A model generated the notes under the pieces. That model was not told where the DNA came from. It searched no databases and saw only the letters and a list, made by a program, of their open reading frames with translations. From Bacteroidales bacterium (GTDB lineage: Bacteria; Bacteroidota; Bacteroidia; Bacteroidales; F082), in assembly GCA_017461665.1 (NCBI GenBank), contig JAFTXI010000009.1, forward strand, positions 16,253 through 80,252: DNA of 64,000 nt, read 5' to 3'. The stretch's first letter is position 1. Each line of letters opens with the position of its first letter. Positions 1-64,000 of the stretch are shown in pieces. A program made the position numbers and the translations under genes.

Positions 1-1072
1 CTTCTCCCGTGACTAATATGTGCTTCAAAGGATTTTCATTGAGATATTGTATCAAAGAGGAATAGTCGATGCCTCTGTCGTAGCCTCCGAGTAAAAGAAA
101 ATCGACTTTGCCGAGTGTCTTCAAGGCGGCTATAGTGGCTTGTGGGATAGTGGAAATACTATCATTATAGAAAGTGACGCCGCCGAAAGTACCGACAAAT
201 TCTTGTCTGTGTTCTAAGGGTTTGAAGGTCAAAAGATGTGGAACAATCTCATTAAGCGATAGCCCGAAAGAATAACACGCACAGAGTGCCGCTTTGATAT
301 TCAGTTTGTTATGTTCTCCTCTCAGAGGCACATCATTCCAGTTAATATTATAATCGTCGAATTTGTAGTTCTCGAAATCTACATAACGCTTGCCGAGATT
401 GTCGGCTTCAAAACAAAGTCTGCTGTTCAAAACCGCCACATCGGAATCGCTCATGTAGCGTAAGACGTTGATTTTGGCTGCTCTATAATTCTCGAAAGTT
501 CCAAAATGGTCAAGGTGCTCTTCAAAGACGTTCAGCAGAACTCCTACTCGCGGCGACTTGCGAATGAATTGCAACTGATGGGCTGAGAGCTCGTAAACTA
601 TTATGGTTCTTTTATTTATATTAGGGATACAATCAAAAATCGGGATTCCGATGTTACCTGCGAGTATAGCGTCGTGTCCTGATTCTTTCAAGAGATGATA
701 AATCAAAGTGGAAGTGGTGCTCTTGCCTTTGGTTCCAGTAATTCCAATAACTTGATTATGAAACGCTTCAAGGAAAAGGTCGGTCTGTGAACTTATCTTA
801 GACTCGTCGATTTCCATATTGTTCAAAGAGATTCCAGGTGTTTTTATCACGAGGTCATATTCCGAGACGGCATTAAGATAGTCATCTCCGAAATATGTCT
901 TATATCTTTCTCTATCAAGTTCTTGCAATGCCGACTCATTTTTATCGGCTACTGCTACCATCGCATGCGGCAGATATTTTTTAAGAAAAGCCACCGTTGA
1001 CTTTCCTTCACGCCCGTATCCGGCAACAAGTATCTTCTTCCCTCTTAATCTCTTGAATATTGTATTTAACAT
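1..1072 (-). CDS. MurD-family UDP-MurNAc-peptide ligase (probably MurD2-type), 3' end outside window
   Basis: ATP-dependent cytoplasmic ligase that adds glutamate to UDP-MurNAc-L-Ala. I translated it from the minus strand: it begins MLNTIFKRLRGKKILVAGYG (a dinucleotide-fold-like N-terminus with GYGREGKST), has the Mur ligase P-loop ITGTKGKST at about residues 111-119, and a PGIS motif before it. About 357 codons are present; the C-terminal domain runs off the window. The start ATG (1070-1072) lies 2 nt after the stop of the MurL-like gene, so the two are co-transcribed. In Xanthomonas a MurD homologue (MurD2) adds L-Glu and MurL then epimerises it; pairing with MurL here suggests that function. 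Ordinary D-Glu-adding MurD is the alternative. Confidence 0.82.
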   Translation of the reverse strand, partial: MLNTIFKRLRGKKILVAGYGREGKSTVAFLKKYLPHAMVAVADKNESALQELDRERYKTYFGDDYLNAVSEYDLVIKTPGISLNNMEIDESKISSQTDLFLEAFHNQVIGITGTKGKSTTSTLIYHLLKESGHDAILAGNIGIPIFDCIPNINKRTIIVYELSAHQLQFIRKSPRVGVLLNVFEEHLDHFGTFENYRAAKINVLRYMSDSDVAVLNSRLCFEADNLGKRYVDFENYKFDDYNINWNDVPLRGEHNKLNIKAALCACYSFGLSLNEIVPHLLTFKPLEHRQEFVGTFGGVTFYNDSISTIPQATIAALKTLGKVDFLLLGGYDRGIDYSSLIQYLNENPLKHILVTGE

Positions 1073-1074
1073 AA

Positions 1075-2451
1075 TCATTTGGTTATATGCAATTTATCTT
1101 TCAAAATTCTTTCAAAAATCTCCGGCAAATTGTTATTGTCATCGTATTGATTTAATAGATTATATAATGACTTTGGCTGTTGGCTATTGGCTATTGGCTG
1201 TTGGCTATTGGCTGTTGGATGTTGGCTATTGGCTATTGGCTGTTGACAATATTCCAAACAAGCATTGACTTCTTCGATGGTGCCAACGCATTCAAATGGT
1301 TTCACCTCGACCTCGCCTTTCAGTTGTTTTAATATCGGCAGTAAATCATTGTCTTTCAAGAGATTTTTACCGAATATCTCTTCCAATTCTTTTTCGGGAA
1401 TGAATGGCGACATTATAATCCAGATGAACAGGCATTTCGGGCATTTGCCGCACCAGGAATCGGTTTTGCTTCCGACATTACAGCTTTTGAACACCTTGTA
1501 ATATTCCTTGTTTTGTGCAAAAAGGCTTGCAATCTGTAGTTCGTTAAGTGGTCGTAAAAAACTAAAATATTGAATGTCAGAGGATATGTATTCATAGACA
1601 TAATCTCTGAAATCATTTTCAAATTCGACTGACTTGCTATATTGATGATTTATCTCAGAATCGGGCACTGTCGGTTCGTTGGCACTCGATTCGTTGGAGA
1701 GCGCGATGTATTTCGAGTTCGAGGCGAAGCCAATCAGCAGGGTGTAGAACGCTAACATCGCAGAGAATGGAGTGTGACCGTTAAGGAAGCCTTCGTTGTT
1801 CATTATCAACATTGTAGGGTCTAAAGTCCTTTTAATTATTGCGGTTTGCTCCTCCGAAAATCCAGCGGTTGAGACACATTCTTTTGTAGCTCCACGAGGA
1901 TTGATAATCAGAGGGATTATCGGCATTTTGTTCTTCAAAAGCTCGATGGTAACGACTGAGTCTTTGCCGCCGCCGACGGGAACGAGCGTCTTTTCTCCAA
2001 GAACAGAATCTAACTTCTGACATTTATCGTCACTCTCCGGAATAATATGCATAAAATCATTAAGATTTTCCTTGATTCCATTGAGATAGAAAAATTCTCC
2101 CAATCCATTGAAATATAGCTTCTTCCACCAGAGAATCTGTTTCTCGTCCAAATAATGCGGAACGATATAAACTTTTTTCGGACAAGCCAATTTCCAATAG
2201 CTTATCAGTTCAATCATTCCGATATTAAAAATAAGCGTATCTAAGTATCTATCTTTCAACATCTTCCAACTATAAAACTCTCTGCTTGGTATCTCGAAAG
2301 ATGGGGTAAAGAAATATTTATCGCCGAGAGAGAAATAAAATTTCGCTGACAGGTTGCCATTTTCAAAAGTATAATCGTATCTTTGAAAACTGAAAAATTC
2401 ATATTCTTCTCGCAGGGAGTTATATTTATTTTGGTCGTAATATGTTGCCAT
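1075..2451 (-). CDS. murL: MurL-like UDP-MurNAc-L-Ala-L-Glu epimerase
   Basis: A 458-residue cytoplasmic protein resembling MurL, the ATP-dependent epimerase that converts terminal L-Glu of UDP-MurNAc-L-Ala-L-Glu to D-Glu. The visible signature is the PP-loop-like VPVGGGKDSVVTIELL at about residues 155-170, followed by the conserved-looking IPLIINPRGATKE, ALSNESSANEPTV and a C-terminal WCGKCPKCLFIW (CxxC) segment. It is the first gene of a two-gene operon with a MurD-like ligase 2 nt downstream. The C-terminus is odd: residues about 400-427 are encoded by a tandem TTGGCTATTGGCTG minisatellite, giving an ANSQQP repeat. A TAATTTTG box (2473-2480) lies just upstream. Identification rests on family resemblance; biochemistry is inferred. 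Confidence 0.78.
   Translation of the reverse strand: MATYYDQNKYNSLREEYEFFSFQRYDYTFENGNLSAKFYFSLGDKYFFTPSFEIPSREFYSWKMLKDRYLDTLIFNIGMIELISYWKLACPKKVYIVPHYLDEKQILWWKKLYFNGLGEFFYLNGIKENLNDFMHIIPESDDKCQKLDSVLGEKTLVPVGGGKDSVVTIELLKNKMPIIPLIINPRGATKECVSTAGFSEEQTAIIKRTLDPTMLIMNNEGFLNGHTPFSAMLAFYTLLIGFASNSKYIALSNESSANEPTVPDSEINHQYSKSVEFENDFRDYVYEYISSDIQYFSFLRPLNELQIASLFAQNKEYYKVFKSCNVGSKTDSWCGKCPKCLFIWIIMSPFIPEKELEEIFGKNLLKDNDLLPILKQLKGEVEVKPFECVGTIEEVNACLEYCQQPIANSQHPTANSQQPIANSQQPKSLYNLLNQYDDNNNLPEIFERILKDKLHITK
1170..1252 (+). repeat. TTGGCTATTGGCTG tandem repeat inside murL
   Basis: Short units of TTGGCTRTTGG alternate for about 80 bp inside the 3' part of the murL-like gene. On the coding (minus) strand they stay in frame and encode ANSQQP/ANSQHP units. 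Such word repeats are normally intergenic in Bacteroidales, and similar tracts occur between genes elsewhere in this window. Confidence 0.9.
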
Positions 2452-2532
2452 AATGTTAAAAAAATTGATTTACAAAATTAAAAAATAATTAACAGTGTAC
2501 AATTAACAATGTACAATTAAATTCAGGTAAAA

Positions 2533-3120
2533 ATGAATAAAGACGAATTATTTAAGATTCAGAGTAATACGTTAAACGTAGCGATTGGTAATGTGTTGAT
2601 TGCGGAGCCTTTTTTCAGCGATCCTCATTTTATGCGTTCGGTGATTTTGATGGTTGATCATGACAAGGAAGGCAGTTTTGGAGTTATCTTCAACAAGAGA
2701 ATACCTGCGAGTATCAACGATTTAATCATGGATTTCCCTGAATTTAAAGCTGATGTTTATTTAGGAGGACCTGTCGAGACGAATAGGATTTTCTTCATTC
2801 ACACAGTCGGAGAATTAATTCCCGAATCATCTAAAATCTGCGGCAATATATATTGGAGCTATAACCTCAATGCTCTTAAAGCTTTGATTAAAAACAATTT
2901 GGTACAAAGTCACGAGGTGAGGTTTTTTGTCGGTTATTCAGGTTGGGACGCCGGACAATTACGTACCGAATTGAAAGCCAACGCTTGGTTGGTAGGAAAG
3001 TTCAGTTCTAAAGATTTATTAACGACAAATCCAAAGACGATGTGGAAATCGTTCGTCGATAAAATGGGAGAACGCTATTCTTTATGGAGCAAGTTTCCGA
3101 CTAATCCATCGTTTAACTGA
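2533..3120 (+). CDS. YqgE/AlgH family protein (UPF0301)
   Basis: A 195-residue cytoplasmic protein of the YqgE/AlgH family, whose exact role is unknown. The family hallmarks are visible: GNVLIAEPFFSDPHFMRSVI near the N-terminus, the HDKEGSFGVIFNK segment, YLGGPVETNRIFFIHT, and FVGYSGWDAGQL toward the C-terminus. Length matches the family (about 185-200). The start codon follows a low-complexity ACAATTAACA tract. It stands alone on the plus strand, divergent from the mur genes. Confidence 0.93.
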   Translation: MNKDELFKIQSNTLNVAIGNVLIAEPFFSDPHFMRSVILMVDHDKEGSFGVIFNKRIPASINDLIMDFPEFKADVYLGGPVETNRIFFIHTVGELIPESSKICGNIYWSYNLNALKALIKNNLVQSHEVRFFVGYSGWDAGQLRTELKANAWLVGKFSSKDLLTTNPKTMWKSFVDKMGERYSLWSKFPTNPSFN

Positions 3121-3191
3121 GGAAAGAGACTATAAATTCCATTTTTTAAAATTATAAATATTTGATTTATATTTATTTATAACGATATTTT

Positions 3192-3263
3192 AAAAATTGT
3201 AAGATAGAAGTCGCAATTTTCTCAAAAATTGTAAGATGGAAGTCGCAACTTTTATTATCTTTG
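3192..3263 (+). promoter_or_regulatory. Two 25-bp direct repeats and TATCTTTG -7 box before AAA ATPase
   Basis: AAAATTGTAAGATAGAAGTC (extended by GCAA) at 3192-3216 is repeated with one mismatch at 3224-3248, a 32-bp period (three helical turns). The Bacteroidetes -7 box TATCTTTG follows at 3256-3263 and the gene starts at 3291. The position suits a repressor site, possibly autoregulatory. Confidence 0.7.
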
Positions 3264-3290
3264 CATTTATAAATTATAAATCATTATGTT

Positions 3291-4466
3291 ATGGATGCAT
3301 TAAAAAATTTCTTTTTAAAGGAAATAGAATTGGTTTCAACGAAATATGTGAGATATTTACACGATAAGATTGAGTGGAAATCGAGATTGATAGCAATTCT
3401 GGGTGCGCGTGGCGTTGGAAAATCTACACTTATCTTACAACATATCAAGCTGCATGAAGATATAAATACGACCTTATATGTTTCGGCTGACAACATTTAT
3501 TTCTCTGTTCACACTTTGTTGGAATTAGCTAATGAATTTTATAATTTAGGTGGAAAAGCTTTGTATATCGATGAAATTCATAAATATAAGAATTGGTCGC
3601 AAGAAATAAAAAACATCTACGATTCTTTTCCTGATTTGAGAATCGTATATACAGGCTCATCTATTCTTGAACTTGAAAAAGGCGGAGCGGATTTATCTCG
3701 CCGAAAATTAGAGTATAAATTGTCTGGACTTTCGTTTAGAGAATACTTGATAATTTCACGCAATATCAATTTACGACCTTATTCTTTACAAGAAATATTA
3801 GCTCACAAAGTCTATTTCCCGTATTCAGATTATAAGCCTTTGGCTTTGTTTAAAGACTATATGAAAGAAGGTTACTATCCATATTTTAATGATTATGGAT
3901 ATTATATAAGATTGTCCTCCATAGTAAATCAGATACTTGAAAACGACATAAAAGATTTCGCAGATATGACGCCCTCAACAGCTCGAGCTTTGAAAAAGCT
4001 GATGTATATTATAGCTCAATCTGTTCCGTTTAAACCTAACTACAGTAAGATTGCCAAAGATATAGATATTAATAGAAAATTAGCATCAGACTTGATGGTT
4101 TATTTGGAAAAAGCACAACTTATCAATATTCTTCGTGACAATTCCTTCGGGATCAGCTCTTTGGGTAAGGTTGACAAGATATATCTTAACAACACTAATC
4201 TTTCATACGCTTTAGTAGGAGAATCGACAGATATTGGTAATGCGAGAGAAACTGTATTTCTTTCGTTGCTAAATCCGATTTATGATATAACATCGTCTCC
4301 AAATTCAGATTTTATCGTTGACAAAAAATACACATTCGAGTTGGGCGGTAAAAATAAGAAACAAAAGCAGATACATAATATTAAAGATTCATATTTGGTA
4401 AAAGATGATATAGAGCAAGGCTTTACCAATATCATCCCGTTATGGACATTCGGCTTGTTGTATTAG
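3291..4466 (+). CDS. AAA_14/DUF4143-type ATPase
   Basis: A 391-residue cytoplasmic P-loop ATPase. Walker A is AILGARGVGKSTLILQH at about residues 34-50; Walker B and nearby motif are KALYIDEIHKY, with sensor-like VYTGSSILEL. The LSFREYLI segment after the sensor and a winged-helix middle region are typical of the AAA_14/DUF4143 family common in Bacteroidetes. The C-terminus (YTFELGGKNKKQ) is a weak relative of the PD-(D/E)xK-like fold. Biological function of this family is not settled; suggestions include DNA repair or mobile-element roles. It is one of four such genes in the window and has its own promoter with repeats. Confidence 0.88.
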   Translation: MDALKNFFLKEIELVSTKYVRYLHDKIEWKSRLIAILGARGVGKSTLILQHIKLHEDINTTLYVSADNIYFSVHTLLELANEFYNLGGKALYIDEIHKYKNWSQEIKNIYDSFPDLRIVYTGSSILELEKGGADLSRRKLEYKLSGLSFREYLIISRNINLRPYSLQEILAHKVYFPYSDYKPLALFKDYMKEGYYPYFNDYGYYIRLSSIVNQILENDIKDFADMTPSTARALKKLMYIIAQSVPFKPNYSKIAKDIDINRKLASDLMVYLEKAQLINILRDNSFGISSLGKVDKIYLNNTNLSYALVGESTDIGNARETVFLSLLNPIYDITSSPNSDFIVDKKYTFELGGKNKKQKQIHNIKDSYLVKDDIEQGFTNIIPLWTFGLLY

Positions 4467-4537
4467 GAAAATCGATCTTTTCCGCACTTTGTTTAAAAAT
4501 TCTTCAAGAAAGCTTGTCATTTCTCATCGGTTTGTAT

Positions 4538-4586
4538 TATATTTGCAGTTGCGAAACCGCTGTTTCGGAAATGGTCGTTTCGGAAT
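4538..4586 (+). promoter_or_regulatory. TATATTTG promoter and GTTTCGGAA repeats
   Basis: The -7 box TATATTTG is at 4538-4545. Directly downstream, CGAAACCGCTGTTTCGG (4552-4568) is an inverted repeat and GTTTCGGAA occurs twice (4563-4571, 4578-4586). This places transcription start inside the longest open frame, so the ATG at 4606 is the likely start. Confidence 0.6.
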
Positions 4587-4605
4587 TAAAAGAAAACAAA
4601 AGTAT

Positions 4606-5925
4606 ATGAGATTTTTTGATAGAACAGATGAGATTATATCGCTAAAAGAGATACTTGAACTCTCAAAATATAATGCTCAGTTTACAGTAGTTACAGGTCG
4701 CCGACGCATCGGAAAGACATCGCTTGTGTGGAAGGCGTATGAGAACGAAGCTATACTCTATTTCTTTGTTGCTCGTAAAGCCGAGAGTGACTTGTGTACA
4801 GATTATCTACAAGAGATAGAGAGTAAGTTAGGCATACCTACGATGGGTAAGGTTGAGCGTTTTTCTGATATTTTCGAATACCTGATGAAACTCTCCATCG
4901 AACGTCCCATTACGGTATTCATAGACGAATTTCAAGAGTTTTTTAAGGTAAACAAATCGGTTTATAGCGATATGCAACGCATTTGGGATATATATCATAC
5001 AAAAGCTCATATCAACCTCATCGTATGCGGTTCTATCTTTTCGATGATGACTAAGATTTTTAAGAATAAAAAGGAACCTTTGTATAATCGTCAGACACGT
5101 TTTATGTCGATAAAACCATTCACCCCAGCAGTATTGAAGGAGATTTTGACGGAATATAATCCCAACTACACGGCTGAGGATTTGTTGGCTTTATACTCAT
5201 TTACGGGTGGTGTGGCAAAATATGTGCAACTACTTGTTGATGCAGGAGCAACGACCAAGACAAAAATGATAAATCATATTATCAAGGCTGATTCGGTATT
5301 TTTGAGCGAAGGCAAGGCGATACTTATTGAGGAGCTTGGAAAGGATTATGGAATCTATTTCTCCATATTATCTGCCATTGCTCGTGGCAAGACCTCACGC
5401 ACGGAGATTGAACAGATTGTAGGTAAGGAAATTGGCGGTTACCTTACAAAATTAGAGAATGAATATGAGGTAATTACCAAAAACCAACCAATCTTCGAGA
5501 AAAGTTCAAACAAGAATGTGCGTTATACGATTGAGGACAATTTCTTCTCATTCTGGTTTCGTTTTATATACAAGTACAACTATATGCTTGAAATTGAGAA
5601 CTACGACGCATTGAATACAATAATCAATCGCGACTACGAAACTTTCAGCGGCAAGATGCTTGAACGTTATTTCAAGCGCGTCCTTATAGAGAGTAAGAAG
5701 TACACTCGCATTGGAAGTTGGTGGGATCGAAAGGGCGAGAACGAGATTGACATTGTAGCCGAGAATGAATTGAACGATGAGGCTGTTTTTATCGAAGTAA
5801 AACGCAAAGAAGAAAACTATGATGCAGTTGTTCTTAACAACAAAGTTGATGCATTTAAGCGTGCAACCGGAGAGTTTAAAAACTATAAGGTATGTCAAAA
5901 AGGATTATCGATGAATGATATGTAG
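4606..5925 (+). CDS. Archaeal-type AAA ATPase with DUF234-like nuclease-fold C-terminus
   Basis: A 439-residue ATPase. It starts MRFFDRTDEIISLKEIL, a form typical of the ATPase_2/DUF234 family, with Walker A VVTGRRRIGKTSLV at about residues 30-43, Walker B ITVFIDEFQEF, and IVCGSIFSMM as sensor. The C-terminal domain holds WDRKGENEIDIVAE followed by FIEVKRK, an intact PD-(D/E)xK-like arrangement (E..D..EVK). The open frame extends upstream to 4489, but a TATATTTG promoter at 4538 makes 4606 the better start. It is not preceded by a tight spacer from the first ATPase, so it is probably an independent unit. Function beyond ATPase/nuclease fold is unknown. Confidence 0.87.
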   Translation: MRFFDRTDEIISLKEILELSKYNAQFTVVTGRRRIGKTSLVWKAYENEAILYFFVARKAESDLCTDYLQEIESKLGIPTMGKVERFSDIFEYLMKLSIERPITVFIDEFQEFFKVNKSVYSDMQRIWDIYHTKAHINLIVCGSIFSMMTKIFKNKKEPLYNRQTRFMSIKPFTPAVLKEILTEYNPNYTAEDLLALYSFTGGVAKYVQLLVDAGATTKTKMINHIIKADSVFLSEGKAILIEELGKDYGIYFSILSAIARGKTSRTEIEQIVGKEIGGYLTKLENEYEVITKNQPIFEKSSNKNVRYTIEDNFFSFWFRFIYKYNYMLEIENYDALNTIINRDYETFSGKMLERYFKRVLIESKKYTRIGSWWDRKGENEIDIVAENELNDEAVFIEVKRKEENYDAVVLNNKVDAFKRATGEFKNYKVCQKGLSMNDM

Positions 5926-6011
5926 TGGATGTCATCTTTTCATATTGGTGTAGAAAAGATTGATAGAAACATTTAGTCGAAATATATGTTATACTATAAA
6001 AAAAGTAAACT

Positions 6012-6578
6012 ATGAAAAGTTTTGGACAAAAACCGTGGGTTCTCCCGCAACCGGTACTGATTATCGGTACATATAATAATGACGGAACGCCTAATGCGAT
6101 GAACGCAGCATGGGGCGGACAATGGGATGCAAAAGAAATTATGATCTGCATGGGCAAACACGCAACCACCGAAAACCTTGCACGATGCGATGAGTTTACC
6201 GTGGCCTTTGCTACCAAAGAGACATTGGTGGCTTCGGATTTCGTAGGCATCGTGAGTGCGAAGAACGACCCTCAGAAGATGCAGAAAACAGGATGGTCAG
6301 CCATTAAGGCTGAGAACGTAAACGCACCTGTTTTCACTGATTTCCCAATGACTTTGGAATGTCGTATCATTCGCAAAATTGACGAGACAGAAGGCGGCTA
6401 CAACCTCATTGCCGAGATAGTTAATATCCTTGTAGATGAAAAATATCTTGATAAAAACGGGAATCCTGATGTAGAAAAGATGCAGTTAATTACATACGAA
6501 CCTGTTCATCACGCTTATCTCGTAATGGGTGAACGTGTGGGCAATGCTTTTTCAGATGGTAACATATTGAAACAATAA
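6012..6578 (+). CDS. Flavin reductase family protein (FMN-binding)
   Basis: A 188-residue protein of the flavin-reductase-like/flavoredoxin family, expected to bind FMN and reduce flavin or another acceptor with NAD(P)H in the cytoplasm. The split-barrel start VLPQPVLIIGTYNNDGTPNA followed by AAWGGQWDAKEIMICM and the T-x-N element HATTENL are typical; DFVGIVSAKNDPQKM and ECRIIRKIDETEGGYNLIAEI match the rest of the domain. Full length. It stands between an AAA ATPase and a convergent alcohol dehydrogenase, which may be a redox neighbour by chance. Confidence 0.9.
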   Translation: MKSFGQKPWVLPQPVLIIGTYNNDGTPNAMNAAWGGQWDAKEIMICMGKHATTENLARCDEFTVAFATKETLVASDFVGIVSAKNDPQKMQKTGWSAIKAENVNAPVFTDFPMTLECRIIRKIDETEGGYNLIAEIVNILVDEKYLDKNGNPDVEKMQLITYEPVHHAYLVMGERVGNAFSDGNILKQ

Positions 6579-6669
6579 TTAATCGATATGGATTTAACAG
6601 TCAAAAACAGGGTTTTGGGTTTATGGGAACGCATTAGCGGAATCCTTGTAAAAAATTCAAGATTACTTC

Positions 6670-7701
6670 TCATACTATCCCCACTTTAATAACCCTTTCC
6701 AATTTATTTTCAAAAATACGATAAGCCTCTTCAATCTTGTTCAATGGGAAACGATGTGTGATGAGCGGAGTGGTGTCGATTTTGCCTTCTTCTATCAGAT
6801 GGAGTATCTCTTCACAGTCGCAGCCATCAACGCCGCCGGTCTTGAAAGTGAGGTTCTTACCATACATATCGGGTAACGGCAATGTCTGCGGCTTGTCGTA
6901 TAAGGCTACAACTGTAACGATGGCGTTAGGTCGAGCGCATTCCCAAGCAAGACGTAAAGTATCATCTGCTCCAGCTACTTCGAGTACTCGGTCTGCTCCT
7001 CCATGGTCGCTGTTGTTCATCACAAATTCCTTGCATTCTTCAGGAGTGATAAGTGAAACATCGGGGTAATATTCTTGCACAAAACGTCTTCTTTCTTCAG
7101 ATTTCTCGCATACAATGATACGTTTCGGCTGTTTCAACATCACGCATAGCAACGTGCAAATTCCTGTAGGTCCCGCTCCTATTATCAACACCGTGTCGTT
7201 TTCTGTTATTTCAGAGATACGAGCCGCCCAGAAACCTGTCGCCAACACATCACCAACAAACAAAGCTTGTTCATCGGTCACGCTGTCGGGAATATGATTC
7301 AAGCCTTGGTTTGCCAAAGGGACACGCACATATTCTGTCTGTCCGCCATCGATGCGGCAACCCAAAGCCCAACCACCATTCGGGTCGGTGCAGTTGTTTA
7401 CATAACCGTTCTTGCAGAAGAAACACTCTCCGCAGAAGGTCTCAACATTCACCGTTACACGGTCGCCAGGTTTTACCTTGGTGACATCCGCGCCCACCTC
7501 TTCGACCACTCCAACCATTTCGTGTCCGACAGTAATTCCAGGAACTGCACGAGGCACGCTACCATGTTTGATATGGAGGTCGCTTGAACAGATGCTACTC
7601 ATCGTCACACGGACAATGGCGTCAGTTGGTTCGATCAATACAGGCTTCGGTTTCTCCACCAAAGCGAACTTTCCTTTTTCTATGTATGTGTAGGCTTTCA
7701 T
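6670..7701 (-). CDS. Zinc-dependent alcohol dehydrogenase (MDR superfamily)
   Basis: A 343-residue medium-chain dehydrogenase. GHEMVGVVEEVG is the zinc-ADH signature; the structural zinc is held by CGECFFCKNGYVNNC (four Cys), catalytic-zinc ligands include Cys in SSICSSDLHIKHG, and LIIGAGPTGICTLL is the Rossmann NAD(P)-binding loop. Length and domain order are normal, so it should be active on an alcohol or polyol with NAD(P). The substrate cannot be read from the sequence. It converges with the flavin reductase. Confidence 0.92.
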   Translation of the reverse strand: MKAYTYIEKGKFALVEKPKPVLIEPTDAIVRVTMSSICSSDLHIKHGSVPRAVPGITVGHEMVGVVEEVGADVTKVKPGDRVTVNVETFCGECFFCKNGYVNNCTDPNGGWALGCRIDGGQTEYVRVPLANQGLNHIPDSVTDEQALFVGDVLATGFWAARISEITENDTVLIIGAGPTGICTLLCVMLKQPKRIIVCEKSEERRRFVQEYYPDVSLITPEECKEFVMNNSDHGGADRVLEVAGADDTLRLAWECARPNAIVTVVALYDKPQTLPLPDMYGKNLTFKTGGVDGCDCEEILHLIEEGKIDTTPLITHRFPLNKIEEAYRIFENKLERVIKVGIV

Positions 7702-7716
7702 AAAGTATCTTTCATT

Positions 7717-7923
7717 TTATATCATCAACAAAATTCTTCCCTCTGCTTTGACAAAGGTTTCGGGATAGCGACAGATAACGGCATAGACTTGATTGGAAGT
7801 AACCGGTTGTCCGTCTTTACGGATATTAAGTCGTTGGCGGTTTATCATTTCCGCAATTTGCTCCGTCCGCATCCCTCGATTCTGACTTGCAAGACAATGT
7901 AATATAGCTTCTTCTATTGTCAT
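7717..7923 (-). CDS. Small winged-helix-like protein
   Basis: A 68-residue protein (MTIEEAILHCLASQNRGMRT...) with the helix-turn-helix look of HARE-HTH/winged-helix domains: a first helix, the segment RGMRTEQIAEMINRQ as probable HTH, then VTSNQVYAVICRYPETFVKA and a short beta end. No other domain. It lies 15 nt upstream of the alcohol dehydrogenase start on the same strand and could be co-transcribed with it, or it is a remnant of a larger regulator in this decayed region. Confidence 0.6.
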   Translation of the reverse strand: MTIEEAILHCLASQNRGMRTEQIAEMINRQRLNIRKDGQPVTSNQVYAVICRYPETFVKAEGRILLMI

Positions 7924-7938
7924 ATAATTTACTTAAAT

Positions 7939-8133
7939 CTATAGATTGAAATACTTTTTTATCATTGACTTCAGATGCTCAGCTGTAAGGTTTGCCAATC
8001 CGATTTGCTCAATATAAGCATACTCTTCCTTATTTTTACCAATGACAAACTTTCGTTCTTTGTCATTTATTGTTGCATAAAGATGGAAATTTCCTTTATA
8101 GGTCTGTTCTATGCGTACATTTTTATAGAACAC
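7939..8133 (-). CDS. Short hypothetical protein, possibly a fragment
   Basis: About 64 residues from a GTG codon at 8133 (FYKNVRIEQTYKGNFHLYAT...), ending KKYFNL. Similar coding-like sequence continues upstream of 8133 in the same frame (AVNIEIGNV), overlapping the end of the hipA fragment in another frame, so the true N-terminus may be lost. The alternation of beta-like and charged segments resembles a real protein, but I do not recognise the family. It sits among broken genes. Confidence 0.4.
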   Translation of the reverse strand: MFYKNVRIEQTYKGNFHLYATINDKERKFVIGKNKEEYAYIEQIGLANLTAEHLKSMIKKYFNL

Positions 8134-8138
8134 ATTTC

Positions 8139-8303
8139 CTATTTCAATATTGACGGCATCCTTAGAAGCAGAGGAAACGGGTTCAATCCTTCAGCAAGAA
8201 ATTCGTGATTATATTCGAAATATGAATTACCTCTCATAGAATCCCACGACAATCTTCCTATTTCCTTACCCCACAAAAGAACTTTAAGCGATTTGGTTAT
8301 CAT
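8139..8303 (-). pseudogene. hipA 5' fragment (truncated toxin kinase)
   Basis: Translation from ATG 8301-8303 gives about 54 residues: MITKSLKVLLWGKEIGRLSW, then FEYNHEFLAEGLNPFPL, then a stop at 8139-8141. This matches the N-terminal subdomain of HipA serine/threonine kinase toxins, which are about 400 residues. The start overlaps the stop of hipB by 4 nt (ATGA), the usual hipBA arrangement. The kinase domain is absent, so the toxin is dead. Confidence 0.75.
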
Positions 8304-8614
8304 TGTTTTTTATGTCTTATACGTTGAACTCTTTTTTGATTGTCTTTGATTAGATAAGCCGACTCGGGAAGTTCCGGCATCAGCTCGTCCAATGCTTCGA
8401 TCTGTCCAATAGCTTTAATAAGCGACAGAAATGTAGCCAATGACATATTACCTGTTATTCCATTTTCAAATTTATGAATAGTATTTATTGTAATTCCTGA
8501 TTGTTCAGCAACATCCTTTTGGGTCATTTGAGATCTCAAACGGTAATTCTTAAATCTGGCGCCAAGCAATTTTACCAATTCTGGTATGGAATATTCATAA
8601 TAATCAGTCATCAT
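8300..8614 (-). CDS. hipB: HipB-like XRE-family antitoxin/repressor
   Basis: A 104-residue DNA-binding protein with a classic XRE helix-turn-helix: YRLRSQMTQKDVAEQSGITI and NTIHKFENGITGNMSLATFL at about residues 22-62, followed by a linker and basic tail (QKRVQRIRHKKQ). HipB binds operators upstream of hipBA and neutralises HipA. A second ATG at 8611 is equally possible. A TATCTTTG box lies at 8684-8691. It is intact while its partner hipA is truncated, so it is an orphan antitoxin that may still repress related operators. Confidence 0.82.
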   Translation of the reverse strand: MMTDYYEYSIPELVKLLGARFKNYRLRSQMTQKDVAEQSGITINTIHKFENGITGNMSLATFLSLIKAIGQIEALDELMPELPESAYLIKDNQKRVQRIRHKKQ

Positions 8615-8683
8615 TTATTATCTTACACGTTAATTTATCAAATAAAAACGAGATTTACTTATCGTAAACAATAATTTATAACG

Positions 8684-8691
8684 CAAAGATA
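8684..8691 (-). promoter_or_regulatory. TATCTTTG -7 box of hipB
   Basis: Reverse-strand TATCTTTG (caaagata on plus) 70 nt upstream of hipB, matching the Bacteroidetes TAnnTTTG consensus. Confidence 0.6.
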
Positions 8692-8767
8692 ATTATAAAT
8701 TCTAATATCCAATATATTAACAATAAAAAAATATGTTCTCAAAAGAAAAGAGGAAAAGAAGAATATT

Positions 8768-9126
8768 TTACCTCAATGAATTTTGTTGAGATTCGGTTCT
8801 GCTATTTCTGTATTCCAGTGGAGATTTTCCGGTAATTTTACGAAAAAATCGACACATATATGATGGATTATCATAATTGAGTTGTACTGCAATTTCTTTA
8901 ATTGAAAGCGAAGTACAAGTAAGATAATTCTTTATTGCCATTATCACTTGCCAATCTATATTTTCCTTAGCCGAAGTATTCCAGTGCATTTTGCACACCT
9001 TGTTCAGGTAGTCGGGTGTGATGGAAAGCTGGTTGGCGTAGAATGCCACCTCACGATTACGCTTGTGATAACGGGTAACAAGGTTGGTGAAATCAGCTTT
9101 GCGGAAAGGTTGTTCTTTGAAGTCTA
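8768..9126 (-). pseudogene. AraC-family regulator, C-terminal remnant
   Basis: Only the DNA-binding end is recognisable: VAFYANQLSITPDYLNKVCK, then SIKEIAVQLNYDNPSYMCRF and FRKITGKSPLEYRNSR, i.e. both helix-turn-helices of an AraC domain. Upstream of about 9126 the frame remains open but reads through antisense MATE sequence, so the sensor domain has been replaced by unrelated DNA. The chimera of about 192 residues could be translated from 9346, but is unlikely to be a designed protein. Confidence 0.72.
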
Positions 9127-9135
9127 TAGACAATA

Positions 9136-9386
9136 CAGCACAGCTTGCGTTGCAGGACATTCTGGTCGGCATCTCTTTTCTGGTCATTCTCGCCATCGTG
9201 AATTCCTTGGGATTAGTGGCTTCAGCAGGAGTGGGCGTAGCCGAGAAGGTATGCGGATTCATCATGCGCAAAGTTACACCTGTGTTGTTATTCAATATCG
9301 GATTGGCCACACCTGTCGCTACAGTAAGCCAGATCCTCATTTGCATTGTATTTCTCTATATCCTCAGAAAACGGATGTCTAAATAA
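9136..9386 (+). pseudogene. MATE efflux transporter, internally deleted fragment
   Basis: Plus-strand frame encodes LALQDILVGISFLVILAIVN, then SLGLVASAGVGVAEKVCGFIM, which matches the first-half helices of Bacteroidetes MATE proteins. It then jumps at about 9260 to LFNIGLATPVATVSQILICI and ends KRMSK with a stop at 9386. The middle is missing (MATE proteins are about 440 residues), so this is a deletion remnant. It is distinct from the intact MATE gene at 14.7 kb. Confidence 0.72.
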
Positions 9387-9587
9387 TCCATTGATTTCTG
9401 ATTGGAGTTTATCTAAAAACATCGACGCATGCGCTCCGTCCATCTGTGTATGATGAAATTGGAACGAAACAGTAAGTGTTGTTTTGAATAAATGTCGTTT
9501 ATATTTACCCCAAATGAGGAACGGATTGTTGAATATCCCGCTTGCATAAGCTTTATCGCTTTTGAATACCCAATAATACCTGAACAA
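9387..9587 (-). pseudogene. Chloramphenicol acetyltransferase (CAT), C-terminal remnant
   Basis: Minus-strand frame encodes NNPFLIWGKYKRHLF and VSFQFHHTQMDGAHASMFLD followed by KLQSEI, matching the C-terminal active-site region of CatA-type acetyltransferases (catalytic His in HHxxxDG). The N-terminal two thirds are missing; an in-frame stop lies shortly upstream of 9587, and the frame past about 9390 runs into antisense MATE DNA. A nonfunctional remnant. Confidence 0.7.
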
Positions 9588-9667
9588 GGTTTGTAAAACT
9601 TAAAATTCTCCTGAATCTTTTTCTGTTCAATTATTATCTATTTTCACATTATCCGCACAATCACCTA

Positions 9668-12550
9668 TTATTTCACTGCCTCATAAAACAAGTCGTGGAT
9701 TTCTGTTCTGAGATTTAATTTAGAAAGTTTATTATTGTCTGATGTTGGATAAACTCTATTCGATAAGAAAATCACTATCAAGTCGTTTTCAGGGTCTGCC
9801 CAGGCAAATGTTCCCGTGAATCCTGAATGTCCGAAACTCGCTAACGACGATTGTTTCGATGGAGTGTAATATTTTGCTTCGGGATCTAAATCTGGTTTGT
9901 CGAATCCTATGCCTCTCCTATTTTCATTATCGGCAAAAGGCGCTGAGGTAAAATAAGTTATCGTCTCCTTTGAAAGAAACTGTGTTCCATTGGCGCATCC
10001 ATCGTTGAGAAGAAGCTGCAATAAAACAGCGAGGTCTCTTGCGTTTGAGAAAAGTCCGGCATGACCAGAAACGCCACCCATCAAAGCAGCAGTCTGATCG
10101 TGTACGTCACCGCAAATCAACTGATTACGGAAATAAGTATCGTTTTCTGTCGGTACGATATTTTTCTCATCTAAACAATTTAAAGGTTTGAAACAGATAT
10201 GATTCAGATTGAGCGGCTCAAAGAAATTTTCTCTTAAATAAGATTCAAAGGATTGATTTGTAATAGATTCCACAATCTGCGGAACGAAATAAAAACCCAA
10301 GTCGCTGTATTTGTATTTTTTCTCTTTCAACTCCGACTTCATTATGGTGTCGTAAATCTGATACATAAAATCTTCCAAGATATAAAGATTTTTCGCGACT
10401 CTGACGGTATGCTCCTCGTCGATATTCTCTCTAAAATACTGCATATCAGGAGTATTATCACGACAAGTCTTTTTATATATCGGAATCCAAGGCGTCATTC
10501 CCGACTGATGTGTAAGAAATTCTATCAGCTGAATATCTCCCTTATCCGATTGATTTAGAAAAGGAAAGAAATCGCCGAGCGTGGAGTTGAGGTCGAGTTT
10601 TCCATCATCGTAAAGTTTCATCAAGGCAAAAGACGACGCAAACAATTTAGTAAGAGATGCTATATCATAAACCGCGTCAGAATGAACGACTTGCTCGCCT
10701 TCGTAGGTAAATTTTCCGTAATTTCTATCGAAAATAATCTTTCCATCTTTCATAGCTAAAATCTGACATCCTGGCATAGCTTCTTGATTTATCGCATCAA
10801 CAACTATTGAATCAATCTTATTTGTAAATTCATTATCAATCAAAGCGATAGGCAATGTTTCAGGTGAGAGAAATCCACTAAATTCAAGACCAAAACCGCA
10901 TTTATACTTCTTCAAAGTCACAGGAAGTTTTCCTTTAGGTGACGAATTTCCAACGAGAATATCAACGATTGCATTTGCAACCATTTCATTGTCTTCATAG
11001 CCAACGAGAAGCGAAGAAAGATTTCTGCTAAAAGAAAATTTATCGACAGCATACGGACTGCCAAACAAGTTAAAAATCAACTTGGTAGAATTGGGAAGAT
11101 GATTTACAAAACTTAACATCGCTGGTGTTATCCCATAATTCTTAGATGGATAACTCGATGTGTTTCTTATATTTAAAATCATATAATCGTATGATTTAAA
11201 TTGTTTTGCACTTCGTTTTGCCTCTTCTTCTGAAATGTTATTTTTTATTAAGAAAGATTTGTTAACGATTCCTCTTTCATTTAATTTTTTAGAAATATAA
11301 TTATCATTTCCGAAAGTAACGACAGCTATTTTCTTATCGTCAACATCGCGCAATGGAAGTATGTTCTTCTTATTTACAAGCATCGTAACAGCTTCATTAT
11401 AAAGACGTTGTTTAAGATACAAATATCTATTCTGATTTAAGTCGTTATTTAATTTTTCCAAAGACTGTGGTTTATAGTTATTAAGTCCGAGTTGATATTT
11501 ATGTCTTAATATTTTTTTACAACTCTCCTCTACCCTATTTTTAACCTCGTCATCATTTTTTGCAGCCTCGATGATTATCTGTAATGATGCCTCAATGTTT
11601 ATAGGGAGAAGAAGCACGTCATTACCAGCCATAAGTGCTTGAAGACATACACTATCCGAGTCTGTTCCATTATACGCGCCTTTCATTTCCAAGCCATCGG
11701 TGAAAATGATTCCGTCGTAATTCATCTTTTCTTTAAGAAGGTCTGTGACAATATTTTTCGATAAAGATGAAGATTTATTTACCACAGGTTCCAAAGCCGG
11801 GAAATAAAGATGTCCGACCATCGCACCTTTTACACCATTGTCAATCAGATATTTAAAAGGAACGAGTTCGATATTCTCAATTTCTTCCAAAGAATTTTTG
11901 ATGATTGGCAACGCGTGATGTGAATCCGTCTTTGTGTTGCCATGACCTGGAAAATGCTTCATCGAAGGCAGCACTCCATTATTTTGAAGAGCGAGAGCGT
12001 AAGCGGTTCCCTTACGAGCCACATTATCAGGATCTTCACCGAAGCTACGAAAACCGATGACTGGATTATTCGGCTCGTTGTTGACATCAATATCTGGGGC
12101 AAAATTAACGTTGATACCGAGTCGAACGCATTGTTCTGCAATCTGACGTCCCATTTCGGAGATAAGAGAATCGTTGGCAATTGCACCGAGTGTCATCTGG
12201 TAAGGATATGATAATCCGTCGTTTATACGCATTCCCAATCCCCATTCACCATCAATTGCAATCATCAAGGGAGTCTGCGCCATCGACTGCCACTCGTTAG
12301 CCTGCTCGAGCAACAAAGCCGCGTCGGTTCTGAAAAAAGTTACGCCTCCTATATTATATTTATTGATTAATTCATCGACTTTGATGTCAAAATCTTGTTT
12401 CGGCTGATTCGCCCTAAGATTCACCAACTGCCCAACTTTCTGTTCAAGCGTAAGAGAATTAAAAACCGAATCGACCCATCTGTCTTCAGCGTCTTGTGCA
12501 AAAATATTTAAAGAAAATAATAAAAATAAAGTCAGGATGATATTCTTCAT
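9668..12550 (-). CDS. GH3 beta-N-acetylglucosaminidase fused to serine beta-lactamase-like domain
   Basis: A 960-residue exported enzyme with a Sec signal (NIILTLFLLFSLNIFAQ). The N-terminal GH3 domain (about 30-340) carries the NagZ-type loop MKHFPGHGNTKTDSHHALP with its Asp-His dyad, and IFTDGLEMKGA with the nucleophile Asp. A GH3 C-terminal domain follows (about 390-560). The last 370 residues are a class C beta-lactamase/esterase fold with SLTK (about residue 629), YSD in the tyrosine motif place and HSGFTG as third motif. This fusion is known in Bacteroidetes and suggests periplasmic cleavage of peptidoglycan fragments. Its start overlaps the stop of the thioredoxin-like gene by 4 nt (ATGA), so the two are translationally coupled. 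Confidence 0.92.
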   Translation of the reverse strand: MKNIILTLFLLFSLNIFAQDAEDRWVDSVFNSLTLEQKVGQLVNLRANQPKQDFDIKVDELINKYNIGGVTFFRTDAALLLEQANEWQSMAQTPLMIAIDGEWGLGMRINDGLSYPYQMTLGAIANDSLISEMGRQIAEQCVRLGINVNFAPDIDVNNEPNNPVIGFRSFGEDPDNVARKGTAYALALQNNGVLPSMKHFPGHGNTKTDSHHALPIIKNSLEEIENIELVPFKYLIDNGVKGAMVGHLYFPALEPVVNKSSSLSKNIVTDLLKEKMNYDGIIFTDGLEMKGAYNGTDSDSVCLQALMAGNDVLLLPINIEASLQIIIEAAKNDDEVKNRVEESCKKILRHKYQLGLNNYKPQSLEKLNNDLNQNRYLYLKQRLYNEAVTMLVNKKNILPLRDVDDKKIAVVTFGNDNYISKKLNERGIVNKSFLIKNNISEEEAKRSAKQFKSYDYMILNIRNTSSYPSKNYGITPAMLSFVNHLPNSTKLIFNLFGSPYAVDKFSFSRNLSSLLVGYEDNEMVANAIVDILVGNSSPKGKLPVTLKKYKCGFGLEFSGFLSPETLPIALIDNEFTNKIDSIVVDAINQEAMPGCQILAMKDGKIIFDRNYGKFTYEGEQVVHSDAVYDIASLTKLFASSFALMKLYDDGKLDLNSTLGDFFPFLNQSDKGDIQLIEFLTHQSGMTPWIPIYKKTCRDNTPDMQYFRENIDEEHTVRVAKNLYILEDFMYQIYDTIMKSELKEKKYKYSDLGFYFVPQIVESITNQSFESYLRENFFEPLNLNHICFKPLNCLDEKNIVPTENDTYFRNQLICGDVHDQTAALMGGVSGHAGLFSNARDLAVLLQLLLNDGCANGTQFLSKETITYFTSAPFADNENRRGIGFDKPDLDPEAKYYTPSKQSSLASFGHSGFTGTFAWADPENDLIVIFLSNRVYPTSDNNKLSKLNLRTEIHDLFYEAVK

Positions 12551-13902
12551 TGTTTTATAATTAAGTTAACAAAGTTGATAAGTTCTTTATAATCAAAAGT
12601 TTTATATATTATTTTTTTATCTTTATCGAGGAGAAAGAAACTCGGCGTTGCAACAACGGCATAATCATTTACCGCAGGGCTATCCCATTCCAATCCATCA
12701 TGATAGAAAAATGCTTCCGCCTTAAACTTCTTGGCGAGATTCTTAATTTTTTTTAAGTCGCCTTTCACACTAACTGCAATCATCGAGAAATTATTATTCT
12801 CATTTAAAAAAGATTCTAAATGTTTTAACGACTCACGACAATGGTCGCAGGTGTATGACCAAAAATAAACTATAGTAAATTCACTTTCAATACTATACAA
12901 ATCAAAATCTTCATCAAAGATTGTTTTTCCAAAAATATTTTTAGCCTCGCTTCCAATTCTCGCCCTTGAATTAAATTCTGCTATTGAAAGAAGTTCGGCG
13001 TATTGTTCTTCCGTACAATCCAATTCTTCATAATAAGGAATTCTTGTCAGATAATCGACTACTTCGTTAATTTTCAACTCGTTAAAACTTTCCATAAGAA
13101 ATTGAAAAATAAACTTATACATTTCATAATTCAAAGTAGCGCGATTTAAGACATTGTCTGACGCAAGAACTAACGACATGATTTGCTGTTCCTGAGCCTG
13201 ACCTGAAGTAAGTTGTATAGAGAAGAAATCGAATATTTTATCTGTTAAGACGTAAGTCTGGATAAGCGACAAATCATTAAAATCTACATCGTTAAAGAAG
13301 TTTGAAATTAAATTTTTACGTTGATTATCAAAGTTTTCATCAAGGTTTAAAGGCATAAACCTATCGACAAGAATCAATTTTGACGCGTAATTATCGTGTG
13401 CTATCAAAGAATCGGTAAACTCAACAAAAGCGTTTTGTAGTGACTCATATTCAGATTTCGACTTTTGATAAAACTCCGACTTTTTATCATAATCGCGAAG
13501 AATAGGTTTGAGCAAATCCAAAGAGTTTAATGTATTTTCCTTAACAATCTTATAATTATACCAATCCGTATTCAATTGAGAGTCTATGAACTCTATGGAA
13601 GAAATGTCGTCAATATCTCTTGCCACAAATTTAACATCTGATTCATCATAGAGAAAATCTAAAGTATTACCATGTTCAGTCTCAATCTGATACATTCCTT
13701 TTTTAAGTTGAGTATTGAATTCTATTCTTTTCTCCTGATTCATCATCACAGAGTCTAACACTTCCATATAAAGTCCGGTGTAAGCGTTCAGATATACTTT
13801 TTGCTGCGGCAGATTAAAAAACGTTCCTGACACAGTTTGTGCGGAAGTACTTAACCACACAAAGAAAAACAATATGATTGTCAATAATTTAAAACTTCTC
13901 AT
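12547..13902 (-). CDS. Exported TlpA-like thiol-disulfide oxidoreductase
   Basis: A 451-residue protein with an N-terminal signal (LLTIILFFFVWLSTSAQ), an N-terminal region like DUF4369 (YLNAYTGLYMEVLDSVMM...), a helical middle, and a C-terminal thioredoxin/AhpC domain with FWSYTCDHCRESLKHL: the redox pair is CDHC at about residue 350, and ATPSFFLLDKD supplies the cis-proline. It should act in the periplasm on disulfides. It is first in an operon with the GH3/beta-lactamase gene (4-nt overlap). Promoter box TATCTTTG at 13923-13930. Confidence 0.87.
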   Translation of the reverse strand: MRSFKLLTIILFFFVWLSTSAQTVSGTFFNLPQQKVYLNAYTGLYMEVLDSVMMNQEKRIEFNTQLKKGMYQIETEHGNTLDFLYDESDVKFVARDIDDISSIEFIDSQLNTDWYNYKIVKENTLNSLDLLKPILRDYDKKSEFYQKSKSEYESLQNAFVEFTDSLIAHDNYASKLILVDRFMPLNLDENFDNQRKNLISNFFNDVDFNDLSLIQTYVLTDKIFDFFSIQLTSGQAQEQQIMSLVLASDNVLNRATLNYEMYKFIFQFLMESFNELKINEVVDYLTRIPYYEELDCTEEQYAELLSIAEFNSRARIGSEAKNIFGKTIFDEDFDLYSIESEFTIVYFWSYTCDHCRESLKHLESFLNENNNFSMIAVSVKGDLKKIKNLAKKFKAEAFFYHDGLEWDSPAVNDYAVVATPSFFLLDKDKKIIYKTFDYKELINFVNLIIKQ

Positions 13903-13922
13903 CTTCCTAAAATGTTATTTAA

Positions 13923-13930
13923 CAAAGATA
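13923..13930 (-). promoter_or_regulatory. TATCTTTG -7 box of thioredoxin/GH3 operon
   Basis: caaagata on plus strand, 21 nt from the start codon at 13902. The upstream sequence (13935-13970) is an ACAACAGACAAC low-complexity tract. Confidence 0.6.
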
Positions 13931-14142
13931 AGAAAAGTCAACAGACAACAGACAACGGACAACAGATTTTTTTATTGCTCACAGAGATTTCTTTTCCACG
14001 AATTAACACGAATCAGCACGAATAATTTTATTGTTAGACCAAATATTATTCGTATTTTTACAAACATAAAACAATAAGAGTTATAGCATATCGTTAAGAA
14101 GATTATTATTAAAATAGATTGTATAACAGTTAAATAGTGTTT

Positions 14143-14562
14143 ATGAAAAAGATTTTCGTCGTTGATTGGACATTACTATTCTGTTTTCTTTTAACAGCAG
14201 GAAGCGGTGTTGGAATGCACATAGCCGGACATGGCAGCAGTCATTTGGAATGGGAAGTTTGGGCGTGGGCTCATTCTCTATTAGGTCTGCTATTTGCTGT
14301 CTTTGTGGTGTGGCATGTGAAGATGCATATTGGCTGGTACAAGTCACTTTTCAAAAAAGGCAAATCCGGTAAAAACAAGCATATTACGACAATACTTACT
14401 GCAATAGCTATCGCAATCACCATAACTGGAATTGTAATGTTTGCCGTATCTGGCGCTAATTCCGGCATTGGTATGTGGCACTATCGCATAGGTATTTTAT
14501 TCTCACTTTTTGCTTTGGGTCATATAATCAAGCGCATACCGATTTTGCGAAAGATAAGATAA
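14143..14562 (+). CDS. DUF4405 membrane protein
   Basis: A 139-residue inner-membrane protein with four hydrophobic helices (LLFCFLLTAGSGVG; HSLLGLLFAVFVVWHV; ILTAIAIAITITGIVMFAV; GILFSLFALGHIIKRI). Histidines recur at helix ends (AHSLL, WHVKMHIGW, WHYRIG, GHIIK), as in DUF4405 and cytochrome b-like proteins where they may bind haem. The ATG at 14143 is preferred to an upstream GTG at 14137. It is followed by the MATE gene under its own promoter. Confidence 0.85.
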   Translation: MKKIFVVDWTLLFCFLLTAGSGVGMHIAGHGSSHLEWEVWAWAHSLLGLLFAVFVVWHVKMHIGWYKSLFKKGKSGKNKHITTILTAIAIAITITGIVMFAVSGANSGIGMWHYRIGILFSLFALGHIIKRIPILRKIR

Positions 14563-14600
14563 ATACATTATTTTTCCACAATTTACCAGTGATTTTTTCG

Positions 14601-14608
14601 TAACTTTG
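14601..14608 (+). promoter_or_regulatory. TAACTTTG -7 box of MATE gene
   Basis: TAACTTTG lies 53 nt upstream of the MATE start codon and fits TAnnTTTG. Confidence 0.6.
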
Positions 14609-14660
14609 CATTCATAATTTTTTTATACTTTTATAAATCATAAATTATTGATTTTTAATA

Positions 14661-15989
14661 ATGAAAGCTAAGATAACGAATAAAGAAATTTGGAGTATCG
14701 CGCTGCCGATTATGTTGGGTAATATGGCGCAGACTATCATCAATTTCACCGACACTGCTTTCTTAGGTCGCTTGGGCGTGATTGCTTTGGGTGCCTCCAT
14801 GCTCGCAGGTCTTTTTTATTTTGTATTCACGACTATCGCAACCGGATTCGCTATTGGCATTCAGATAATTATTGCAAGGAGATTCGGCGAAGGCAAACAC
14901 GGCAGAATAGGCGTCATCTTCCAACACGGCAGCATCTTCGTATTTTTGTTAGGACTTATTTTATTCTCAATATTATATTTCTTCTCCGACATATTACTTC
15001 TCAAACTCATCGACTCACCCAATATTTACGAAGCTTCTTTAGAATATATAAAATATCGTCAGTTCGGCATTATCTTCGTGTGTTTCAACTTCTTATACAG
15101 AGGTTTGTATGTAGGAATCTCTAACACCAAAGTCATTACTTATTCCACGATAATAATGGCGGTTGTTAATATTATTTTAGATTATTGTCTCATTTTTGGC
15201 AACTTCGGGTTTCCAGAGATGGGAATCGGCGGTGCGGCATTGGCGTCATTCTGCGCGGAAGTGTCTGCTTTCGTGTTCTTTACGGTTTATAGTTACGTCA
15301 ACTTACGAAAGAAAGACTTCGGCATGTTCAAGGTCCATCCTATGGAATCAGAGCTGATGAAACGCATCTTGAAATTGGCGACGCCGACAATGGTGCAGAA
15401 GTTATTCTCATTCGGTATTTGGTTCATTTTCTTTATTTTAATTGAAAAGATGGGCGAAACTGCCACAGGAATCTCCTCTATAGTAAGAAGTATTTACATG
15501 ATTCTTATCACGCCGTGTTTCGCTTTTGCGACAACGACAAATACACTGGTAAGTAGGACAATAGGCGAAGGACATCCGGATCAAGTCTTCAGCACAATCA
15601 ATAAGATATCGAAAAACTGTATCTTATGTACGGTTCCGATAATAATTTTGATAAGCATAATTCCAGAACAAGTCGCGAGGATTTACACCGACGACATTGA
15701 ATTGGCGCGTTTAGTGATACCATCGGTTTATGTAATCTGCATCGGAACGATATTCCAAGGCATCGGCAACGCCTATTTTGAGGCAGTATCCGGCACCGGC
15801 AACACTTCGGCTGCTCTTTATTTGGAAGCAGCAATCTTGGTTATTTATGTAGTGTTCATCTGGATGATGACACATGTAACCACTGAGGTACAATGGGTTT
15901 GGACCGCTGAGATTGTATACGGAGTGCTCCTCGGAATTGTCTGTTTCATCTATATGAAATTCGCGAAATGGAATAAGAAGAGGATTTGA
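14661..15989 (+). CDS. MATE family efflux transporter
   Basis: A 442-residue inner-membrane cation-coupled multidrug or organic-compound exporter with about twelve hydrophobic segments. It starts ITNKEIWSIALPIMLGNMAQ and has the family NFTDTAFLGRLG and FAIGIQIIIARRFGEG motifs, a repeat-symmetry second half (TPTMVQKLFSFGIWFIFFIL; GIGNAYFEAVSGTGNTSAAL), and a normal length. Na+ or H+ coupling cannot be read. It is monocistronic: its own promoter precedes it and an independent promoter follows. Confidence 0.94.
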   Translation: MKAKITNKEIWSIALPIMLGNMAQTIINFTDTAFLGRLGVIALGASMLAGLFYFVFTTIATGFAIGIQIIIARRFGEGKHGRIGVIFQHGSIFVFLLGLILFSILYFFSDILLLKLIDSPNIYEASLEYIKYRQFGIIFVCFNFLYRGLYVGISNTKVITYSTIIMAVVNIILDYCLIFGNFGFPEMGIGGAALASFCAEVSAFVFFTVYSYVNLRKKDFGMFKVHPMESELMKRILKLATPTMVQKLFSFGIWFIFFILIEKMGETATGISSIVRSIYMILITPCFAFATTTNTLVSRTIGEGHPDQVFSTINKISKNCILCTVPIIILISIIPEQVARIYTDDIELARLVIPSVYVICIGTIFQGIGNAYFEAVSGTGNTSAALYLEAAILVIYVVFIWMMTHVTTEVQWVWTAEIVYGVLLGIVCFIYMKFAKWNKKRI

Positions 15990-16121
15990 TTTACAATTGA
16001 CAATTAACAGTTTACAATTTACAATTGTAGGGATGCATCAATAATTCATGCAAGAATAACCAAACATTGATGCGTCTAACTAATAAAGAATAAAGTTATA
16101 TTTATCCAATTTTTATCATTG

Positions 16122-16187
16122 TAATGGATAAAAAAATGTGTTTTTATCCATTATAGTTAACATTATTGAATAAAAATTGTATATTTG
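16122..16187 (+). promoter_or_regulatory. 13-bp-arm palindrome and TATATTTG -7 box before AAA ATPase
   Basis: TAATGGATAAAAA (16122-16134) is followed after 6 nt by its exact reverse complement TTTTTATCCATTA (16141-16153); another TTTATCCA lies at 16101. The -7 box TATATTTG is at 16180-16187 and the gene starts at 16211, so the palindrome overlaps the -33 region as an operator would. Confidence 0.72.
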
Positions 16188-16210
16188 TCGACAGAAATAA
16201 CGATTGATTT

Positions 16211-17455
16211 ATGAGAAGCATTATCTTAAAACAGAAACAAGAACGCGATGATTTGTTGACACGATCATATATTAACAGAGACATAAAACATGATACTGAA
16301 GAGTTGTTATCATCACAGTTGATAAAATTAATCAGCGGTCCTCGACGAGTTGGCAAATCGGTCTTTGCTTTGCTTTTGCTGAAAGATACCAATTTCGCAT
16401 ATTTGAATTTTGACGATAAATTGTTATTGGATGCTTGGGATGAAGATATCGTAATGTCAACTTTAAACGAGATTTTCCCTAACTATAAATACCTTATGCT
16501 TGATGAAGTTCAAAATCTCCCCGACTGGGATCTATGGATTGCGAAACTATATCGGCGTAACATCAATCTTGTTATAACTGGCAGTAATGCCAAGATGCTT
16601 TCGAGTGAGATGGCGACTGTCTTGACAGGAAGATACATTCAGATTGAAATGCTTCCATTTAGTCTTAAAGAGACATTGCGATTGCATAATCTTGAGATAG
16701 AAAATATTCCCGATGAACGCAAATCTGATTTCTATGCGTTCGTGGAAGAATATTTGCACAGAGGAGGCTTTCCTGAAGTGATTTCGTCATATCATATAGC
16801 ACATAATTATCTGTCAACTTTATTCGATTCGATTTTATTGAAAGACATAGCTCAGCGTCACAATATCAGGAAAACGTCATTATTATACAACTTGGCAACA
16901 TATCAATTATCAAACTTCTGTAATCCATTTACTGCCAACAGCCTTTCTGAAGAATTGGGAATACCGAGTGTCACGACCACAAAAAAATTCTGTGATTATT
17001 TATTAGAGCCATATCTCTTTTTCTATTTGCCTCGCTTCAATAACAAGTTGAAGATCATGCAAAAAGCGGCACAAAAGGTATATGTCGTAGATAATGGCTT
17101 TGTCTATTCTGCAGCTTTCAACATAAGCGAAAACCTCGGACGTTTGCTTGAAAATTTAGTCTTTGTAGATTTGCTGCGTAAAGGTTATGAATGTGGCAAA
17201 ACGTTATTTTATTATCGTTCACATAATGATAGAGAAGTAGATTTCGTAACTCGCAGAGGTTCAATTGTTGAACAACTTATACAAGTATGTTATGATTTAG
17301 CTTCGCCGAAAACAAGAAAGAGAGAGTTTGATGCGCTTGTCGAATGTTCTCAAGAATTGAACTGCGACAGACTTTTAGTCATAACAAACAAAGAAGAAGA
17401 AACAATCACGTATAAAGGAAAGGTTATAGAGATAAAACCTTTTTATTCAATATAA
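16211..17455 (+). CDS. AAA_14/DUF4143 ATPase
   Basis: A 414-residue protein with all features of the ATP-binding DUF4143 family. Walker A is LISGPRRVGKSVFALLLLK; Walker B is YLMLDEVQNLPDW; sensor region is LVITGSNAKMLSSE followed by LTGRYIQIEMLPFSLKE. The C-terminal DUF4143 nuclease-like fold contains FYYRSHNDREVDFVTRRG and EQLIQVCYDL. Length is normal. The cellular role of the family is unsettled. The gene is single, with a perfect palindrome at its promoter, and precedes a DUF454 gene by 65 nt. Confidence 0.9.
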   Translation: MRSIILKQKQERDDLLTRSYINRDIKHDTEELLSSQLIKLISGPRRVGKSVFALLLLKDTNFAYLNFDDKLLLDAWDEDIVMSTLNEIFPNYKYLMLDEVQNLPDWDLWIAKLYRRNINLVITGSNAKMLSSEMATVLTGRYIQIEMLPFSLKETLRLHNLEIENIPDERKSDFYAFVEEYLHRGGFPEVISSYHIAHNYLSTLFDSILLKDIAQRHNIRKTSLLYNLATYQLSNFCNPFTANSLSEELGIPSVTTTKKFCDYLLEPYLFFYLPRFNNKLKIMQKAAQKVYVVDNGFVYSAAFNISENLGRLLENLVFVDLLRKGYECGKTLFYYRSHNDREVDFVTRRGSIVEQLIQVCYDLASPKTRKREFDALVECSQELNCDRLLVITNKEEETITYKGKVIEIKPFYSI

Positions 17456-17519
17456 ATTAACAGTTTAGAATTTACAATTAACAGTGTAGAAACGTATCGC
17501 ATACGTCCAATGAAATGAG

Positions 17520-17876
17520 ATGAAAATATTTTTAACATTATTAGGAATCATATCGCTTGTGTTAGGTGTCATCGGGATTTTCTTACCTTTGTTACCTACT
17601 ACCCCATTATTGCTTTTGTCGGCTTGGTGTTTTTTTAGAAGTTCAAAGAAGTTATACGACAAGCTCATCAACAGCAAGCATTTAGGCACATATATAAAAA
17701 ACTTCAGAGAGAACAGGATTATCCCTCTGAAGACTAAAGTTTATATCATTTCATTATTATGGCTAAGTTTGCTTTATTGCATCTTCTTCGTTGCCAACGG
17801 AATGCTTTGGCTTCAGATCTTGCTCGCCATAATATTAATAGGAGTGACTATTCATATTCTTTCGTATAAAAGTTAA
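17520..17876 (+). CDS. DUF454 (YbaN-like) inner-membrane protein
   Basis: A 118-residue membrane protein. The N-terminal TM helix and LPLLPTTPLLLLSAWCFFRS motif, then the cytoplasmic SKKLYDKLINSKHLGTYIKN segment, then two more helices, are the YbaN/DUF454 pattern. Function is unknown. The upstream gap holds ACAATTAACAG filler and a small ACGTATCGCATACGT palindrome (17492-17506). Confidence 0.88.
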   Translation: MKIFLTLLGIISLVLGVIGIFLPLLPTTPLLLLSAWCFFRSSKKLYDKLINSKHLGTYIKNFRENRIIPLKTKVYIISLLWLSLLYCIFFVANGMLWLQILLAIILIGVTIHILSYKS

Positions 17877-17892
17877 AGAACAATAGTCAAAT

Positions 17893-19650
17893 TCACAAGG
17901 AAATTTTAAACACCCATGCCGCATCGCTTTTCAAATCGTTGTATTTCAATGGCATAGTGTCGATTATCATTTTGCCGTTTTCGTATTTCCATGGTAAGAC
18001 TTTCTCACATCCGAGCATTCTAACGATAGTATTTTCTTTGGGTTGCTCAATTTCCAAGACAAGTTCATCCTGCGGATATTCTATCGCAATGGCATATAAG
18101 TCAGAGCCTTTTGTTGTGTAACATACGTAAGGTTGCTCACATTTATATTCAGCTCTAAAACCATCTAAAGGTTTTAAAATAAATTTTGCCATATTTTTTG
18201 AAGAGGCGAAAAGTCGCATCATCGCATCGATGTTTTTCTCTTGATATTCAACTCTAATTGCGTATGGCTCACCCGCTTTCAATTTAATTTTACCTGACGT
18301 AGAATTCCAATTTTTCGCTTGATCAGCATCGCTCTGTTGCTCGTTGGCTTTTGCAGGATTATAGTCTATTATCACTTTATCGTCAACTATAACTTTAACA
18401 TTATCATCGACTTCTACTTCAAAGGTATAAGTCGATGTCTTTTCAGGAACGAAGATTCCGTTCCAGGTAGCGCTGAAGTTGTCGTAGCTTATCGACTTGT
18501 CGGGCGAGTTACGATGCCAGTTGAAATCTATCACGGAGTCCATTCTGTTGAAAGTCACTTCTTTCATCTCGTAGAATTTTGAATAAGGACGCGTCTCATA
18601 TATAGCTTCGCCATTTATTTCCAACCACTTACCGAGGTCCAAAAGTCGTTCTTGTTGTATCATAGGAATAATTCCGTCTGCTGCTGGTCCGACGTTAAGA
18701 GTCATACCGCCGCCAGCTGCCACTGTCTTAGCGAAGTGACGTATCAATTCTTTTGAAGAGAGATAGTTGGAGAGCGGCTCGTTGCGATTCAGTCCGAAAG
18801 ATCGACCTATGCCGCGGCACTCAGCCCAAGGTCTGTCGGTCTGCGTGATGCCCGCGCTATATTCCGGAGTGCGGAAACCATATTGAGCGCCGTGCCCCCA
18901 ACGGTCGTTGACGATAGCCTCCTCGCCTACTGTGTTGTAATACCACGCGATGAGTTCTGCCGAATGCCATTGCTCAGCGGAGTTACGCCACTCGCCATCG
19001 GCAAAGATGATAGAAGGATGATATTTCAAAACAAGTTCCTTAAACTGTGGTATCATGTGATTATCAACGTAATTTGTGATAGAATCGTCCGGATCGACAT
19101 ACCATCGGTGCATTGGATTCGTCCATTCTGGGAGTGAATAATAAAATCCCATCTTAAGACCTTCGGCACGCACGGCGGAAGTCAGTTCAGAGACGATGTT
19201 ACGTTTCGGTCCGCCCACGACGCTGTTCCATTCGGGAGAATAGTTGCTGTCCCAGAGACAATAACCGTCGTGATGTTTTGTTACGAGAAGTACATATTTG
19301 GCGCCACTTTTCTTGAACAACTCAGCCCAATCTTCAGGATTCCAAAGCTCAGCTTTAAACATTTTATCGAAGTCGCGATAGGAGAAATCCTCGCCGTAGT
19401 TTTTCTTTTGGAAGTTGACACGTGTAGAGTCGTTGTTCATCAAGCCGCTATAATACCATTCGGCGTAGCCCTCGTTTGAAGCGTAAGCTGGCACTGAATA
19501 AACGCCCCAGTGAATGAAGATTCCTAATTTCGCGTCGCTAAACCATTGAGGATAACCGCGTTGTTGTAAAGATTCCCATGTTGGCTCTACTTTCTGAGCA
19601 AAAGTTGATAATACTAAGAAGCATAATAATAAGGTAAAGATTTTTTTCAT
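17893..19650 (-). CDS. GH29 alpha-L-fucosidase with PA14-like domain
   Basis: A 585-residue secreted enzyme (signal KIFTLLLCFLVLSTFAQ). The GH29 barrel shows LGIFIHWGVYSVPAYASNEG, KYVLLVTKHHDGYCLWDS and SIIFADGEWRNS, where Asp at about residue 217 is the expected nucleophile. Residues about 380-475 form a PA14-like sugar-binding insert (YTFEVEVDDNVKVIVDDKVI, YAIRVEYQE). It should release L-fucose from glycans in the periplasm or outside. A TATTTTTG box lies at 19687-19694. It converges with the plus-strand DUF454 gene and stands alone, not inside a SusCD locus. Confidence 0.92.
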   Translation of the reverse strand: MKKIFTLLLCFLVLSTFAQKVEPTWESLQQRGYPQWFSDAKLGIFIHWGVYSVPAYASNEGYAEWYYSGLMNNDSTRVNFQKKNYGEDFSYRDFDKMFKAELWNPEDWAELFKKSGAKYVLLVTKHHDGYCLWDSNYSPEWNSVVGGPKRNIVSELTSAVRAEGLKMGFYYSLPEWTNPMHRWYVDPDDSITNYVDNHMIPQFKELVLKYHPSIIFADGEWRNSAEQWHSAELIAWYYNTVGEEAIVNDRWGHGAQYGFRTPEYSAGITQTDRPWAECRGIGRSFGLNRNEPLSNYLSSKELIRHFAKTVAAGGGMTLNVGPAADGIIPMIQQERLLDLGKWLEINGEAIYETRPYSKFYEMKEVTFNRMDSVIDFNWHRNSPDKSISYDNFSATWNGIFVPEKTSTYTFEVEVDDNVKVIVDDKVIIDYNPAKANEQQSDADQAKNWNSTSGKIKLKAGEPYAIRVEYQEKNIDAMMRLFASSKNMAKFILKPLDGFRAEYKCEQPYVCYTTKGSDLYAIAIEYPQDELVLEIEQPKENTIVRMLGCEKVLPWKYENGKMIIDTMPLKYNDLKSDAAWVFKISL

Positions 19651-20069
19651 TTTTTTATATTTTTATGTCAACAGACAACATTTTTACAAAAATACAATTT
19701 TATTAAGTATAGTTAACAAAAAGTGTAAAATTCACATTTTTATTAAGTATTGTTAACAAACCTGTCGACTAAGACAAATACTACACTAAAAACAAAAATA
19801 TCTAAGCTCTTATTATTACATTTTTTATACTTCTTAATTCTCAACCTACATTGTCAGAAGAAGAAAATGTCTCAATAATGCTTTATTTCATCAAGATAAA
19901 CGAAAGTACAACTTGCTGATAATCTCATATAAGACAACATATTATTTGTAAAAATTCTCTACCAATATATATGTGTAATATTAAAAGAATAGATTTGCAA
20001 CAGAATATCAATAATCAAAGAGGTCGACTAAAGATTTAGACGACCTCCTACTTTCTATTTTATGTTAGA
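19651..20069. other. Intergenic region with one copy of a 25-bp repeat
   Basis: No gene seen in 419 bp. It holds the GH29 promoter (19687-19694), AT-rich sequence with TATTAAGTAT-GTTAACAAA units, and CCTACATTGTCAGAAGAAGA (19845 onward, 25 bp in all) that recurs exactly at 23909-23933. GGTCGACTAAAGATTTAGACGACCTCC (20023 region) is a hairpin likely to terminate the C10 protease transcript. Confidence 0.5.
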
Positions 20070-22850
20070 TTAGTTTTTTATTATACGTCTGTACGTTTCC
20101 CCATTTTTATTTTTGATTTTAATTATGTAGGTTCCACTATTATAATTTGAGAAATCAATGATTTTATTATAAAAGTTAGATTCTCGAAAAATAACAACAC
20201 CTAAAATGTTAACAATTGTTAATTCTTCTATTTCAACATCATCTTCTATAAACAGATGATTATCTATTGGATTTGGATAAAGTTTTAGAGAAGAAGCAAA
20301 TTCAGCAATTCCTTCTCCTAAAGTATTTGCACACGCCTCATCCGATTTGTCCGATTCCAAATTATTTTTAATAGCTGTAACCATATAACAATACTCTGTA
20401 TCATATTCTAAGTCGTTATCGGTATAATTTGTATTTGAAACATTCGTTAGGAAAGTACCATCACGATAGACTTTATAAGCTGTTGCATTATTAACAGGAT
20501 TCCATGTTAATATTATAGATGATGTGCTAAGTGGATTAGCGACAAGATTTTCAGGAATATCAAGTGGTGTTTCTGTTGAAACTCTATCAATCTCAACCTG
20601 CAATTTATATGTTCCGGTCATCCCTGAAAAATATGGCGAAACAGCAAAATATATTGTTGCTCCTTCATTTAACGTAATGTTATTGTCCATTTCATCATCG
20701 TATGGTTCGGAATAATCACCGCCATCAATTGAATATGAGAACATAGCATCAACAGTGTAGTTTATTTCGTGAGTATATTCATCAAATAATCTGGCTGTTA
20801 TTTCATAATTATATCCGTCCTGCAAAGTTATTTTATAATAATCCACATCATTACCAATATGTAAGTTTGCGTTAACTGTATTAATTGTTGACTGATTATT
20901 ATTCCAACTTACATTTAAATTATATGCTGTATTTTGCGTATTATTACTTTCGTATGAATCCGGAGAAATATCCTGCGCCTCAACAATTACTGATATAGGA
21001 TTTGGATAATCGGAAGCACCAGCATAATACCAGGAATTAGAACCTTCTTCTCTATAATTTACAGAAAGATAATAAGTACCAGGTTCTGCGGCAATAATTC
21101 CATCAAAAGTTAAACCGCCCGTAAAATGGTAATTATATGGCAATTCTATTTCGATTTCCTGAATTGTTTGGACATAACTGCCATCGATGTTGGAAAGAGA
21201 TAATCTCACATCTCCATAAAAAGTATCATAGTCTGTGTTTAGTACGTCAACATTTATAGTTGCCATACTTCCATTTTCCAACGTCCCGTTGTCCGAAAGA
21301 ATTGTAAAATTGGAATTAACTTCAATGTCGGAAGAGTAATAAACCTCGAACATAGCATAATTCAAATAATCCCCATCATCAATGCGAATCCAATTGCCTA
21401 ATTGTGTTCCGTAGAAAAGCATCACTTGATGTAATCCTGGAACAAACGCCATATTACCCTCGTTATAGAAATAAGCCTCATTATAATATCCTCCTTGAAG
21501 TTCTCCTTCACCTATTTGGATATAATCCACGAAATTACCATCTTCGTCGAAAACCGCAGCACACATATAACCTTCAAAAGTTGCATTTCCCATATTCGCT
21601 ATATCTGCATATAGTTCTATTTCACTTCCAAACCATATTTCGTCTTCCATATATATGTCTGAATATAATTGAAGATCGAAATTATGCTGCGACATATCAT
21701 TAGGTTCTATGCCAATAAATGCGTATTGGTTATGTGAATAATCATGATTCATAATATTGTAATGGCCGTCATTACTTCCGCCCCAACCCCAATTAATATG
21801 AAAATAATCATTATTGTCATAACCATCACAAATAAAAGCGTGACCACCATCACCACTCGATCCGCCGAGAAAAATAGGTCTGTCATTATCTAATTCATTT
21901 TTCAATGAATTTATCCAATCATAATAATTAGAATCATCAATTGGATTAATGGAATTTTTATAATCAAAATAGGAACATAAAGCATTTAGGACATTAACCC
22001 CCAATGCTCCACTTCCTCCTGTTTCTGCAACTCCATAATTCATATCAACACTTACACCGCAATGGTACATAAGTGTCGCTACAGCTTCTATCTGTTCGTA
22101 TGAACTAGAATAATTTAAGGTATTAGGCATATTGTCCCAATCGTAATATGTTGCTCCGAAGTTTGCCGACAATGTTCCGTATTTTTCATGATTGTAGGAA
22201 TGGAAACCAACGCCTCTTTCCGGATATTCCCAGTAATTCATTATCTGAGCCATCGCTGTTGCTACACATCCCGTAACAGTTAATTCATCATAATCATAAT
22301 CGTAAGGACAATAATCATTATAATAAGGATACTGGTTCCATTGTGTTTGAATCAGAGGATAAACCTGTTTATCGTCACTCCTGTTAACAAATCTTCTGTT
22401 TCCTCTCGACAACAATTCTTTCCATTGTTCTTGAATATCGGCATTGGGTGTTTTTTTGTTATCAATAGCATATTGAATCTGCTTGTTGTAAGAATCCAAC
22501 AATTCTTTTGTGTTAGGTCCAATATTATCGATATTAAAATTTCCATTTGTTGAATATCCCAATATCGGAGTCACGGCGTCATCACCAGAAACGATAACCC
22601 AACCTTGATTGTCGTTGAGATTGAAGATATAGAAATTATCGAAATTTAATGACTTTGTTGAGATATTTATCAGTTCCAATGACTTATACATTCTCAACTC
22701 TTTACCACTTTTTGTAACATAAGTATGTTTCTGAGCCATAAAATTTGTTGCAACTTTCGTAGCTTTTTCAATAGGAACATATTCTGCATGAAGGTTAATA
22801 CTTATAGATAGCAGAAGTAATGACGTAAGTAGAAGTTTTAATGTTTTCAT
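20070..22850 (-). CDS. C10-family cysteine protease (streptopain-like) with T9SS sorting domain
   Basis: A 926-residue secreted protease. After the signal (LLLTSLLLLSISINLHA), an inhibitory propeptide (WVIVSGDDAVTPILGYS) precedes a C10 domain with catalytic Cys in TVTGCVATAMAQIMNYW (about 192), His in GGHAFICDGYD (about 334) and NWGWGG. Further on are beta-rich repeats and a fibronectin III domain (IILTWNPVNNATAYKVYRDG). The C-terminus, LYPNPIDNHLFIEDD to YRRIIKN, is a type A T9SS signal, so the enzyme is exported across the outer membrane by the type 9 system, as with other Bacteroidetes C10 proteases. Full length; 46 nt separate it from the upstream secreted-protein gene. Confidence 0.92.
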   Translation of the reverse strand: MKTLKLLLTSLLLLSISINLHAEYVPIEKATKVATNFMAQKHTYVTKSGKELRMYKSLELINISTKSLNFDNFYIFNLNDNQGWVIVSGDDAVTPILGYSTNGNFNIDNIGPNTKELLDSYNKQIQYAIDNKKTPNADIQEQWKELLSRGNRRFVNRSDDKQVYPLIQTQWNQYPYYNDYCPYDYDYDELTVTGCVATAMAQIMNYWEYPERGVGFHSYNHEKYGTLSANFGATYYDWDNMPNTLNYSSSYEQIEAVATLMYHCGVSVDMNYGVAETGGSGALGVNVLNALCSYFDYKNSINPIDDSNYYDWINSLKNELDNDRPIFLGGSSGDGGHAFICDGYDNNDYFHINWGWGGSNDGHYNIMNHDYSHNQYAFIGIEPNDMSQHNFDLQLYSDIYMEDEIWFGSEIELYADIANMGNATFEGYMCAAVFDEDGNFVDYIQIGEGELQGGYYNEAYFYNEGNMAFVPGLHQVMLFYGTQLGNWIRIDDGDYLNYAMFEVYYSSDIEVNSNFTILSDNGTLENGSMATINVDVLNTDYDTFYGDVRLSLSNIDGSYVQTIQEIEIELPYNYHFTGGLTFDGIIAAEPGTYYLSVNYREEGSNSWYYAGASDYPNPISVIVEAQDISPDSYESNNTQNTAYNLNVSWNNNQSTINTVNANLHIGNDVDYYKITLQDGYNYEITARLFDEYTHEINYTVDAMFSYSIDGGDYSEPYDDEMDNNITLNEGATIYFAVSPYFSGMTGTYKLQVEIDRVSTETPLDIPENLVANPLSTSSIILTWNPVNNATAYKVYRDGTFLTNVSNTNYTDNDLEYDTEYCYMVTAIKNNLESDKSDEACANTLGEGIAEFASSLKLYPNPIDNHLFIEDDVEIEELTIVNILGVVIFRESNFYNKIIDFSNYNSGTYIIKIKNKNGETYRRIIKN

Positions 22851-22896
22851 TTCTTTAAAATTTAGATGATTAATTCTTATTACTTAAGCGATATTC

Positions 22897-23475
22897 TTAG
22901 AAAAGTTTAACACCCAAATGAATTAGGAAAGAAACAGCATCTGTGGCAAAAGAACGGGAAGTATAACTATTATAATGGTAATAAGATGATGTCGTTAACT
23001 CTCCAAACAAATATATTCTGTTAGGGAATTTACCTCCCAAACGGACACTTATTCCTGTTGCCTCCCAACCTGGAAGTAAATTAAGTCCACCGCCGAGCAT
23101 GATTCCTGATTCATTTCTAAACCTGAACATAGTCCAAGCACCAAATACTGCATTTTGTGGCTTAATCAAAGGTTTTGTTTCGGCAATGACGTTGGATTGT
23201 GCGGGTGTTTTTTGTTCTTCGTTTATGGAGTGAAAGATGTCTTTTTCTCCATTTTGATATTTTATCATGAAAATGTTGTTTTTTTGCTCGGTGTAAGTAG
23301 GCCCATCTTGATTGCTCCATTTTTTGTACTCAATTTCAGAGCTTCCTACTTTAACGATTTTTGCTTCAATCTCATTTCCATTCGATAAAATGATTACATC
23401 TTGTGAGAATAGATTTGCTGTTATGCCACATAATATCATGCAAGCAATCAGCGAGAAAAATTTTAATGTCTTCAT
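22897..23475 (-). CDS. Small secreted protein of unknown function
   Basis: A 192-residue exported protein: signal FFSLIACMILCGITANLFSQ, then a Bacteroidetes motif DVIILSNGNEIEAKIVKVGS, SEIEYKKWSNQDGPTY and IFMIKYQNGEKDIF, then a linker and a C-terminal outer-membrane-like beta segment (GIMLGGGLNLLPGW, GVSVRLGGKFPNRIYLFGE-like). Function unknown. It lies 55 nt downstream of a structured RNA element (23530-23819) and just upstream of the C10 protease, so the element may control both. Confidence 0.75.
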   Translation of the reverse strand: MKTLKFFSLIACMILCGITANLFSQDVIILSNGNEIEAKIVKVGSSEIEYKKWSNQDGPTYTEQKNNIFMIKYQNGEKDIFHSINEEQKTPAQSNVIAETKPLIKPQNAVFGAWTMFRFRNESGIMLGGGLNLLPGWEATGISVRLGGKFPNRIYLFGELTTSSYYHYNSYTSRSFATDAVSFLIHLGVKLF

Positions 23476-23529
23476 TACTTTAATGTATTTGTTAATAAAT
23501 GTGTTAAAAGTTTATCGTAATTCAGACAT

Positions 23530-23819
23530 AAAAAAAGCGTGAAACTTCTATGCCCGTTCCACGCATCAAGGCTCTCGCATTGCCTTCTAAGTCAGAACGA
23601 GCAACGCCGAAGCCCACGCAATATGCACAAAACATACAACAATATTGTATGTTCATATAAACATATCCGTAGCAATCTCCTTCGTTGCCTTGTCTTTGAC
23701 TTAGATTATTTTTCAAAATTTGCGAGATTTTGATACGTCAAAACAAAGCGTCAAGCAGACGCAATTCATTATGTCACCCTTTACCTTACCCACTTTTGGG
23801 CTTCGGCAAATGGTGGCGC
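23530..23819 (-). ncRNA. Structured leader/small RNA element, copy C
   Basis: Read 5' to 3' on the minus strand. A TATATTTG box (23819-23826) is followed by a GCGTC-loop-GACGC hairpin, then a long imperfect hairpin closed by CTAAGTCA/TGACTTAG whose apex holds GTGCATATTGCGTGG (core 23614-23626). It ends in the hairpin GCGTGGAAC/GTTTCACGC (23537-23564) with a 7-U tract (23530-23536). The gene at 23475 starts 55 nt later. The same architecture occurs at 46003-46230 and 52083-52312. Confidence 0.6.
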
Positions 23820-23908
23820 AAATATATAAAATATTTGTAATTGATTATATGTGATGTTGTTTTTTCCAAAAATATCACATTGCCGACAAAAATAAATCAT
23901 TAGAAACC

Positions 23909-23933
23909 CCTACATTGTCAGAAGAAGAAAATG
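23909..23933. repeat. Second copy of 25-bp CCTACATTGTCAGAAGAAGA repeat
   Basis: Identical over 25 bp to 19845-19869. Both copies lie in intergenic DNA 3.9-4 kb apart, flanking the C10 protease and its upstream gene. Confidence 0.7.
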
Positions 23934-23984
23934 AATTTTAATGCAAGTTTTAGAAAAATCAAAGAACTTTAAATTCTGATGAAT

Positions 23985-24047
23985 GTGGAAATTCTCCACT
24001 GGACACATTCAATGTGTCCTTACAATGATAGGCGTATGCGATACGCC
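23985..24047. repeat. Cluster of three small palindromes
   Basis: GTGGAAATTCTCCAC (23985-23999), GGACACATTCAATGTGTCC (24001-24019) and GGCGTATGCGATACGCC (24031-24047) follow one another and end 11 bp from the exonuclease stop. They belong to the dispersed palindrome class described under findings and may terminate transcription. Confidence 0.75.
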
Positions 24048-24057
24048 ACTACAGTTA

Positions 24058-24588
24058 TCAAAAAATCTCCATTGCGATGTGGGCGCAGGCTTCGGCGTCG
24101 GCGAGGGCGTGGTGATGATGCGTTAGGTCGAAACCACAATGTGCTGCCACTGTATGTAGCTGATGGTTCTCTAAATCGGGAAAGACCTTTACGGAATTTC
24201 TGTAGGTGCAATGAAACTGATAGTTTGGATATTTCATCTTGTAATGAGCGAAACAAGCTTTGAGGCATCGCTCGTCGAAGCTCTTGTTGTGAGCCACCAA
24301 AGGAAGATTCTTAACGAGTTTTGATGCTTCGCGCCACACTTCTGGGAAAAGCGGAGCATCGTCGGTGTCTTCTTTCTTTATCCCATGAATCTTGGTGTTC
24401 CAATAACAATAATGGTTTGGCACGGGTTTTATCAGACTATAAAAACTATCCACAATCTCCCTATCTCTGACAATGACGATTCCCACGCTGCACGCGCTTC
24501 TGATGTCGCCGTTTGCCGACTCAAAGTCGATGGCTGCGAAGTCAGGGAGATTGGGTATTATATTCTGATTGTTAGACGATTCCGACAT
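24058..24588 (-). CDS. DnaQ-like 3'-5' exonuclease
   Basis: A 176-residue DEDDh exonuclease. Exo I is FAAIDFESANGD (Asp, Glu), Exo II is LVAHNKSFDERCL (Asp), Exo III is HHALADAEACAHI (His, Asp), so the active-site residues are present. It resembles stand-alone epsilon-like exonucleases of Bacteroidetes that trim DNA or RNA ends. Normal length. It follows a 103-residue hypothetical gene with a 1-nt gap, so both form an operon. Cytoplasmic. Confidence 0.9.
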   Translation of the reverse strand: MSESSNNQNIIPNLPDFAAIDFESANGDIRSACSVGIVIVRDREIVDSFYSLIKPVPNHYCYWNTKIHGIKKEDTDDAPLFPEVWREASKLVKNLPLVAHNKSFDERCLKACFAHYKMKYPNYQFHCTYRNSVKVFPDLENHQLHTVAAHCGFDLTHHHHALADAEACAHIAMEIF

Positions 24589-24589
24589 C

Positions 24590-24901
24590 TTATTCTTTTA
24601 TCTCTGCGTGGAAAATATCTATCTCGTCGTCTTCAAACATACATTCCGTGGTGTAATATTGTCCCGGTTTGTCGTCGTCTTGGAAAAGCAACAGCGTCAC
24701 TTTTTTAAACTTCAAAGGCTGCTGCCTCTCTGATACTTGCTGTACCTTCTCGTATGAGATGCCTTCAATCTTCAACATTTTCAACAAGGCCGCCAAGTCC
24801 AAGTCGACGTTGAGGAAAATATCTTCGTCGCCTTCTTTCCAAGCGATACTGATAACACCTGTCGTGTATAATTCAAAGTTTTTTATTTCTACTGCTTTCA
24901 T
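24590..24901 (-). CDS. Conserved-type hypothetical protein
   Basis: About 103 residues starting MKAVEIKNFELYTTGVISIA. It has alternating hydrophobic strands, an acidic end (CMFEDDEIDIFHAEIKE) and no signal or membrane segment. I do not recognise a named family. The start at 24901 is preferred because the longer frame from 24928 is encoded by a palindromic filler (GACGTCACTCTTGTGGCGTC at 24921-24940). It is directly upstream of the exonuclease (1 nt) and probably co-transcribed. Confidence 0.65.
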   Translation of the reverse strand: MKAVEIKNFELYTTGVISIAWKEGDEDIFLNVDLDLAALLKMLKIEGISYEKVQQVSERQQPLKFKKVTLLLFQDDDKPGQYYTTECMFEDDEIDIFHAEIKE

Positions 24902-24946
24902 AATAATAATTTTACGTAGAGACGTCACTCTTGTGGCGTCTTTAAT

Positions 24947-25549
24947 TTATCCAATTAATTCTTTTAAATCTTTTTGCAATTTTTCTGCATTAACGAATAA
25001 GATACCTTTCATTCCCAATGCAATCGCGCCATTTACATTTTCTAATCTATCGTCGATGAACACAGACTCTTCAGCTTTAAGATTATAACGTTCCAATAAT
25101 AATTTATATATTGCAGGGTCTGGTTTCAGAAGTTTCTCGTCGCCAGAGCATACGATATTGTCTATCAACGAGAAGATTGGATATTTTTTTAGTACGACAG
25201 GAAGTGTCTCGCCCGACCAGTTTGTCAATCCGTATATCACGGGGAACCCGTTTTCTTTCAACGATTTGATAAGGTCGTACATTCCTGGAATCTCCTCTCC
25301 CATCGTCTTCATCCACTCTTTATGGTATAATCTGATAGCACCTTCATATTCCGGAAATTCTGCGATACGTTCTTGTACTGCAATCGCAAAGGGCTTGCCT
25401 TTATCCATCTGCGCATTCCATTCTGTGTTACAGACGTTTTCAATAAACCAATTCGATTTTTCTATGTCGTTGAAATATCCGTCAAAAAGATAATGCGGAT
25501 TCCAATCTACGAGCACACCACCAAAATCGAAAACAATATTTTTTATCAT
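24947..25549 (-). CDS. HAD-superfamily phosphatase (HAD-IA)
   Basis: A 200-residue cytoplasmic hydrolase. HAD motif I is IVFDFGGVLVDWNP (nucleophile Asp and acid Asp in DFGGVLVD style variant), motif II GLTNWSGET, motif III Lys in SGDEKLLKPDPAIYKLLLER, motif IV VFIDDRLENVNGA. The sequence is closest to HAD-IA/variant 3 proteins (YihX or epoxide hydrolase-like), so a sugar phosphate is a likely substrate. Four nt after the acyl-CoA synthetase fusion gene; same operon. Confidence 0.9.
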   Translation of the reverse strand: MIKNIVFDFGGVLVDWNPHYLFDGYFNDIEKSNWFIENVCNTEWNAQMDKGKPFAIAVQERIAEFPEYEGAIRLYHKEWMKTMGEEIPGMYDLIKSLKENGFPVIYGLTNWSGETLPVVLKKYPIFSLIDNIVCSGDEKLLKPDPAIYKLLLERYNLKAEESVFIDDRLENVNGAIALGMKGILFVNAEKLQKDLKELIG

Positions 25550-25553
25550 AAGT

Positions 25554-28010
25554 TTACTTTAATTTTTTTTGAATCAATGCTGCGACTTTGTCTCTGAAAC
25601 TTTCTGCGGTTTGTTCTGCTGTAGGCAAAACAGGATCCATGACTTCCACATCGATTGTCTTCCAAAACTTAGGAACGACACTTCCTCCATAACACGCTGA
25701 TTCTGAACCTGAGATAGCGACAGGAATAACAGGTACGTTCAATTCCTTACTTAAGATAGCGAATGTCTCTTTGAACTTCTTCATTTTGTTGTCTTTAGAA
25801 CGAGTGCCTTCAGGGAAAATCACGATGTTCTTTCCTTTTTCCAAAACGGCGCACATTTCTTGCAACGATTGTCGTACGTTTTTGTTAATATCCATTAAGA
25901 TAATATTATTCTTCTTTGCAAAGAACTGAGCTATTTTTGTTCTCCAGTGTTTCTCTTTAGCAAAGAAGAATGTCTCTTTATTAACCCTACGTGAGAAGTT
26001 ATAAGTGATTAAAAATCCGTCTATTGCCGAACGATGGTTCGCAACGATGATACACGGACTCTTTGGCAGTTTCCTGCTTCCCTTAAATCTGAAACGATAA
26101 CATATAGAGAAGAGTATTTTTGTAAAAGTATATGTACACCATTGGGTTATACCTGGTTTCTCTAATTTAACATCAACTTTACTTGCGAGAATCTCTTTCC
26201 ATGTTATCTTTGTCGTATTGAAAGAGTGTTCGTTATTCTCAATATAATCGGTGAGTTTTGCCAAGGTATTGAGGTTTTCCATTTGCTCCTCATTGAGGTT
26301 GATACCGAAAGTATTTTCGATATAAGCAAGCAAAGAAACCTTGCTCAACGAGTCCATAGAGAGGTCAATTTCGAAGTGGTCGTTTTCGTTGGCTATCGTC
26401 TTTGTCTCTTCTTCCACAAAGGTTTTCAACAGTTTATAAACTTCGCTCTTACCTTCTAAAGATTCGTGTTCATTGTTGGTTTTAGGTTTATCAACCAGAT
26501 GAGGGAGGAGGAAACGCTGCACCTTCCCAAGTCGCGTCTTTGGCAATTCCTGCGACATGATATGATACTGTTTGATACGTTTATATTGAGGCTGTTCCGC
26601 ATTGAAACGAGCGACTTCTTCTTTAATCAAAGAGTCCATCTCTTCCAGATCTTTCTGTCTGACAGCCGTCATCTCCGGACGTATCGCAGCATGAAGAGCA
26701 TCGCCGCTCAAGAAAATTCCAATCTCTTGAACATAAGTACTTGCGCTCATAAACTCCTTCTCTAACAATTCCGGATTTATGTTCTTACCGTTCGAGGTCA
26801 CAATAATCTCTTTAATGCGACCTGTTATCTTAAGTCCATATTTATCAAGGATTCCCATATCGCCGGTATGAAGCCATCCGTCCTTTATTATGTCGTTTGT
26901 CTCTTCTTCGCGTTTGTAATAGCCTTGCATCACATTGTCGCCTTTGACACATATCTCGCCTTTCTCAGAAATCTTAGCTTCGATGTTAGGAAGCAGCTCT
27001 CCTGCGTAGCCGATTTTACGTCTGCCAGGACGAGTGAACGAAATCATTGGAGCTGTCTCCGTCATGCCGTAGCCTTCGAGGACATATAATCCCAAGGTTT
27101 TCAATATCGTCGCAGTCTCGATGGAGAGCGCTGCTCCACCTGATACCAAGTACTTCAGATGACCGCCGAATTTCTTATGCACGCTGCTAAAGACGACTCT
27201 TGAAACAGCATCGCTACCAATGAGTTTGGTTATCTTATAAAGGAGACGCGTCACAAAAGAAGCGTTTATCTTGTTCATGACGCCTTTTACGAGAAGGTCG
27301 TAGAGACGAGGCACACCTATCATAATAGACACTGCACCAGCATTGAGAGTCTTGATGATTGACTCTGCATTCATGGCTTCCGCAACATGAATTGTTCCGC
27401 CCATATAAAGAGGAGCCACCACGCTGCCGAGAAGCGGAAGTATATGATGCACAGGCAAGAGCACCATCACATTACTGTCTTCTTGGAAGATTGGCACCGA
27501 CTTACTCACCGCATCGACGTTAAACATCACGTTTTTAAAAGAAAGCATGACGCCTTTCGGATTGCCCGTCGTGCCAGAAGTGTAGTTAATCAACATGGTG
27601 TCTTCTTTTCCGCCGAGAGGGATGTCGGTCGCTGGGATATTTTCGTCGTCAGACAAAATAAAATCGTCCTCGGTGTAAAGACGAGCGCCTTGCAGATCGA
27701 TGTCTGCGAACATATCTTTCTTGTCATCAGAGATAAAAACGATGTCGGGGCGACAGTCATTGATGACGTATTCAATTTCTTTCTTCGTTGATTGCGAGTC
27801 TAAAGGCACGGCTATCGACTTGCAACGCATCGCGCCGTAAAATGCGAAACACCATTCAGGAGAGTTTTGTGCGCAGAGTAAAACTTTTTCAGGCTTTGAC
27901 TCTTCCGAGAATTTATCAGCGTAAATCTGTGAGTATCTGAGGAGTTGTTCGTAAGTATATTTCGCATCCTTAAAGGTTATCGCTAATTTGTCTTTTTTTG
28001 ATATTAACAT
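25554..28010 (-). CDS. Acyl-CoA/ACP synthetase - ACP - 1-acyl-glycerol-phosphate acyltransferase fusion
   Basis: An 818-residue three-part lipid enzyme. Residues about 1-480 are an AMP-binding synthetase with NYTSGTTGNPKGVML (about 142) and YGMTETAPMISF. About 530-600 is an acyl carrier domain with the phosphopantetheine Ser in DLSMDSLSKVSLL. The C-terminal 210 residues are a PlsC acyltransferase with VANHRSAIDGFLI (HxxxxD, about 657) and FPEGTRSKDN (about 731). Activation, carriage and transfer of a fatty acid to lysophospholipid can thus occur on one chain, similar to Aas. The start at 28010 is preferred over 28037 because a TATATTTG box covers 28035-28042. Confidence 0.88.
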   Translation of the reverse strand: MLISKKDKLAITFKDAKYTYEQLLRYSQIYADKFSEESKPEKVLLCAQNSPEWCFAFYGAMRCKSIAVPLDSQSTKKEIEYVINDCRPDIVFISDDKKDMFADIDLQGARLYTEDDFILSDDENIPATDIPLGGKEDTMLINYTSGTTGNPKGVMLSFKNVMFNVDAVSKSVPIFQEDSNVMVLLPVHHILPLLGSVVAPLYMGGTIHVAEAMNAESIIKTLNAGAVSIMIGVPRLYDLLVKGVMNKINASFVTRLLYKITKLIGSDAVSRVVFSSVHKKFGGHLKYLVSGGAALSIETATILKTLGLYVLEGYGMTETAPMISFTRPGRRKIGYAGELLPNIEAKISEKGEICVKGDNVMQGYYKREEETNDIIKDGWLHTGDMGILDKYGLKITGRIKEIIVTSNGKNINPELLEKEFMSASTYVQEIGIFLSGDALHAAIRPEMTAVRQKDLEEMDSLIKEEVARFNAEQPQYKRIKQYHIMSQELPKTRLGKVQRFLLPHLVDKPKTNNEHESLEGKSEVYKLLKTFVEEETKTIANENDHFEIDLSMDSLSKVSLLAYIENTFGINLNEEQMENLNTLAKLTDYIENNEHSFNTTKITWKEILASKVDVKLEKPGITQWCTYTFTKILFSICYRFRFKGSRKLPKSPCIIVANHRSAIDGFLITYNFSRRVNKETFFFAKEKHWRTKIAQFFAKKNNIILMDINKNVRQSLQEMCAVLEKGKNIVIFPEGTRSKDNKMKKFKETFAILSKELNVPVIPVAISGSESACYGGSVVPKFWKTIDVEVMDPVLPTAEQTAESFRDKVAALIQKKLK

Positions 28011-28164
28011 TTTTCCTAAGTTTTCAATATTTCGCAAATATAATAAAAAGACTTTGACATTTGACTACGACAATTGATTTTTTTGAATAGTTTTACGAAT
28101 AACTATTTACGGAAACGATAATAGAATCGAATTTATTTATTTGACAAATCGATTCTTCAGTTGT

Positions 28165-28172
28165 TATCTTTG
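28165..28172 (+). promoter_or_regulatory. TATCTTTG -7 box of SDR gene
   Basis: TATCTTTG lies inside the upstream extension of the SDR frame, so translation must start downstream (28189 or, better, 28213). Confidence 0.6.
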
Positions 28173-28212
28173 CAATGTTAATGAAAGTATGAAAAAATTA
28201 AAAAGATATAAG

Positions 28213-28974
28213 ATGAAAAGATTAGAAAACAACGTAACTATAATCACCGGCGGTGGCAAAGGAATAGGATTTGGAGTAGCATCGGCATTTGCGAGAGAAG
28301 GCTCTAACTTGGTGATAACCGGCAGAACCGAATCGAGATTGTTAGATGCTAAGAAAAGATTGGAAGAAGAATATGGAGTACAGGTTTTGCCCATCGTAGC
28401 CGATGGTGCCGATGAAGTAAAGATAAAGGAAGTCATTGCGAAAACCATCGCGACTTTTGGCAAGATAAACACATTGATAAACAACGCTCAAGCCTCGAAG
28501 TCGGGATTGTCGCTCATCGAGCACACTAAAGAAGATTTCGATTTGGCTATAAATTCTGGCTTATATGCGACGTTCTTTTATATGAGAGAAGCTTATCCAT
28601 ATCTGAAAGAAAGCAAAGGATCTGTCATCAACTTCGCTTCGGGAGCCGGATTGTTTGGCAAGCCAGGACAGAGTTCTTACGCTGCTGCCAAGGAAGGCAT
28701 CAGAGGATTATCGAGAGTCGCTGCCACAGAATGGGGACCCGACGGAGTGAGAGTCAATATGATAGCACCATTAGCCATGACAGAGAGTCTTAAAGAATGG
28801 AAAGAAAATTATCCTGAACTTTTCCAAAAGACTATACAAGGTATCCCATTGGGACGTTTCGCCGACCCCATGCAAGACATCGGAAGAGTGTGCGTTTTCT
28901 TAGCTTCCGACGACGCGTCATACGTCACAGGAGAAACTATCACGTTACAAGGAGGATCGGGATTGAGACCGTAA
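28213..28974 (+). CDS. Short-chain dehydrogenase/reductase (SDR)
   Basis: A 253-residue classical SDR. The NAD(P)-binding motif is ITGGGKGIGFGVASAFAREG, with NNAQASK as the NNAG variant, the catalytic Ser in VINFASGAG, Tyr-x-x-x-Lys in SSYAAAKEGIRGL, and the C-terminal YVTGETITLQGGSGLRP. The sequence resembles FabG-like oxidoreductases, but substrate is unknown. ATG 28213 places the GGGKGIG loop at the usual distance from the N-terminus. It is single and followed by a low-complexity tract and a hairpin. Confidence 0.92.
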   Translation: MKRLENNVTIITGGGKGIGFGVASAFAREGSNLVITGRTESRLLDAKKRLEEEYGVQVLPIVADGADEVKIKEVIAKTIATFGKINTLINNAQASKSGLSLIEHTKEDFDLAINSGLYATFFYMREAYPYLKESKGSVINFASGAGLFGKPGQSSYAAAKEGIRGLSRVAATEWGPDGVRVNMIAPLAMTESLKEWKENYPELFQKTIQGIPLGRFADPMQDIGRVCVFLASDDASYVTGETITLQGGSGLRP

Positions 28975-28977
28975 AAG

Positions 28978-29075
28978 GAACTCTGGAATTCTGGAATTCT
29001 GGAACTTTGGAACTCTGGAACTTTGGAACTTTGGAACTCTGGAACTTTGGAACTCTGGAACTTTGGAATTTTGGA
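28978..29075. repeat. GGAACTYTGGAA tandem tract
   Basis: About 100 bp of near-identical 9-10-bp words (GGAACTCTGGAACTTTGGAA) directly after the SDR stop. Unit length and drift exclude a CRISPR. Confidence 0.9.
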
Positions 29076-29108
29076 ATTATAGGATGTTTTTTATGATCTA
29101 AAAAAATA

Positions 29109-29132
29109 GGACACTTCATTATGCGAGTGTCC
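29109..29132. terminator. Hairpin GGACACT/AGTGTCC
   Basis: GGACACT (29109-29115) pairs with AGTGTCC (29126-29132), A-rich on the left and CTTACTTT on the right; plausible weak bidirectional terminator between the SDR and the convergent sulfatase. Confidence 0.45.
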
Positions 29133-29232
29133 TTACTTTATTAATACATTTAATATTGGGCTAACTGCACAAAAGGAAGATTTCTTCTAATCAAAACAAT
29201 AAAATTATGAATTATGCACTATACATTATGAA

Positions 29233-30765
29233 TTAGATAAACTCTTCCTCTCCGTATTGTTTTTGTAACTGTTTCAATTTTTCTTTCAGTTTTCTCGTTA
29301 TTTCTTCCGTTCCTTCTTGTCCGTAGATATTGTTAATTTCTTTTAGGTCGTAGCGCAAGTCGTATAGTTCCCATACGTCATCTTCATAGAAATGAATGAG
29401 TTTATGCGTCTCAGTGCGTATTCCAAGATGTGGCTTAACATTATGTTCATCGGGAAATTCGTAATAATGGTAGTAAATTCCATCACGATTTGACTCATAT
29501 TTTTCACCTTTCAAAAGAGGCAAGAACGAACATCCGTGAATATCTTCCGGAATCTCAAGGCCGGCGAGTTCCAAGAAGGTCGGAGCATAGTCAATGTTTT
29601 GCACCATAGCGTCGATTTCGCCTTTCACGCCTCCCGGATAACGCACCAACAACGGCGTTCTGAACGATTCCTCATACATCCAGCGTTTGTCGAACCAGCC
29701 GTGTTCGCCCATATAAAAACCTTGGTCAGAGGTATAAACGACAAGTGTATTTTCCAAAAGACCTTCATCTTCAAGATAATCCAACACGCGTCCGACATTA
29801 CGGTCGATGGAAGTTATAACACGAAGATAATCGCGCATATATTGCTGATATTTCCATTTGTCTAATTCCACACCTGAAAGGTTAGCATCCTTAAACTTCT
29901 CTATAACAACATCATAATGGGCGTCCCATGCTTTCTTCTGTTCAGGATTCATGTTATTATACATATAACGTCCCCAATATTCCAAATCAGAACGACCATG
30001 AATAAGACTGTCTTTATCAGCAAGTTTTAAGTCATAAACCAAATCCATATCCTTACTTATCGACATCTTGTTCTCTTGTGCCGCAAGTCGTCCTTCATAA
30101 TTGTCGTAAAATGTCTCAGGCAAAGGAAAGTCGCTGTCTTTAAATAATTTAAAGTCACAGGTATCTGGCATCCATGTACGATGCGGAGCTTTATGATGCA
30201 GAAGCAGACAGAATGGTTTCTCGGCATCACGTTCATTTTCCAACCATTCCAAAGCAATGTCGGTTGTTATGTTCGTAGCGTAGCCTTCACGCTGAATTTT
30301 CTCTCCGTTACGAATAAAAGTCGGGTTGTAATAATCACCCTGACCTATTAATATATCCCAATGGTCGAAGCCTGTCGGGTCAGAATTGAGATGCCATTTT
30401 CCAATGACAGCCGTCTCATATCTATCCTGAATCAGCTTGGGAAAAGTCTGCTGACTTCCATCGAATGTACATTTGTTATCGGTAAAACCATTAGCAAGAC
30501 TATGTTTTCCGGTGAGCAGACATGCTCGAGAAGGAGCGCTTATAGAGTTAGCAACGAAGCTGTTATTAAAACGTACACCCTCGTTGGCAATACGATCGAG
30601 ATTCGGAGTACGAATGAAAGAAGTATCGTAAGCACTGATAGTCTGATACGAATGATCGTCGGACATGATAAAGAGAATGTTCATAGGTTTTTCCTTACTC
30701 ACACAAGAAGTCAAGAAAGGAATAGCAAGGGCAGTTTTGAGTGAGGTTTTTAGTATTTTATTCAT
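29233..30765 (-). CDS. S-type sulfatase, probable lipoprotein
   Basis: A 510-residue sulfatase. The N-terminus has a lipobox-like AIPFLTSC (Cys about 21), then NILFIMSDDHSYQTISAY with the metal-binding Asp pair. The maturation motif SAPSRACLLTG is the Ser-type, which is converted to formylglycine by an anaerobic radical SAM enzyme (anSME). SDQGFYMGEHGWFDKRWMYE is the second signature. Expected to desulfate glycans such as mucin or glycosaminoglycans. The start at 30765 overlaps the sirtuin stop by 8 nt; the longer frame from 30795 adds a non-signal extension. No anSME gene is visible in the window. Confidence 0.9.
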   Translation of the reverse strand: MNKILKTSLKTALAIPFLTSCVSKEKPMNILFIMSDDHSYQTISAYDTSFIRTPNLDRIANEGVRFNNSFVANSISAPSRACLLTGKHSLANGFTDNKCTFDGSQQTFPKLIQDRYETAVIGKWHLNSDPTGFDHWDILIGQGDYYNPTFIRNGEKIQREGYATNITTDIALEWLENERDAEKPFCLLLHHKAPHRTWMPDTCDFKLFKDSDFPLPETFYDNYEGRLAAQENKMSISKDMDLVYDLKLADKDSLIHGRSDLEYWGRYMYNNMNPEQKKAWDAHYDVVIEKFKDANLSGVELDKWKYQQYMRDYLRVITSIDRNVGRVLDYLEDEGLLENTLVVYTSDQGFYMGEHGWFDKRWMYEESFRTPLLVRYPGGVKGEIDAMVQNIDYAPTFLELAGLEIPEDIHGCSFLPLLKGEKYESNRDGIYYHYYEFPDEHNVKPHLGIRTETHKLIHFYEDDVWELYDLRYDLKEINNIYGQEGTEEITRKLKEKLKQLQKQYGEEEFI

Positions 30766-31522
30766 AGTAAAGCTTTTCAGTTTTAATAAAATCAATCTTC
30801 GGCAATATCTCTCCCGATTTTCCTTGCAAGAATATATCGGTGATAGAGTCGGTATAAAGAGATGGTTCCTTATTGATTTCTATTATGGTGGCTCCTTTTT
30901 GTTTGGCCATTCCCGGAATCATGTTAGCCGGCGACACCTGACCGGAAGTTCCAATAATGATAAAGACGTCACAGTCATTAGCAGCATCGATGGAATTTTG
31001 ATAAGCCTCGTAAGGAATGCCCTCTCCGAAGAAAATAAAATCAGGTTTTAAAAGATGATTGCATCTCGGACATAAGGCAGGCTCTTCCGTAATGTTAATG
31101 TCTTTTAAGGGATAAACGGCGTCACATTGTTTACAGACGAATCTTGATGAATTGCCGTGAAACTCATAAACTATCTTATTTCCTGCTATACGATGAAGGT
31201 CGTCTATATTCTGAGTTATGACGCACTTCAAGCTGCCTTCTTTTTCCCATTTTGCGAGAACTTCATGACCTAGATTCGGTCTTATCTCATTGTTATTGAA
31301 AAAGTCGAAGAAAATTTCTTTTATCACTTTCCACGACTCTTTTGTGTTTCTGTAATAATAATCAATGTCTAATGAATCTGGATCGTATTTGTTCCAGATT
31401 CCATTTTCGCCTCTAAAAGGAGGAATGCCGCTTTCCGCAGAAATCCCCGCCCCCGTGAACGCTACAATTTTCTTTGCCTTCGAAATAATTTCAGCAGCTT
31501 TATCTATGTTGTTTGAAATCAT
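30758..31522 (-). CDS. Sirtuin (NAD-dependent protein deacylase)
   Basis: A 254-residue Sir2 protein. AFTGAGISAESGIPPFRGEN is the NAD-binding motif, TQNIDDLHRIAG carries the catalytic region (His follows in YEFHGNSSRF), and zinc is held by CKQCDAVY and CPRCNHLLKP. IIGTSGQVSPANMIP is typical of class III-like bacterial enzymes. Cytoplasmic. It is upstream of the sulfatase gene with an 8-nt overlap, so both share a transcript from a TATTTTTG box at 31555-31562, an unexpected pair functionally. Confidence 0.93.
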   Translation of the reverse strand: MISNNIDKAAEIISKAKKIVAFTGAGISAESGIPPFRGENGIWNKYDPDSLDIDYYYRNTKESWKVIKEIFFDFFNNNEIRPNLGHEVLAKWEKEGSLKCVITQNIDDLHRIAGNKIVYEFHGNSSRFVCKQCDAVYPLKDINITEEPALCPRCNHLLKPDFIFFGEGIPYEAYQNSIDAANDCDVFIIIGTSGQVSPANMIPGMAKQKGATIIEINKEPSLYTDSITDIFLQGKSGEILPKIDFIKTEKLYYE

Positions 31523-31691
31523 AATGTGTAATAATTAAGCTTACTTCTGATATGCAAAAATAATTTTTTGTCGTTTACAACCGACAGTTTAAAAAAAAAA
31601 TGTCGATTCAGTGTAAAATTTAACTCAAAGTTTTTTATTAAAAAAAACAAAAAATTAACTATTAAATATTTGATTTTTATATTAAATACTT

Positions 31692-31699
31692 TAACTTTG
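31692..31699 (+). promoter_or_regulatory. TAACTTTG -7 box of glycogen cluster
   Basis: TAACTTTG 34 nt before ATG 31733. It lies inside the longer open frame from 31568, so the upstream frame is leader, not protein. Confidence 0.65.
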
Positions 31700-31732
31700 C
31701 AGGGTTATAATATTAACGAAACCTTATACAAG

Positions 31733-33685
31733 ATGGCATATATTTCTTTTGATAAGCAGCATTTGGTAAACCTTGAATTTACTATGAACAAAGAGATTCT
31801 CCGTTCAAACAGATCGGGAGCTTTTTGTAATACAACAATCATCGGTTGCAACACCAGAAAGTATCACGGATTGTTAGTTGTGCCGCAACCTCAGTTGGAC
31901 AATTACAACCACGTCTTGCTTTCATCTATCGACGAGACGGTAATTGTAAACAAAGAGGAATTTCACTTCGGCGTTCATCAGTATGAAGACGGAACCATTA
32001 TGCCACACGGTCACAAATACTTAAGAGAGTTCTCAGCCGAACCTATTCCAAAATTGACATACCGCGTTGGCGGAACTCGCATCACCAAAGAATATATTTT
32101 CGCCGAGAACGAAAGTCGCATTTACATTCGCTACTATGCCGAAGAGGCTGCTCAGCCTATAACGCTACGACTCAACCCGTTCCTCGCTTTCCGCAACGTT
32201 CATAGCCTCACCTACGAGAACCACGACGCTAATCGTAAATACGTACCATTGAAAAATGGAGCCGCATGGCAGATGTACGAAAATTATAGTCCTCTCTGCC
32301 TTCAATTTTCAAAAAACACTGAATATACACACGCACCTCTATGGTACTATAACACATTCTATATTAGAGAATTTGAACGCGGATATGACGCTGTGGAAGA
32401 CCTCTACGTACCAGGATTCTTTGAAGTAAGCCTAAAAGAAGGCGAATCGGTTGTGGTGTCGGCTGGATTGGAAGAAAAAAATCCCGCAACATTTAAGCGT
32501 CAGTTTGAGTCGTTGTTGGAATCAAGAATACCACGCGACAACTTCGAACATTGTCTGCAAAACTCTGCACAACAATTCATTATACGCGAAAAAGAAGGAA
32601 CTCGTATGTTCGCCGGTTTCCCATGGTTTGGAAGCTGTGGTCGCGACACCCTCCTATCAATACCAGGACTTATTCTTACTTCAGGCGACAAAAAAACTTT
32701 TAAAGAGTTGATTAAATATCTGATAGACACAATGAAAGGTCCTTTCTTCTCTAACAGATATTACCAGAAATCATTATATTATACAGCCGTCGATTCACCA
32801 TTGTGGTTCTTCCTCATACTTCAAAAATATGAAAGTATGCTCGGCGTAACTAAAATATCTATCTGGAAAGACTACGGCGAGGTGATGACAAATATACTCG
32901 AGAGTTTCATCGAGGGAACCGACTTCAATATCAAGACATTGGAAAACGGATTGCTTTATGCCGGTAACGAAGACGTAGCACTCACATGGATGAACGTCTT
33001 CTGCGACGGAAAACCTTACACACCACGAACAGGATTAGATATTGAGATAAACGCATTGTGGTATAACGCCTTACGTTATGCCGTAGAACTCCTGAAAGAA
33101 GCTGACAAGAAAAATCCTTCATTGCAGAAGTGGCAGTCTATCGCAGACAAGATTGAAAATTCTTACACAAGTTGCTTCTATAATGAACAAAACGATGTGT
33201 TTTACGATTATATAAATGACAATGAGAAAAATGACATGGTACGTCCAAATATGTTGATTGCCATAGCTTTACCTTATTGTCCCTTTAACGACGATTTGAA
33301 GAAAAAGATTTTTGACATCACTCGCTCCGAATTGTTGACTAACAGAGGATTACGTTCTTTATCGCCTCGCTCCGAATCATATAGAGAAGTTACCATCGGT
33401 AATCATAGAGAAAGAGAGACGGCATATCATAATGGAACAGTATTTCCTTGGCTTATAATGCCTTACGCCGATGCCACTGTAGGTCTTTACGGTAAGACTT
33501 CATTGCCTTATCTTGAAGATTTATATAAAGCCTTCGAGGAAGTCATTGCAGAGAACGGAATCGGAACGATCTCAGAGATTTACGATGGCAATCCGCCTCA
33601 TGAGTCGAGAGGTTGTATCTCACAATCGACGAGCGTAGCAGCATTGTTATATTTGAAATATGTTATTGACGAATTGAAAAAATAA
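31733..33685 (+). CDS. Glycogen debranching enzyme (amylo-alpha-1,6-glucosidase)
   Basis: A 650-residue cytoplasmic enzyme starting MAYISFDKQHLVNLEFTMNK. The N-terminal GDE_N domain shows NRSGAFCNTTIIGCNTRKYH; the (alpha/alpha)6-type C-terminal domain has FPWFGSCGRDTLLSIPGLIL, YAGNEDVALTWMNVF and ETAYHNGTVFPWLIMPYAD, where the acidic residues act in catalysis. It removes alpha-1,6 branches of glycogen. First gene of a plus-strand set with GT4 (4 nt gap) and GH57 genes, so the set is an operon for glycogen handling. Confidence 0.92.
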   Translation: MAYISFDKQHLVNLEFTMNKEILRSNRSGAFCNTTIIGCNTRKYHGLLVVPQPQLDNYNHVLLSSIDETVIVNKEEFHFGVHQYEDGTIMPHGHKYLREFSAEPIPKLTYRVGGTRITKEYIFAENESRIYIRYYAEEAAQPITLRLNPFLAFRNVHSLTYENHDANRKYVPLKNGAAWQMYENYSPLCLQFSKNTEYTHAPLWYYNTFYIREFERGYDAVEDLYVPGFFEVSLKEGESVVVSAGLEEKNPATFKRQFESLLESRIPRDNFEHCLQNSAQQFIIREKEGTRMFAGFPWFGSCGRDTLLSIPGLILTSGDKKTFKELIKYLIDTMKGPFFSNRYYQKSLYYTAVDSPLWFFLILQKYESMLGVTKISIWKDYGEVMTNILESFIEGTDFNIKTLENGLLYAGNEDVALTWMNVFCDGKPYTPRTGLDIEINALWYNALRYAVELLKEADKKNPSLQKWQSIADKIENSYTSCFYNEQNDVFYDYINDNEKNDMVRPNMLIAIALPYCPFNDDLKKKIFDITRSELLTNRGLRSLSPRSESYREVTIGNHRERETAYHNGTVFPWLIMPYADATVGLYGKTSLPYLEDLYKAFEEVIAENGIGTISEIYDGNPPHESRGCISQSTSVAALLYLKYVIDELKK

Positions 33686-33689
33686 AGTT

Positions 33690-34985
33690 ATGAAAGTGTT
33701 GATGTTTGGCTGGGAGTTTCCTCCACATATCACCGGAGGTCTCGGCACAGCTTGTTTCGGAATGACAAAAGGTCTCGCAAAGAACGGAGTCGATGTTCTT
33801 TTTGTAGTACCTAAGGCTCACGGCGACGAAGATGAGACCAATGTCCGATTGCTTAACGCAAGCGATGTGACTGTCAATATTGATAATGAAAAAGATAGAT
33901 CGTATTGGGATAGGGTTCAATATATGGAAATTGGTTCTAACATCATCCCTTACGTAGGACCGGAACGTTTTGAGAGACTCGTTGAAGAACAACGTGCTAC
34001 GAATCATTTCCAAAGTCCTGTCTTCATGCCTCGCTATGAGTTCTCTGGAAAATATGGAGCCAACCTGATGGAAGAAGTTTCGCGTTACGCGCTTATCGGT
34101 TCTTCATTGGCGTTGGAACACAAAGATGAGTTCGACGTGATTCATGCTCACGACTGGCTCACTTACTCGGCAGGTATCGCTGCGAAAGAAACGACAGGAA
34201 AACCTCTCGTCGTTCACATGCACGCAACAGAATTCGACCGTTCAGGAGAAAATATCAACACCCTTGTCTATTCTATAGAGAGGCGAGGAATGGAAGTAGC
34301 CGACATCGTGATAACAGTCAGCGACTTAACAAGAAAAATTGTCGTTGAGAAATACGGCATCAATCCAGATAAAGTCATCACAGTACATAACGCCGTCGAG
34401 CCAAACGACAAAAGACGTTCCGAATATGATAGCTGCGGATTGAAAAATAAAATAGTCACTTTCCTTGGACGTATCACATATCAAAAAGGTCCCGAATACT
34501 TTGTAGAAGCTGCACATAAGATTTTACAATACGACCCAACAATACATTTCGTGATGGCTGGTACCGGCGACCTTCTTCCCAAGATGATACGCCGTGTGGC
34601 TCAGCTTAAGATGGGAGCCAACTTCCACTTCACAGGATTCCTCAAAGGTAACGACGTTGATCAGATGTTCGCTATGTCGGACGTCTTCGTCATGCCTTCT
34701 ATATCTGAACCATTTGGTATCGTGCCACTTGAAGCGATGCGTCTCGATGTTCCTTGCGTGATTTCAAAACAATCGGGCGTTTCGGAAGTCGTGAAGAACG
34801 CACTCAAAGTAGATTTCTGGGACATCAACGGATTGGCAGACGCCATCTACGGATTGTGTCATTATCCTAAACTGAGCGAAATGTTCAAGAGAGAAGGTAA
34901 GATCGAAGTCGATAATCTCAAATGGGAATTCGCTTCCAAAAAAATAAAGTCGGTTTATGAAAAAGCCATCGAGATAACAAAATAA
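33690..34985 (+). CDS. GT4-family glycosyltransferase, glycogen-synthase-like
   Basis: A 431-residue GT-B enzyme. The N-terminal KVLMFGWEFPPHITGGLGTA has the Gly-rich loop of nucleotide-sugar transferases; VIHAHDWLTYSAG, LVVHMHATEFDRSG, VITVHNAVEPNDK and FLGRITYQKGPEYFVEAA follow, and MPSISEPFGIVPLEAM is the E-x7-E motif. It should build alpha-1,4 glucan from an NDP-glucose; the genetic link to debranching, GH57 and phosphorylase genes supports this. It begins 4 nt after the debranching gene. Confidence 0.88.
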   Translation: MKVLMFGWEFPPHITGGLGTACFGMTKGLAKNGVDVLFVVPKAHGDEDETNVRLLNASDVTVNIDNEKDRSYWDRVQYMEIGSNIIPYVGPERFERLVEEQRATNHFQSPVFMPRYEFSGKYGANLMEEVSRYALIGSSLALEHKDEFDVIHAHDWLTYSAGIAAKETTGKPLVVHMHATEFDRSGENINTLVYSIERRGMEVADIVITVSDLTRKIVVEKYGINPDKVITVHNAVEPNDKRRSEYDSCGLKNKIVTFLGRITYQKGPEYFVEAAHKILQYDPTIHFVMAGTGDLLPKMIRRVAQLKMGANFHFTGFLKGNDVDQMFAMSDVFVMPSISEPFGIVPLEAMRLDVPCVISKQSGVSEVVKNALKVDFWDINGLADAIYGLCHYPKLSEMFKREGKIEVDNLKWEFASKKIKSVYEKAIEITK

Positions 34986-35008
34986 AAAAAACATTAAAAT
35001 TATATATT

Positions 35009-36145
35009 ATGAGCAAGTCGATTTGTTTTTATTTCCAAGTTCATCAACCATATAAATTACGTACTTACCGTTTCTTCGACGTAGGAAAGAGACATCATTA
35101 TTATGATGAATACCAAAACAGAACCATCATGCGTCGTTTCACCGACCATTGTTATCTTCCTATGAACGATATTCTTATGGAACAAATTAAAAAATATGGT
35201 AACAAAGTTAAGTTCGCATTCTATTTCTCAGGAATAGCCATCGAGTTGATGCAACAATATGCACCCGACGCTTTAGATAGTTTCAAGGAACTCGTCAAAA
35301 CCAGCAACGTTGAAGTTCTTGCAGGAACATACGGACATTCATTAGCCTCACTACACAATTTAGACGTATTCAAGAAACAAGTCGCAGAACATAAGAAATT
35401 GATGAAAGAGACTTTTAGCGTTACACCTAAGACGTTCATCAACACTGAGTTGATTTATTCCAATGAGATTGGAGCCGACATTGCTGAAATGGGATTCAAC
35501 TTAATGCTCACGGAAGGCGCAAAACACGTATTAGGATGGAAGAACCCTAATTATATGTACGCCAACTCTATAAATCCTAAGTTAAGACTCCTTCTTCGTA
35601 ACACTAACCTCAGCGACGACCTCACTCTTCGCTTCGCTAACGATTCCATCACAACAGAATCGTTTGTAGAAAAACTCAACACTATTGAAGACGAAGTCGT
35701 TAACATTTATGCCGACTACGAAACATTCGGAGAGAAGTTCAATGCAGAAACAGGCATCTTTGATTTCATGAAACAATTGCCAGAAGCAATATTAAACAAT
35801 ACAGATTTTGAATACGCCAAGCCAATAGAAACTCTCGACAATCTACAAACTGTCAGCATTTTTGATGCTCCTATTCCACTCTCACGCAACGGTGAAGAAC
35901 GCGACCTCTCAGCATGGATGGGCAACGATTTACAAGATGACGCCTTACAAATATTATATTCTTATGCCAATAAGGTGAAACGTATTAAAAATGAAGATAT
36001 TATCCGAGATTGGAACGCACTCATAGACGCTGATAATTTCAATTGGCTATGTACGAAATATAGCGGGTCATCACCATACGATTACTACATTAACTTCATG
36101 AACATTTTAACAGATTTTAACGAAAGAGTATCAAAGAAAGACTAA
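35009..36145 (+). CDS. GH57 alpha-amylase-family enzyme
   Basis: A 378-residue cytoplasmic GH57 protein. The start ICFYFQVHQPYKLRTYRFFD has the family HQP motif, KTFINTELIYSN holds the expected nucleophile Glu region, and VVNIYADYETFGEKFN the acid Asp region. It lies within the glycogen operon, 23 nt after the GT4 gene, and probably cleaves or transfers alpha-1,4-glucan. It is shorter than branching-type GH57 proteins, so alpha-amylase/4-alpha-glucanotransferase is likelier than branching enzyme. Confidence 0.9.
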   Translation: MSKSICFYFQVHQPYKLRTYRFFDVGKRHHYYDEYQNRTIMRRFTDHCYLPMNDILMEQIKKYGNKVKFAFYFSGIAIELMQQYAPDALDSFKELVKTSNVEVLAGTYGHSLASLHNLDVFKKQVAEHKKLMKETFSVTPKTFINTELIYSNEIGADIAEMGFNLMLTEGAKHVLGWKNPNYMYANSINPKLRLLLRNTNLSDDLTLRFANDSITTESFVEKLNTIEDEVVNIYADYETFGEKFNAETGIFDFMKQLPEAILNNTDFEYAKPIETLDNLQTVSIFDAPIPLSRNGEERDLSAWMGNDLQDDALQILYSYANKVKRIKNEDIIRDWNALIDADNFNWLCTKYSGSSPYDYYINFMNILTDFNERVSKKD

Positions 36146-36187
36146 CGACAAATGTATTAAGTCTAAAGATCACAGCCTAAAATATTG

Positions 36188-36218
36188 GAGACGTCATTGA
36201 AAAAATGGCGTCTCTTTT
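36188..36218 (+). terminator. Terminator after glycogen operon
   Basis: GAGACGTCATT (36188-36198) pairs with AATGGCGTCTC (36204-36214), one G-U pair, followed by TTTT. Confidence 0.7.
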
Positions 36219-36301
36219 CTAATGTCATTCTTCCAATAATGTAAATGTTAATTTATATTATTATTTGTCATTTTTTCACACATAGAACCACTATTTTTTT
36301 A

Positions 36302-36309
36302 TATCTTTG
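36302..36309 (+). promoter_or_regulatory. TATCTTTG -7 box of synthase/phosphorylase gene
   Basis: TATCTTTG at 36302-36309 after a T-run, leaving a leader of about 130 nt before ATG 36444. No obvious riboswitch fold was recognised in that leader. Confidence 0.6.
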
Positions 36310-36443
36310 CAAGGAGTGGAAAAATGCTCATGTATTTACATTTATGATTTATATAACATATTGGCTTACAACATCTGTAGGTTATCATTGTTATTAAAAA
36401 AAATGAATAACTGATGTATAATAAATAATACTAAAAAAATTTA

Positions 36444-39400
36444 ATGAAAACTCCAAATTATCTTTTTGAAACGAGTTGGGAAGTCTGTAACATGGTTGGT
36501 GGGATTTACACCGTGTTATCGACAAAAGCAGATGAAGTGAAACAAATTCTTGGTGACAACTACATAACAATAGGTCCTGATGTTGTTAAAGAATCACATG
36601 AGACTTTGTATTTTATTGAAGACAATACATTGTTTCCTGAATGGAGAGAAAAAGCTGTCTCTCAAGGAATTAAGTTAAGAGTAGGTAGATGGAAATTAGA
36701 TAGCAGACCTCTCGCCATCTTAGTCGATTATACAACATTATACCCACAGAAAAACGATATATTGTCTCACCTCTGGGAACAATATCGTCTTGATTCTATT
36801 CGTGGTCAGTGGGATTACATCGACCCAGTTCTCTTCGGTTATGCTGCAGGTCAGGTCATTGAAAGCTTCATTAAATGGAATATAGAAAGTGACGAAAACA
36901 TCGTTGCTCATTTCCATGAATGGATGACAGGCGCTGGCGTACTTTATCTTAAAGAACACTGCCCACAGGTAGCAACAGCATTCACAACACACGCCACATA
37001 TCTAGGTCGCGCCATATCAGGAAACGGTCTCGCACTCTATAACGATTTAGAGACTTTTGAGCCTAACACAATGGCTAACAGATTCAATATCACCTCACAA
37101 CAATCGATGGAATATAACGCTGCTCAAAATGCAGACGCTTTCACAACAGTGAGCGAAGTAACCGCAGAAGAATGCAAACAATTCTTACAACGCGAAGCTG
37201 ACGTCATCACAATCAATGGTATAAACGAAAGCTACGTACTCGACAGCAAATCAGCATTAGAGAAAAGAACAGCAGCAAGAGAGAAAATATCTAATATCCT
37301 TGAAATACTCTCTGGAAACAAAGTCAACAAAGACGCATTCTTTATCATCAATAGCGGAAGATATGAGTTTAAAAACAAAGGCATAGATTTATTTATCAAC
37401 GCTTTAGGCAAGCTCAATAAAGACGAGAATCTTAAGAAAGATATAGTTGCCGTTATCGCTGTTCCTGCAAATATCTCAGGTGTTTATAAAGAATTAGAAT
37501 ACCGTTTGGAAGGAAAAAGAGAGATTAGAGGTCACACCGAACTACCTTGCACCCATCACATTTTCGGTTACGAATATGACGCGGTGCTTAACAGTTTGAG
37601 AGAAAGCGGTTTGCAAAACAACGAAAACGACAAAGTTAAGGTGATATTCGTTCCTTCATATCTCAACGGTAACGACGGAGTTTTCAACCTCAAATACAAC
37701 GATTTCTTGTACGCTTTCGATATGTCGGTATTCCCATCATATTATGAACCATGGGGTTACACACCAATGGAAAGTATATCTCATGGAATACCAACTATTA
37801 CGACAGACCTCGCCGGCTTCGGACGTTACATCCAAGATGAAAAGATGGACAACAAATCAGTCGTGGTTTTACATCGTGAAGAAGGTAATGGAACAACAGT
37901 GACAGATGAAATCGCAAAAACAATATTGGATTTCACTTTAAAAGATGAGAAAGAAATCGCAGCTATAAAAGACAACGCTCTTTCTTTAGTAAAAGAATTC
38001 TACTGGAAATCATTGTTTAACAATTATTTAGAAACATACGATATCGCTTTGGATAAACTACGTGGTCGTGATTATCTCAAGCAAGCTAAAAAATATAACG
38101 AGATACTTCGTAACTTCAACTATCAGAAACAAGACACACCTAACTGGAAGAAAATCACGGTAGAACCGGTCTATTCTGAAGACATGCAGAAGTTGCAAGA
38201 ACTTTCGCAAAACTTATGGTGGTGCTGGGACATCGATGCTACTGAATTATTCTCTTCAATCGACCCTCAAGCCTGGAAAGCATTGGAACACAATCCTATC
38301 GCTTTGATGAAAAACCTCTCTAAAGCACAGATAGAAGCTTTGGAGAACGACAAGGCTTTTGTTGAGAAACTAAATTCTACATACAAGAGGTTCAAGGAAT
38401 ATATGTCAGCCAAACCTACTGATAATCACAGCATCGCATATTTCAGCATGGAATATGGTTTGACAAAGAGCCTCAAGATTTATTCTGGTGGTCTCGGCAT
38501 CCTCGCCGGCGACTATCTAAAACAAGCATCCGACTCCAATGCTAACATGTTGGCTATCGGTCTCTTATATCGTTACGGATATTTCACTCAAGACCTATCT
38601 GTCTGGGGTGAACAACTTTCAGAATACATACCACAAAACTTCTCATATCTCCCGATGGAACCGGTTTGCGATGAAAATGGCAACAAAGTCATCATCAACA
38701 TTGCATTCCCCGGACGCACTGTCTATGCCAAAGCTTGGAGAGTTCCTGTTGGTCGCATAAGTTTATATCTCCTTGATACTGATATTGATGAAAACTTACC
38801 TGAAGACAGAGGCATCACAGGAAAACTTTACGGTGGCGATAGTGAAATGCGTATCAAACAAGAGATGTTCCTTGGTATCGGCGGTATAAGATTGTTAGAC
38901 AAGATAGGCGTAAAACCTACTGTATATCACTGCAATGAGGGTCACGCAGCATTCTGTGGATTAGAGCGTTTGAGCGTTTATATCACACGTCACAACTTAG
39001 ATTTCGCAGTAGCAAAGGAACTTGTAAGAACCTCTACATTATTCACAACGCACACTCCTGTTCCTGCTGGTCACGACGTGTTTGAGGAACATCTTATGAG
39101 AACTTATCTTTCTCATTATCCGGGACGTATGAATATCAGCTGGGACGACTTCATGAACCTCGGCAAAATTCGTCACAACGACCCTTACGAGAAATTCTCC
39201 ATGAGCGTTCTTGCAACAAACCTCAGTCAGGAAGTCAACGGTGTAAGTAGGATTCACGGACGCGTCTCAAGAGAAATGTTCCAACAAATGTGGCCAGGTT
39301 ATTTTGCAGAGGAAAACCATATCGGTTACGTCACCAACGGCGTTCACCTTCCAACATGGACCGACTTCGCATGGCAGCGACTCTATATAGAAGTACTCGG

Positions 39401-40670
39401 AAAAGACTACGTTGACGTTCAATCAGATCCTAAAGTATGGTCAAAGATTGATAACGTTGCCGACGAGACTATCTGGAATATCAAGAAAGAATTAAAACAC
39501 AGACTTACAGAATATCTTAAGGTGAAGGTTGTGGAAGACATGCAACGTCGCCAAGAAAGTCCTTCGTTGATTATCAACACAATAGAAAATTTCAACGAGA
39601 ACGCGCTTATCATAGGTTTCGCTCGTCGTTTCGCTACATATAAACGTGCTCACTTGTTATTCAACAATATAGAACGTTTGGCCGAGCTTCTCAACAATCC
39701 TGAAAAACCTGTAGTATTCCTTTTTGCAGGTAAGGCTCACCCTAATGACAAAGCCGGTCAAGACTTAATCAAGATGATTATCGAGACATCGAGAAAGAAA
39801 GAGTTTGCCGGTAAGGTCATCTTCCTCAACAACTACGACATGGAACTCGGTAAAATATTGACTTCCAGCGTTGATATCTGGATGAACACCCCAACAAGAC
39901 CATTGGAAGCATCAGGAACAAGTGGTGAAAAAGCTGTAATGAATGGAACTCTCAACCTCTCAGTTCTCGATGGATGGTGGGCTGAAGGCTACCGTAAAGA
40001 AGCAGGCTGGGCATTACAAGAAGAAAGAACATACAGCGACCAACGTTATCAAGATGAATTAGACGCAGAGACAATATACAACCTCATTGAAAACGAGATT
40101 GTTTCATTGTATTTCAACAGAAATGAAAATGGTGTGCCAACACAATGGGTCAGATATGTCAAAAACGATTTGATGCAGATAGCTCCTCATTACACCATGA
40201 AACGAATGCTTGACGATTATTTCGCACAATATTATAACAAGTTGATTGAGAGAACCGACATAATGCGCGAGAACAGATATCATAAAGCTTTTGAAATTGC
40301 TGCATGGAAAAAGAAAGTCGAAGCTAACTGGGACAAGATTGAAGTCGAAGCTATTAAGATTCCTGATCCAAATGTAAGAACATTAACATTCGGTGACGTA
40401 ATCATCGCAGAAGTAACATTGAAAACCCCAGGATTAGACAAAGGCGATGTCGGCATTGAGATTGTCTTTGGTGGTAAGGATAAGAACGGCAACGACACTG
40501 TCATGCAAGTAGAACAACTTCAATTAGTTGATTCTGGCGAAGACTGGGCAAGATATTATATCAATCTGCCATTGAACAAAGCAGGAGTGTTCAACTACAC
40601 ATTCAGAATCTATCCGAACAACACCATGTTACCACACCGACAAGACTTCGCATTAGTGAAGTGGATCTGA
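36444..40670 (+). CDS. GT3-like glycogen synthase fused to GT35 alpha-glucan phosphorylase
   Basis: A 1408-residue bifunctional protein. Residues about 1-545 resemble GT3 glycogen synthase (FETSWEVCNMVGGIYTVLST, TTHATYLGR, FPSYYEPWGYTPMES). Residues about 565-1408 are a short alpha-glucan phosphorylase: IAYFSMEYGLTKSLKIYSGG, THTPVPAGHDVFEE, IGFARRFATYKRAHLL and EASGTSGEKAVMNGTLNL, where Lys binds PLP, then DGWWAEGY. The GTSGEKA reading has Glu where many phosphorylases have Met. Synthesis and phosphorolysis of glycogen on one chain is a Bacteroidetes hallmark. Own promoter; ends with a hairpin at 40696-40728. Confidence 0.93.
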   Translation: MKTPNYLFETSWEVCNMVGGIYTVLSTKADEVKQILGDNYITIGPDVVKESHETLYFIEDNTLFPEWREKAVSQGIKLRVGRWKLDSRPLAILVDYTTLYPQKNDILSHLWEQYRLDSIRGQWDYIDPVLFGYAAGQVIESFIKWNIESDENIVAHFHEWMTGAGVLYLKEHCPQVATAFTTHATYLGRAISGNGLALYNDLETFEPNTMANRFNITSQQSMEYNAAQNADAFTTVSEVTAEECKQFLQREADVITINGINESYVLDSKSALEKRTAAREKISNILEILSGNKVNKDAFFIINSGRYEFKNKGIDLFINALGKLNKDENLKKDIVAVIAVPANISGVYKELEYRLEGKREIRGHTELPCTHHIFGYEYDAVLNSLRESGLQNNENDKVKVIFVPSYLNGNDGVFNLKYNDFLYAFDMSVFPSYYEPWGYTPMESISHGIPTITTDLAGFGRYIQDEKMDNKSVVVLHREEGNGTTVTDEIAKTILDFTLKDEKEIAAIKDNALSLVKEFYWKSLFNNYLETYDIALDKLRGRDYLKQAKKYNEILRNFNYQKQDTPNWKKITVEPVYSEDMQKLQELSQNLWWCWDIDATELFSSIDPQAWKALEHNPIALMKNLSKAQIEALENDKAFVEKLNSTYKRFKEYMSAKPTDNHSIAYFSMEYGLTKSLKIYSGGLGILAGDYLKQASDSNANMLAIGLLYRYGYFTQDLSVWGEQLSEYIPQNFSYLPMEPVCDENGNKVIINIAFPGRTVYAKAWRVPVGRISLYLLDTDIDENLPEDRGITGKLYGGDSEMRIKQEMFLGIGGIRLLDKIGVKPTVYHCNEGHAAFCGLERLSVYITRHNLDFAVAKELVRTSTLFTTHTPVPAGHDVFEEHLMRTYLSHYPGRMNISWDDFMNLGKIRHNDPYEKFSMSVLATNLSQEVNGVSRIHGRVSREMFQQMWPGYFAEENHIGYVTNGVHLPTWTDFAWQRLYIEVLGKDYVDVQSDPKVWSKIDNVADETIWNIKKELKHRLTEYLKVKVVEDMQRRQESPSLIINTIENFNENALIIGFARRFATYKRAHLLFNNIERLAELLNNPEKPVVFLFAGKAHPNDKAGQDLIKMIIETSRKKEFAGKVIFLNNYDMELGKILTSSVDIWMNTPTRPLEASGTSGEKAVMNGTLNLSVLDGWWAEGYRKEAGWALQEERTYSDQRYQDELDAETIYNLIENEIVSLYFNRNENGVPTQWVRYVKNDLMQIAPHYTMKRMLDDYFAQYYNKLIERTDIMRENRYHKAFEIAAWKKKVEANWDKIEVEAIKIPDPNVRTLTFGDVIIAEVTLKTPGLDKGDVGIEIVFGGKDKNGNDTVMQVEQLQLVDSGEDWARYYINLPLNKAGVFNYTFRIYPNNTMLPHRQDFALVKWI

Positions 40671-40695
40671 TAAATATTAACATCATATCAAAAAA

Positions 40696-40734
40696 TTAAG
40701 AATCTCATTGAGGTTCTTAATTTTTTTAACTTTG
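40696..40734 (+). promoter_or_regulatory. 25-bp palindrome/terminator and TAACTTTG -7 box
   Basis: TTAAGAATCTCATTGAGG continues to TTCTTAA, a near-perfect 25-bp palindrome (40696-40720), followed by a T-run (terminator of the phosphorylase gene). TAACTTTG (40727-40734) follows at once, and the ATPase starts at 40751. One element can serve as terminator and operator. Confidence 0.65.
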
Positions 40735-40750
40735 TGAAAAATAAATCAAC

Positions 40751-41977
40751 ATGGAATTCAATAGAGAATTGTATATCAACAAACTTCTTACTTGTAGAAA
40801 TAATGGCAAAGTTAAATTGATAACAGGAATTAATTGCGTAGGAAAATCATACTTTTTGTTTGAAATATTTCTTAATTATCTGTTAAATCATGGATGTGAC
40901 AAAAATCATATATTCAAAATTGATTTAATTGAACATCGTAGTGAGAAGTTTCAAAAAATAGAAGAACTTCTACTTCATATCAATAATAATATTAAAGACA
41001 ATAAAAATTATTATGTCTTAATCGATGAGATACAACTTGTTGACAATTTTCAACTATTGCTAAATAATTGTTCAAAATTCAATAATATAGATTTTTATGT
41101 TACCGGTAGCGACACTTGTTTCTTCTCTAACAAATTATGCCAAGAATGTGATAAAATAAACATCTATCCATTGACATTCAAGGAATTCATTCAAATATAT
41201 AAAGGTGATGTAGAAAAACATTTAGAAGAATATCTGCTTTATGGAGGTATGCCTTCCGTCGTTTTTATCAGAGAAGAAGAAATGAAGATGGAATATCTCA
41301 AATTGATGTACGAATATACTATCTTCTCTAAGATCAACGAACATTATAAAATCAATAAATTCGATGTTATGAAGAATCTTATTGACGTTGTTGCTTCTAA
41401 TATTAGGAATAAAGTCAATTTTACGAATATTTGTAATTTCATAAATATCAACAACAAAGAAATTACAAAGTTATCAGTAAGGACATATATGAAGATAATT
41501 AAAAACTATTATTTACTAAAGCAGGTACAGTCATTAAACATTAAAAAGATGAAAAATTCATATAGTCCTGTCAAATATTATTTCACTGATTTAGGTATGA
41601 GAAACATCAGACATGGATTTAACAATCTTGAAAAGCCAATTCTCATAGAAAATATGATTTACAATGAATTACTTACCCGCGACTATGAGGTAAGCAGTGG
41701 ATTTTTCTCTAATCATGTTAAATTACCCAATGGCAAATTCGGACGTAAACACTACGACATTGATTTTGTGTGTCTTAAAAATGATAAAATTGTATATATC
41801 CAGTACTGTCCAACACCTGATAAAAACAAGGAAGACGCATTGATGAGAATTTTAGGTAAAACGAAAAGAATTGTCATTACAGACGAAACTACACCTACTT
41901 ACAAAAACGATAATGATATTTATATGATTAATCTATATGATTTTTTGTTAAATGATAATATTCTCAATGAATTATAA
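40751..41977 (+). CDS. AAA_14/DUF4143-like ATPase, divergent
   Basis: A 408-residue protein with Walker A LITGINCVGKSYFLFE, Walker B YYVLIDEIQLVDN, sensor DFYVTGSDTCFFSN and the LTFKEFIQIY segment after it. The C-terminal nuclease-like domain has KHYDIDFVCLKNDKIVYIQY, where the usual Lys is not evident. It is AT-rich and Lys/Asn-rich compared with the other three copies. Function unknown. It overlaps the convergent PCMD-like gene by 14 nt at the 3' ends. Confidence 0.82.
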   Translation: MEFNRELYINKLLTCRNNGKVKLITGINCVGKSYFLFEIFLNYLLNHGCDKNHIFKIDLIEHRSEKFQKIEELLLHINNNIKDNKNYYVLIDEIQLVDNFQLLLNNCSKFNNIDFYVTGSDTCFFSNKLCQECDKINIYPLTFKEFIQIYKGDVEKHLEEYLLYGGMPSVVFIREEEMKMEYLKLMYEYTIFSKINEHYKINKFDVMKNLIDVVASNIRNKVNFTNICNFININNKEITKLSVRTYMKIIKNYYLLKQVQSLNIKKMKNSYSPVKYYFTDLGMRNIRHGFNNLEKPILIENMIYNELLTRDYEVSSGFFSNHVKLPNGKFGRKHYDIDFVCLKNDKIVYIQYCPTPDKNKEDALMRILGKTKRIVITDETTPTYKNDNDIYMINLYDFLLNDNILNEL

Positions 41978-42998
41978 AAGTTCTTGACTCCATCGGATAA
42001 TTTGTCGTAAAGACTTTCACATAACATTTTTTATTGACAAATTCATCTGGAAGATAGCATTTTATATTACCACTTTTATCAGAAACAACTCTTCCAATCT
42101 CAATAGGATTTTTAAAGTTTTCATTCGATGAAACTTTAACAATCACCTCGTTAGAAGGAATATTCAAGTTAGGAGTAGACATAGTTCCTTCAATATAATA
42201 TTGAACATCAATACAACTCTTAACCCCTAATTCCTCATTCCTAATTACTACCTCAAGAGTCGGATTATAAATCAAATGTAAATCGTCGATAAACATCTCA
42301 TCGCCAGCGTTGCCCTCTCCTGCCCTTCTGTTTGTTGTGAATGAAGTAAGAATGTAACGAGCTTCCTTACACAAATGTGAATAATCTTTAAAAGGAAGGC
42401 CCAATCGTATCCAATTCATTTCTTCTTCAGTTGATGCTGTCCGTGGAAACTCAAATTCTACTTGAGCGCATAACATCTCGTAAGGTTCCCAACCACCCGT
42501 AAGACAGACAAAATCAGCATCAGCATGAACGTAACTCATTATCCTTCCGTATGATTCTTCTTTTTTTGTTCTAAGACAAACCCATACTGTAAGTGAATCC
42601 GGTACTCTGTTTATCTCAGTACAAAACTCGGAGTCACGTTGAGTATAGTTATTATTTTTAGCACCTGCCGGGAACATACTTCCTGCATTGAGACGTCCAT
42701 TTGTAACATTACCATTAGCAGTAATACCAACGATTGATCTAGAAAAGATATGCACCGAGTAGTTGCCATTGCTTCCAGGACGAGTAGCAGTATGACGTTC
42801 AATTTGTTGCATAAGAAGATACGAAAATGGTCCCGTAGATGACTTAAAAGAATGCCAAGCATGAGGTTCTTCATTTTTGGTTCCTATGTTATTCCAAAGT
42901 TCAAAATCAGAATTAGGAATTTGGATAAAATCAACATCCTGAGCAATCATGACAAAGGATAGCAAAAGAAGCAACAATATGAATAATAGTCTTTTCAT
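41964..42998 (-). CDS. Secreted PCMD-like protein
   Basis: A 344-residue exported protein: signal LLFILLLLLLSFVMIAQ, then IPNSDFELWNN and EEPHAWHSFKSSTG as in the putative carbohydrate-metabolism (PCMD) domain, then a beta-rich body with RPGSNGNYSVHIFSR and a C-terminal Ig-like piece. Binding or processing of surface glycan is suspected for the family. The start at 42998 is chosen because a TATCTTTG box lies at 43006-43013, giving a very short leader. Confidence 0.7.
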   Translation of the reverse strand: MKRLLFILLLLLLSFVMIAQDVDFIQIPNSDFELWNNIGTKNEEPHAWHSFKSSTGPFSYLLMQQIERHTATRPGSNGNYSVHIFSRSIVGITANGNVTNGRLNAGSMFPAGAKNNNYTQRDSEFCTEINRVPDSLTVWVCLRTKKEESYGRIMSYVHADADFVCLTGGWEPYEMLCAQVEFEFPRTASTEEEMNWIRLGLPFKDYSHLCKEARYILTSFTTNRRAGEGNAGDEMFIDDLHLIYNPTLEVVIRNEELGVKSCIDVQYYIEGTMSTPNLNIPSNEVIVKVSSNENFKNPIEIGRVVSDKSGNIKCYLPDEFVNKKCYVKVFTTNYPMESRTFIIH

Positions 42999-43005
42999 TA
43001 TAATG

Positions 43006-43013
43006 CAAAGATA
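43006..43013 (-). promoter_or_regulatory. TATCTTTG -7 box, near-leaderless
   Basis: caaagata on plus, only 7 nt from the start at 42998, implying a near-leaderless mRNA. Confidence 0.55.
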
Positions 43014-43027
43014 CAATTTTTATAAAG

Positions 43028-43068
43028 TCTTTTTAACATAACTTTTACTACTATTTTTTGTTTGATGT
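43028..43068 (+). promoter_or_regulatory. Upstream element of the OMF gene, shared with the MFP gene
   Basis: TTTTAACATAACTTTTACT followed by TTTGTTTGATGT. The same string with few changes lies at 46304-46343 upstream of the membrane-fusion-protein gene, including the following AAATAAGTCAACGA. Likely a common promoter/operator of the efflux system. Confidence 0.6.
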
Positions 43069-43081
43069 AGAAAAAGATGTT

Positions 43082-44563
43082 ATGAAAAAGATAAGTCAAC
43101 GAGTCAACAAGTCAACGAGTCAACGAGATGATGATTGTACATTGTCAGTTGTTAATTGTAAATTAATCTTTTGTCTTCTACCTTTTGCCATCTTACTACT
43201 ATTGCCGTCAAAACTCTTCGCTCAGAAAGAGATTGATTTAGAAGTTGTTATTCCTGAAAAATGGCAAATAGATTCTATTTATCTAACCAACAACATCAGC
43301 TATAACGACTGGTGGAAGAAGTTCAATGACCCTACTCTCGATTCGTTGATAACAACAGCGTTGTCTAACAACTACAATTTACAATCTATCGCAGCGACTT
43401 TAGACAAGTCGGAGATGATGTTTCGACAATCTAAATCTGCTTTCTATCCGAGTCTAAGTCTTGATGCTCAATATAATCTGAGCGAAAGCAGTCTTAATTA
43501 TTATGAAGTCACGAGTGATGACAAATATCGAACTAATGGCTATCTTAACGCGGGAGTCAGCGCGAATTGGGAGATTGATGTCTTCGGAAAAAACAGAGAC
43601 AACGTAAGAGCTAACAAGAAGACTTTCTTAGCAACAGAAGCAGGTTATCAAGATGCTGTGATGACGCTCTGCGCTCAAGTCGCTACTGTTTATTTCAACC
43701 TTCGTTCCTATCAGCAGCAGCTTATCGTTGCTAATCAAAACATTGCATCGGAGAAAAACATACTCGACATCACCGTGGCTCGTTACGAATCGGGATTGGG
43801 GACACAGTTAGATGTCTCGCAAGCAAAGTCGGTTTATTACAATACATTATCAACGATTCCAAGATTAGACGCGTATATTACACAATGTATCAACGAATTA
43901 GCTGTATTATTAGGAACATATCCATCTGTCATTGTAGAATCCTTGAATGAGGTGAGCGAACTTCCGAGCATACGACATATTATTAATGTAGGTATTCCTG
44001 CCGATGTGATTCGACGTCGTCCCGATGTTCGTCAGGCAGAACTTCAGATAGAAGCGCAGGCTGCTGCCATAGGTGCAAAAAAAGCCGACTATTATCCTAA
44101 ATTCAGCATTGGCGGCAGTTTCGGTTTCCTCTCCCACGACATCGACAAATTCTTCGATAGCGAAAGTAGAATGTTTCAATTCACGCCAAGTATAACTTGG
44201 AATCTCTTCTCTGGAACACAAGCGCGTAAGGCTGTGAAAATCGCCGAGTTAGAATTAGTCGAGACTATCGACAATTACAACAACGTCATCCTGGCCGCTA
44301 TTCAAGAAGTAGAGACCGAGATGAGTAATTACGCCAACGCATTAAAAACCATCGAGATGGGACAACAAGTCGTGGAACAAGGCAACAAGACTTTAGAACT
44401 TTCTATAGATTTATACAAAAGAGGATTAGGTACTTTCACCAATGTCTTAGACGCTCAACGTACAGTTCTCTCCGACCAGAATTATTTAGTAAGTGCATGG
44501 AACTCTGCACTTTTAGCTTTGGTAAGATTATACACTGCGTTAGGAGGAAGTTATGAGCCGTGA
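43082..44563 (+). CDS. RND efflux outer-membrane factor (TolC/NodT family)
   Basis: A 493-residue outer-membrane channel. Family pattern: YNDWWKKFNDPTLDSLITTA, LSNNYNLQSIAATLDKSE, FFPSLSLDAQ-like YPSLSLDAQYN, then PADVIRRRPDVRQAELQIEA, and FTNVLDAQRTVLSDQNY near the end: two helical repeats each. The first 27 residues before the signal core (LIFCLLPFAILLLLPSKLFA) are encoded by an AGTCAACGAGTCAAC low-complexity tract. It works with the MFP and pump at 46.4-50.7 kb; these are separated by minus-strand genes. Confidence 0.88.
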   Translation: MKKISQRVNKSTSQRDDDCTLSVVNCKLIFCLLPFAILLLLPSKLFAQKEIDLEVVIPEKWQIDSIYLTNNISYNDWWKKFNDPTLDSLITTALSNNYNLQSIAATLDKSEMMFRQSKSAFYPSLSLDAQYNLSESSLNYYEVTSDDKYRTNGYLNAGVSANWEIDVFGKNRDNVRANKKTFLATEAGYQDAVMTLCAQVATVYFNLRSYQQQLIVANQNIASEKNILDITVARYESGLGTQLDVSQAKSVYYNTLSTIPRLDAYITQCINELAVLLGTYPSVIVESLNEVSELPSIRHIINVGIPADVIRRRPDVRQAELQIEAQAAAIGAKKADYYPKFSIGGSFGFLSHDIDKFFDSESRMFQFTPSITWNLFSGTQARKAVKIAELELVETIDNYNNVILAAIQEVETEMSNYANALKTIEMGQQVVEQGNKTLELSIDLYKRGLGTFTNVLDAQRTVLSDQNYLVSAWNSALLALVRLYTALGGSYEP

Positions 44564-44575
44564 GGAAATATCTGT

Positions 44576-44816
44576 CTTTGATTGATACTTTTGAAGTCGA
44601 AAATTTCGACCGCAAAACTTGCAATTCCTTTTTTGTTAGTTCAAACATATAATCATCGGGGAATTTGTCAGGATTATTCTTGACAGCTTCATTTATTCTT
44701 TTGGTTTCCACTCCGTATAAAGAAGCTATATCAGCATCAAGAATTACTTGAACACCTCTGATTTCCACAATAAAGGATTGCACAGATTGTAATGCTAAAT
44801 CATTTTTCGTTTTCAT
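44576..44816 (-). pseudogene. ORF6N-domain protein, 5' fragment
   Basis: From ATG 44816: FIVEIRGVQVILDADIASLY, then GVETKRINEAVKNNPDKFP and YMFELTKKELQVLRSKFSTS, an N-terminal ORF6N (phage antirepressor-type) DNA-binding domain. After that the frame runs into antisense of the OMF gene, where the family pattern ends. The C-terminal half is missing. It carries a TATCTTTG box at 44841-44848. The truncation lies exactly at the OMF stop, so an insertion or deletion joined the two. Confidence 0.65.
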
Positions 44817-44996
44817 AATAATTTTGATTAAAGTTCTTTGCAAAGATACAACATAATTCTATATTTATCAAGAATTATTATATTAAAAATTATTAACATT
44901 CAACAAGTTACAAATACACAACTATATTAATAAAAAATCCCTACGATAAATTGGGTTAAAGAAAATATCGCAGGGAGATGATTGGATACGATGCTT

Positions 44997-45251
44997 CTAT
45001 AATGTAGATTGAGAGAAATCTAATTCGTAAATAATTTTGTCTTCTTTATTTCTCCAAAACTTTCCGATACATATTAATTCTGGAATGTCTTCTGTCCAAA
45101 AACTTATTTCAACACAAGATAATGTAGATTTTTGAATTTCATCTTTCTTTTCTTCTGATTTTTTATAACAAAGAGATTTTAAATACTCAAAATCATCTGA
45201 CACATTTCCGCATTTTACAGATAACGACTGTTTGTTTTCATTTTTACTCAT
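44997..45251 (-). CDS. Small hypothetical protein, Lys/Glu/Ser-rich
   Basis: An 84-residue protein (MSKNENKQSLSVKCGNVSDD...) with two Cys in the first half and a strand-rich end (ELICIGKFWRNKEDKIIYEL). No signal or TM. Not recognised. It starts 11 nt downstream of the secreted-protein gene, so it is in that transcript behind the structured RNA element. Confidence 0.5.
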   Translation of the reverse strand: MSKNENKQSLSVKCGNVSDDFEYLKSLCYKKSEEKKDEIQKSTLSCVEISFWTEDIPELICIGKFWRNKEDKIIYELDFSQSTL

Positions 45252-45262
45252 AACTATATATT

Positions 45263-45958
45263 TTATAAATCTTCTCCATTTGCTTGATTATAAACATTGT
45301 CATAATACATCGCAATATAATATTTACCGTAAGTTTCCGATATAATAAACCAAACCGTTTTTTTTGTACACTCATCAAGTAAATCTAACATATATGTGAA
45401 TGTTATTTGTGAAATATCCTCTTCTATTTCCTCTGTTGGATTTTCCAATTCTTCTTCTGTATATTTTTCTAACAATTTTGATTTATATTCATTAACAATT
45501 TTTACAGAATCCACAACACCATCAGCCAGTGATTGATAAAATACAGCCTGATATCTCTTATTATTAACTAACATCTCATAAGAAATGTCTTCATCATAAG
45601 GAATTGTTTGCTCCTCATCTCTCGGTATATATTTGGGATTGTTTTCAAATTGACTGCAAAGTTTGTTAAATCTTATTTTTATTGAAGTTTCATCAACAGG
45701 TGTCTGATCGGCAAGCATTATACGATACACTTTATTATTGTTAGTAACAACATAAACCGTTACATCAGTACCATTAAACTCGCCTTCTAAAATTTCTCTG
45801 TCATAAGATGAACTGACAAAACCTTTCGCTTTAAGTTTATCAATCACATCATGTTTGTATCCATCAACAGGAATACCTAAAAATTGCGTAACATCTTTCT
45901 GTGCAAACAATACTATTGAGCAGAATAGCACAATAATGGTTAATAAAATTTTCTTCAT
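45263..45958 (-). CDS. Small secreted protein, paralogue of 51444-52016
   Basis: A 231-residue exported protein: signal ILLTIIVLFCSIVLFAQ, then QFLGIPVDGYKHDVIDKLKA KGF, EILEGEFNGTDVTVYVVTNN and KVYRIMLADQTPVDE. The pattern F-x-GIP-hydrophobic-x-G, followed by ILEG-x-F and V-x-Y/V-Y-x-I, also occurs in the protein at 51.4-52.0 kb, so they are paralogues of a common Bacteroidales small secreted family. No catalytic motif. It sits 45 nt behind RNA element A. Confidence 0.7.
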   Translation of the reverse strand: MKKILLTIIVLFCSIVLFAQKDVTQFLGIPVDGYKHDVIDKLKAKGFVSSSYDREILEGEFNGTDVTVYVVTNNNKVYRIMLADQTPVDETSIKIRFNKLCSQFENNPKYIPRDEEQTIPYDEDISYEMLVNNKRYQAVFYQSLADGVVDSVKIVNEYKSKLLEKYTEEELENPTEEIEEDISQITFTYMLDLLDECTKKTVWFIISETYGKYYIAMYYDNVYNQANGEDL

Positions 45959-46002
45959 TTGATTGATTTATGTTTCCTTCAGTTCCTCAAGGAATTAAAC
46001 CT

Positions 46003-46230
46003 AAAAAAGAAACGTGGAACTGTATGTTTACATCTCTATGTGAAGGTGCTAGGAAAAACCTTTGTGTACTGATGTATTTATAACAGCACCACGCTATAAG
46101 CATGGAGACAATTATATCACCTCTTGTACACTGTGTTTAAGTTTCCTAGGCTTTTCACATACAAGAAGAAGACATAACGCTTCTTATTTATTTCAATATG
46201 TAGCGGAAAGAGTTGCCTCAATCCGTTTGC
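46003..46230 (-). ncRNA. Structured leader/small RNA element, copy A
   Basis: Read on the minus strand: TACATTTG box (46230-46237); hairpin CGGATTGAGGCAACTCTTTCCG-like (20-nt stem-loop); hairpin AAGAAG-CGTTATGT-CTTCTT; then a long hairpin with arms TATGTGAA/TTCACATA, CTAGGAAA/TTTCCTAG and GTGTAC/GTACAC; apex CCATGC-TTATA-GCGTGG (46089-46105). It ends CACGTTTCTTTTTT with the U-tract at 46003-46008. Gene 45958 starts 45 nt downstream. Same plan as copies B and C, with different arm sequences, i.e. structure rather than sequence is kept. Confidence 0.62.
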
Positions 46231-46303
46231 AAATGTAGAGAAAAATTTGAAATAATATGTATTTCCCTAAAATTATTTTAGATTCATGAAAAGGCATTTG
46301 TAA

Positions 46304-46343
46304 TCTTTTAACATAACCTTTACTTCATTTCTTTGTTTGATGT
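46304..46343 (+). promoter_or_regulatory. Upstream element of MFP gene (copy of 43028-43068)
   Basis: TTTTAACATAACCTTTACTT followed by TTTGTTTGATGT, then AAATAAGTCAACGA; near-identical to the element upstream of the OMF gene 3.3 kb away. Confidence 0.6.
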
Positions 46344-46394
46344 TAAAATAAGTCAACGAACACGGATAATTATTGACATTAAAAATCATAATAT

Positions 46395-47519
46395 ATGAAA
46401 GCAATAAAATTTATATCATTAACAATCACGGCATTAGTCATTATGACTTTTTTTAGTTGTGATAGCAAAAGCAAAGGCAAACAAAACACGGCGTCTATTC
46501 CGAAAGTCAGCGTCGCAAAGCCATACGTCATGCCGATTGTCTTACACCGCGATTATCCCGGTTATCTTCAAGCCAACGGTATCATTCAAGTCGTGGGCAG
46601 AGTGAGCGGTTATGTCACAAAGCAGAATTTCAGTTCGGGGCAGTACGTCAATGCCGGCGATCTGCTTTATATCATCGACCCTGTCGTCTATGAAAACGAA
46701 GTCAGTCAAGCGAAAGCGAATCTGAAATCGGCGGAAGCCACTTTAGATTATTACGAAAACAATTACAATAGAATGTTGGAAGCATCTAAAAGCGACGCTA
46801 TCAGTCAGATAGACTTGATACAAGCGGAGACTAACGTACGTACTGCACAAGCCAATGTCGAGAGTGCTAAAGCAGCGTTGAAGACTGCCGAAAAGACATT
46901 AAGTTATTGTTACATAAAGGCTCCTATCTCAGGTAACGTATCCACGAGTGGTGCCAGCGAAGGCGAATACGTCAACGGTTCCGCAAGTCCGGTGCCATTA
47001 ACCATGATTTACAACAACGATCCGATGTTCGCTTATTTTAACATAGAAGACAATCAATATCTTACAATAAAAGCTTCGTCAAAGAATTGGGATTCTTCCT
47101 TACCGAAAAAAGTATATATCAATATGAAAGAAGGGAAATATCCTCCCATCGAGGCTACACCTAATTATATATCGCCGTTCATCAATCTAAAGACTGGAAC
47201 ACTGACTTTGCGTGCTGTCTTTGAAAACTCAAAATACGACTTGAAAAGTGGAATGTACTGTACCGTCTCACTGCCTTACGGAGAAGATGACGCTGCCATT
47301 TTAATTCCAGATGCCTCGACTGGAACCGATCAATTAGGAAGATATATTTATGTTGTGAATAACGATAACACTGTATCGTACAGACATATAGAAGTCGGCG
47401 AGATTATCAACGACAGCCTCATCCACGTCACCTCGGGATTATCGCCGGACGAGAGATTTGTTACAAAAGCCTTGTTGAAAGTCAGGGCCGGAATGAAAGT
47501 CGAACCTATAAATAATTGA
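46395..47519 (+). CDS. RND efflux periplasmic adaptor (MFP, AcrA/MexA type)
   Basis: A 374-residue lipoprotein adaptor: signal ISLTITALVIMTFFSC with lipid-acceptor Cys at about 22. VSGYVTKQNFSSGQYVNAGD is the lipoyl motif, followed by a coiled-coil hairpin (YENEVSQAKANLKSAEATLD to KAALKTAEKTLSYCYIKAPI), a beta-barrel and a membrane-proximal domain. It links the inner-membrane pump (4 nt downstream) to the outer-membrane factor. Confidence 0.93.
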   Translation: MKAIKFISLTITALVIMTFFSCDSKSKGKQNTASIPKVSVAKPYVMPIVLHRDYPGYLQANGIIQVVGRVSGYVTKQNFSSGQYVNAGDLLYIIDPVVYENEVSQAKANLKSAEATLDYYENNYNRMLEASKSDAISQIDLIQAETNVRTAQANVESAKAALKTAEKTLSYCYIKAPISGNVSTSGASEGEYVNGSASPVPLTMIYNNDPMFAYFNIEDNQYLTIKASSKNWDSSLPKKVYINMKEGKYPPIEATPNYISPFINLKTGTLTLRAVFENSKYDLKSGMYCTVSLPYGEDDAAILIPDASTGTDQLGRYIYVVNNDNTVSYRHIEVGEIINDSLIHVTSGLSPDERFVTKALLKVRAGMKVEPINN

Positions 47520-47523
47520 CGCT

Positions 47524-50500
47524 ATGTTTTCAAAATTCTTTATCGACAGACCTATATTTTCCTCTGTCATCTCAATCGTCATTGTGATAGCAGGATTGGT
47601 GACATTAAGGACGCTTCCTATTGCTCAATATCCCGACATCACACCTCCAACTGTCATGGTATCAGCATATTATCCTGGTGCAAGCGCTGAGACAGTGGCA
47701 CAGACCGTCGGCGTTCCTATCGAGCAACAAGTGAACGGAGTGGAGAACATGATGTATATGAGTTCATCATCATCGAGCGACGGAAAATATTCATTGACAG
47801 TGACTTTTGAACTTGGCACCGACATAGACGACGCTGCTATCATGGTGCAAAACAGAGTCAATCTCGCAGAAGCCAATCTGCCTTCTTCAGTGAAACAACA
47901 AGGCGTAAGCGTGTTGAAGAGAAGTCCTAACCAGCTAATGTTCATCGTCTTAGATAGCGACAAACCTGAATACGATGGATTATTTCTCGCCAACTATGCC
48001 AACATTAATATTGTAAATGAGTTAGCTCGATTAAAAGGCGTTGGCGACGTTCATATCTTCGGAGCTTCCGATTACGCCATGCGTGTGTGGTTAGATCCAG
48101 AGATTATGAGAATCAGAGACATAACACCAGACGAAGTCCTTACAATGATAAAAGCGCAGAATATGGAAGTATCTGCCGGTTCCGTCGGCGCTCCTCCTAC
48201 CTCAGGCGATATGGCGTTCCAATACAGCATCAGCACCAAGGGACGACTCATCGACGTGGAAGAATTCGGCAATATCATCATTCGCTCAACAGACGACGGT
48301 AAGTACCTACGACTTAAAGACATAGCGAGAATAGAGTTAGGCTCGCAATCTTATTCCGTCACCACGACGATGAAAGGCGAAGAAATCGCTGCGATAGGAA
48401 TAAACCAGATGCCTGGATCAAACGCTTTGGACGTCGCTAAAGAGGTGAAAGCCAAGGTAGAAGAACTACAACATTTTCTTCCAGAAGGTATCAATATGAA
48501 CGTCGTGATGGATAATACAAAATACGTCACAGCTTCCATCGACGAGGTTTTGGTGACAATAGCAGAAACGACATTACTCGTCATCTTGGTGATGTTCTTA
48601 TTTTTACAAAACATAAGAGCCGTCATCATCCCGGCACTCACAATTCCAATATCCTTGTTAGGAACTTTAGCTATTATGAGATTGCTTGGATTTTCTATTA
48701 ACTTATTGACATTATTCGGGTTAGTATTGGCAATCGCAATCGTCGTCGATGATGCCATCGTGGTGGTGGAAAATTCTTCGCGTTTGATACAATCGAAATT
48801 ACGCCGTAGGGACGTATCGCATACGTCCAAGGTATCGCATACGTCAAAATCAGAAATCGCGATACGAAGAGAAGCAGTGACTGATGCAATGCGTGAAATA
48901 GAAGGTCCAATCATCAGCATCGTATTGGTTCTGCTCGCAGTGTTCATTCCAACAGCTTTCATCGGAGGAATTACGGGCGAACTCTACAAACAATTCGCGC
49001 TCACCATCGCAACAGCAACTATCATATCTGGATTTATCTCCTTGATTTTCACACCTGCAATGTGTGTATTATTTTTAAAAGAAGAGAAATGGAACTTCAA
49101 ATGGTTCAATAATTTTTACGACAAGACATTAGGACTTTATGTCAGAATTGTTAAAACTTTTTTGAGAAAACCAGTAATTGCCTTAGGAACTTTTGTTATC
49201 ATTTCTGCATTGACCACATTCATTTTCATAAAGTTACCTAACGAATTTCTTCCAGAAGAAGATTTAGGATATTTCATGATAACTATTCAACTTCCCAATT
49301 CGGCGAGTTTGGATAGGACAGAGAAAGTCACTGCCGAGCTATCGAAGATGTTAGACAAATATCCTGAGATTGATACTTATTTGGTTATCAATGGATTTTC
49401 TTTCATAAAAGGAGGTAACAGCTCTAACGAGGCGAGTATGTTTGTGATGTTGAAAGATTGGGACGAGCGTAAAGGCAAGAATGAAAACGCGATGGCATTG
49501 ATAGAGAGAATCAACAAGGAAGCCACTGACATTCAAGAGGCTAATATCTTCGCCCTAAATCCGCCTTCAATTCCAGGATTAGGAGCTGCCGGTGGATTGG
49601 CTTTCGTACTTGAAGATCGTAACAACTTAGGAACTACAGAGTTAGAAAACGCCGTCGCTACTATCATGGAGAACTATCATCAGGAACCGGCTTTGATGTA
49701 TCTTCAAAGTCAGTTTCAAGGCAACAGTCCTCAATATTTCATCAACATCAACCGCGACAAAATCGGCATGATGGGATTGCAGCTAAATCAAGTCTTCGAC
49801 GCGTTATCTTCCTACATGGGTTCTACTTTTGCCAACGACTTCGTGAAATTCAACAACATATATCAGGTTATCATTCAGGCTAATCCTAACAACAGAAACG
49901 TCATCAGCGACATTTTGAAGTTAAGCGTCGAAAATTCCTCGGGCGAGATGGTTCCTTTCTCGGCATTTTGCAGCATCGACGAGATGATGGGACAGACGCA
50001 AATAAATCGTTACAACCTCTACCCTGCCGCAAACATCACTGCTATCGCCGCCGATGGTTACAGCAGCTCTGAGGCGATGGCGGCGCTCGAGAATCTCACC
50101 GAAGATTTATTAGGTAACAACTTCGGCTACGAATGGACATCTGTCGCTTATCAAGAAAAAATATCAAATGAGAGCGTCTCAATGATTTTCATTCTTGCGA
50201 TAGTATTGGTAATCTTAGTCTTGGCAGCGATGTACGAGAGTTGGGCCAATCCTTTTGCTGTAATTTTAAGCGTTCCTTTAGCACTGATGGGAGTTGTTTT
50301 CGGTTGCATCGTGATGTCGTTGCCGATAAGTATTTACTCTCAGATTGGAATTATTTTATTGATTGCCTTATCGGCGAAGAACGCCATCTTGATTGTCGAG
50401 TTTGCCGTTGACTATAGGAAGTCCGGTATGACGATAGGACAGGCAGCCTTACAGGCCGGACGTGTCAGGTTACGACCTATTTTGATAACCTCCTTGACTT

Positions 50501-50673
50501 TTGTGCTCGGCGTGTTGCCGCTGATGTTTGCGAGCGGTGCGGGCGCCGAAGCGCGAGTCGCTCTTGGCACAGCAGTGGTCTTCGGAATGTTCACAAACAC
50601 GATATTTGGAACCTTATTCGTCCCTAATTTCTTCAGAATAACGGAAGGGTTGCAAGAAAGAATTAGGAATTAG
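47524..50673 (+). CDS. RND multidrug efflux pump (AcrB/HAE1 family)
   Basis: A 1049-residue inner-membrane proton-driven pump. It begins MFSKFFIDRPIFSSVISIVI, has the porter-domain VQNRVNLAEANLPSSVKQQG, the TM4 proton relay VVDDAIVVVEN (Asp-Asp), PTAFIGGITGELYKQFALTI, the repeated second half, and EARVALGTAVVFGMFTNTIF near the end. Full length. In the cytoplasmic loop after TM4, residues about 427-442 (RRRDVSHTSKVSHTSK) come from an in-frame palindromic repeat. Operon with the MFP (4 nt). Confidence 0.95.
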   Translation: MFSKFFIDRPIFSSVISIVIVIAGLVTLRTLPIAQYPDITPPTVMVSAYYPGASAETVAQTVGVPIEQQVNGVENMMYMSSSSSSDGKYSLTVTFELGTDIDDAAIMVQNRVNLAEANLPSSVKQQGVSVLKRSPNQLMFIVLDSDKPEYDGLFLANYANINIVNELARLKGVGDVHIFGASDYAMRVWLDPEIMRIRDITPDEVLTMIKAQNMEVSAGSVGAPPTSGDMAFQYSISTKGRLIDVEEFGNIIIRSTDDGKYLRLKDIARIELGSQSYSVTTTMKGEEIAAIGINQMPGSNALDVAKEVKAKVEELQHFLPEGINMNVVMDNTKYVTASIDEVLVTIAETTLLVILVMFLFLQNIRAVIIPALTIPISLLGTLAIMRLLGFSINLLTLFGLVLAIAIVVDDAIVVVENSSRLIQSKLRRRDVSHTSKVSHTSKSEIAIRREAVTDAMREIEGPIISIVLVLLAVFIPTAFIGGITGELYKQFALTIATATIISGFISLIFTPAMCVLFLKEEKWNFKWFNNFYDKTLGLYVRIVKTFLRKPVIALGTFVIISALTTFIFIKLPNEFLPEEDLGYFMITIQLPNSASLDRTEKVTAELSKMLDKYPEIDTYLVINGFSFIKGGNSSNEASMFVMLKDWDERKGKNENAMALIERINKEATDIQEANIFALNPPSIPGLGAAGGLAFVLEDRNNLGTTELENAVATIMENYHQEPALMYLQSQFQGNSPQYFININRDKIGMMGLQLNQVFDALSSYMGSTFANDFVKFNNIYQVIIQANPNNRNVISDILKLSVENSSGEMVPFSAFCSIDEMMGQTQINRYNLYPAANITAIAADGYSSSEAMAALENLTEDLLGNNFGYEWTSVAYQEKISNESVSMIFILAIVLVILVLAAMYESWANPFAVILSVPLALMGVVFGCIVMSLPISIYSQIGIILLIALSAKNAILIVEFAVDYRKSGMTIGQAALQAGRVRLRPILITSLTFVLGVLPLMFASGAGAEARVALGTAVVFGMFTNTIFGTLFVPNFFRITEGLQERIRN
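48803..48847 (+). repeat. Palindromic repeat inserted in frame in the RND pump gene
   Basis: GGACGTATCGCATACGTCC (48810-48828) followed by GTATCGCATACGTC (48832-48845). The same palindrome lies at 17491-17508 and (reverse) 61002-61020, both intergenic. Confidence 0.9.
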
Positions 50674-50742
50674 GAGTTAGGAATTAGGAATTAGGAATTG
50701 ATTTCTAACTCTCGCAAAGACGCAGAATATCGCAGAGTAAAG

Positions 50743-50776
50743 AAAAGCACTCGAGTTCACAGCTGAGTGCTTTTTT
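50743..50776. terminator. Bidirectional terminator AAAAGCACTC/GAGTGCTTTT
   Basis: AAAAGCACTC (50743-50752) pairs with GAGTGCTTTT; A-run on one side and T-run on the other, between convergent RND pump and secreted-protein genes. It is the hairpin end of the repeat at 52361, 53261 and 63749. Confidence 0.8.
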
Positions 50777-50858
50777 AATCAATGTATAGCTAATTGCAAT
50801 CTCATTTTACAGAACTTAGAAACTTTATAACAATCAAAAGTACAAATTATAGAAATTC

Positions 50859-51419
50859 TCATTGAACCTTCTCCGCAATCATAACTTTTGCATTTTGCAT
50901 TATTTTCGCCAATGATGACAAAGATTCTAAATCAAAAAATTCAACCGAACGATTGGTATAGTTTTTTGTGTATAAATACGCTGTCCATGAAGATTTATTT
51001 TCCGAATAATAGGCTCCAACCTCTATATTATCTCTTGTTCGGTACTCCGTTTCAGTATACACTGTGGGTGTGATTGTCAATATATTTTCACATATAAAAT
51101 TAATAGAATTCAAACAATCATCTATTTCATCATAATCAAGAGTTCCAACATACGTTTCTGAAGACGAATAACCTTGATATTTTGTTTCGAGACGCAAACA
51201 ACCTAACCTTTCATTACTTAGCAAATTTGTAATTATCAACACTTGACATTCAACGCCCTTTACTTTACCTAAATCATAAAATTCTTTTTTAATCAAAGAA
51301 CTACCTTGTGACATAAACTCTAGTGTTTTACTTTCTGATTTATCATCAACAGATTTTTCTTGAGCCATACCAGTAATTGAAATAATAACTGATAAAATAA
51401 CAAATAAATAATTTTTCAT
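50859..51419 (-). CDS. Small secreted protein of unknown function
   Basis: A 186-residue exported protein: signal LFVILSVIISITGMAQ, then a mixed domain (KGVECQVLIITNLLSNERLG, YVGTLDYDEIDDCLNSINFI, SSWTAYLYTKN). No known motif. It lies 24 nt after its upstream secreted-protein gene, so it is second in a transcript led by RNA element B. Confidence 0.6.
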   Translation of the reverse strand: MKNYLFVILSVIISITGMAQEKSVDDKSESKTLEFMSQGSSLIKKEFYDLGKVKGVECQVLIITNLLSNERLGCLRLETKYQGYSSSETYVGTLDYDEIDDCLNSINFICENILTITPTVYTETEYRTRDNIEVGAYYSENKSSWTAYLYTKNYTNRSVEFFDLESLSSLAKIMQNAKVMIAEKVQ

Positions 51420-51443
51420 ATTCACATTATTTTGAATTAATAA

Positions 51444-52016
51444 TTATAAATCATCGTAAGAATTTTGATTTTCCTCTTGTTCATTCAACGCATCACCAAT
51501 AGCATCTACATAATAAAGCCTCACACATGGACTATTCATTATCAGAAGCATAATTTTACCCTCACTCAATTGAAAATTACTCGAATGAAGTGACTGACCT
51601 AACCTTATTGCCTGCAGTTCATATCCATCACCTTCATAATATGGATCCAAAAAGCCTTCCGTTACATCAGGTTTAATATTATACTTGGTTCTAATTTGTT
51701 CTTTTAATTTTTTATAATCAGATTTTAATGTCCACCAACTATCTTTAGAATCAAATTTAACTAATATCTGATAAACAATTTTAGTTTTAGGTGTTCTCCA
51801 GACATATAATTTACAACTTTCATTTGCGAACTTTCCTTCCAATATTGCAGCATCTTCTTCAATTTCTATTAACTCATAACCTTGTACTTTAAGTTTATCA
51901 ATCATGCTATCAATACTTCCGGTGATAGGAATACCTTTAAACTCTAAATGAGATTCGGTCTGTGCATTCACGCCTATAGAAAATAGGACAAATAGAATTA
52001 AAACTAACTTTTTCAT
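51444..52016 (-). CDS. Small secreted protein, paralogue of 45263-45958
   Basis: A 190-residue exported protein (start at 52016, signal KKLVLILFVLFSIGVNAQ). EFKGIPITGSIDSMIDKLKV, AAILEGKFANESCKLYVWRT and KIVYQILVKFDSKDSWW match the paralogue behind element A. The longer frame from 52040 puts charged residues before the signal and is less likely. Function unknown. The start is 67 nt after the U-tract of RNA element B. Confidence 0.7.
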   Translation of the reverse strand: MKKLVLILFVLFSIGVNAQTESHLEFKGIPITGSIDSMIDKLKVQGYELIEIEEDAAILEGKFANESCKLYVWRTPKTKIVYQILVKFDSKDSWWTLKSDYKKLKEQIRTKYNIKPDVTEGFLDPYYEGDGYELQAIRLGQSLHSSNFQLSEGKIMLLIMNSPCVRLYYVDAIGDALNEQEENQNSYDDL

Positions 52017-52082
52017 AATTTTCTTTTTTAAGTTATACATTATGTTAATAAATCATTTTTCATTTTCATCACGCATAACTTG

Positions 52083-52312
52083 AAAAAAGAAAGCGTGAGT
52101 TGGTCATCACGCCTGAAAGGTACTACCACATACCAGCACACAAGACAACACAACGCCACGCTATGCGCAGGCGTAAATGTCTATTATCCTTGTGTGCTTT
52201 TTGAAAGTGGTAGTTTCTTCAAGCAAGAACAATAGCAAACGCTATTTATACACGATTCGGTAACAGACTACTTCGCTCAATTAGTCTTTCGTCGGCTACC
52301 GATTATCTTTGC
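52083..52312 (-). ncRNA. Structured leader/small RNA element, copy B
   Basis: Read on the minus strand: TATCTTTG box (52312-52319); hairpin with arms TCGGTA/TACCGA and AGACTA/TAGTCT; hairpin AATAGC-GTTT-GCTATT; long hairpin with ACTACCAC/GTGGTAGT and AGCACACAAG/CTTGTGTGCT; apex ACGCCTGCGCATAGCGTGG (core 52153-52174). It ends with terminator hairpin GCGTGA/TCACGC (52093-52112) and U-tract (52083-52088). Best-preserved copy. Confidence 0.65.
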
Positions 52313-52360
52313 AAAGATAGCAATAATATTGAATAGTAAAATAATCGACAAAACTTTTTA

Positions 52361-52473
52361 TTCTCTTTTGAACAAAAAAAACGCTCTCAATTGTATTATA
52401 TGTGGTTTTGGTTATACATTTCAATTTTCTCAAATGATGAAAAGCACTCGAGTTCACAGCTGAGTGCTTTTTT
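52361..52473. repeat. ~110-bp repeat R1, ends in terminator hairpin
   Basis: CTCTTTTGAACAAA, then TTGTATTATATGTGGTTTTG, GTTATACATTTCAATTTTCT and CAAATGATGAAAAGCACTCG, ending TGAGTGCTTTTTT. Near-identical to R2 and R3; direct orientation with R2, so the DUF2442/DUF4160 pair sits between two direct repeats. Confidence 0.9.
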
Positions 52474-52480
52474 AGTTATA

Positions 52481-52729
52481 TTACATTATATTTCCATTAT
52501 AAAGATCTTCGAGATGAAATTCCATGTCATTTCCCCAAATTATATTGCCGTTTATCAACTTCCCCTTCTTGAAATTTACAACTTTAAGATATTTATTATA
52601 CTGAGGATGAGGATGACTTCTAATAAATTCTCCGACATCAATTATCTTACGAGTAAAGTCATTAAATAAAATATCGACAGTCAAATCGTCATTATAAACA
52701 GCTTCTATAATCTGAATCTGGTTTTCCAT
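52481..52729 (-). CDS. DUF2442 protein
   Basis: An 82-residue protein with the DUF2442 look: IEAVYNDDLTVDILFNDFTR, IIDVGEF, and a strand-rich end (INGNIIWGNDMEFHLEDLYN). The family often follows a DUF4160 gene and is suspected to form a toxin-antitoxin-like pair; no biochemical role is established. Its start overlaps the DUF4160 stop by 1 nt (TAATG). It shares a strong likeness of layout, not of sequence, with the pair at 63 kb. Confidence 0.8.
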   Translation of the reverse strand: MENQIQIIEAVYNDDLTVDILFNDFTRKIIDVGEFIRSHPHPQYNKYLKVVNFKKGKLINGNIIWGNDMEFHLEDLYNGNIM

Positions 52730-53028
52730 TATAGTTTGTCTTTAATATTAGTTTTCTTTATCTTCTTTTTTAAAACAAAAAAATCTATCCATTTATTCAC
52801 AATTTCGGAAGCATACTTCTCAACAAACGATAATGCTATCTTCAAATCATTTTCCGAGAAAGTCTGTGCTTTTGAATTGCGTTGTCTAATTTCCACTATC
52901 TCAGCATTATCAATAATTATTTCAAAAATAACCTCCGCTCCACCTTTCTGCACGTGAACGTGAATTGGTTCGTGTTCATTAGAGTAAAATTTAAACACAA
53001 ACCCAAAATATTCAAATATTGTCGGCAT
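52729..53028 (-). CDS. DUF4160 protein
   Basis: A 99-residue protein: MPTIFEYFGFVFKFYSNEHE, then PIHVHVQKGGAEVIFEI, the DUF4160 signature (short fold with EHxPxHxHV). A basic tail (KKKIKKTNIKDKL) follows. It precedes and overlaps the DUF2442 gene, so they are co-translated. TAATTTTG box at 53054-53061. Confidence 0.85.
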   Translation of the reverse strand: MPTIFEYFGFVFKFYSNEHEPIHVHVQKGGAEVIFEIIIDNAEIVEIRQRNSKAQTFSENDLKIALSFVEKYASEIVNKWIDFFVLKKKIKKTNIKDKL

Positions 53029-53260
53029 AATAAATTTTGTTTAATGGTTTCTACAAAATTACAATTAATATTGTAACAATTAATTATTTCCTAAAAAAAC
53101 ACTGTGCAAATCTATACAAATTAAATCACAATATATCATTCTCGATGTGCATTATTCTCAACATTTATCATATTTAACATTTATTTATCAAGTTTTTAAC
53201 AACTATTCTTAAAATATATTAAGACTTCATAAAAATCGTGTATCTTTTAAAAAAATCATT

Positions 53261-53371
53261 ACTCTTTTGAACAAAGAATATCTCTCAATTGTATTATATT
53301 CGGTTTTGGTTATACATTTCAATTTTCTCAAATGATGAAAAGCACTCGAGTTCCCAGCTGAGTGCTTTTTT
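53261..53371. repeat. ~110-bp repeat R2
   Basis: Same sequence as R1 with few changes (TTGTATTATATTCGGTTTTG; AGTTCCCAGCTGAGTGC). It separates the DUF4160 pair from the McrBC-like operon; the rest of 53029-53404 is AT-rich DNA with the DUF4160 promoter and no gene. Confidence 0.9.
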
Positions 53372-53404
53372 CTCGCAGAGACGCAGAGAATCGCAAAGAG
53401 GAAT

Positions 53405-55633
53405 TTATATCTCATTTATATACACATAAATAGGCGTTCCTTTATCCATTTTCTTTCCTGTAGATTTTTCAAATTCTTCATACTTTTTATTCAGAATTGT
53501 TGATATATCGGTTATTTCAAGTTCGGTCGTTTCTTCTAATATGTTATAGATATAATATTGATTTCCATCATTGTTAGTTGGATAAGACAATTCCTTCATC
53601 TTATTCGTATCCCAAATATGATGCTTGTTTGTCAATTTGAAAATCTTATAATTCGTTTCATTATCCAAACAATAAAGTATAAGATATTTTGCATTGATGA
53701 CCTGACTGGTTCTTTTCACTGCACCAGCGCGATTACCCAAACGAACATTGTATTTCTTATTATTCAATATCCATTCAAGATGTTGTTCATCTTTATAAAT
53801 TCCGAACAGTACAGACTCTTCTTCCTTATATTTTTTATATCTGCTTTCTGATTTTTCATACCTAACTTCATCTTCAGCAGCCACAGATATTTCATCATCC
53901 ATTTCAAAATATTTATATTGAATGTTTGTCTTTGCTTCGTTAGGGTTTGTCCCTAAACGATAATCATAAATGTAAAAATCATCCTCTATTTGTGAAATTA
54001 AGCTTAGATTCTCAAATTGGAATTTCTTGTTTTTGTCTAATGCAAGTATTAGCAATTCATTAGTATCACAAGGTTTGTAAATCTTTCCATTTAACTTTCT
54101 GAAATTCTTGTCAACAGCTTCTCTAAGTGTCAGATTTTTAGGTTCCAACATCGAAAATTCAAATCTACTCTCAACAAATGAAATGAAATTTTTACGAAAC
54201 AAAGATTGTAGTGACTTCTTAACACCCACGTCATTTGAATTATTGACGTATGATGTCACAACATACATAAAGTTGATATCGTATGATTGTAAAAACAATG
54301 TGTCTCTGTCAAACAAACGATTGAAAAAATGTTCGTTATGACGTTCAAAGTCTGAATTCTTGTGTATTTCCATTTCATGATTCTTAGGATTTTCAAAATC
54401 CATTTTACCACGAATAAAGAAATTCGGAGTGATATTATAACCTTCTGTCAGTGTGTCACGATAACGTAAATTCTTAACATCATCTTTATTACTGAACACA
54501 TTGATATTATACTGAATCACATTCTTTGCGTATGTAAATTGTTTGTAAATGGAATTTTTACCATAATCCGTAGTTTCCTTATAATATTTACTATCGCCAA
54601 TGAAATAGATATCTTTTTCCTCATCAATCAACGACTTATCTTTGTAGATATGGTCAACCAATTTGCCATCTTCTTGATCGTATAATTCCTTCGGCAAATC
54701 TTTTCTGTCATCGCTGAGAAGTTGGTCAATCATATCTTCAAAAACTCGGTTAAAATTACTCACCAACAATTTCTCGTGATATGATTTTCCAGAAGCAACC
54801 AATTCTGCTCTTTCGAAGAAAACATAAAGAAGATTCCAAAGTTCAACCAATTCATCGGTGAAATAATTACGACGAATTTTCTTTAACAATCTCGTTCCTT
54901 TTCCACTTTCAATAAGTGATTTTATTTTGGAAGATTTTAATATAGTAAAACCTGAAACCTGCTGAAACTTGAAATGATAAGTCAGACTTAGATAATTTAA
55001 TACAGAATAAAACAAACAAATAAGTTCTTCATCAAAATTAATGACCTTATTTTTATTCTGGAACTCCATATAATATGGGGAACCATCTTTGATTATTGGC
55101 CGAACCTTGCTGATTGTTTTATTCCAATGTACCTTATTATTTCCGCTTGATTTAACAAGTGAAATGTATGTAAAAAGATTACGATGTTTTTTGTTAAACT
55201 CGCGTAAAGCAAGTATTATTTCTATTATGGTTTTCGAATCTTTCTCGCCTATAGGTCTGACATTCTGCAACTGAACGTCAGATATTATAGTAGTATTTTG
55301 TTGCCTTTCGTAATAATGATGAATTGCCTGATAAAGCCACATTGACAAATCAAAAACGACTTCATCGTCGGAGTTCTTTTTCAAAGGATTATCTTCGGGA
55401 GAAATATCTATAATCTCTTCAGGGTTCTCATATCTGTCAAATGCTTTTCCATTTTCAGAAATAAAAACTTTAGGCAATACGAATACCGTATCATTTATCT
55501 TGGCATTGAAATAATAACCAACGTAAGGAATCTTTGCCTTGCCATTATTTAGCAACGACAAATTAACTTCCTCGTCAAGATTTTCCTGCAACAGATCTAA
55601 GGGATACGGATATTCTTCGAAGTAAAGTTTCAT
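53405..55633 (-). CDS. McrC-like nuclease subunit (LlaJI/type IV restriction-like)
   Basis: A 742-residue protein, second gene of a McrBC-like system. The start KLYFEEYPYPLDLLQENLDE leads a long alpha/beta region; residues about 325-350 (DHIYKDKSLI, IYFIGDSKYYK) give a PD-(D/E)xK-type D...D-S-K pattern, as in McrC-family nucleases. The C-terminal 200 residues (VRLGNRAGAVKRTSQVINAK, YLILYCLDNETNYKIFKLTN) may recognise DNA. Much longer than E. coli McrC (about 350), nearer to LlaJI-type subunits. Its start overlaps the mcrB stop. Role: GTP-driven cleavage of foreign or modified DNA. Confidence 0.72.
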   Translation of the reverse strand: MKLYFEEYPYPLDLLQENLDEEVNLSLLNNGKAKIPYVGYYFNAKINDTVFVLPKVFISENGKAFDRYENPEEIIDISPEDNPLKKNSDDEVVFDLSMWLYQAIHHYYERQQNTTIISDVQLQNVRPIGEKDSKTIIEIILALREFNKKHRNLFTYISLVKSSGNNKVHWNKTISKVRPIIKDGSPYYMEFQNKNKVINFDEELICLFYSVLNYLSLTYHFKFQQVSGFTILKSSKIKSLIESGKGTRLLKKIRRNYFTDELVELWNLLYVFFERAELVASGKSYHEKLLVSNFNRVFEDMIDQLLSDDRKDLPKELYDQEDGKLVDHIYKDKSLIDEEKDIYFIGDSKYYKETTDYGKNSIYKQFTYAKNVIQYNINVFSNKDDVKNLRYRDTLTEGYNITPNFFIRGKMDFENPKNHEMEIHKNSDFERHNEHFFNRLFDRDTLFLQSYDINFMYVVTSYVNNSNDVGVKKSLQSLFRKNFISFVESRFEFSMLEPKNLTLREAVDKNFRKLNGKIYKPCDTNELLILALDKNKKFQFENLSLISQIEDDFYIYDYRLGTNPNEAKTNIQYKYFEMDDEISVAAEDEVRYEKSESRYKKYKEEESVLFGIYKDEQHLEWILNNKKYNVRLGNRAGAVKRTSQVINAKYLILYCLDNETNYKIFKLTNKHHIWDTNKMKELSYPTNNDGNQYYIYNILEETTELEITDISTILNKKYEEFEKSTGKKMDKGTPIYVYINEI

Positions 55634-57042
55634 TATTCTTCAGTTTTTACTTCTTCTGCCTGATCATCCACCTTTATCGGTTCAACACCGAGATATTCCA
55701 TAAACTTCAACAAAAGATTTATTTTATCAGAGCCAAACAATTCATTGAATGTAAATTCCTTTGATTCCGTTTTTTTATCATCTGCATAATTTCTGAAGAA
55801 ATTATTTTTTGTACGGAATTCCTCTTTACAGACATCATTCCACAGATAGAACATCACTTTATCGACAAATTCCTCCTCTTTAACATTGTGAGTTATAAAA
55901 AAGTTACCCATCTGCTTATCTTCAGAATCTGTAGCTTTGACAATTCTTTGATTTACAATCTTCAAGAAATCATGCCATTTATATGATTTATCTTCGATTG
56001 AAATAGTAAACTTTTCAGAATCCTTATTTTCATAATCTACAGGCACACATTTCCACGACCAGCGGCGTTTGAAAGCTGAATCCATTGGGAAGAGTGATTG
56101 ATCGCTTGTATTCATTGTAGCGATAATATTAAGATTACTTGGTAAACAAAGTTTGCCGTTAGCGATACCATCATGATTAACTCCTAACACATCTTCTTTT
56201 TCAAGATATCCTTTCAAGTCATTGTCAGCATCTATTGGATATTCAGAAATGCCATTTTTTCTATCGAGCAGCTGGAATATATCACCGAAGATCTGAGCGC
56301 AGTTGCCACGATTTATTTCTTCGATGATAAGATAAACTGGTTCATCGGGATTTTGCCAAGCTTTAACGTAAGCTTTAGTGAAAGCTTGAGGAGTGAATTC
56401 GTAAGAAATTTTTGATTCCAGTTTCTGATTAGCAATTACATAATCAACAATATATGTTAAATAAGTTTCATTTGAAAAGCCTAAATGATTACGTAACAAA
56501 TGCTGCATTGATTGTACATCATCATTTTCCTCTACAATTTTCGGGAAAAGGGTAGCATATTTTGTAACAAACTCTATTATCTGACTAACTTTATTACCTA
56601 CAGGCTGAGATGTAATATCATTTGCTTCTGTTTTTAACTCATCTAAAGTCTTTTTAAGTTGACGTCCATTCACATAAGATGTCTTTGGTTTATAACAACC
56701 AACGAAAGAAGCGTAATCACAATCAGGATGGAAAGTGGTACGGATAACAAAATCTTCATTTACACCTTCAACAAGTTTTTTCACTTTATGAGATTTTCCG
56801 CTTCCAGGAGTTCCGTAGAATATGGTTTGGAGAGGAGAAGATTGGTCTTTAGTCACATTAACATTTTCAGCAACTGTTTTTTCCTTGACCGAAAATATTC
56901 TTTTAGCATACAAAAATCTCAGATAATATTTTAAAGTATTTGAATATTGATTTTTCCCTTTATTATTAACTATTATAAACTCATCTTGTTTCAGTAATGT
57001 CTCTATTATTCTTTGAAAAATAACTGCATCATCAAAATCCAA
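55633..57042 (-). CDS. McrB-like AAA+ GTPase (frame broken near N-terminus)
   Basis: A 469-residue McrB-type NTPase: Walker A IFYGTPGSGKSHKVKKL, then RTTFHPDCDYASFVGCYKP, Walker B VYLIIEEINRGNCAQIFGDI, the McrB signature NIIATMNTSDQSLFPMD and an arginine finger in SAFKRRWSW. It powers the downstream nuclease subunit. The apparent start is a TTG at 57040-57042 lying inside conserved coding sequence; upstream codons continue in another frame to ATG 57191 (see next entry). Stop overlaps the nuclease gene start. Confidence 0.82.
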   Translation of the reverse strand: MDFDDAVIFQRIIETLLKQDEFIIVNNKGKNQYSNTLKYYLRFLYAKRIFSVKEKTVAENVNVTKDQSSPLQTIFYGTPGSGKSHKVKKLVEGVNEDFVIRTTFHPDCDYASFVGCYKPKTSYVNGRQLKKTLDELKTEANDITSQPVGNKVSQIIEFVTKYATLFPKIVEENDDVQSMQHLLRNHLGFSNETYLTYIVDYVIANQKLESKISYEFTPQAFTKAYVKAWQNPDEPVYLIIEEINRGNCAQIFGDIFQLLDRKNGISEYPIDADNDLKGYLEKEDVLGVNHDGIANGKLCLPSNLNIIATMNTSDQSLFPMDSAFKRRWSWKCVPVDYENKDSEKFTISIEDKSYKWHDFLKIVNQRIVKATDSEDKQMGNFFITHNVKEEEFVDKVMFYLWNDVCKEEFRTKNNFFRNYADDKKTESKEFTFNELFGSDKINLLLKFMEYLGVEPIKVDDQAEEVKTEE

Positions 57043-57191
57043 ATTGATATATCCGTCTTTTCAGGGAACAACAGAGTCAAACACTCATTTATTCGTTTAA
57101 AATCTGAATAATTATTAATACTCTTTGAAACAGTCGTACAATTCTCAATAAATCTTTTATATTGTTGAAGTTGGCTTTCTCTGTTAATCAT
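57006..57191 (-). CDS. N-terminal part of mcrB in a shifted frame
   Basis: From ATG 57191: RESQLQQYKRFIENCTTVSK, SINNYSDFKRINECLTLLFP, then EKTDIS and drift. Adding one base to the T4 run at 57058-57061 (A4 on the coding strand) would give FPEKDGYINLDFDDAVIF, joining smoothly to the McrB frame. This is either a genuine one-base deletion, a phase-variable tract or a sequencing error. Confidence 0.6.
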   Translation of the reverse strand: MINRESQLQQYKRFIENCTTVSKSINNYSDFKRINECLTLLFPEKTDISIWILMMQLFFKE

Positions 57192-57411
57192 ATAATTTTT
57201 CTTTTATAATTATTCTTATACCATATTTTGCTTTAAAATCTGTTTCATCAAAAACACCTTTCAATATATAATCACTTTCTGAACATATGATTATATCATC
57301 ATATTTTAAAGATGTTATATCTATTAACTTGCTAGCATCAACAAGCTTTATATAATCATCTTCCAATATATCACAGATTATTTTTCCACTACCATTACAC
57401 ACCGCATACAC
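57184..57411 (-). CDS. Small hypothetical protein, start uncertain
   Basis: Readable from GTG 57411 (YAVCNGSGKIICDILEDDYI ... IIIKEKLYD), but protein-like sequence continues upstream in frame to a stop near 57478 (CFEIDRDFLNILDGKV) without a good start codon. It overlaps the mcrB N-terminal part by 8 nt, as in an operon. Not recognised. Possibly a 5'-truncated gene. Confidence 0.45.
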   Translation of the reverse strand: MYAVCNGSGKIICDILEDDYIKLVDASKLIDITSLKYDDIIICSESDYILKGVFDETDFKAKYGIRIIIKEKLYD

Positions 57412-57727
57412 CTTCCCATCTAAAATATTAAGAAAATCCCGATCTATCTCAAAACAATGTCTTTCATATAATCTTTACATATATTAAAGATTTTCAACCC
57501 ATTATTTACACAACATTAAAACACCTTTCCCTTCAAATACTTTTATAGTTTTATGTTTTGGTAATTTGTGCATAATAAAATCATCAGCAAGCTATATTTC
57601 AATTATTTTCAATCAATTTTTACCTTTTATTACGGACTTACAAAAGTAAACATTTTTAGAAAATAAAAAAATGTAAATTTCATACAAAATAATCCCATAT
57701 ATACCTCATTATTTCATTTCAAAATAG
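57412..57727. other. AT-rich gap with decayed coding sequence
   Basis: Minus strand 57502-57573 encodes 23 residues (MHKLPKHKTIKVFEGKGVLM + LCK) that look protein-like but lead nowhere; the rest is AT-rich. Together with the startless frame at 57184-57478 it suggests a broken gene upstream of the McrBC-like operon. Confidence 0.4.
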
Positions 57728-57735
57728 TATCTTTG
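57728..57735 (+). promoter_or_regulatory. TATCTTTG -7 box of TcmP operon
   Basis: TATCTTTG 47 nt before ATG 57783, divergent from the McrBC-like operon. Confidence 0.6.
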
Positions 57736-57782
57736 CAGACGAGTAAATTCGGATATGTCTATGCAATTATCTGCATCTACTT

Positions 57783-58466
57783 ATGAAACCTAACATATTA
57801 TTAAAACACGGGAATATGGCAACAATAGATTTACACCAAAAACCTTTTGACGATGCGACAATCACGAAATTAGAGATTTTCGAAAACTATGCTAAAGAAT
57901 GGTTACCAACATTCATCATGAGCTATCCAAATAAGGACTTATGGATATTTGATTTCTTCGCAGGAACAGGCTACGATATAGTTGGAGCTCCTGGAAGTCC
58001 AATAAGAATCCTATACCAAATCAAAGACCAGGTAGGAAACATTTTCAAGCAAAAAACAAGAATAAGGGTTTGTTTTAACGAATTCGACAAAAGCAAATTT
58101 GAATGTCTAAAAGCATCCACTGAGAATTTTATCACTAACAACAGTGAATTGGAAAGACTTCGTAATAACAATCTTTTATCTATAGAATATAGAAATTCAG
58201 ATTTTGCCGAATTATTTCCCAAAACAACATCAACCATACAAAATCATCCATCTCTTTTGTATTTGGATCAGAACGGCATGAAATTTTTAGCTGATAATTA
58301 TCTGCTAACATTAGCCCAACTTCCAACTACCGACTTTCTATATTATCTGTCATCTTCGTATTTCGTTAGATTCGGAGATACAATTCCATTCAAAACCAAT
58401 CTTAAAATTGATATGGAAAGGCTAAAGGAAAATCCATACAAATATATACACACAAAAGCATCTTAG
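57783..58466 (+). CDS. tcmP: TcmP (three-Cys-motif partner), N-terminal part, frameshifted
   Basis: 227 residues: LEIFENYAKEWLPTFIMSYP, WIFDFFAGTGYDIVGAPGSP (methyltransferase-like Gly-rich loop), SLLYLDQNGMKFLADN and TDFLYYLSSSYFVRFG, matching TcmP-family proteins, normally about 370-400 residues. The frame stops at 58464-58466, but the next frame continues the protein without a gap. A 2-nt CA duplication in ATACACACAAAA explains it. TcmP genes regularly precede a DUF5131/Gp37-Gp68 gene, as here, and are seen in defence islands. Alternative start at 57816. Confidence 0.72.
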   Translation: MKPNILLKHGNMATIDLHQKPFDDATITKLEIFENYAKEWLPTFIMSYPNKDLWIFDFFAGTGYDIVGAPGSPIRILYQIKDQVGNIFKQKTRIRVCFNEFDKSKFECLKASTENFITNNSELERLRNNNLLSIEYRNSDFAELFPKTTSTIQNHPSLLYLDQNGMKFLADNYLLTLAQLPTTDFLYYLSSSYFVRFGDTIPFKTNLKIDMERLKENPYKYIHTKAS

Positions 58467-58918
58467 AACAGCTACGGGAAAGAATCCCCACACATTCTAA
58501 ACTTAAATTATATCCTTTTACGATTAAAAAAGGAAGAAATATTTATGGTATCATTTTTGGCGCCTCCCATCCAAGAGCCGTAGATAAATTCCTTAAAACA
58601 GCATGGGATGAAAACAATCAAAATGGAGAAGCCAATTTTGATATTGATGATGATTCTAACAAACAACAATTAGATTTATTTGAAGGTCGTCTGCCCTCAA
58701 AAATCGAAATATTCCAAGATAATTTAAAAGAATTAATCTTATCTAAAAACATTACCACAAACAAAGAGGCTTTCGATTACACATTGGAACATGGTCATCT
58801 CGACAAACACGCCAATGATATAATCAGAAAGATGAAAAACGAAGGACTCATTAGATATGAAGCAAAATCACCAATGGTGAATTATGAACAAGTTTATAAA
58901 AATAAAAAAATAATTTAA
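58460..58918 (+). pseudogene. TcmP C-terminal part in shifted frame
   Basis: About 152 residues in the frame of ATC 58460: ILEQLRERIPTHSKLKLYPF, TIKKGRNIYGIIFGASHPRA, and a C-terminal winged-helix-like end (YTLEHGHLDKHANDIIRKMK). It has no start of its own and directly extends TcmP. It stops 14 nt before the DUF5131 start. Confidence 0.68.
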
Positions 58919-58932
58919 TATTCGTTAACACC

Positions 58933-59664
58933 ATGAAAACAACAAAAATAGAATGGACTGACAAGACTTGGAATCCGATAACAGGGTGTACAAAAATTTC
59001 ACAAGGTTGTGCCAATTGTTACGCAGAGACAATGTCACGCAGACTCAATGCCATGGGATTAGAGAAATATTCCAATGGATTTAATCTAACCTTACATAGT
59101 GATTGTTTAGACGAGCCATTACAATGGAAAAAATCACACAATATTTTTGTATGTTCGATGAGTGATTTGTTTCATAAAGATGTACCATTCAAGTTTATTG
59201 ATAAGGTAATGCAAACAATAAAGAGAACACCTCAACATCGTTATCAAATATTAACAAAAAGGGCTGAAAGAATGTCGGAGTATTTTGAAACAAGAGAAAT
59301 TCCTAATAACGCCTGGTTGGGTGTCACAGTTGAAGCTCAATCTTCAAAAAACAGGATTGATATTTTAAGGAAGTTAAATGCTCCTATTCGTTTTCTGTCG
59401 TGTGAACCTCTTATTGAAGACTTATGTACGTTAGATTTAGGTAATATTGATTGGGTTATTGTTGGCGGAGAAAGTGGTCCTAATGCAAGACCAATGAAAG
59501 AAGATTGGGTTTTATCGATAAAAGAACAAAGTGAAAAACAAGGTTCTTCTTTCTTTTTCAAGCAGTGGGGAACATGGGGTAGTGATGGCGTAAAACGTAA
59601 CAAACATTTAAATGGTAAATTAATCAAAGGTGACATTTATCAAAAGATGCCAACAATAAAGTGA
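58933..59664 (+). CDS. DUF5131 (phage Gp37/Gp68-like) three-Cys protein
   Basis: A 243-residue protein with WTDKTWNPITGCTKISQGCA, then NCYAE: Cys spacing C-x6-C-x2-C, the three-Cys motif, which resembles a metal-cluster site of radical SAM type. VCSMSDLFHKDVPF, HRYQILTKRAERM, LGVTVEAQ, FLSCEPLIEDL and WVIVGGESGPNARPM complete the family pattern. Partner of TcmP, 14 nt upstream. The biochemical role is unknown; a nucleic-acid or base modification role is only inferred. Confidence 0.85.
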   Translation: MKTTKIEWTDKTWNPITGCTKISQGCANCYAETMSRRLNAMGLEKYSNGFNLTLHSDCLDEPLQWKKSHNIFVCSMSDLFHKDVPFKFIDKVMQTIKRTPQHRYQILTKRAERMSEYFETREIPNNAWLGVTVEAQSSKNRIDILRKLNAPIRFLSCEPLIEDLCTLDLGNIDWVIVGGESGPNARPMKEDWVLSIKEQSEKQGSSFFFKQWGTWGSDGVKRNKHLNGKLIKGDIYQKMPTIK

Positions 59665-59833
59665 TAGCGAAATCCGTTCCAAAATTGAGTTGTATGTAAT
59701 GTATCAAAGTCCATTGTCCGATGTCTTAACAAATTTTAACATCTCTTTCGTACTTTCATTAACATTGGGTTAAAAATTGTTAAAAACTCAAAATTTCTTT
59801 TACAAATGCTTGACAAAAGGGTAGTGCGGGTTG

Positions 59834-59841
59834 TATCTTTG
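59834..59841 (+). promoter_or_regulatory. TATCTTTG -7 box of DUF1016 gene
   Basis: TATCTTTG 26 nt before ATG 59868. Confidence 0.6.
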
Positions 59842-59867
59842 CAGGGAGAAATCAAAAATTAAAACTT

Positions 59868-60878
59868 ATGGAAAAGAAAGATGATAACCTAACTGATGGT
59901 TTCGTCAATGATGTCAAGGGCATAATTGACGATGCTCGTAAGAATGCTGTAAGAAGTGTGGATCATTGTCGCGTTCAGATGTATTGGAATATCGGCAGAA
60001 GAATATTCGAAGAAGAACAGCAAGGAAAAGAACGGGCTGAATATGGGAAATATCTCATAAAAAAATTGGCTAATGAAATCGAGCCTTATTATGGCAGTGG
60101 CTTTTCAGTCAGACAATTAGAACGAAGCAGACAATTTTATAGGATGTATCCAATTGCGTCCGCACTGCGGACGCAATTGAACTGGAATCAATATAAACAA
60201 TTGATTTCTATATCTGATCCTGACAAACGTGAATACTATGAATTGGAGTCTGTCAATAACGGATGGAACGGCAGAGAGATGGAACGACAAATTAACTCTC
60301 AGCTTTATGAGAGGTTGCTGCTAAGTAATGATAAAGAAAGCGTTCTTGCTGTGGCTCGCAGAGAGCGTATTCCCCAGTCGCCGCAAGAAATTATAAAAGA
60401 ACCGATGGTATTGGAATTTTTGGGATTGGAACGTAAAGCAGAATATTATGAAAAAGACTTGGAGGGCGCAATCATTTCTCATATCACTGATTTTCTTCTT
60501 GAAATGGGAAACGGATTCTCTTTCGTGGCTCGACAAAAAAGGATCCTGCTTGAAGATGACGAGTTTTTCATCGACCTTGTTTTCTATAATCGATTGCTAC
60601 GTTGTTTTGTCATCATAGAATTGAAAAACGATAAGTTATCTCATCAAGATTTAGGACAGCTGCAGATGTATGTAAATTATTATGACAGGTGTGAGAAACT
60701 GCCAGATGAGAATCCAACAATAGGTATCTTACTCGGGACTTCCAAAAACGATACTGTGGTAAAGATGACACTTCCAGAAGATAATAAAACTATTCTTGCC
60801 AATGAATATCAATTGTACCTTCCTACAGAATCACAACTGATAAAAGAGATTGACAAGGCGAAGGGTAAAAAAGTTTAG
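59868..60878 (+). CDS. DUF1016 (YhcG) PD-(D/E)xK nuclease family protein
   Basis: A 336-residue protein. The N-terminal helical domain has YWNIGRRIFEEEQQGKERAE, YGKYLIKKLANEIEPYYGSG and FSVRQLERSRQFYRMYP; the C-terminal nuclease domain has EDDEFFIDLVFYNRLLRCFV and IIELKNDKLSHQDLGQLQMY (D...E-L-K), so the active site is present. Such proteins occur in defence islands and next to restriction genes. Single gene with its own promoter. GAATTGAACTGCGGACGCAATTG-type repeat is absent elsewhere, and the short inverted repeat TTGCGTCC..GGACGCAA lies within the gene at 60155-60178. Confidence 0.88.
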   Translation: MEKKDDNLTDGFVNDVKGIIDDARKNAVRSVDHCRVQMYWNIGRRIFEEEQQGKERAEYGKYLIKKLANEIEPYYGSGFSVRQLERSRQFYRMYPIASALRTQLNWNQYKQLISISDPDKREYYELESVNNGWNGREMERQINSQLYERLLLSNDKESVLAVARRERIPQSPQEIIKEPMVLEFLGLERKAEYYEKDLEGAIISHITDFLLEMGNGFSFVARQKRILLEDDEFFIDLVFYNRLLRCFVIIELKNDKLSHQDLGQLQMYVNYYDRCEKLPDENPTIGILLGTSKNDTVVKMTLPEDNKTILANEYQLYLPTESQLIKEIDKAKGKKV

Positions 60879-61001
60879 AGTTTAGAGTTAATAGTTTAGA
60901 GTAGTTTTATAGTTGAGAGTTTTATAGTTTAAAAGTTTATAGATGAACATAAGGAACCTAAGGGACATGAGGATGGCTAAAGACTGAAGGCTTACAGTTT
61001 A

Positions 61002-61074
61002 GGACGTATGCGATACGTCCCTACGGGAAACTGCGCCTTCGTGAGAAAAAAATGGACGCGGTGAACCACGTCCA
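61002..61074. repeat. Two small palindromes after DUF1016 gene
   Basis: GGACGTATGCGATACGTCC (61002-61020) and TGGACGCGGTGAACCACGTCCA-type stem (61053-61074), preceded by AGTTTAGAGTTAATAG filler (60878-60950). They may terminate both convergent transcripts. Confidence 0.7.
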
Positions 61075-61101
61075 TACAAAGGCTAATTGTAAACGTTATT
61101 C

Positions 61102-61974
61102 TTACTTTCCTCTTTCTGCCATCAATATCTTTATCTCATTTTCGTTGATACCAACCATCGCTTCTCCTATGTCTTCGCTCAATTCTGCTAACACCTTGGG
61201 ATTTTTATAGTTAGCAACAGCATTGACAATAGCCTTTGCTCTTTTCATCGGGTCGCCGCTCTTGAATATTCCGCTTCCCACAAACACTCCCTCGGCTCCC
61301 AACTGCATCATCAATGCTGCATCGGCAGGCGTCGCTACACCTCCAGCAGCAAAGTTTGGAACAGGCAACTTAGCATTTTCATGAACATATCGTAACAGCT
61401 CAAAAGACACTCTCAGTTCTTTTGCAACCTCATACAACTCATCAACACTGAGAGAGACTACTCTTCTTATCTCGCTCTGCATCATACGCAAATGACGTAC
61501 AGCCTGGACTATGTCGCCGGTACCGGCTTCGCCTTTGGTCCTAATCATCATGGCACCTTCGCCTATACGACGCAAGGCCTCACCCAAGTCGCGCGCTCCG
61601 CAGACAAATGGCGTATCAAACTGACGCTTATCAACATGATAGACATCATCGGCTGGAGAAAGCACCTCGCTTTCATCGATATAGTCTATTCCTATTGCTT
61701 CCAATATCTGAGCCTCGACAAAATGACCGATACGACATTTCGCCATGACAGGAATGTTAACAGATTTTTGTATTTCCTGAATCATCTTTGGATCGCTCAT
61801 GCGCGACACTCCTCCGGCAACTCTAATATCCGCAGGAACTCTTTCAAGAGCCATAACAGCCTTTGCACCAGCCGACTCAGCAATACGAGCCTGTTCTGGA
61901 TTGGTAACATCCATGATAACACCGCCTTTTAATAACTCGGCAAGATTACGATTTACATCTTTCTTTTCTTTCAT
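61102..61974 (-). CDS. pdxS: Pyridoxal 5'-phosphate synthase lyase subunit PdxS
   Basis: A 290-residue cytoplasmic (beta/alpha)8 enzyme making PLP from ribose 5-phosphate, glyceraldehyde 3-phosphate and ammonia. Key residues: Asp in [20 protein letters not shown], Schiff-base Lys in [19 protein letters not shown] (about 80), second Lys in [20 protein letters not shown] (about 149), and [20 protein letters not shown] for phosphate. Full length. The glutaminase partner PdxT is not visible downstream to 60.9 kb. The ThiD-AraC gene is directly upstream on the same strand (100 nt). Confidence 0.96.
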
Positions 61975-62074
61975 TTCTATATAATTTTAAAAACGATACA
62001 AAGAAAAATATAATCAAAACACAAGAAAAAAAATCATTCCGATTTTAGAAAAACTTATTCCGAAAATAAAAAAA

Positions 62075-63151
62075 TCACTTCAATCTAAAAAACGTTGGAG
62101 TACATTTTTCATACTTGATAAAGAATGATGAGAAAGTTGATTGTGACGAGAAACCAAGTCTGTCAGAGATTTCCTGTATGCTGTAATTTGTAGATTGCAA
62201 GAGAATTTTTGCTTCTTTAATCACATAATCGGATATAATTTGTTTGGGACTAATTCCAACGACATCATTAGTCACCTGCGACAGATAACGCGTTGATATA
62301 CACAACTTATCAGCATAAAAAGCAACATCATGCGACTTATTGTAATTATCAGCAACAAGCGACATCAGTTTATTGTAGATAACGGTCTTTCTCGAATGTT
62401 GTATTATTTCCGTCACGGCATAAACGACTTGTTTGTGCATATAGTCGTGTGCTTTATCAATAGCCGTTGCCACATCGTCGCCGAAAGCCAGACGCGTCGC
62501 GATAGCAGACGAGAGAGCTCCTCCGACACCATGTTTCTGCCATCCTTCTGTGTTATGAGACGTAAAAAAATGTGTGTTATCGTTTTCATAAAGCAAGGCT
62601 GTCAGCAAGCCGTCAGTGTGTTTCGATGATCGTAGCAACACAGACTCAGCGCCCATATCTACGAACATGCGAGCTGCTTTTATCATATCATCATCGGTTT
62701 TTATTTTCAAGTCGAGTATTTTCTCAGCCTCATTAGAACGCAATATGAGCAGCGTCGCCATTGGAAGCAGATGTTTTTTCATCGCAGCGATCGCATCATC
62801 AGAAACGAGTTGTCTTCCTTCTGAAGAGAAAATTCCAGGAACTATGACAACATTTTGGAATGCGACAATTTCTCTTTTTAACATCTTGATTGTAGCGACA
62901 TCACGAACGAGACCTACCTTAACGACTTTAGGATGTAGCTCCTTAACAATAGCTCTCACCTGCCCTATTATCATTTCCGATGGCAGGTCGTCAATGGATT
63001 TTGAACCGTCATCGTTTTGTATTGTCACCGACGTTATCGCTGTCAGGGCGTAACCACCGAGTGCCGACATCGTTCTTATATCAGCTTGAACGCCAACGAC
63101 GCCAGCGCCGTCAGAACCAGTTATCGTCAATATCGGGACAAGAGTTGGCAT
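62075..63151 (-). CDS. ThiD-like kinase domain fused to AraC DNA-binding domain
   Basis: A 358-residue protein. Residues about 1-240 follow ThiD/PdxK (HMP or pyridoxal kinase): ILTITGSDGAGVVGVQADIR, TMSALGGYALTAITSVTIQN. The residues 250-358 are an AraC domain (VAFYADKLCISTRYLSQVTN; SIQEISDRLGFSSQSTFSSF; FIKYEKCTPTFFRLK). The kinase motif that normally reads HGTGCTLS is here HGVGGALS: the catalytic Cys/Asp place is Gly, so kinase activity is probably lost and the domain may sense a B6 or thiamine precursor. Next to pdxS, it likely regulates it. Start fixed by the normal ThiD N-terminus. Confidence 0.85.
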   Translation of the reverse strand: MPTLVPILTITGSDGAGVVGVQADIRTMSALGGYALTAITSVTIQNDDGSKSIDDLPSEMIIGQVRAIVKELHPKVVKVGLVRDVATIKMLKREIVAFQNVVIVPGIFSSEGRQLVSDDAIAAMKKHLLPMATLLILRSNEAEKILDLKIKTDDDMIKAARMFVDMGAESVLLRSSKHTDGLLTALLYENDNTHFFTSHNTEGWQKHGVGGALSSAIATRLAFGDDVATAIDKAHDYMHKQVVYAVTEIIQHSRKTVIYNKLMSLVADNYNKSHDVAFYADKLCISTRYLSQVTNDVVGISPKQIISDYVIKEAKILLQSTNYSIQEISDRLGFSSQSTFSSFFIKYEKCTPTFFRLK

Positions 63152-63169
63152 ACGACCTCATTTAGACAA

Positions 63170-63424
63170 TTATTTCACCAAGACACTTCTTTCATATAAG
63201 AACTCTGGTGCAAAGCCTATTTCATTATTCCAGTCAACAGTAAAAGGATCTAAAGTATAAGATTTAAAATAATCCATATCGCGCAGTTTTTTACATATAC
63301 CTTTGTCCATCAATGGTTCAAAATCCATCAGACGTACTTCTGCATTATTAAATGTTAACCTTAACACATAATCTTTTACATATTCAGCTTTTACTATTTT
63401 CAAAATAATGTCTCTCATAATCAT
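63170..63424 (-). CDS. DUF2442 protein
   Basis: An 84-residue protein: KIVKAEYVKDYVLRLTFNNA, EVRLMDFEPLMDKGICKKLR, DMDYFKSYTLDPFTVDWNNE and IGFAPEFLYERS, the standard DUF2442 pattern. It overlaps the DUF4160 gene by 4 nt and is the second member of the pair. It is separated from the ThiD-AraC gene by 18 nt. Role unknown; toxin-antitoxin-like pairing is only suspected. Confidence 0.88.
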   Translation of the reverse strand: MIMRDIILKIVKAEYVKDYVLRLTFNNAEVRLMDFEPLMDKGICKKLRDMDYFKSYTLDPFTVDWNNEIGFAPEFLYERSVLVK

Positions 63425-63678
63425 TTTAAAGGTTCTATCTTATTAGCAAGTTCGCTATTTAAAAGTAATCTCCAATTCTCCAACAATTCTTCCTTGTGAA
63501 TATCAAGCCATTCATAAACCAATTTCAATTCGCGTCTTGGCAAAGATCCAATTATCACTCCTTCTTCTATTGTAATAACAGCTTCGTACCCATTATACCA
63601 AACATGAAAATGCGGCGGATTATGATCTTCAATATACATATAGATTACAATCCCATAAAATCTACTTATTTCTGGCAT
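63421..63678 (-). CDS. DUF4160 protein
   Basis: An 85-residue protein: MPEISRFYGIVIYMYIEDHN, then PPHFHVWYNGYEAVITIEEG and LPRRELKLVYEWLDIHKEEL, the canonical DUF4160 signature (MPxISRFYGI and DHxPPHFHV). Intact. TATCTTTG box at 63719-63726, then repeat R3 further upstream. Confidence 0.9.
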   Translation of the reverse strand: MPEISRFYGIVIYMYIEDHNPPHFHVWYNGYEAVITIEEGVIIGSLPRRELKLVYEWLDIHKEELLENWRLLLNSELANKIEPLK

Positions 63679-63718
63679 ACCTTTTAAGATTTCATTATTA
63701 TTTTGTTTTTAGTGCTTG

Positions 63719-63726
63719 CAAAGATA
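63719..63726 (-). promoter_or_regulatory. TATCTTTG -7 box of DUF4160/DUF2442 pair
   Basis: caaagata on plus, 41 nt upstream of the DUF4160 start. Confidence 0.6.
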
Positions 63727-63748
63727 TAATTTTTCGCAATAATTTCTC

Positions 63749-63858
63749 TTCTCTTTGAACAAAAAATCTCTTCCGATTGTATTATATGTGGTTTTGGTTA
63801 TACATTTCAATTTTCTCAAATGATGAAAAGCACTCAAGTTCCCAGCTGAGTGCTTTTT
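63749..63858. repeat. ~110-bp repeat R3
   Basis: Same element as R1 and R2: TTGTATTATATGTGGTTTTG, GTTATACATTTCAATTTTCT, ending with the terminator-like GCACTCAAGTTCCCAGCTGA + GTGC. It sits upstream of the second DUF4160/DUF2442 pair, as R2 does for the first. Confidence 0.9.
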
Positions 63859-63889
63859 TAATTTCGCTTCGACAAGCTCAGCAACCACC

Positions 63890-64000
63890 AAATTTCAATT
63901 TTCAATTGTTAATTTTTCTGTCACACGTCCGTGTGACTCTACGTGAGATTCTACAAATTTTCAACTTTCAACTTTCAACTGTCAATTTTCAACTTTCAAT
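63890..64000. repeat. Low-complexity CAATTTTCAACTTTC tract and palindrome
   Basis: TTTCAACTTTCAACTGTCAA words with palindrome GTCACACGTCCGTGTGAC (63920-63937). No gene seen to the end of the window. Confidence 0.8.

Follow-up and report, generated by a model that had tools for sequence, protein, structure and literature searches.

Within a 64,000-nucleotide stretch of a Bacteroidales contig, called the window here, an initial annotation had described three minus-strand elements, A, B and C, as copies of one structured RNA: a TAnnTTTG promoter, short 5' hairpins, a long imperfect hairpin with a conserved apex, a terminator-like U-tract and a small secreted-protein gene shortly downstream. It had left open whether they are attenuating leaders, riboswitch-like elements or independent sRNAs. 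Here we ask whether element A belongs to a genuine RNA family and what such an RNA might do. Judged by comparison with its relatives, element A is a real structured RNA on the minus strand (46009-46183), and the initial annotation had understated it. We consider it reasonably likely that A represents a widespread RNA family whose members serve in cis as two-state 5' leaders, probably acting on translation.

Element A and its relatives in the window

All parts claimed for A, namely the TAnnTTTG promoter, the 5' hairpin, the arms, the apex, the U-tract and the downstream ORF, were found on the minus strand (Table 1). The arms are TATGTGAA/TTCACATA, CTAGGAAA/TTTCCTAG and GTGTAC/GTACAC, with the apex CCATGC-TTATA-GCGTGG. 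The 5' hairpin probably lies close to the predicted transcription start. The conserved unit had been thought to end at the U-tract, but it runs further, up to the hairpin at 45994-45974.

Table 1. Features of elements A, B and C and of the genes that follow them (window coordinates)
Feature	Position	Strand	Basis or remark
Promoter -7 motif TACATTTG (TAnnTTTG)	46230..46237	-	sequence; predicted
5' hairpin GGATTGAGGCAACTCTTTCCG	46204..46224	-	folding
Core of element A, 175 nt	46009..46183	-	models R1 and R2 (A in both training sets); covariation
P1 5' strand GAAGCGT	46177..46183	-	covariation; alternative partner is the local hairpin P0 (weak)
Possible leader ORF ATG TCT TCT TCT TGT ATG, then stop TGA (MSSSCM)	46158..46175	-	family pattern, not universal
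Apex 3' strand GCGTGGTGCTGT, the core of the initial annotation	46083..46094	-	partner either local, within the apex, or the 3' terminal strand
S2 5' strand, bulge CAGTTCC within the closing stem	46016..46022	-	family comparison
P1 3' strand ACGTTTC	46009..46015	-	covariation
U-tract TTTTTT, immediately 3' of P1	46003..46008	-	sequence
3' hairpin TTCCTT-GA[GGAACTG]-AAGGAA	45974..45994	-	S2 3' strand GGAACTG (45986-45980) in the loop
Gene after A, 231-aa protein with signal-like N-terminus (KDVTQFLGIPVDGYK...)	45263..45958	-	ORF list; start at 45958
Element B core	52090..52245	-	apex GCGTGGCGTTG complementary to 3' strand CCAACTCACGC
Gene after B	51444..52040	-	same family as the gene after A: 32.6% identity, E 9e-10
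Element C core, long inserts in the apical part	23534..23767	-	apex GCGTGGGCTTC complementary to AGAAGTTTCACGC
Gene after C, signal-peptide-like protein	22897..23475	-	not in the cluster of the gene after A

Compared with 200 dinucleotide shuffles each, the fold z-scores of A, B and C were -5.5, -5.3 and -6.0, and none of the shuffles was as good (0/200 in each case). Two covariance models were used, R1, trained on 13 A-like sequences, and R2, trained on 53 sequences that included A and excluded B and C. R1, to which B and C were unseen as well, found both, B with an E-value of 1.2e-5 and C with one of 1.1e-3. In the 64-kb window R2 gave 46.4 bits for B (E 8e-10) and 36.4 bits for C (E 2.5e-7), while the next best match after the three elements had an E of 0.49; all these E-values are rough, the calibration having been shortened. 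Because models without B or C in their training find both, the proposal that A, B and C form one family is supported by sequence comparison.

When the downstream genes were clustered, those after A and B fell together in the largest group (14/164). Neither the gene after A nor the gene after C gave a Pfam match. Beside A, on the opposite strand (46395-50673, plus), lies an efflux-type pair of a HlyD-family protein (46395-47519, by Pfam) and a 1049-aa ORF.

Distribution of the family

By blastn, further copies resembling A turned up within this genome and among relatives. The count of three copies applies to the window only, since the genome itself holds 12 at E <1e-5 (R2). Two of the copies (contig C24, 42959-43116 and 43212-43384) follow each other with a gap of 95 nt and precede a single lipoprotein-like gene, an arrangement known from tandem riboswitches. 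With R1, 90 of 99 genomes from the genus of the window carried copies, up to 13 per genome, as did 79 of 295 from the order. R2 detected copies in 52/392 genomes of a phylum sample and in 5/99 genomes of another class of the phylum, where four were weak and three of the five genomes are also part of the 392-genome sample. These large genome searches were run with stricter filters, by which weak copies are lost. Judging from contigs that carry names, the order is probably Bacteroidales and the phylum Bacteroidota.

An exact 19-mer scan returned at least 80 loci. Among the matches listed are Bacteroides, Phocaeicola, Parabacteroides, Prevotella, Alistipes, Barnesiella, Coprobacter and many MAGs of the order, as well as two contigs of viral collections. 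Among the matches listed, a single contig is labelled as another phylum, from a Geobacteraceae MAG, and it gave no model match at E 1e-5. Moreover, blastn with one copy (L053) found seven plasmid and three phage records, and blastn with A found five plasmid records; the gene tables of these records contain no RNA genes, so that a missing annotation of the element is uninformative there. Contig L170 has a divergent pair of copies on opposite strands of a single region (1146-1302, minus; 1872-2033, plus).

The covariance-model search against Rfam 15 gave no match in the window, and permissive scans of 12 and 18 further loci gave none above the gathering score. The single Rfam match that overlaps an element is the plant miRNA MIR398 on locus L009 (same strand, 27.3 bits at a cut-off of 55, E 0.039). 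A known Rfam 15 family was therefore rejected, as no score reaches the gathering cut-off. Searching the literature for a Bacteroidales leader RNA with a pseudoknot, or for a noncoding RNA with the cargo of a Bacteroides mobilizable transposon, gave no match either. Judged against Rfam 15 and the literature searched, the results support a family without a named counterpart; the supplements of candidate-RNA surveys may hold entries for it. The initial annotation, which had recognised no named family, was right in this for the window and 30 family loci. A covariance search, as it had suggested, has returned a widely distributed family with compensatory changes and without an Rfam match.

An RNA structure on the strand reading into the gene

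The element is one long multi-helix hairpin. In 87 aligned copies 97.1% of the pair cells hold standard pairs and 21 of the 40 pairs show double-sided changes, values that none of 500 shuffles reached. Double-change cells numbered 341, against 101.7 in the shuffles, and structures slid along the alignment were only 41-45% paired. With a broader alignment, RNAalifold recovered the helices P1, P2 and P3, with double changes in 21 of 28 pairs; both alignments had been fitted to R1, which favours structure. The suggestion of a selected RNA structure whose arms keep pairing is borne out by these numbers, and the conserved, covarying structure (in alignments fitted to R1) resembles an aptamer, as expected of a riboswitch.

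G-U pairs greatly outnumber A-C pairs (527:22; broader alignment, 290:23). In 98% of 180 elements, the sense strand is also more stably folded than the antisense strand. Therefore, the strand reading into the gene most likely acts as RNA. Of 181 elements, 156 have TAnnTTTG no more than 110 nt before P1, with 15.3 expected from shuffles, and in 119 of these 156 it starts 40-60 nt upstream of P1. The 5' regions of 147 elements have a mean fold z of -2.3. The local hairpin P0 was considered as a strong switch partner of P1 and rejected, its signal being weak (mean z -1.24; stems of at least 5 in 79% versus 59% of shuffles).

A leader before unrelated genes

For the counts that follow, identical elements were collapsed, giving 148 unique copies of 173 (to which B and C were then added), 185 of 214, and 231 in later tests. 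An ORF starts at most 150 nt downstream in 168 of 179 unique copies, copies with less than 400 nt of downstream DNA having been excluded (179 of 185 kept), and the commonest bin is 50-59 nt after the core. The 164 downstream genes fall into 107 clusters. Neither a dominant Pfam family nor a shared metabolic theme was found among the 99 of 107 cluster representatives that were scanned. By a crude N-terminal test applied to downstream proteins of at least 120 aa, 110 of 137 look exported, compared with 125 of 378 neighbour ORFs of the named 8-kb loci. Taken together, the comparison indicates that the family is a 5' leader RNA before unrelated, mostly exported-looking protein genes.

A pseudoknot near the start codon

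A bulge of 7 nt lies in the 3' strand next to P1, on its inner side; in 107 of 148 unique copies this bulge reads CAGTTCC. Its complement lies in the loop of a downstream hairpin; in A, CAGTTCC (46022-46016) faces GGAACTG (45986-45980). We call this pairing S2. When 43 variant bulges, including those of B and C, were matched with their own downstream windows, the summed score was 225, whereas permuted assignments had a mean of 162.5 and a maximum of 185 (0/2000). Compensations include AAGCACC/GGTGCTT (L017), CAAACCC/GGGTTTG (L180) and AAGTACC/GGTACTT (L188). The flanks of the S2 hairpin are complementary as well, with a mean stem score of 4.97 versus 3.65 after permutation (permuted maximum 4.00). 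From the end of the S2 helix to the ATG the median distance is 22 nt (n=106).

Of 184 elements, 110 have an S2 score of at least 5, against an expectation of 17; C is among them with a score of 5, and B is weak, lying below. Comparative evidence thus demonstrates the S2 pseudoknot pairing in most, not all, copies. By eye, the S2 hairpin is absent from three loci (L163, L133 and L084), and the latter two have AGGAG shortly before the ATG. In seven copies of a subtype with GAAGC..TCGCTTTGA (L210, L211, L213, L218, L219, L223 and L225, all from the phylum sample) the S2 partner is missing from its usual position, with scores below 5 in six of them and a 5 only at +65 in L218. An ORF of 55 codons starts within 150 nt in one of the seven. 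This subtype may be a separate functional branch.

Two proposed competing folds

The apex core GCGTGG..CTG is complementary to the whole 3' strand CAGTTCCACGC, and in A the duplex of the apex 3' strand with the 3' terminal strand has -16.1 kcal/mol. Across the family, an element's own apex and 3' strand form a more stable duplex than permuted partners do (-16.29 versus -14.76, n=223; among variants -15.79 versus -13.46, n=111; 0/500 each). This test excluded 8 of 231 elements for lack of a GTGG apex, and shared ancestry remains in the permutation. The own pairs were more stable than the permuted ones in all five sets (0/500 each), and the outer part alone gave -4.82 versus -3.45 (n=97). The support for this alternative helix rests on its outer part, because its innermost six pairs are nearly invariant. 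Compensations are seen in L199 (CTATACT/AGTATAG), L206 (GTAAC/GTTAC), B (GTTG/CAAC) and C (CTTC/GAAG). Poorly pairing copies are the minus-strand copy of L170 (-2.7 kcal/mol), L185 (-11.2 kcal/mol) and L178 (-11.5 kcal/mol). That the apex 5' strand mimics the 3' strand was also considered; the test was negative, with 153 of 500 permutations doing at least as well as the real data. We regard the alternative apex helix as probably real, with less certainty than the pairings above; the permutation keeps ancestry and gives support, not proof.

A real alternative helix would force the 3' strand to pair either within P1 and S2 or with the apex, and the element would be a two-state switch. We propose that the 3' terminal strand, made up of the bulge and the P1 3' strand (CAGTTCCACG.. 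in A), takes one of two exclusive partners. In the first state it would close P1 with GAAGCGT, while the bulge would pair with the loop of the hairpin some 22 nt upstream of the start codon, resulting in a pseudoknot that adjoins the ribosome site. In the second state it would pair with the apex core GCGTGG..CTG, leaving P1 and the pseudoknot open. A signal read by the apical domain may set the choice of fold and thereby the translation of the downstream gene, and termination at the U-tract after P1 may contribute. Competing folds are a further property of riboswitches, and here complementarity and covariation support both putative folds. Comparison of the copies is what demonstrates the RNA family, its sense strand, its leader position and the helices of P1 to P3 and the apex; from these we infer the exchange of folds, the translational output and the existence of a signal.

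Alternative explanations

The main rival of a translational two-state leader is transcription attenuation, which we hold to be possible but doubtful. P1 and the U-tract would then be an intrinsic terminator and the pairing of apex and 3' strand an antiterminator, so that readthrough and not translation would be controlled. The competition of P1 and the apex pairing for one 3' strand fits this explanation, and so do the first seven positions after P1, which hold 50-76% T before the sequence becomes A-rich (149 elements); at least five T in seven occur in 58% of 203 elements from outside the phylum-wide sample. However, the T-run is often broken within that sample (at least five T in 43% of 28), P1 has 7 bp with a 7-nt bulge above, and the covarying S2 partner lies 3' of the U-tract. 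A simple terminator with a loop of 3-8 nt was rejected at A, where the scan finds none.

Alternatively, the pseudoknot could recruit ribosomes or protect the mRNA constitutively, without switching and without a ligand. The rather constant position of the S2 end about 22 nt before the ATG, beside and not over the expected 30S site, would suit such an element, as would the lack of a pathway common to the downstream genes and the presence of the same leader before mobile cargo genes. We nevertheless find this explanation rather unlikely, since it accounts neither for the covarying apex pairing of the same strand nor for an apical domain as large and as conserved as this one.

A third explanation starts from a short leader ORF: a ribosome translating 4-9 codons from an ATG in the P1 region would keep P1 open, and the leader would sense translation. 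Such an ATG is present in 171 of 231 unique elements. In 124 distinct ATG-bearing cases an in-frame stop follows within 9 codons in 95%, compared with 56% and 25% for the other frames. The stop comes either early or as a TAG/TGA in P3, with neither in only 3 of 112 cases, a tabulation that excluded 16 of 128 for lack of the P3 motif. Of 33 cases with the P3 stop in another frame, 30 have an earlier stop. Moreover, the P3 triplet TAG/TGA tracks the presence of the ATG (165/171 ATG-bearing versus 14/60 ATG-less elements). Against this stand the 60 of 231 elements without an ATG, among them B, C and 27 of the 28 elements of the phylum sample (ATG in 1/28), so that the leader ORF was rejected as a family-wide feature. 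The peptides are not conserved, and the counts are not phylogenetically independent. The case for the leader ORF itself appears only moderate, because B and C have no ATG, the sequences are related and TAG/TGA in P3 is kept even out of frame, where another constraint may act. Gating by a ribosome seems rather improbable to us on balance. A broader version of it strikes us as less probable still: in a pathway-free Bacteroidota leader, the ribosome on the 4-9 codon ORF would open P1, the 3' strand would shift to the apex, and accessory proteins, exported or encoded by mobile cargo, would then be expressed, with chromosomal genes and mobilisable elements plugging new genes behind the same switch.

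We think it quite unlikely that the element is an independent, trans-acting sRNA ending at the U-tract. It has its own promoter motif and a U-tract, and the seven GAAGC..TCGCTTTGA copies, with one nearby ORF among them and no usual S2 partner, would agree with this. In most other copies, however, the covarying pseudoknot partner lies beyond the U-tract, and genes for exported proteins are enriched downstream. Among the three options of the initial annotation a leader fits best, because the distance to the ORF is rather fixed and a covarying helix lies 3' of the U-tract.

Mobility and sequence exchange

A link of the leader family to mobile DNA was found in 23 of 267 loci, which have a relaxase homologue whose end lies 88-245 nt upstream from the core; these loci include places counted twice, and for distinct cores the figure is 15 of 228. 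The relaxases are only about 26-74% identical, though the cores stay similar, and the gene behind the core varies in mobilisable elements, for instance a DarT-domain gene or a beta-lactamase gene. A tblastn search with the pBUN1 beta-lactamase protein for further resistance-gene leaders gained nothing. In four loci (L101, L126, L163 and L165) the leader stands between the relaxase gene and the cargo of mobilisable elements. Homology between L101 and L126 breaks off precisely at the core's 3' end; it picks up again within the second ORF, beyond an additional gene. Near-identical cores before unrelated genes are thus partly explained by mobilisable elements. The initial annotation had named the end of a mobile element as an explanation that would count against its RNA; the mobile link exists, but in the stretches examined the core sits between relaxase and cargo and not at an element end. 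At another locus (L002, about 570-640 and 2610-2680) a promoter-like repeat (GAATGTTAATAATTTTTAAC..CCTTGACAG..TTTGC) occurs twice, flanking a GNAT-like gene, the element and a SGNH-like gene (names given by eye).

Elsewhere, the element travels with its gene. Elements before homologous genes in different genomes have a median similarity of 0.883 (17 pairs), whereas the medians for unrelated genes are 0.766 within a genome (132 pairs) and 0.748 between genomes (1618 pairs). Wholesale gene conversion within a genome was rejected, as copies within a genome are barely more alike (0.766 versus 0.748); two genomes have a higher internal identity (0.838 in G282 and 0.798 in G370).

A DNA feature folding as single strand, such as a recombination site, element end or origin, could explain 96-99% identical cores before unrelated genes with unrelated flanks, the L101-L126 homology that stops at the core's 3' end and the upstream relaxases, but appears very unlikely given the excess of G-U over A-C pairs, the better folding sense strand, the conserved promoter motif and ORF spacing, the 244 of 267 loci without a homologue of the two relaxases tested (upstream DNA often being short) and the greater likeness of elements before homologous genes across genomes (0.88) than before unrelated genes within one (0.77).

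Relation to known systems and significance

The family resembles riboswitches and other structured cis-leaders in its long conserved 5' leader, the pseudoknot near the start codon, the two proposed competing folds and the conserved internal loops. It differs from riboswitches in having 107 clusters among 164 downstream genes without a pathway theme, up to 13 copies per genome and no Rfam match. A second comparison is offered by the tetQ attenuator, which has a short leader peptide and hairpins. The tetQ attenuator of CTnDOT is listed as one of translation (PMC5418344), and by that description it is a Bacteroides leader that controls translation on a mobile element, as may hold for members of our family. 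Unlike in tetQ, the leader ORF of our family is variable and absent from 60 of 231 elements, and the RNA serves many genes.

GibS and FopS of Bacteroides thetaiotaomicron are described as a multicopy RNA family with own promoters, and FopS as a trans-acting RNA with a single-stranded 5' part and a terminator hairpin that was deposited in Rfam (PMC11697453). Our family is likewise a multicopy Bacteroides RNA, with own promoter motifs. As far as that description goes, identity with these sRNAs was rejected, since the element is a long multi-helix hairpin and not a 5' seed with a terminator, and has no Rfam 15 match. Fremin and Bhatt (2021) reported candidate structured RNAs of Bacteroidetes, some of 80-132 bp and called palindromic (PMC8040213). 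We set these beside our family by description only, and their supplements may list a fragment of it.

The reading of A as a two-state leader, if true, would add a frequent structured leader RNA to a major gut phylum, including Bacteroides, Phocaeicola, Parabacteroides and Prevotella. It raises a testable question, namely in what way a single RNA fold can work for more than 100 gene clusters and what is sensed by it. Bacteroidota are largely without Shine-Dalgarno leaders, and the family would give a handle on translation control in this phylum.
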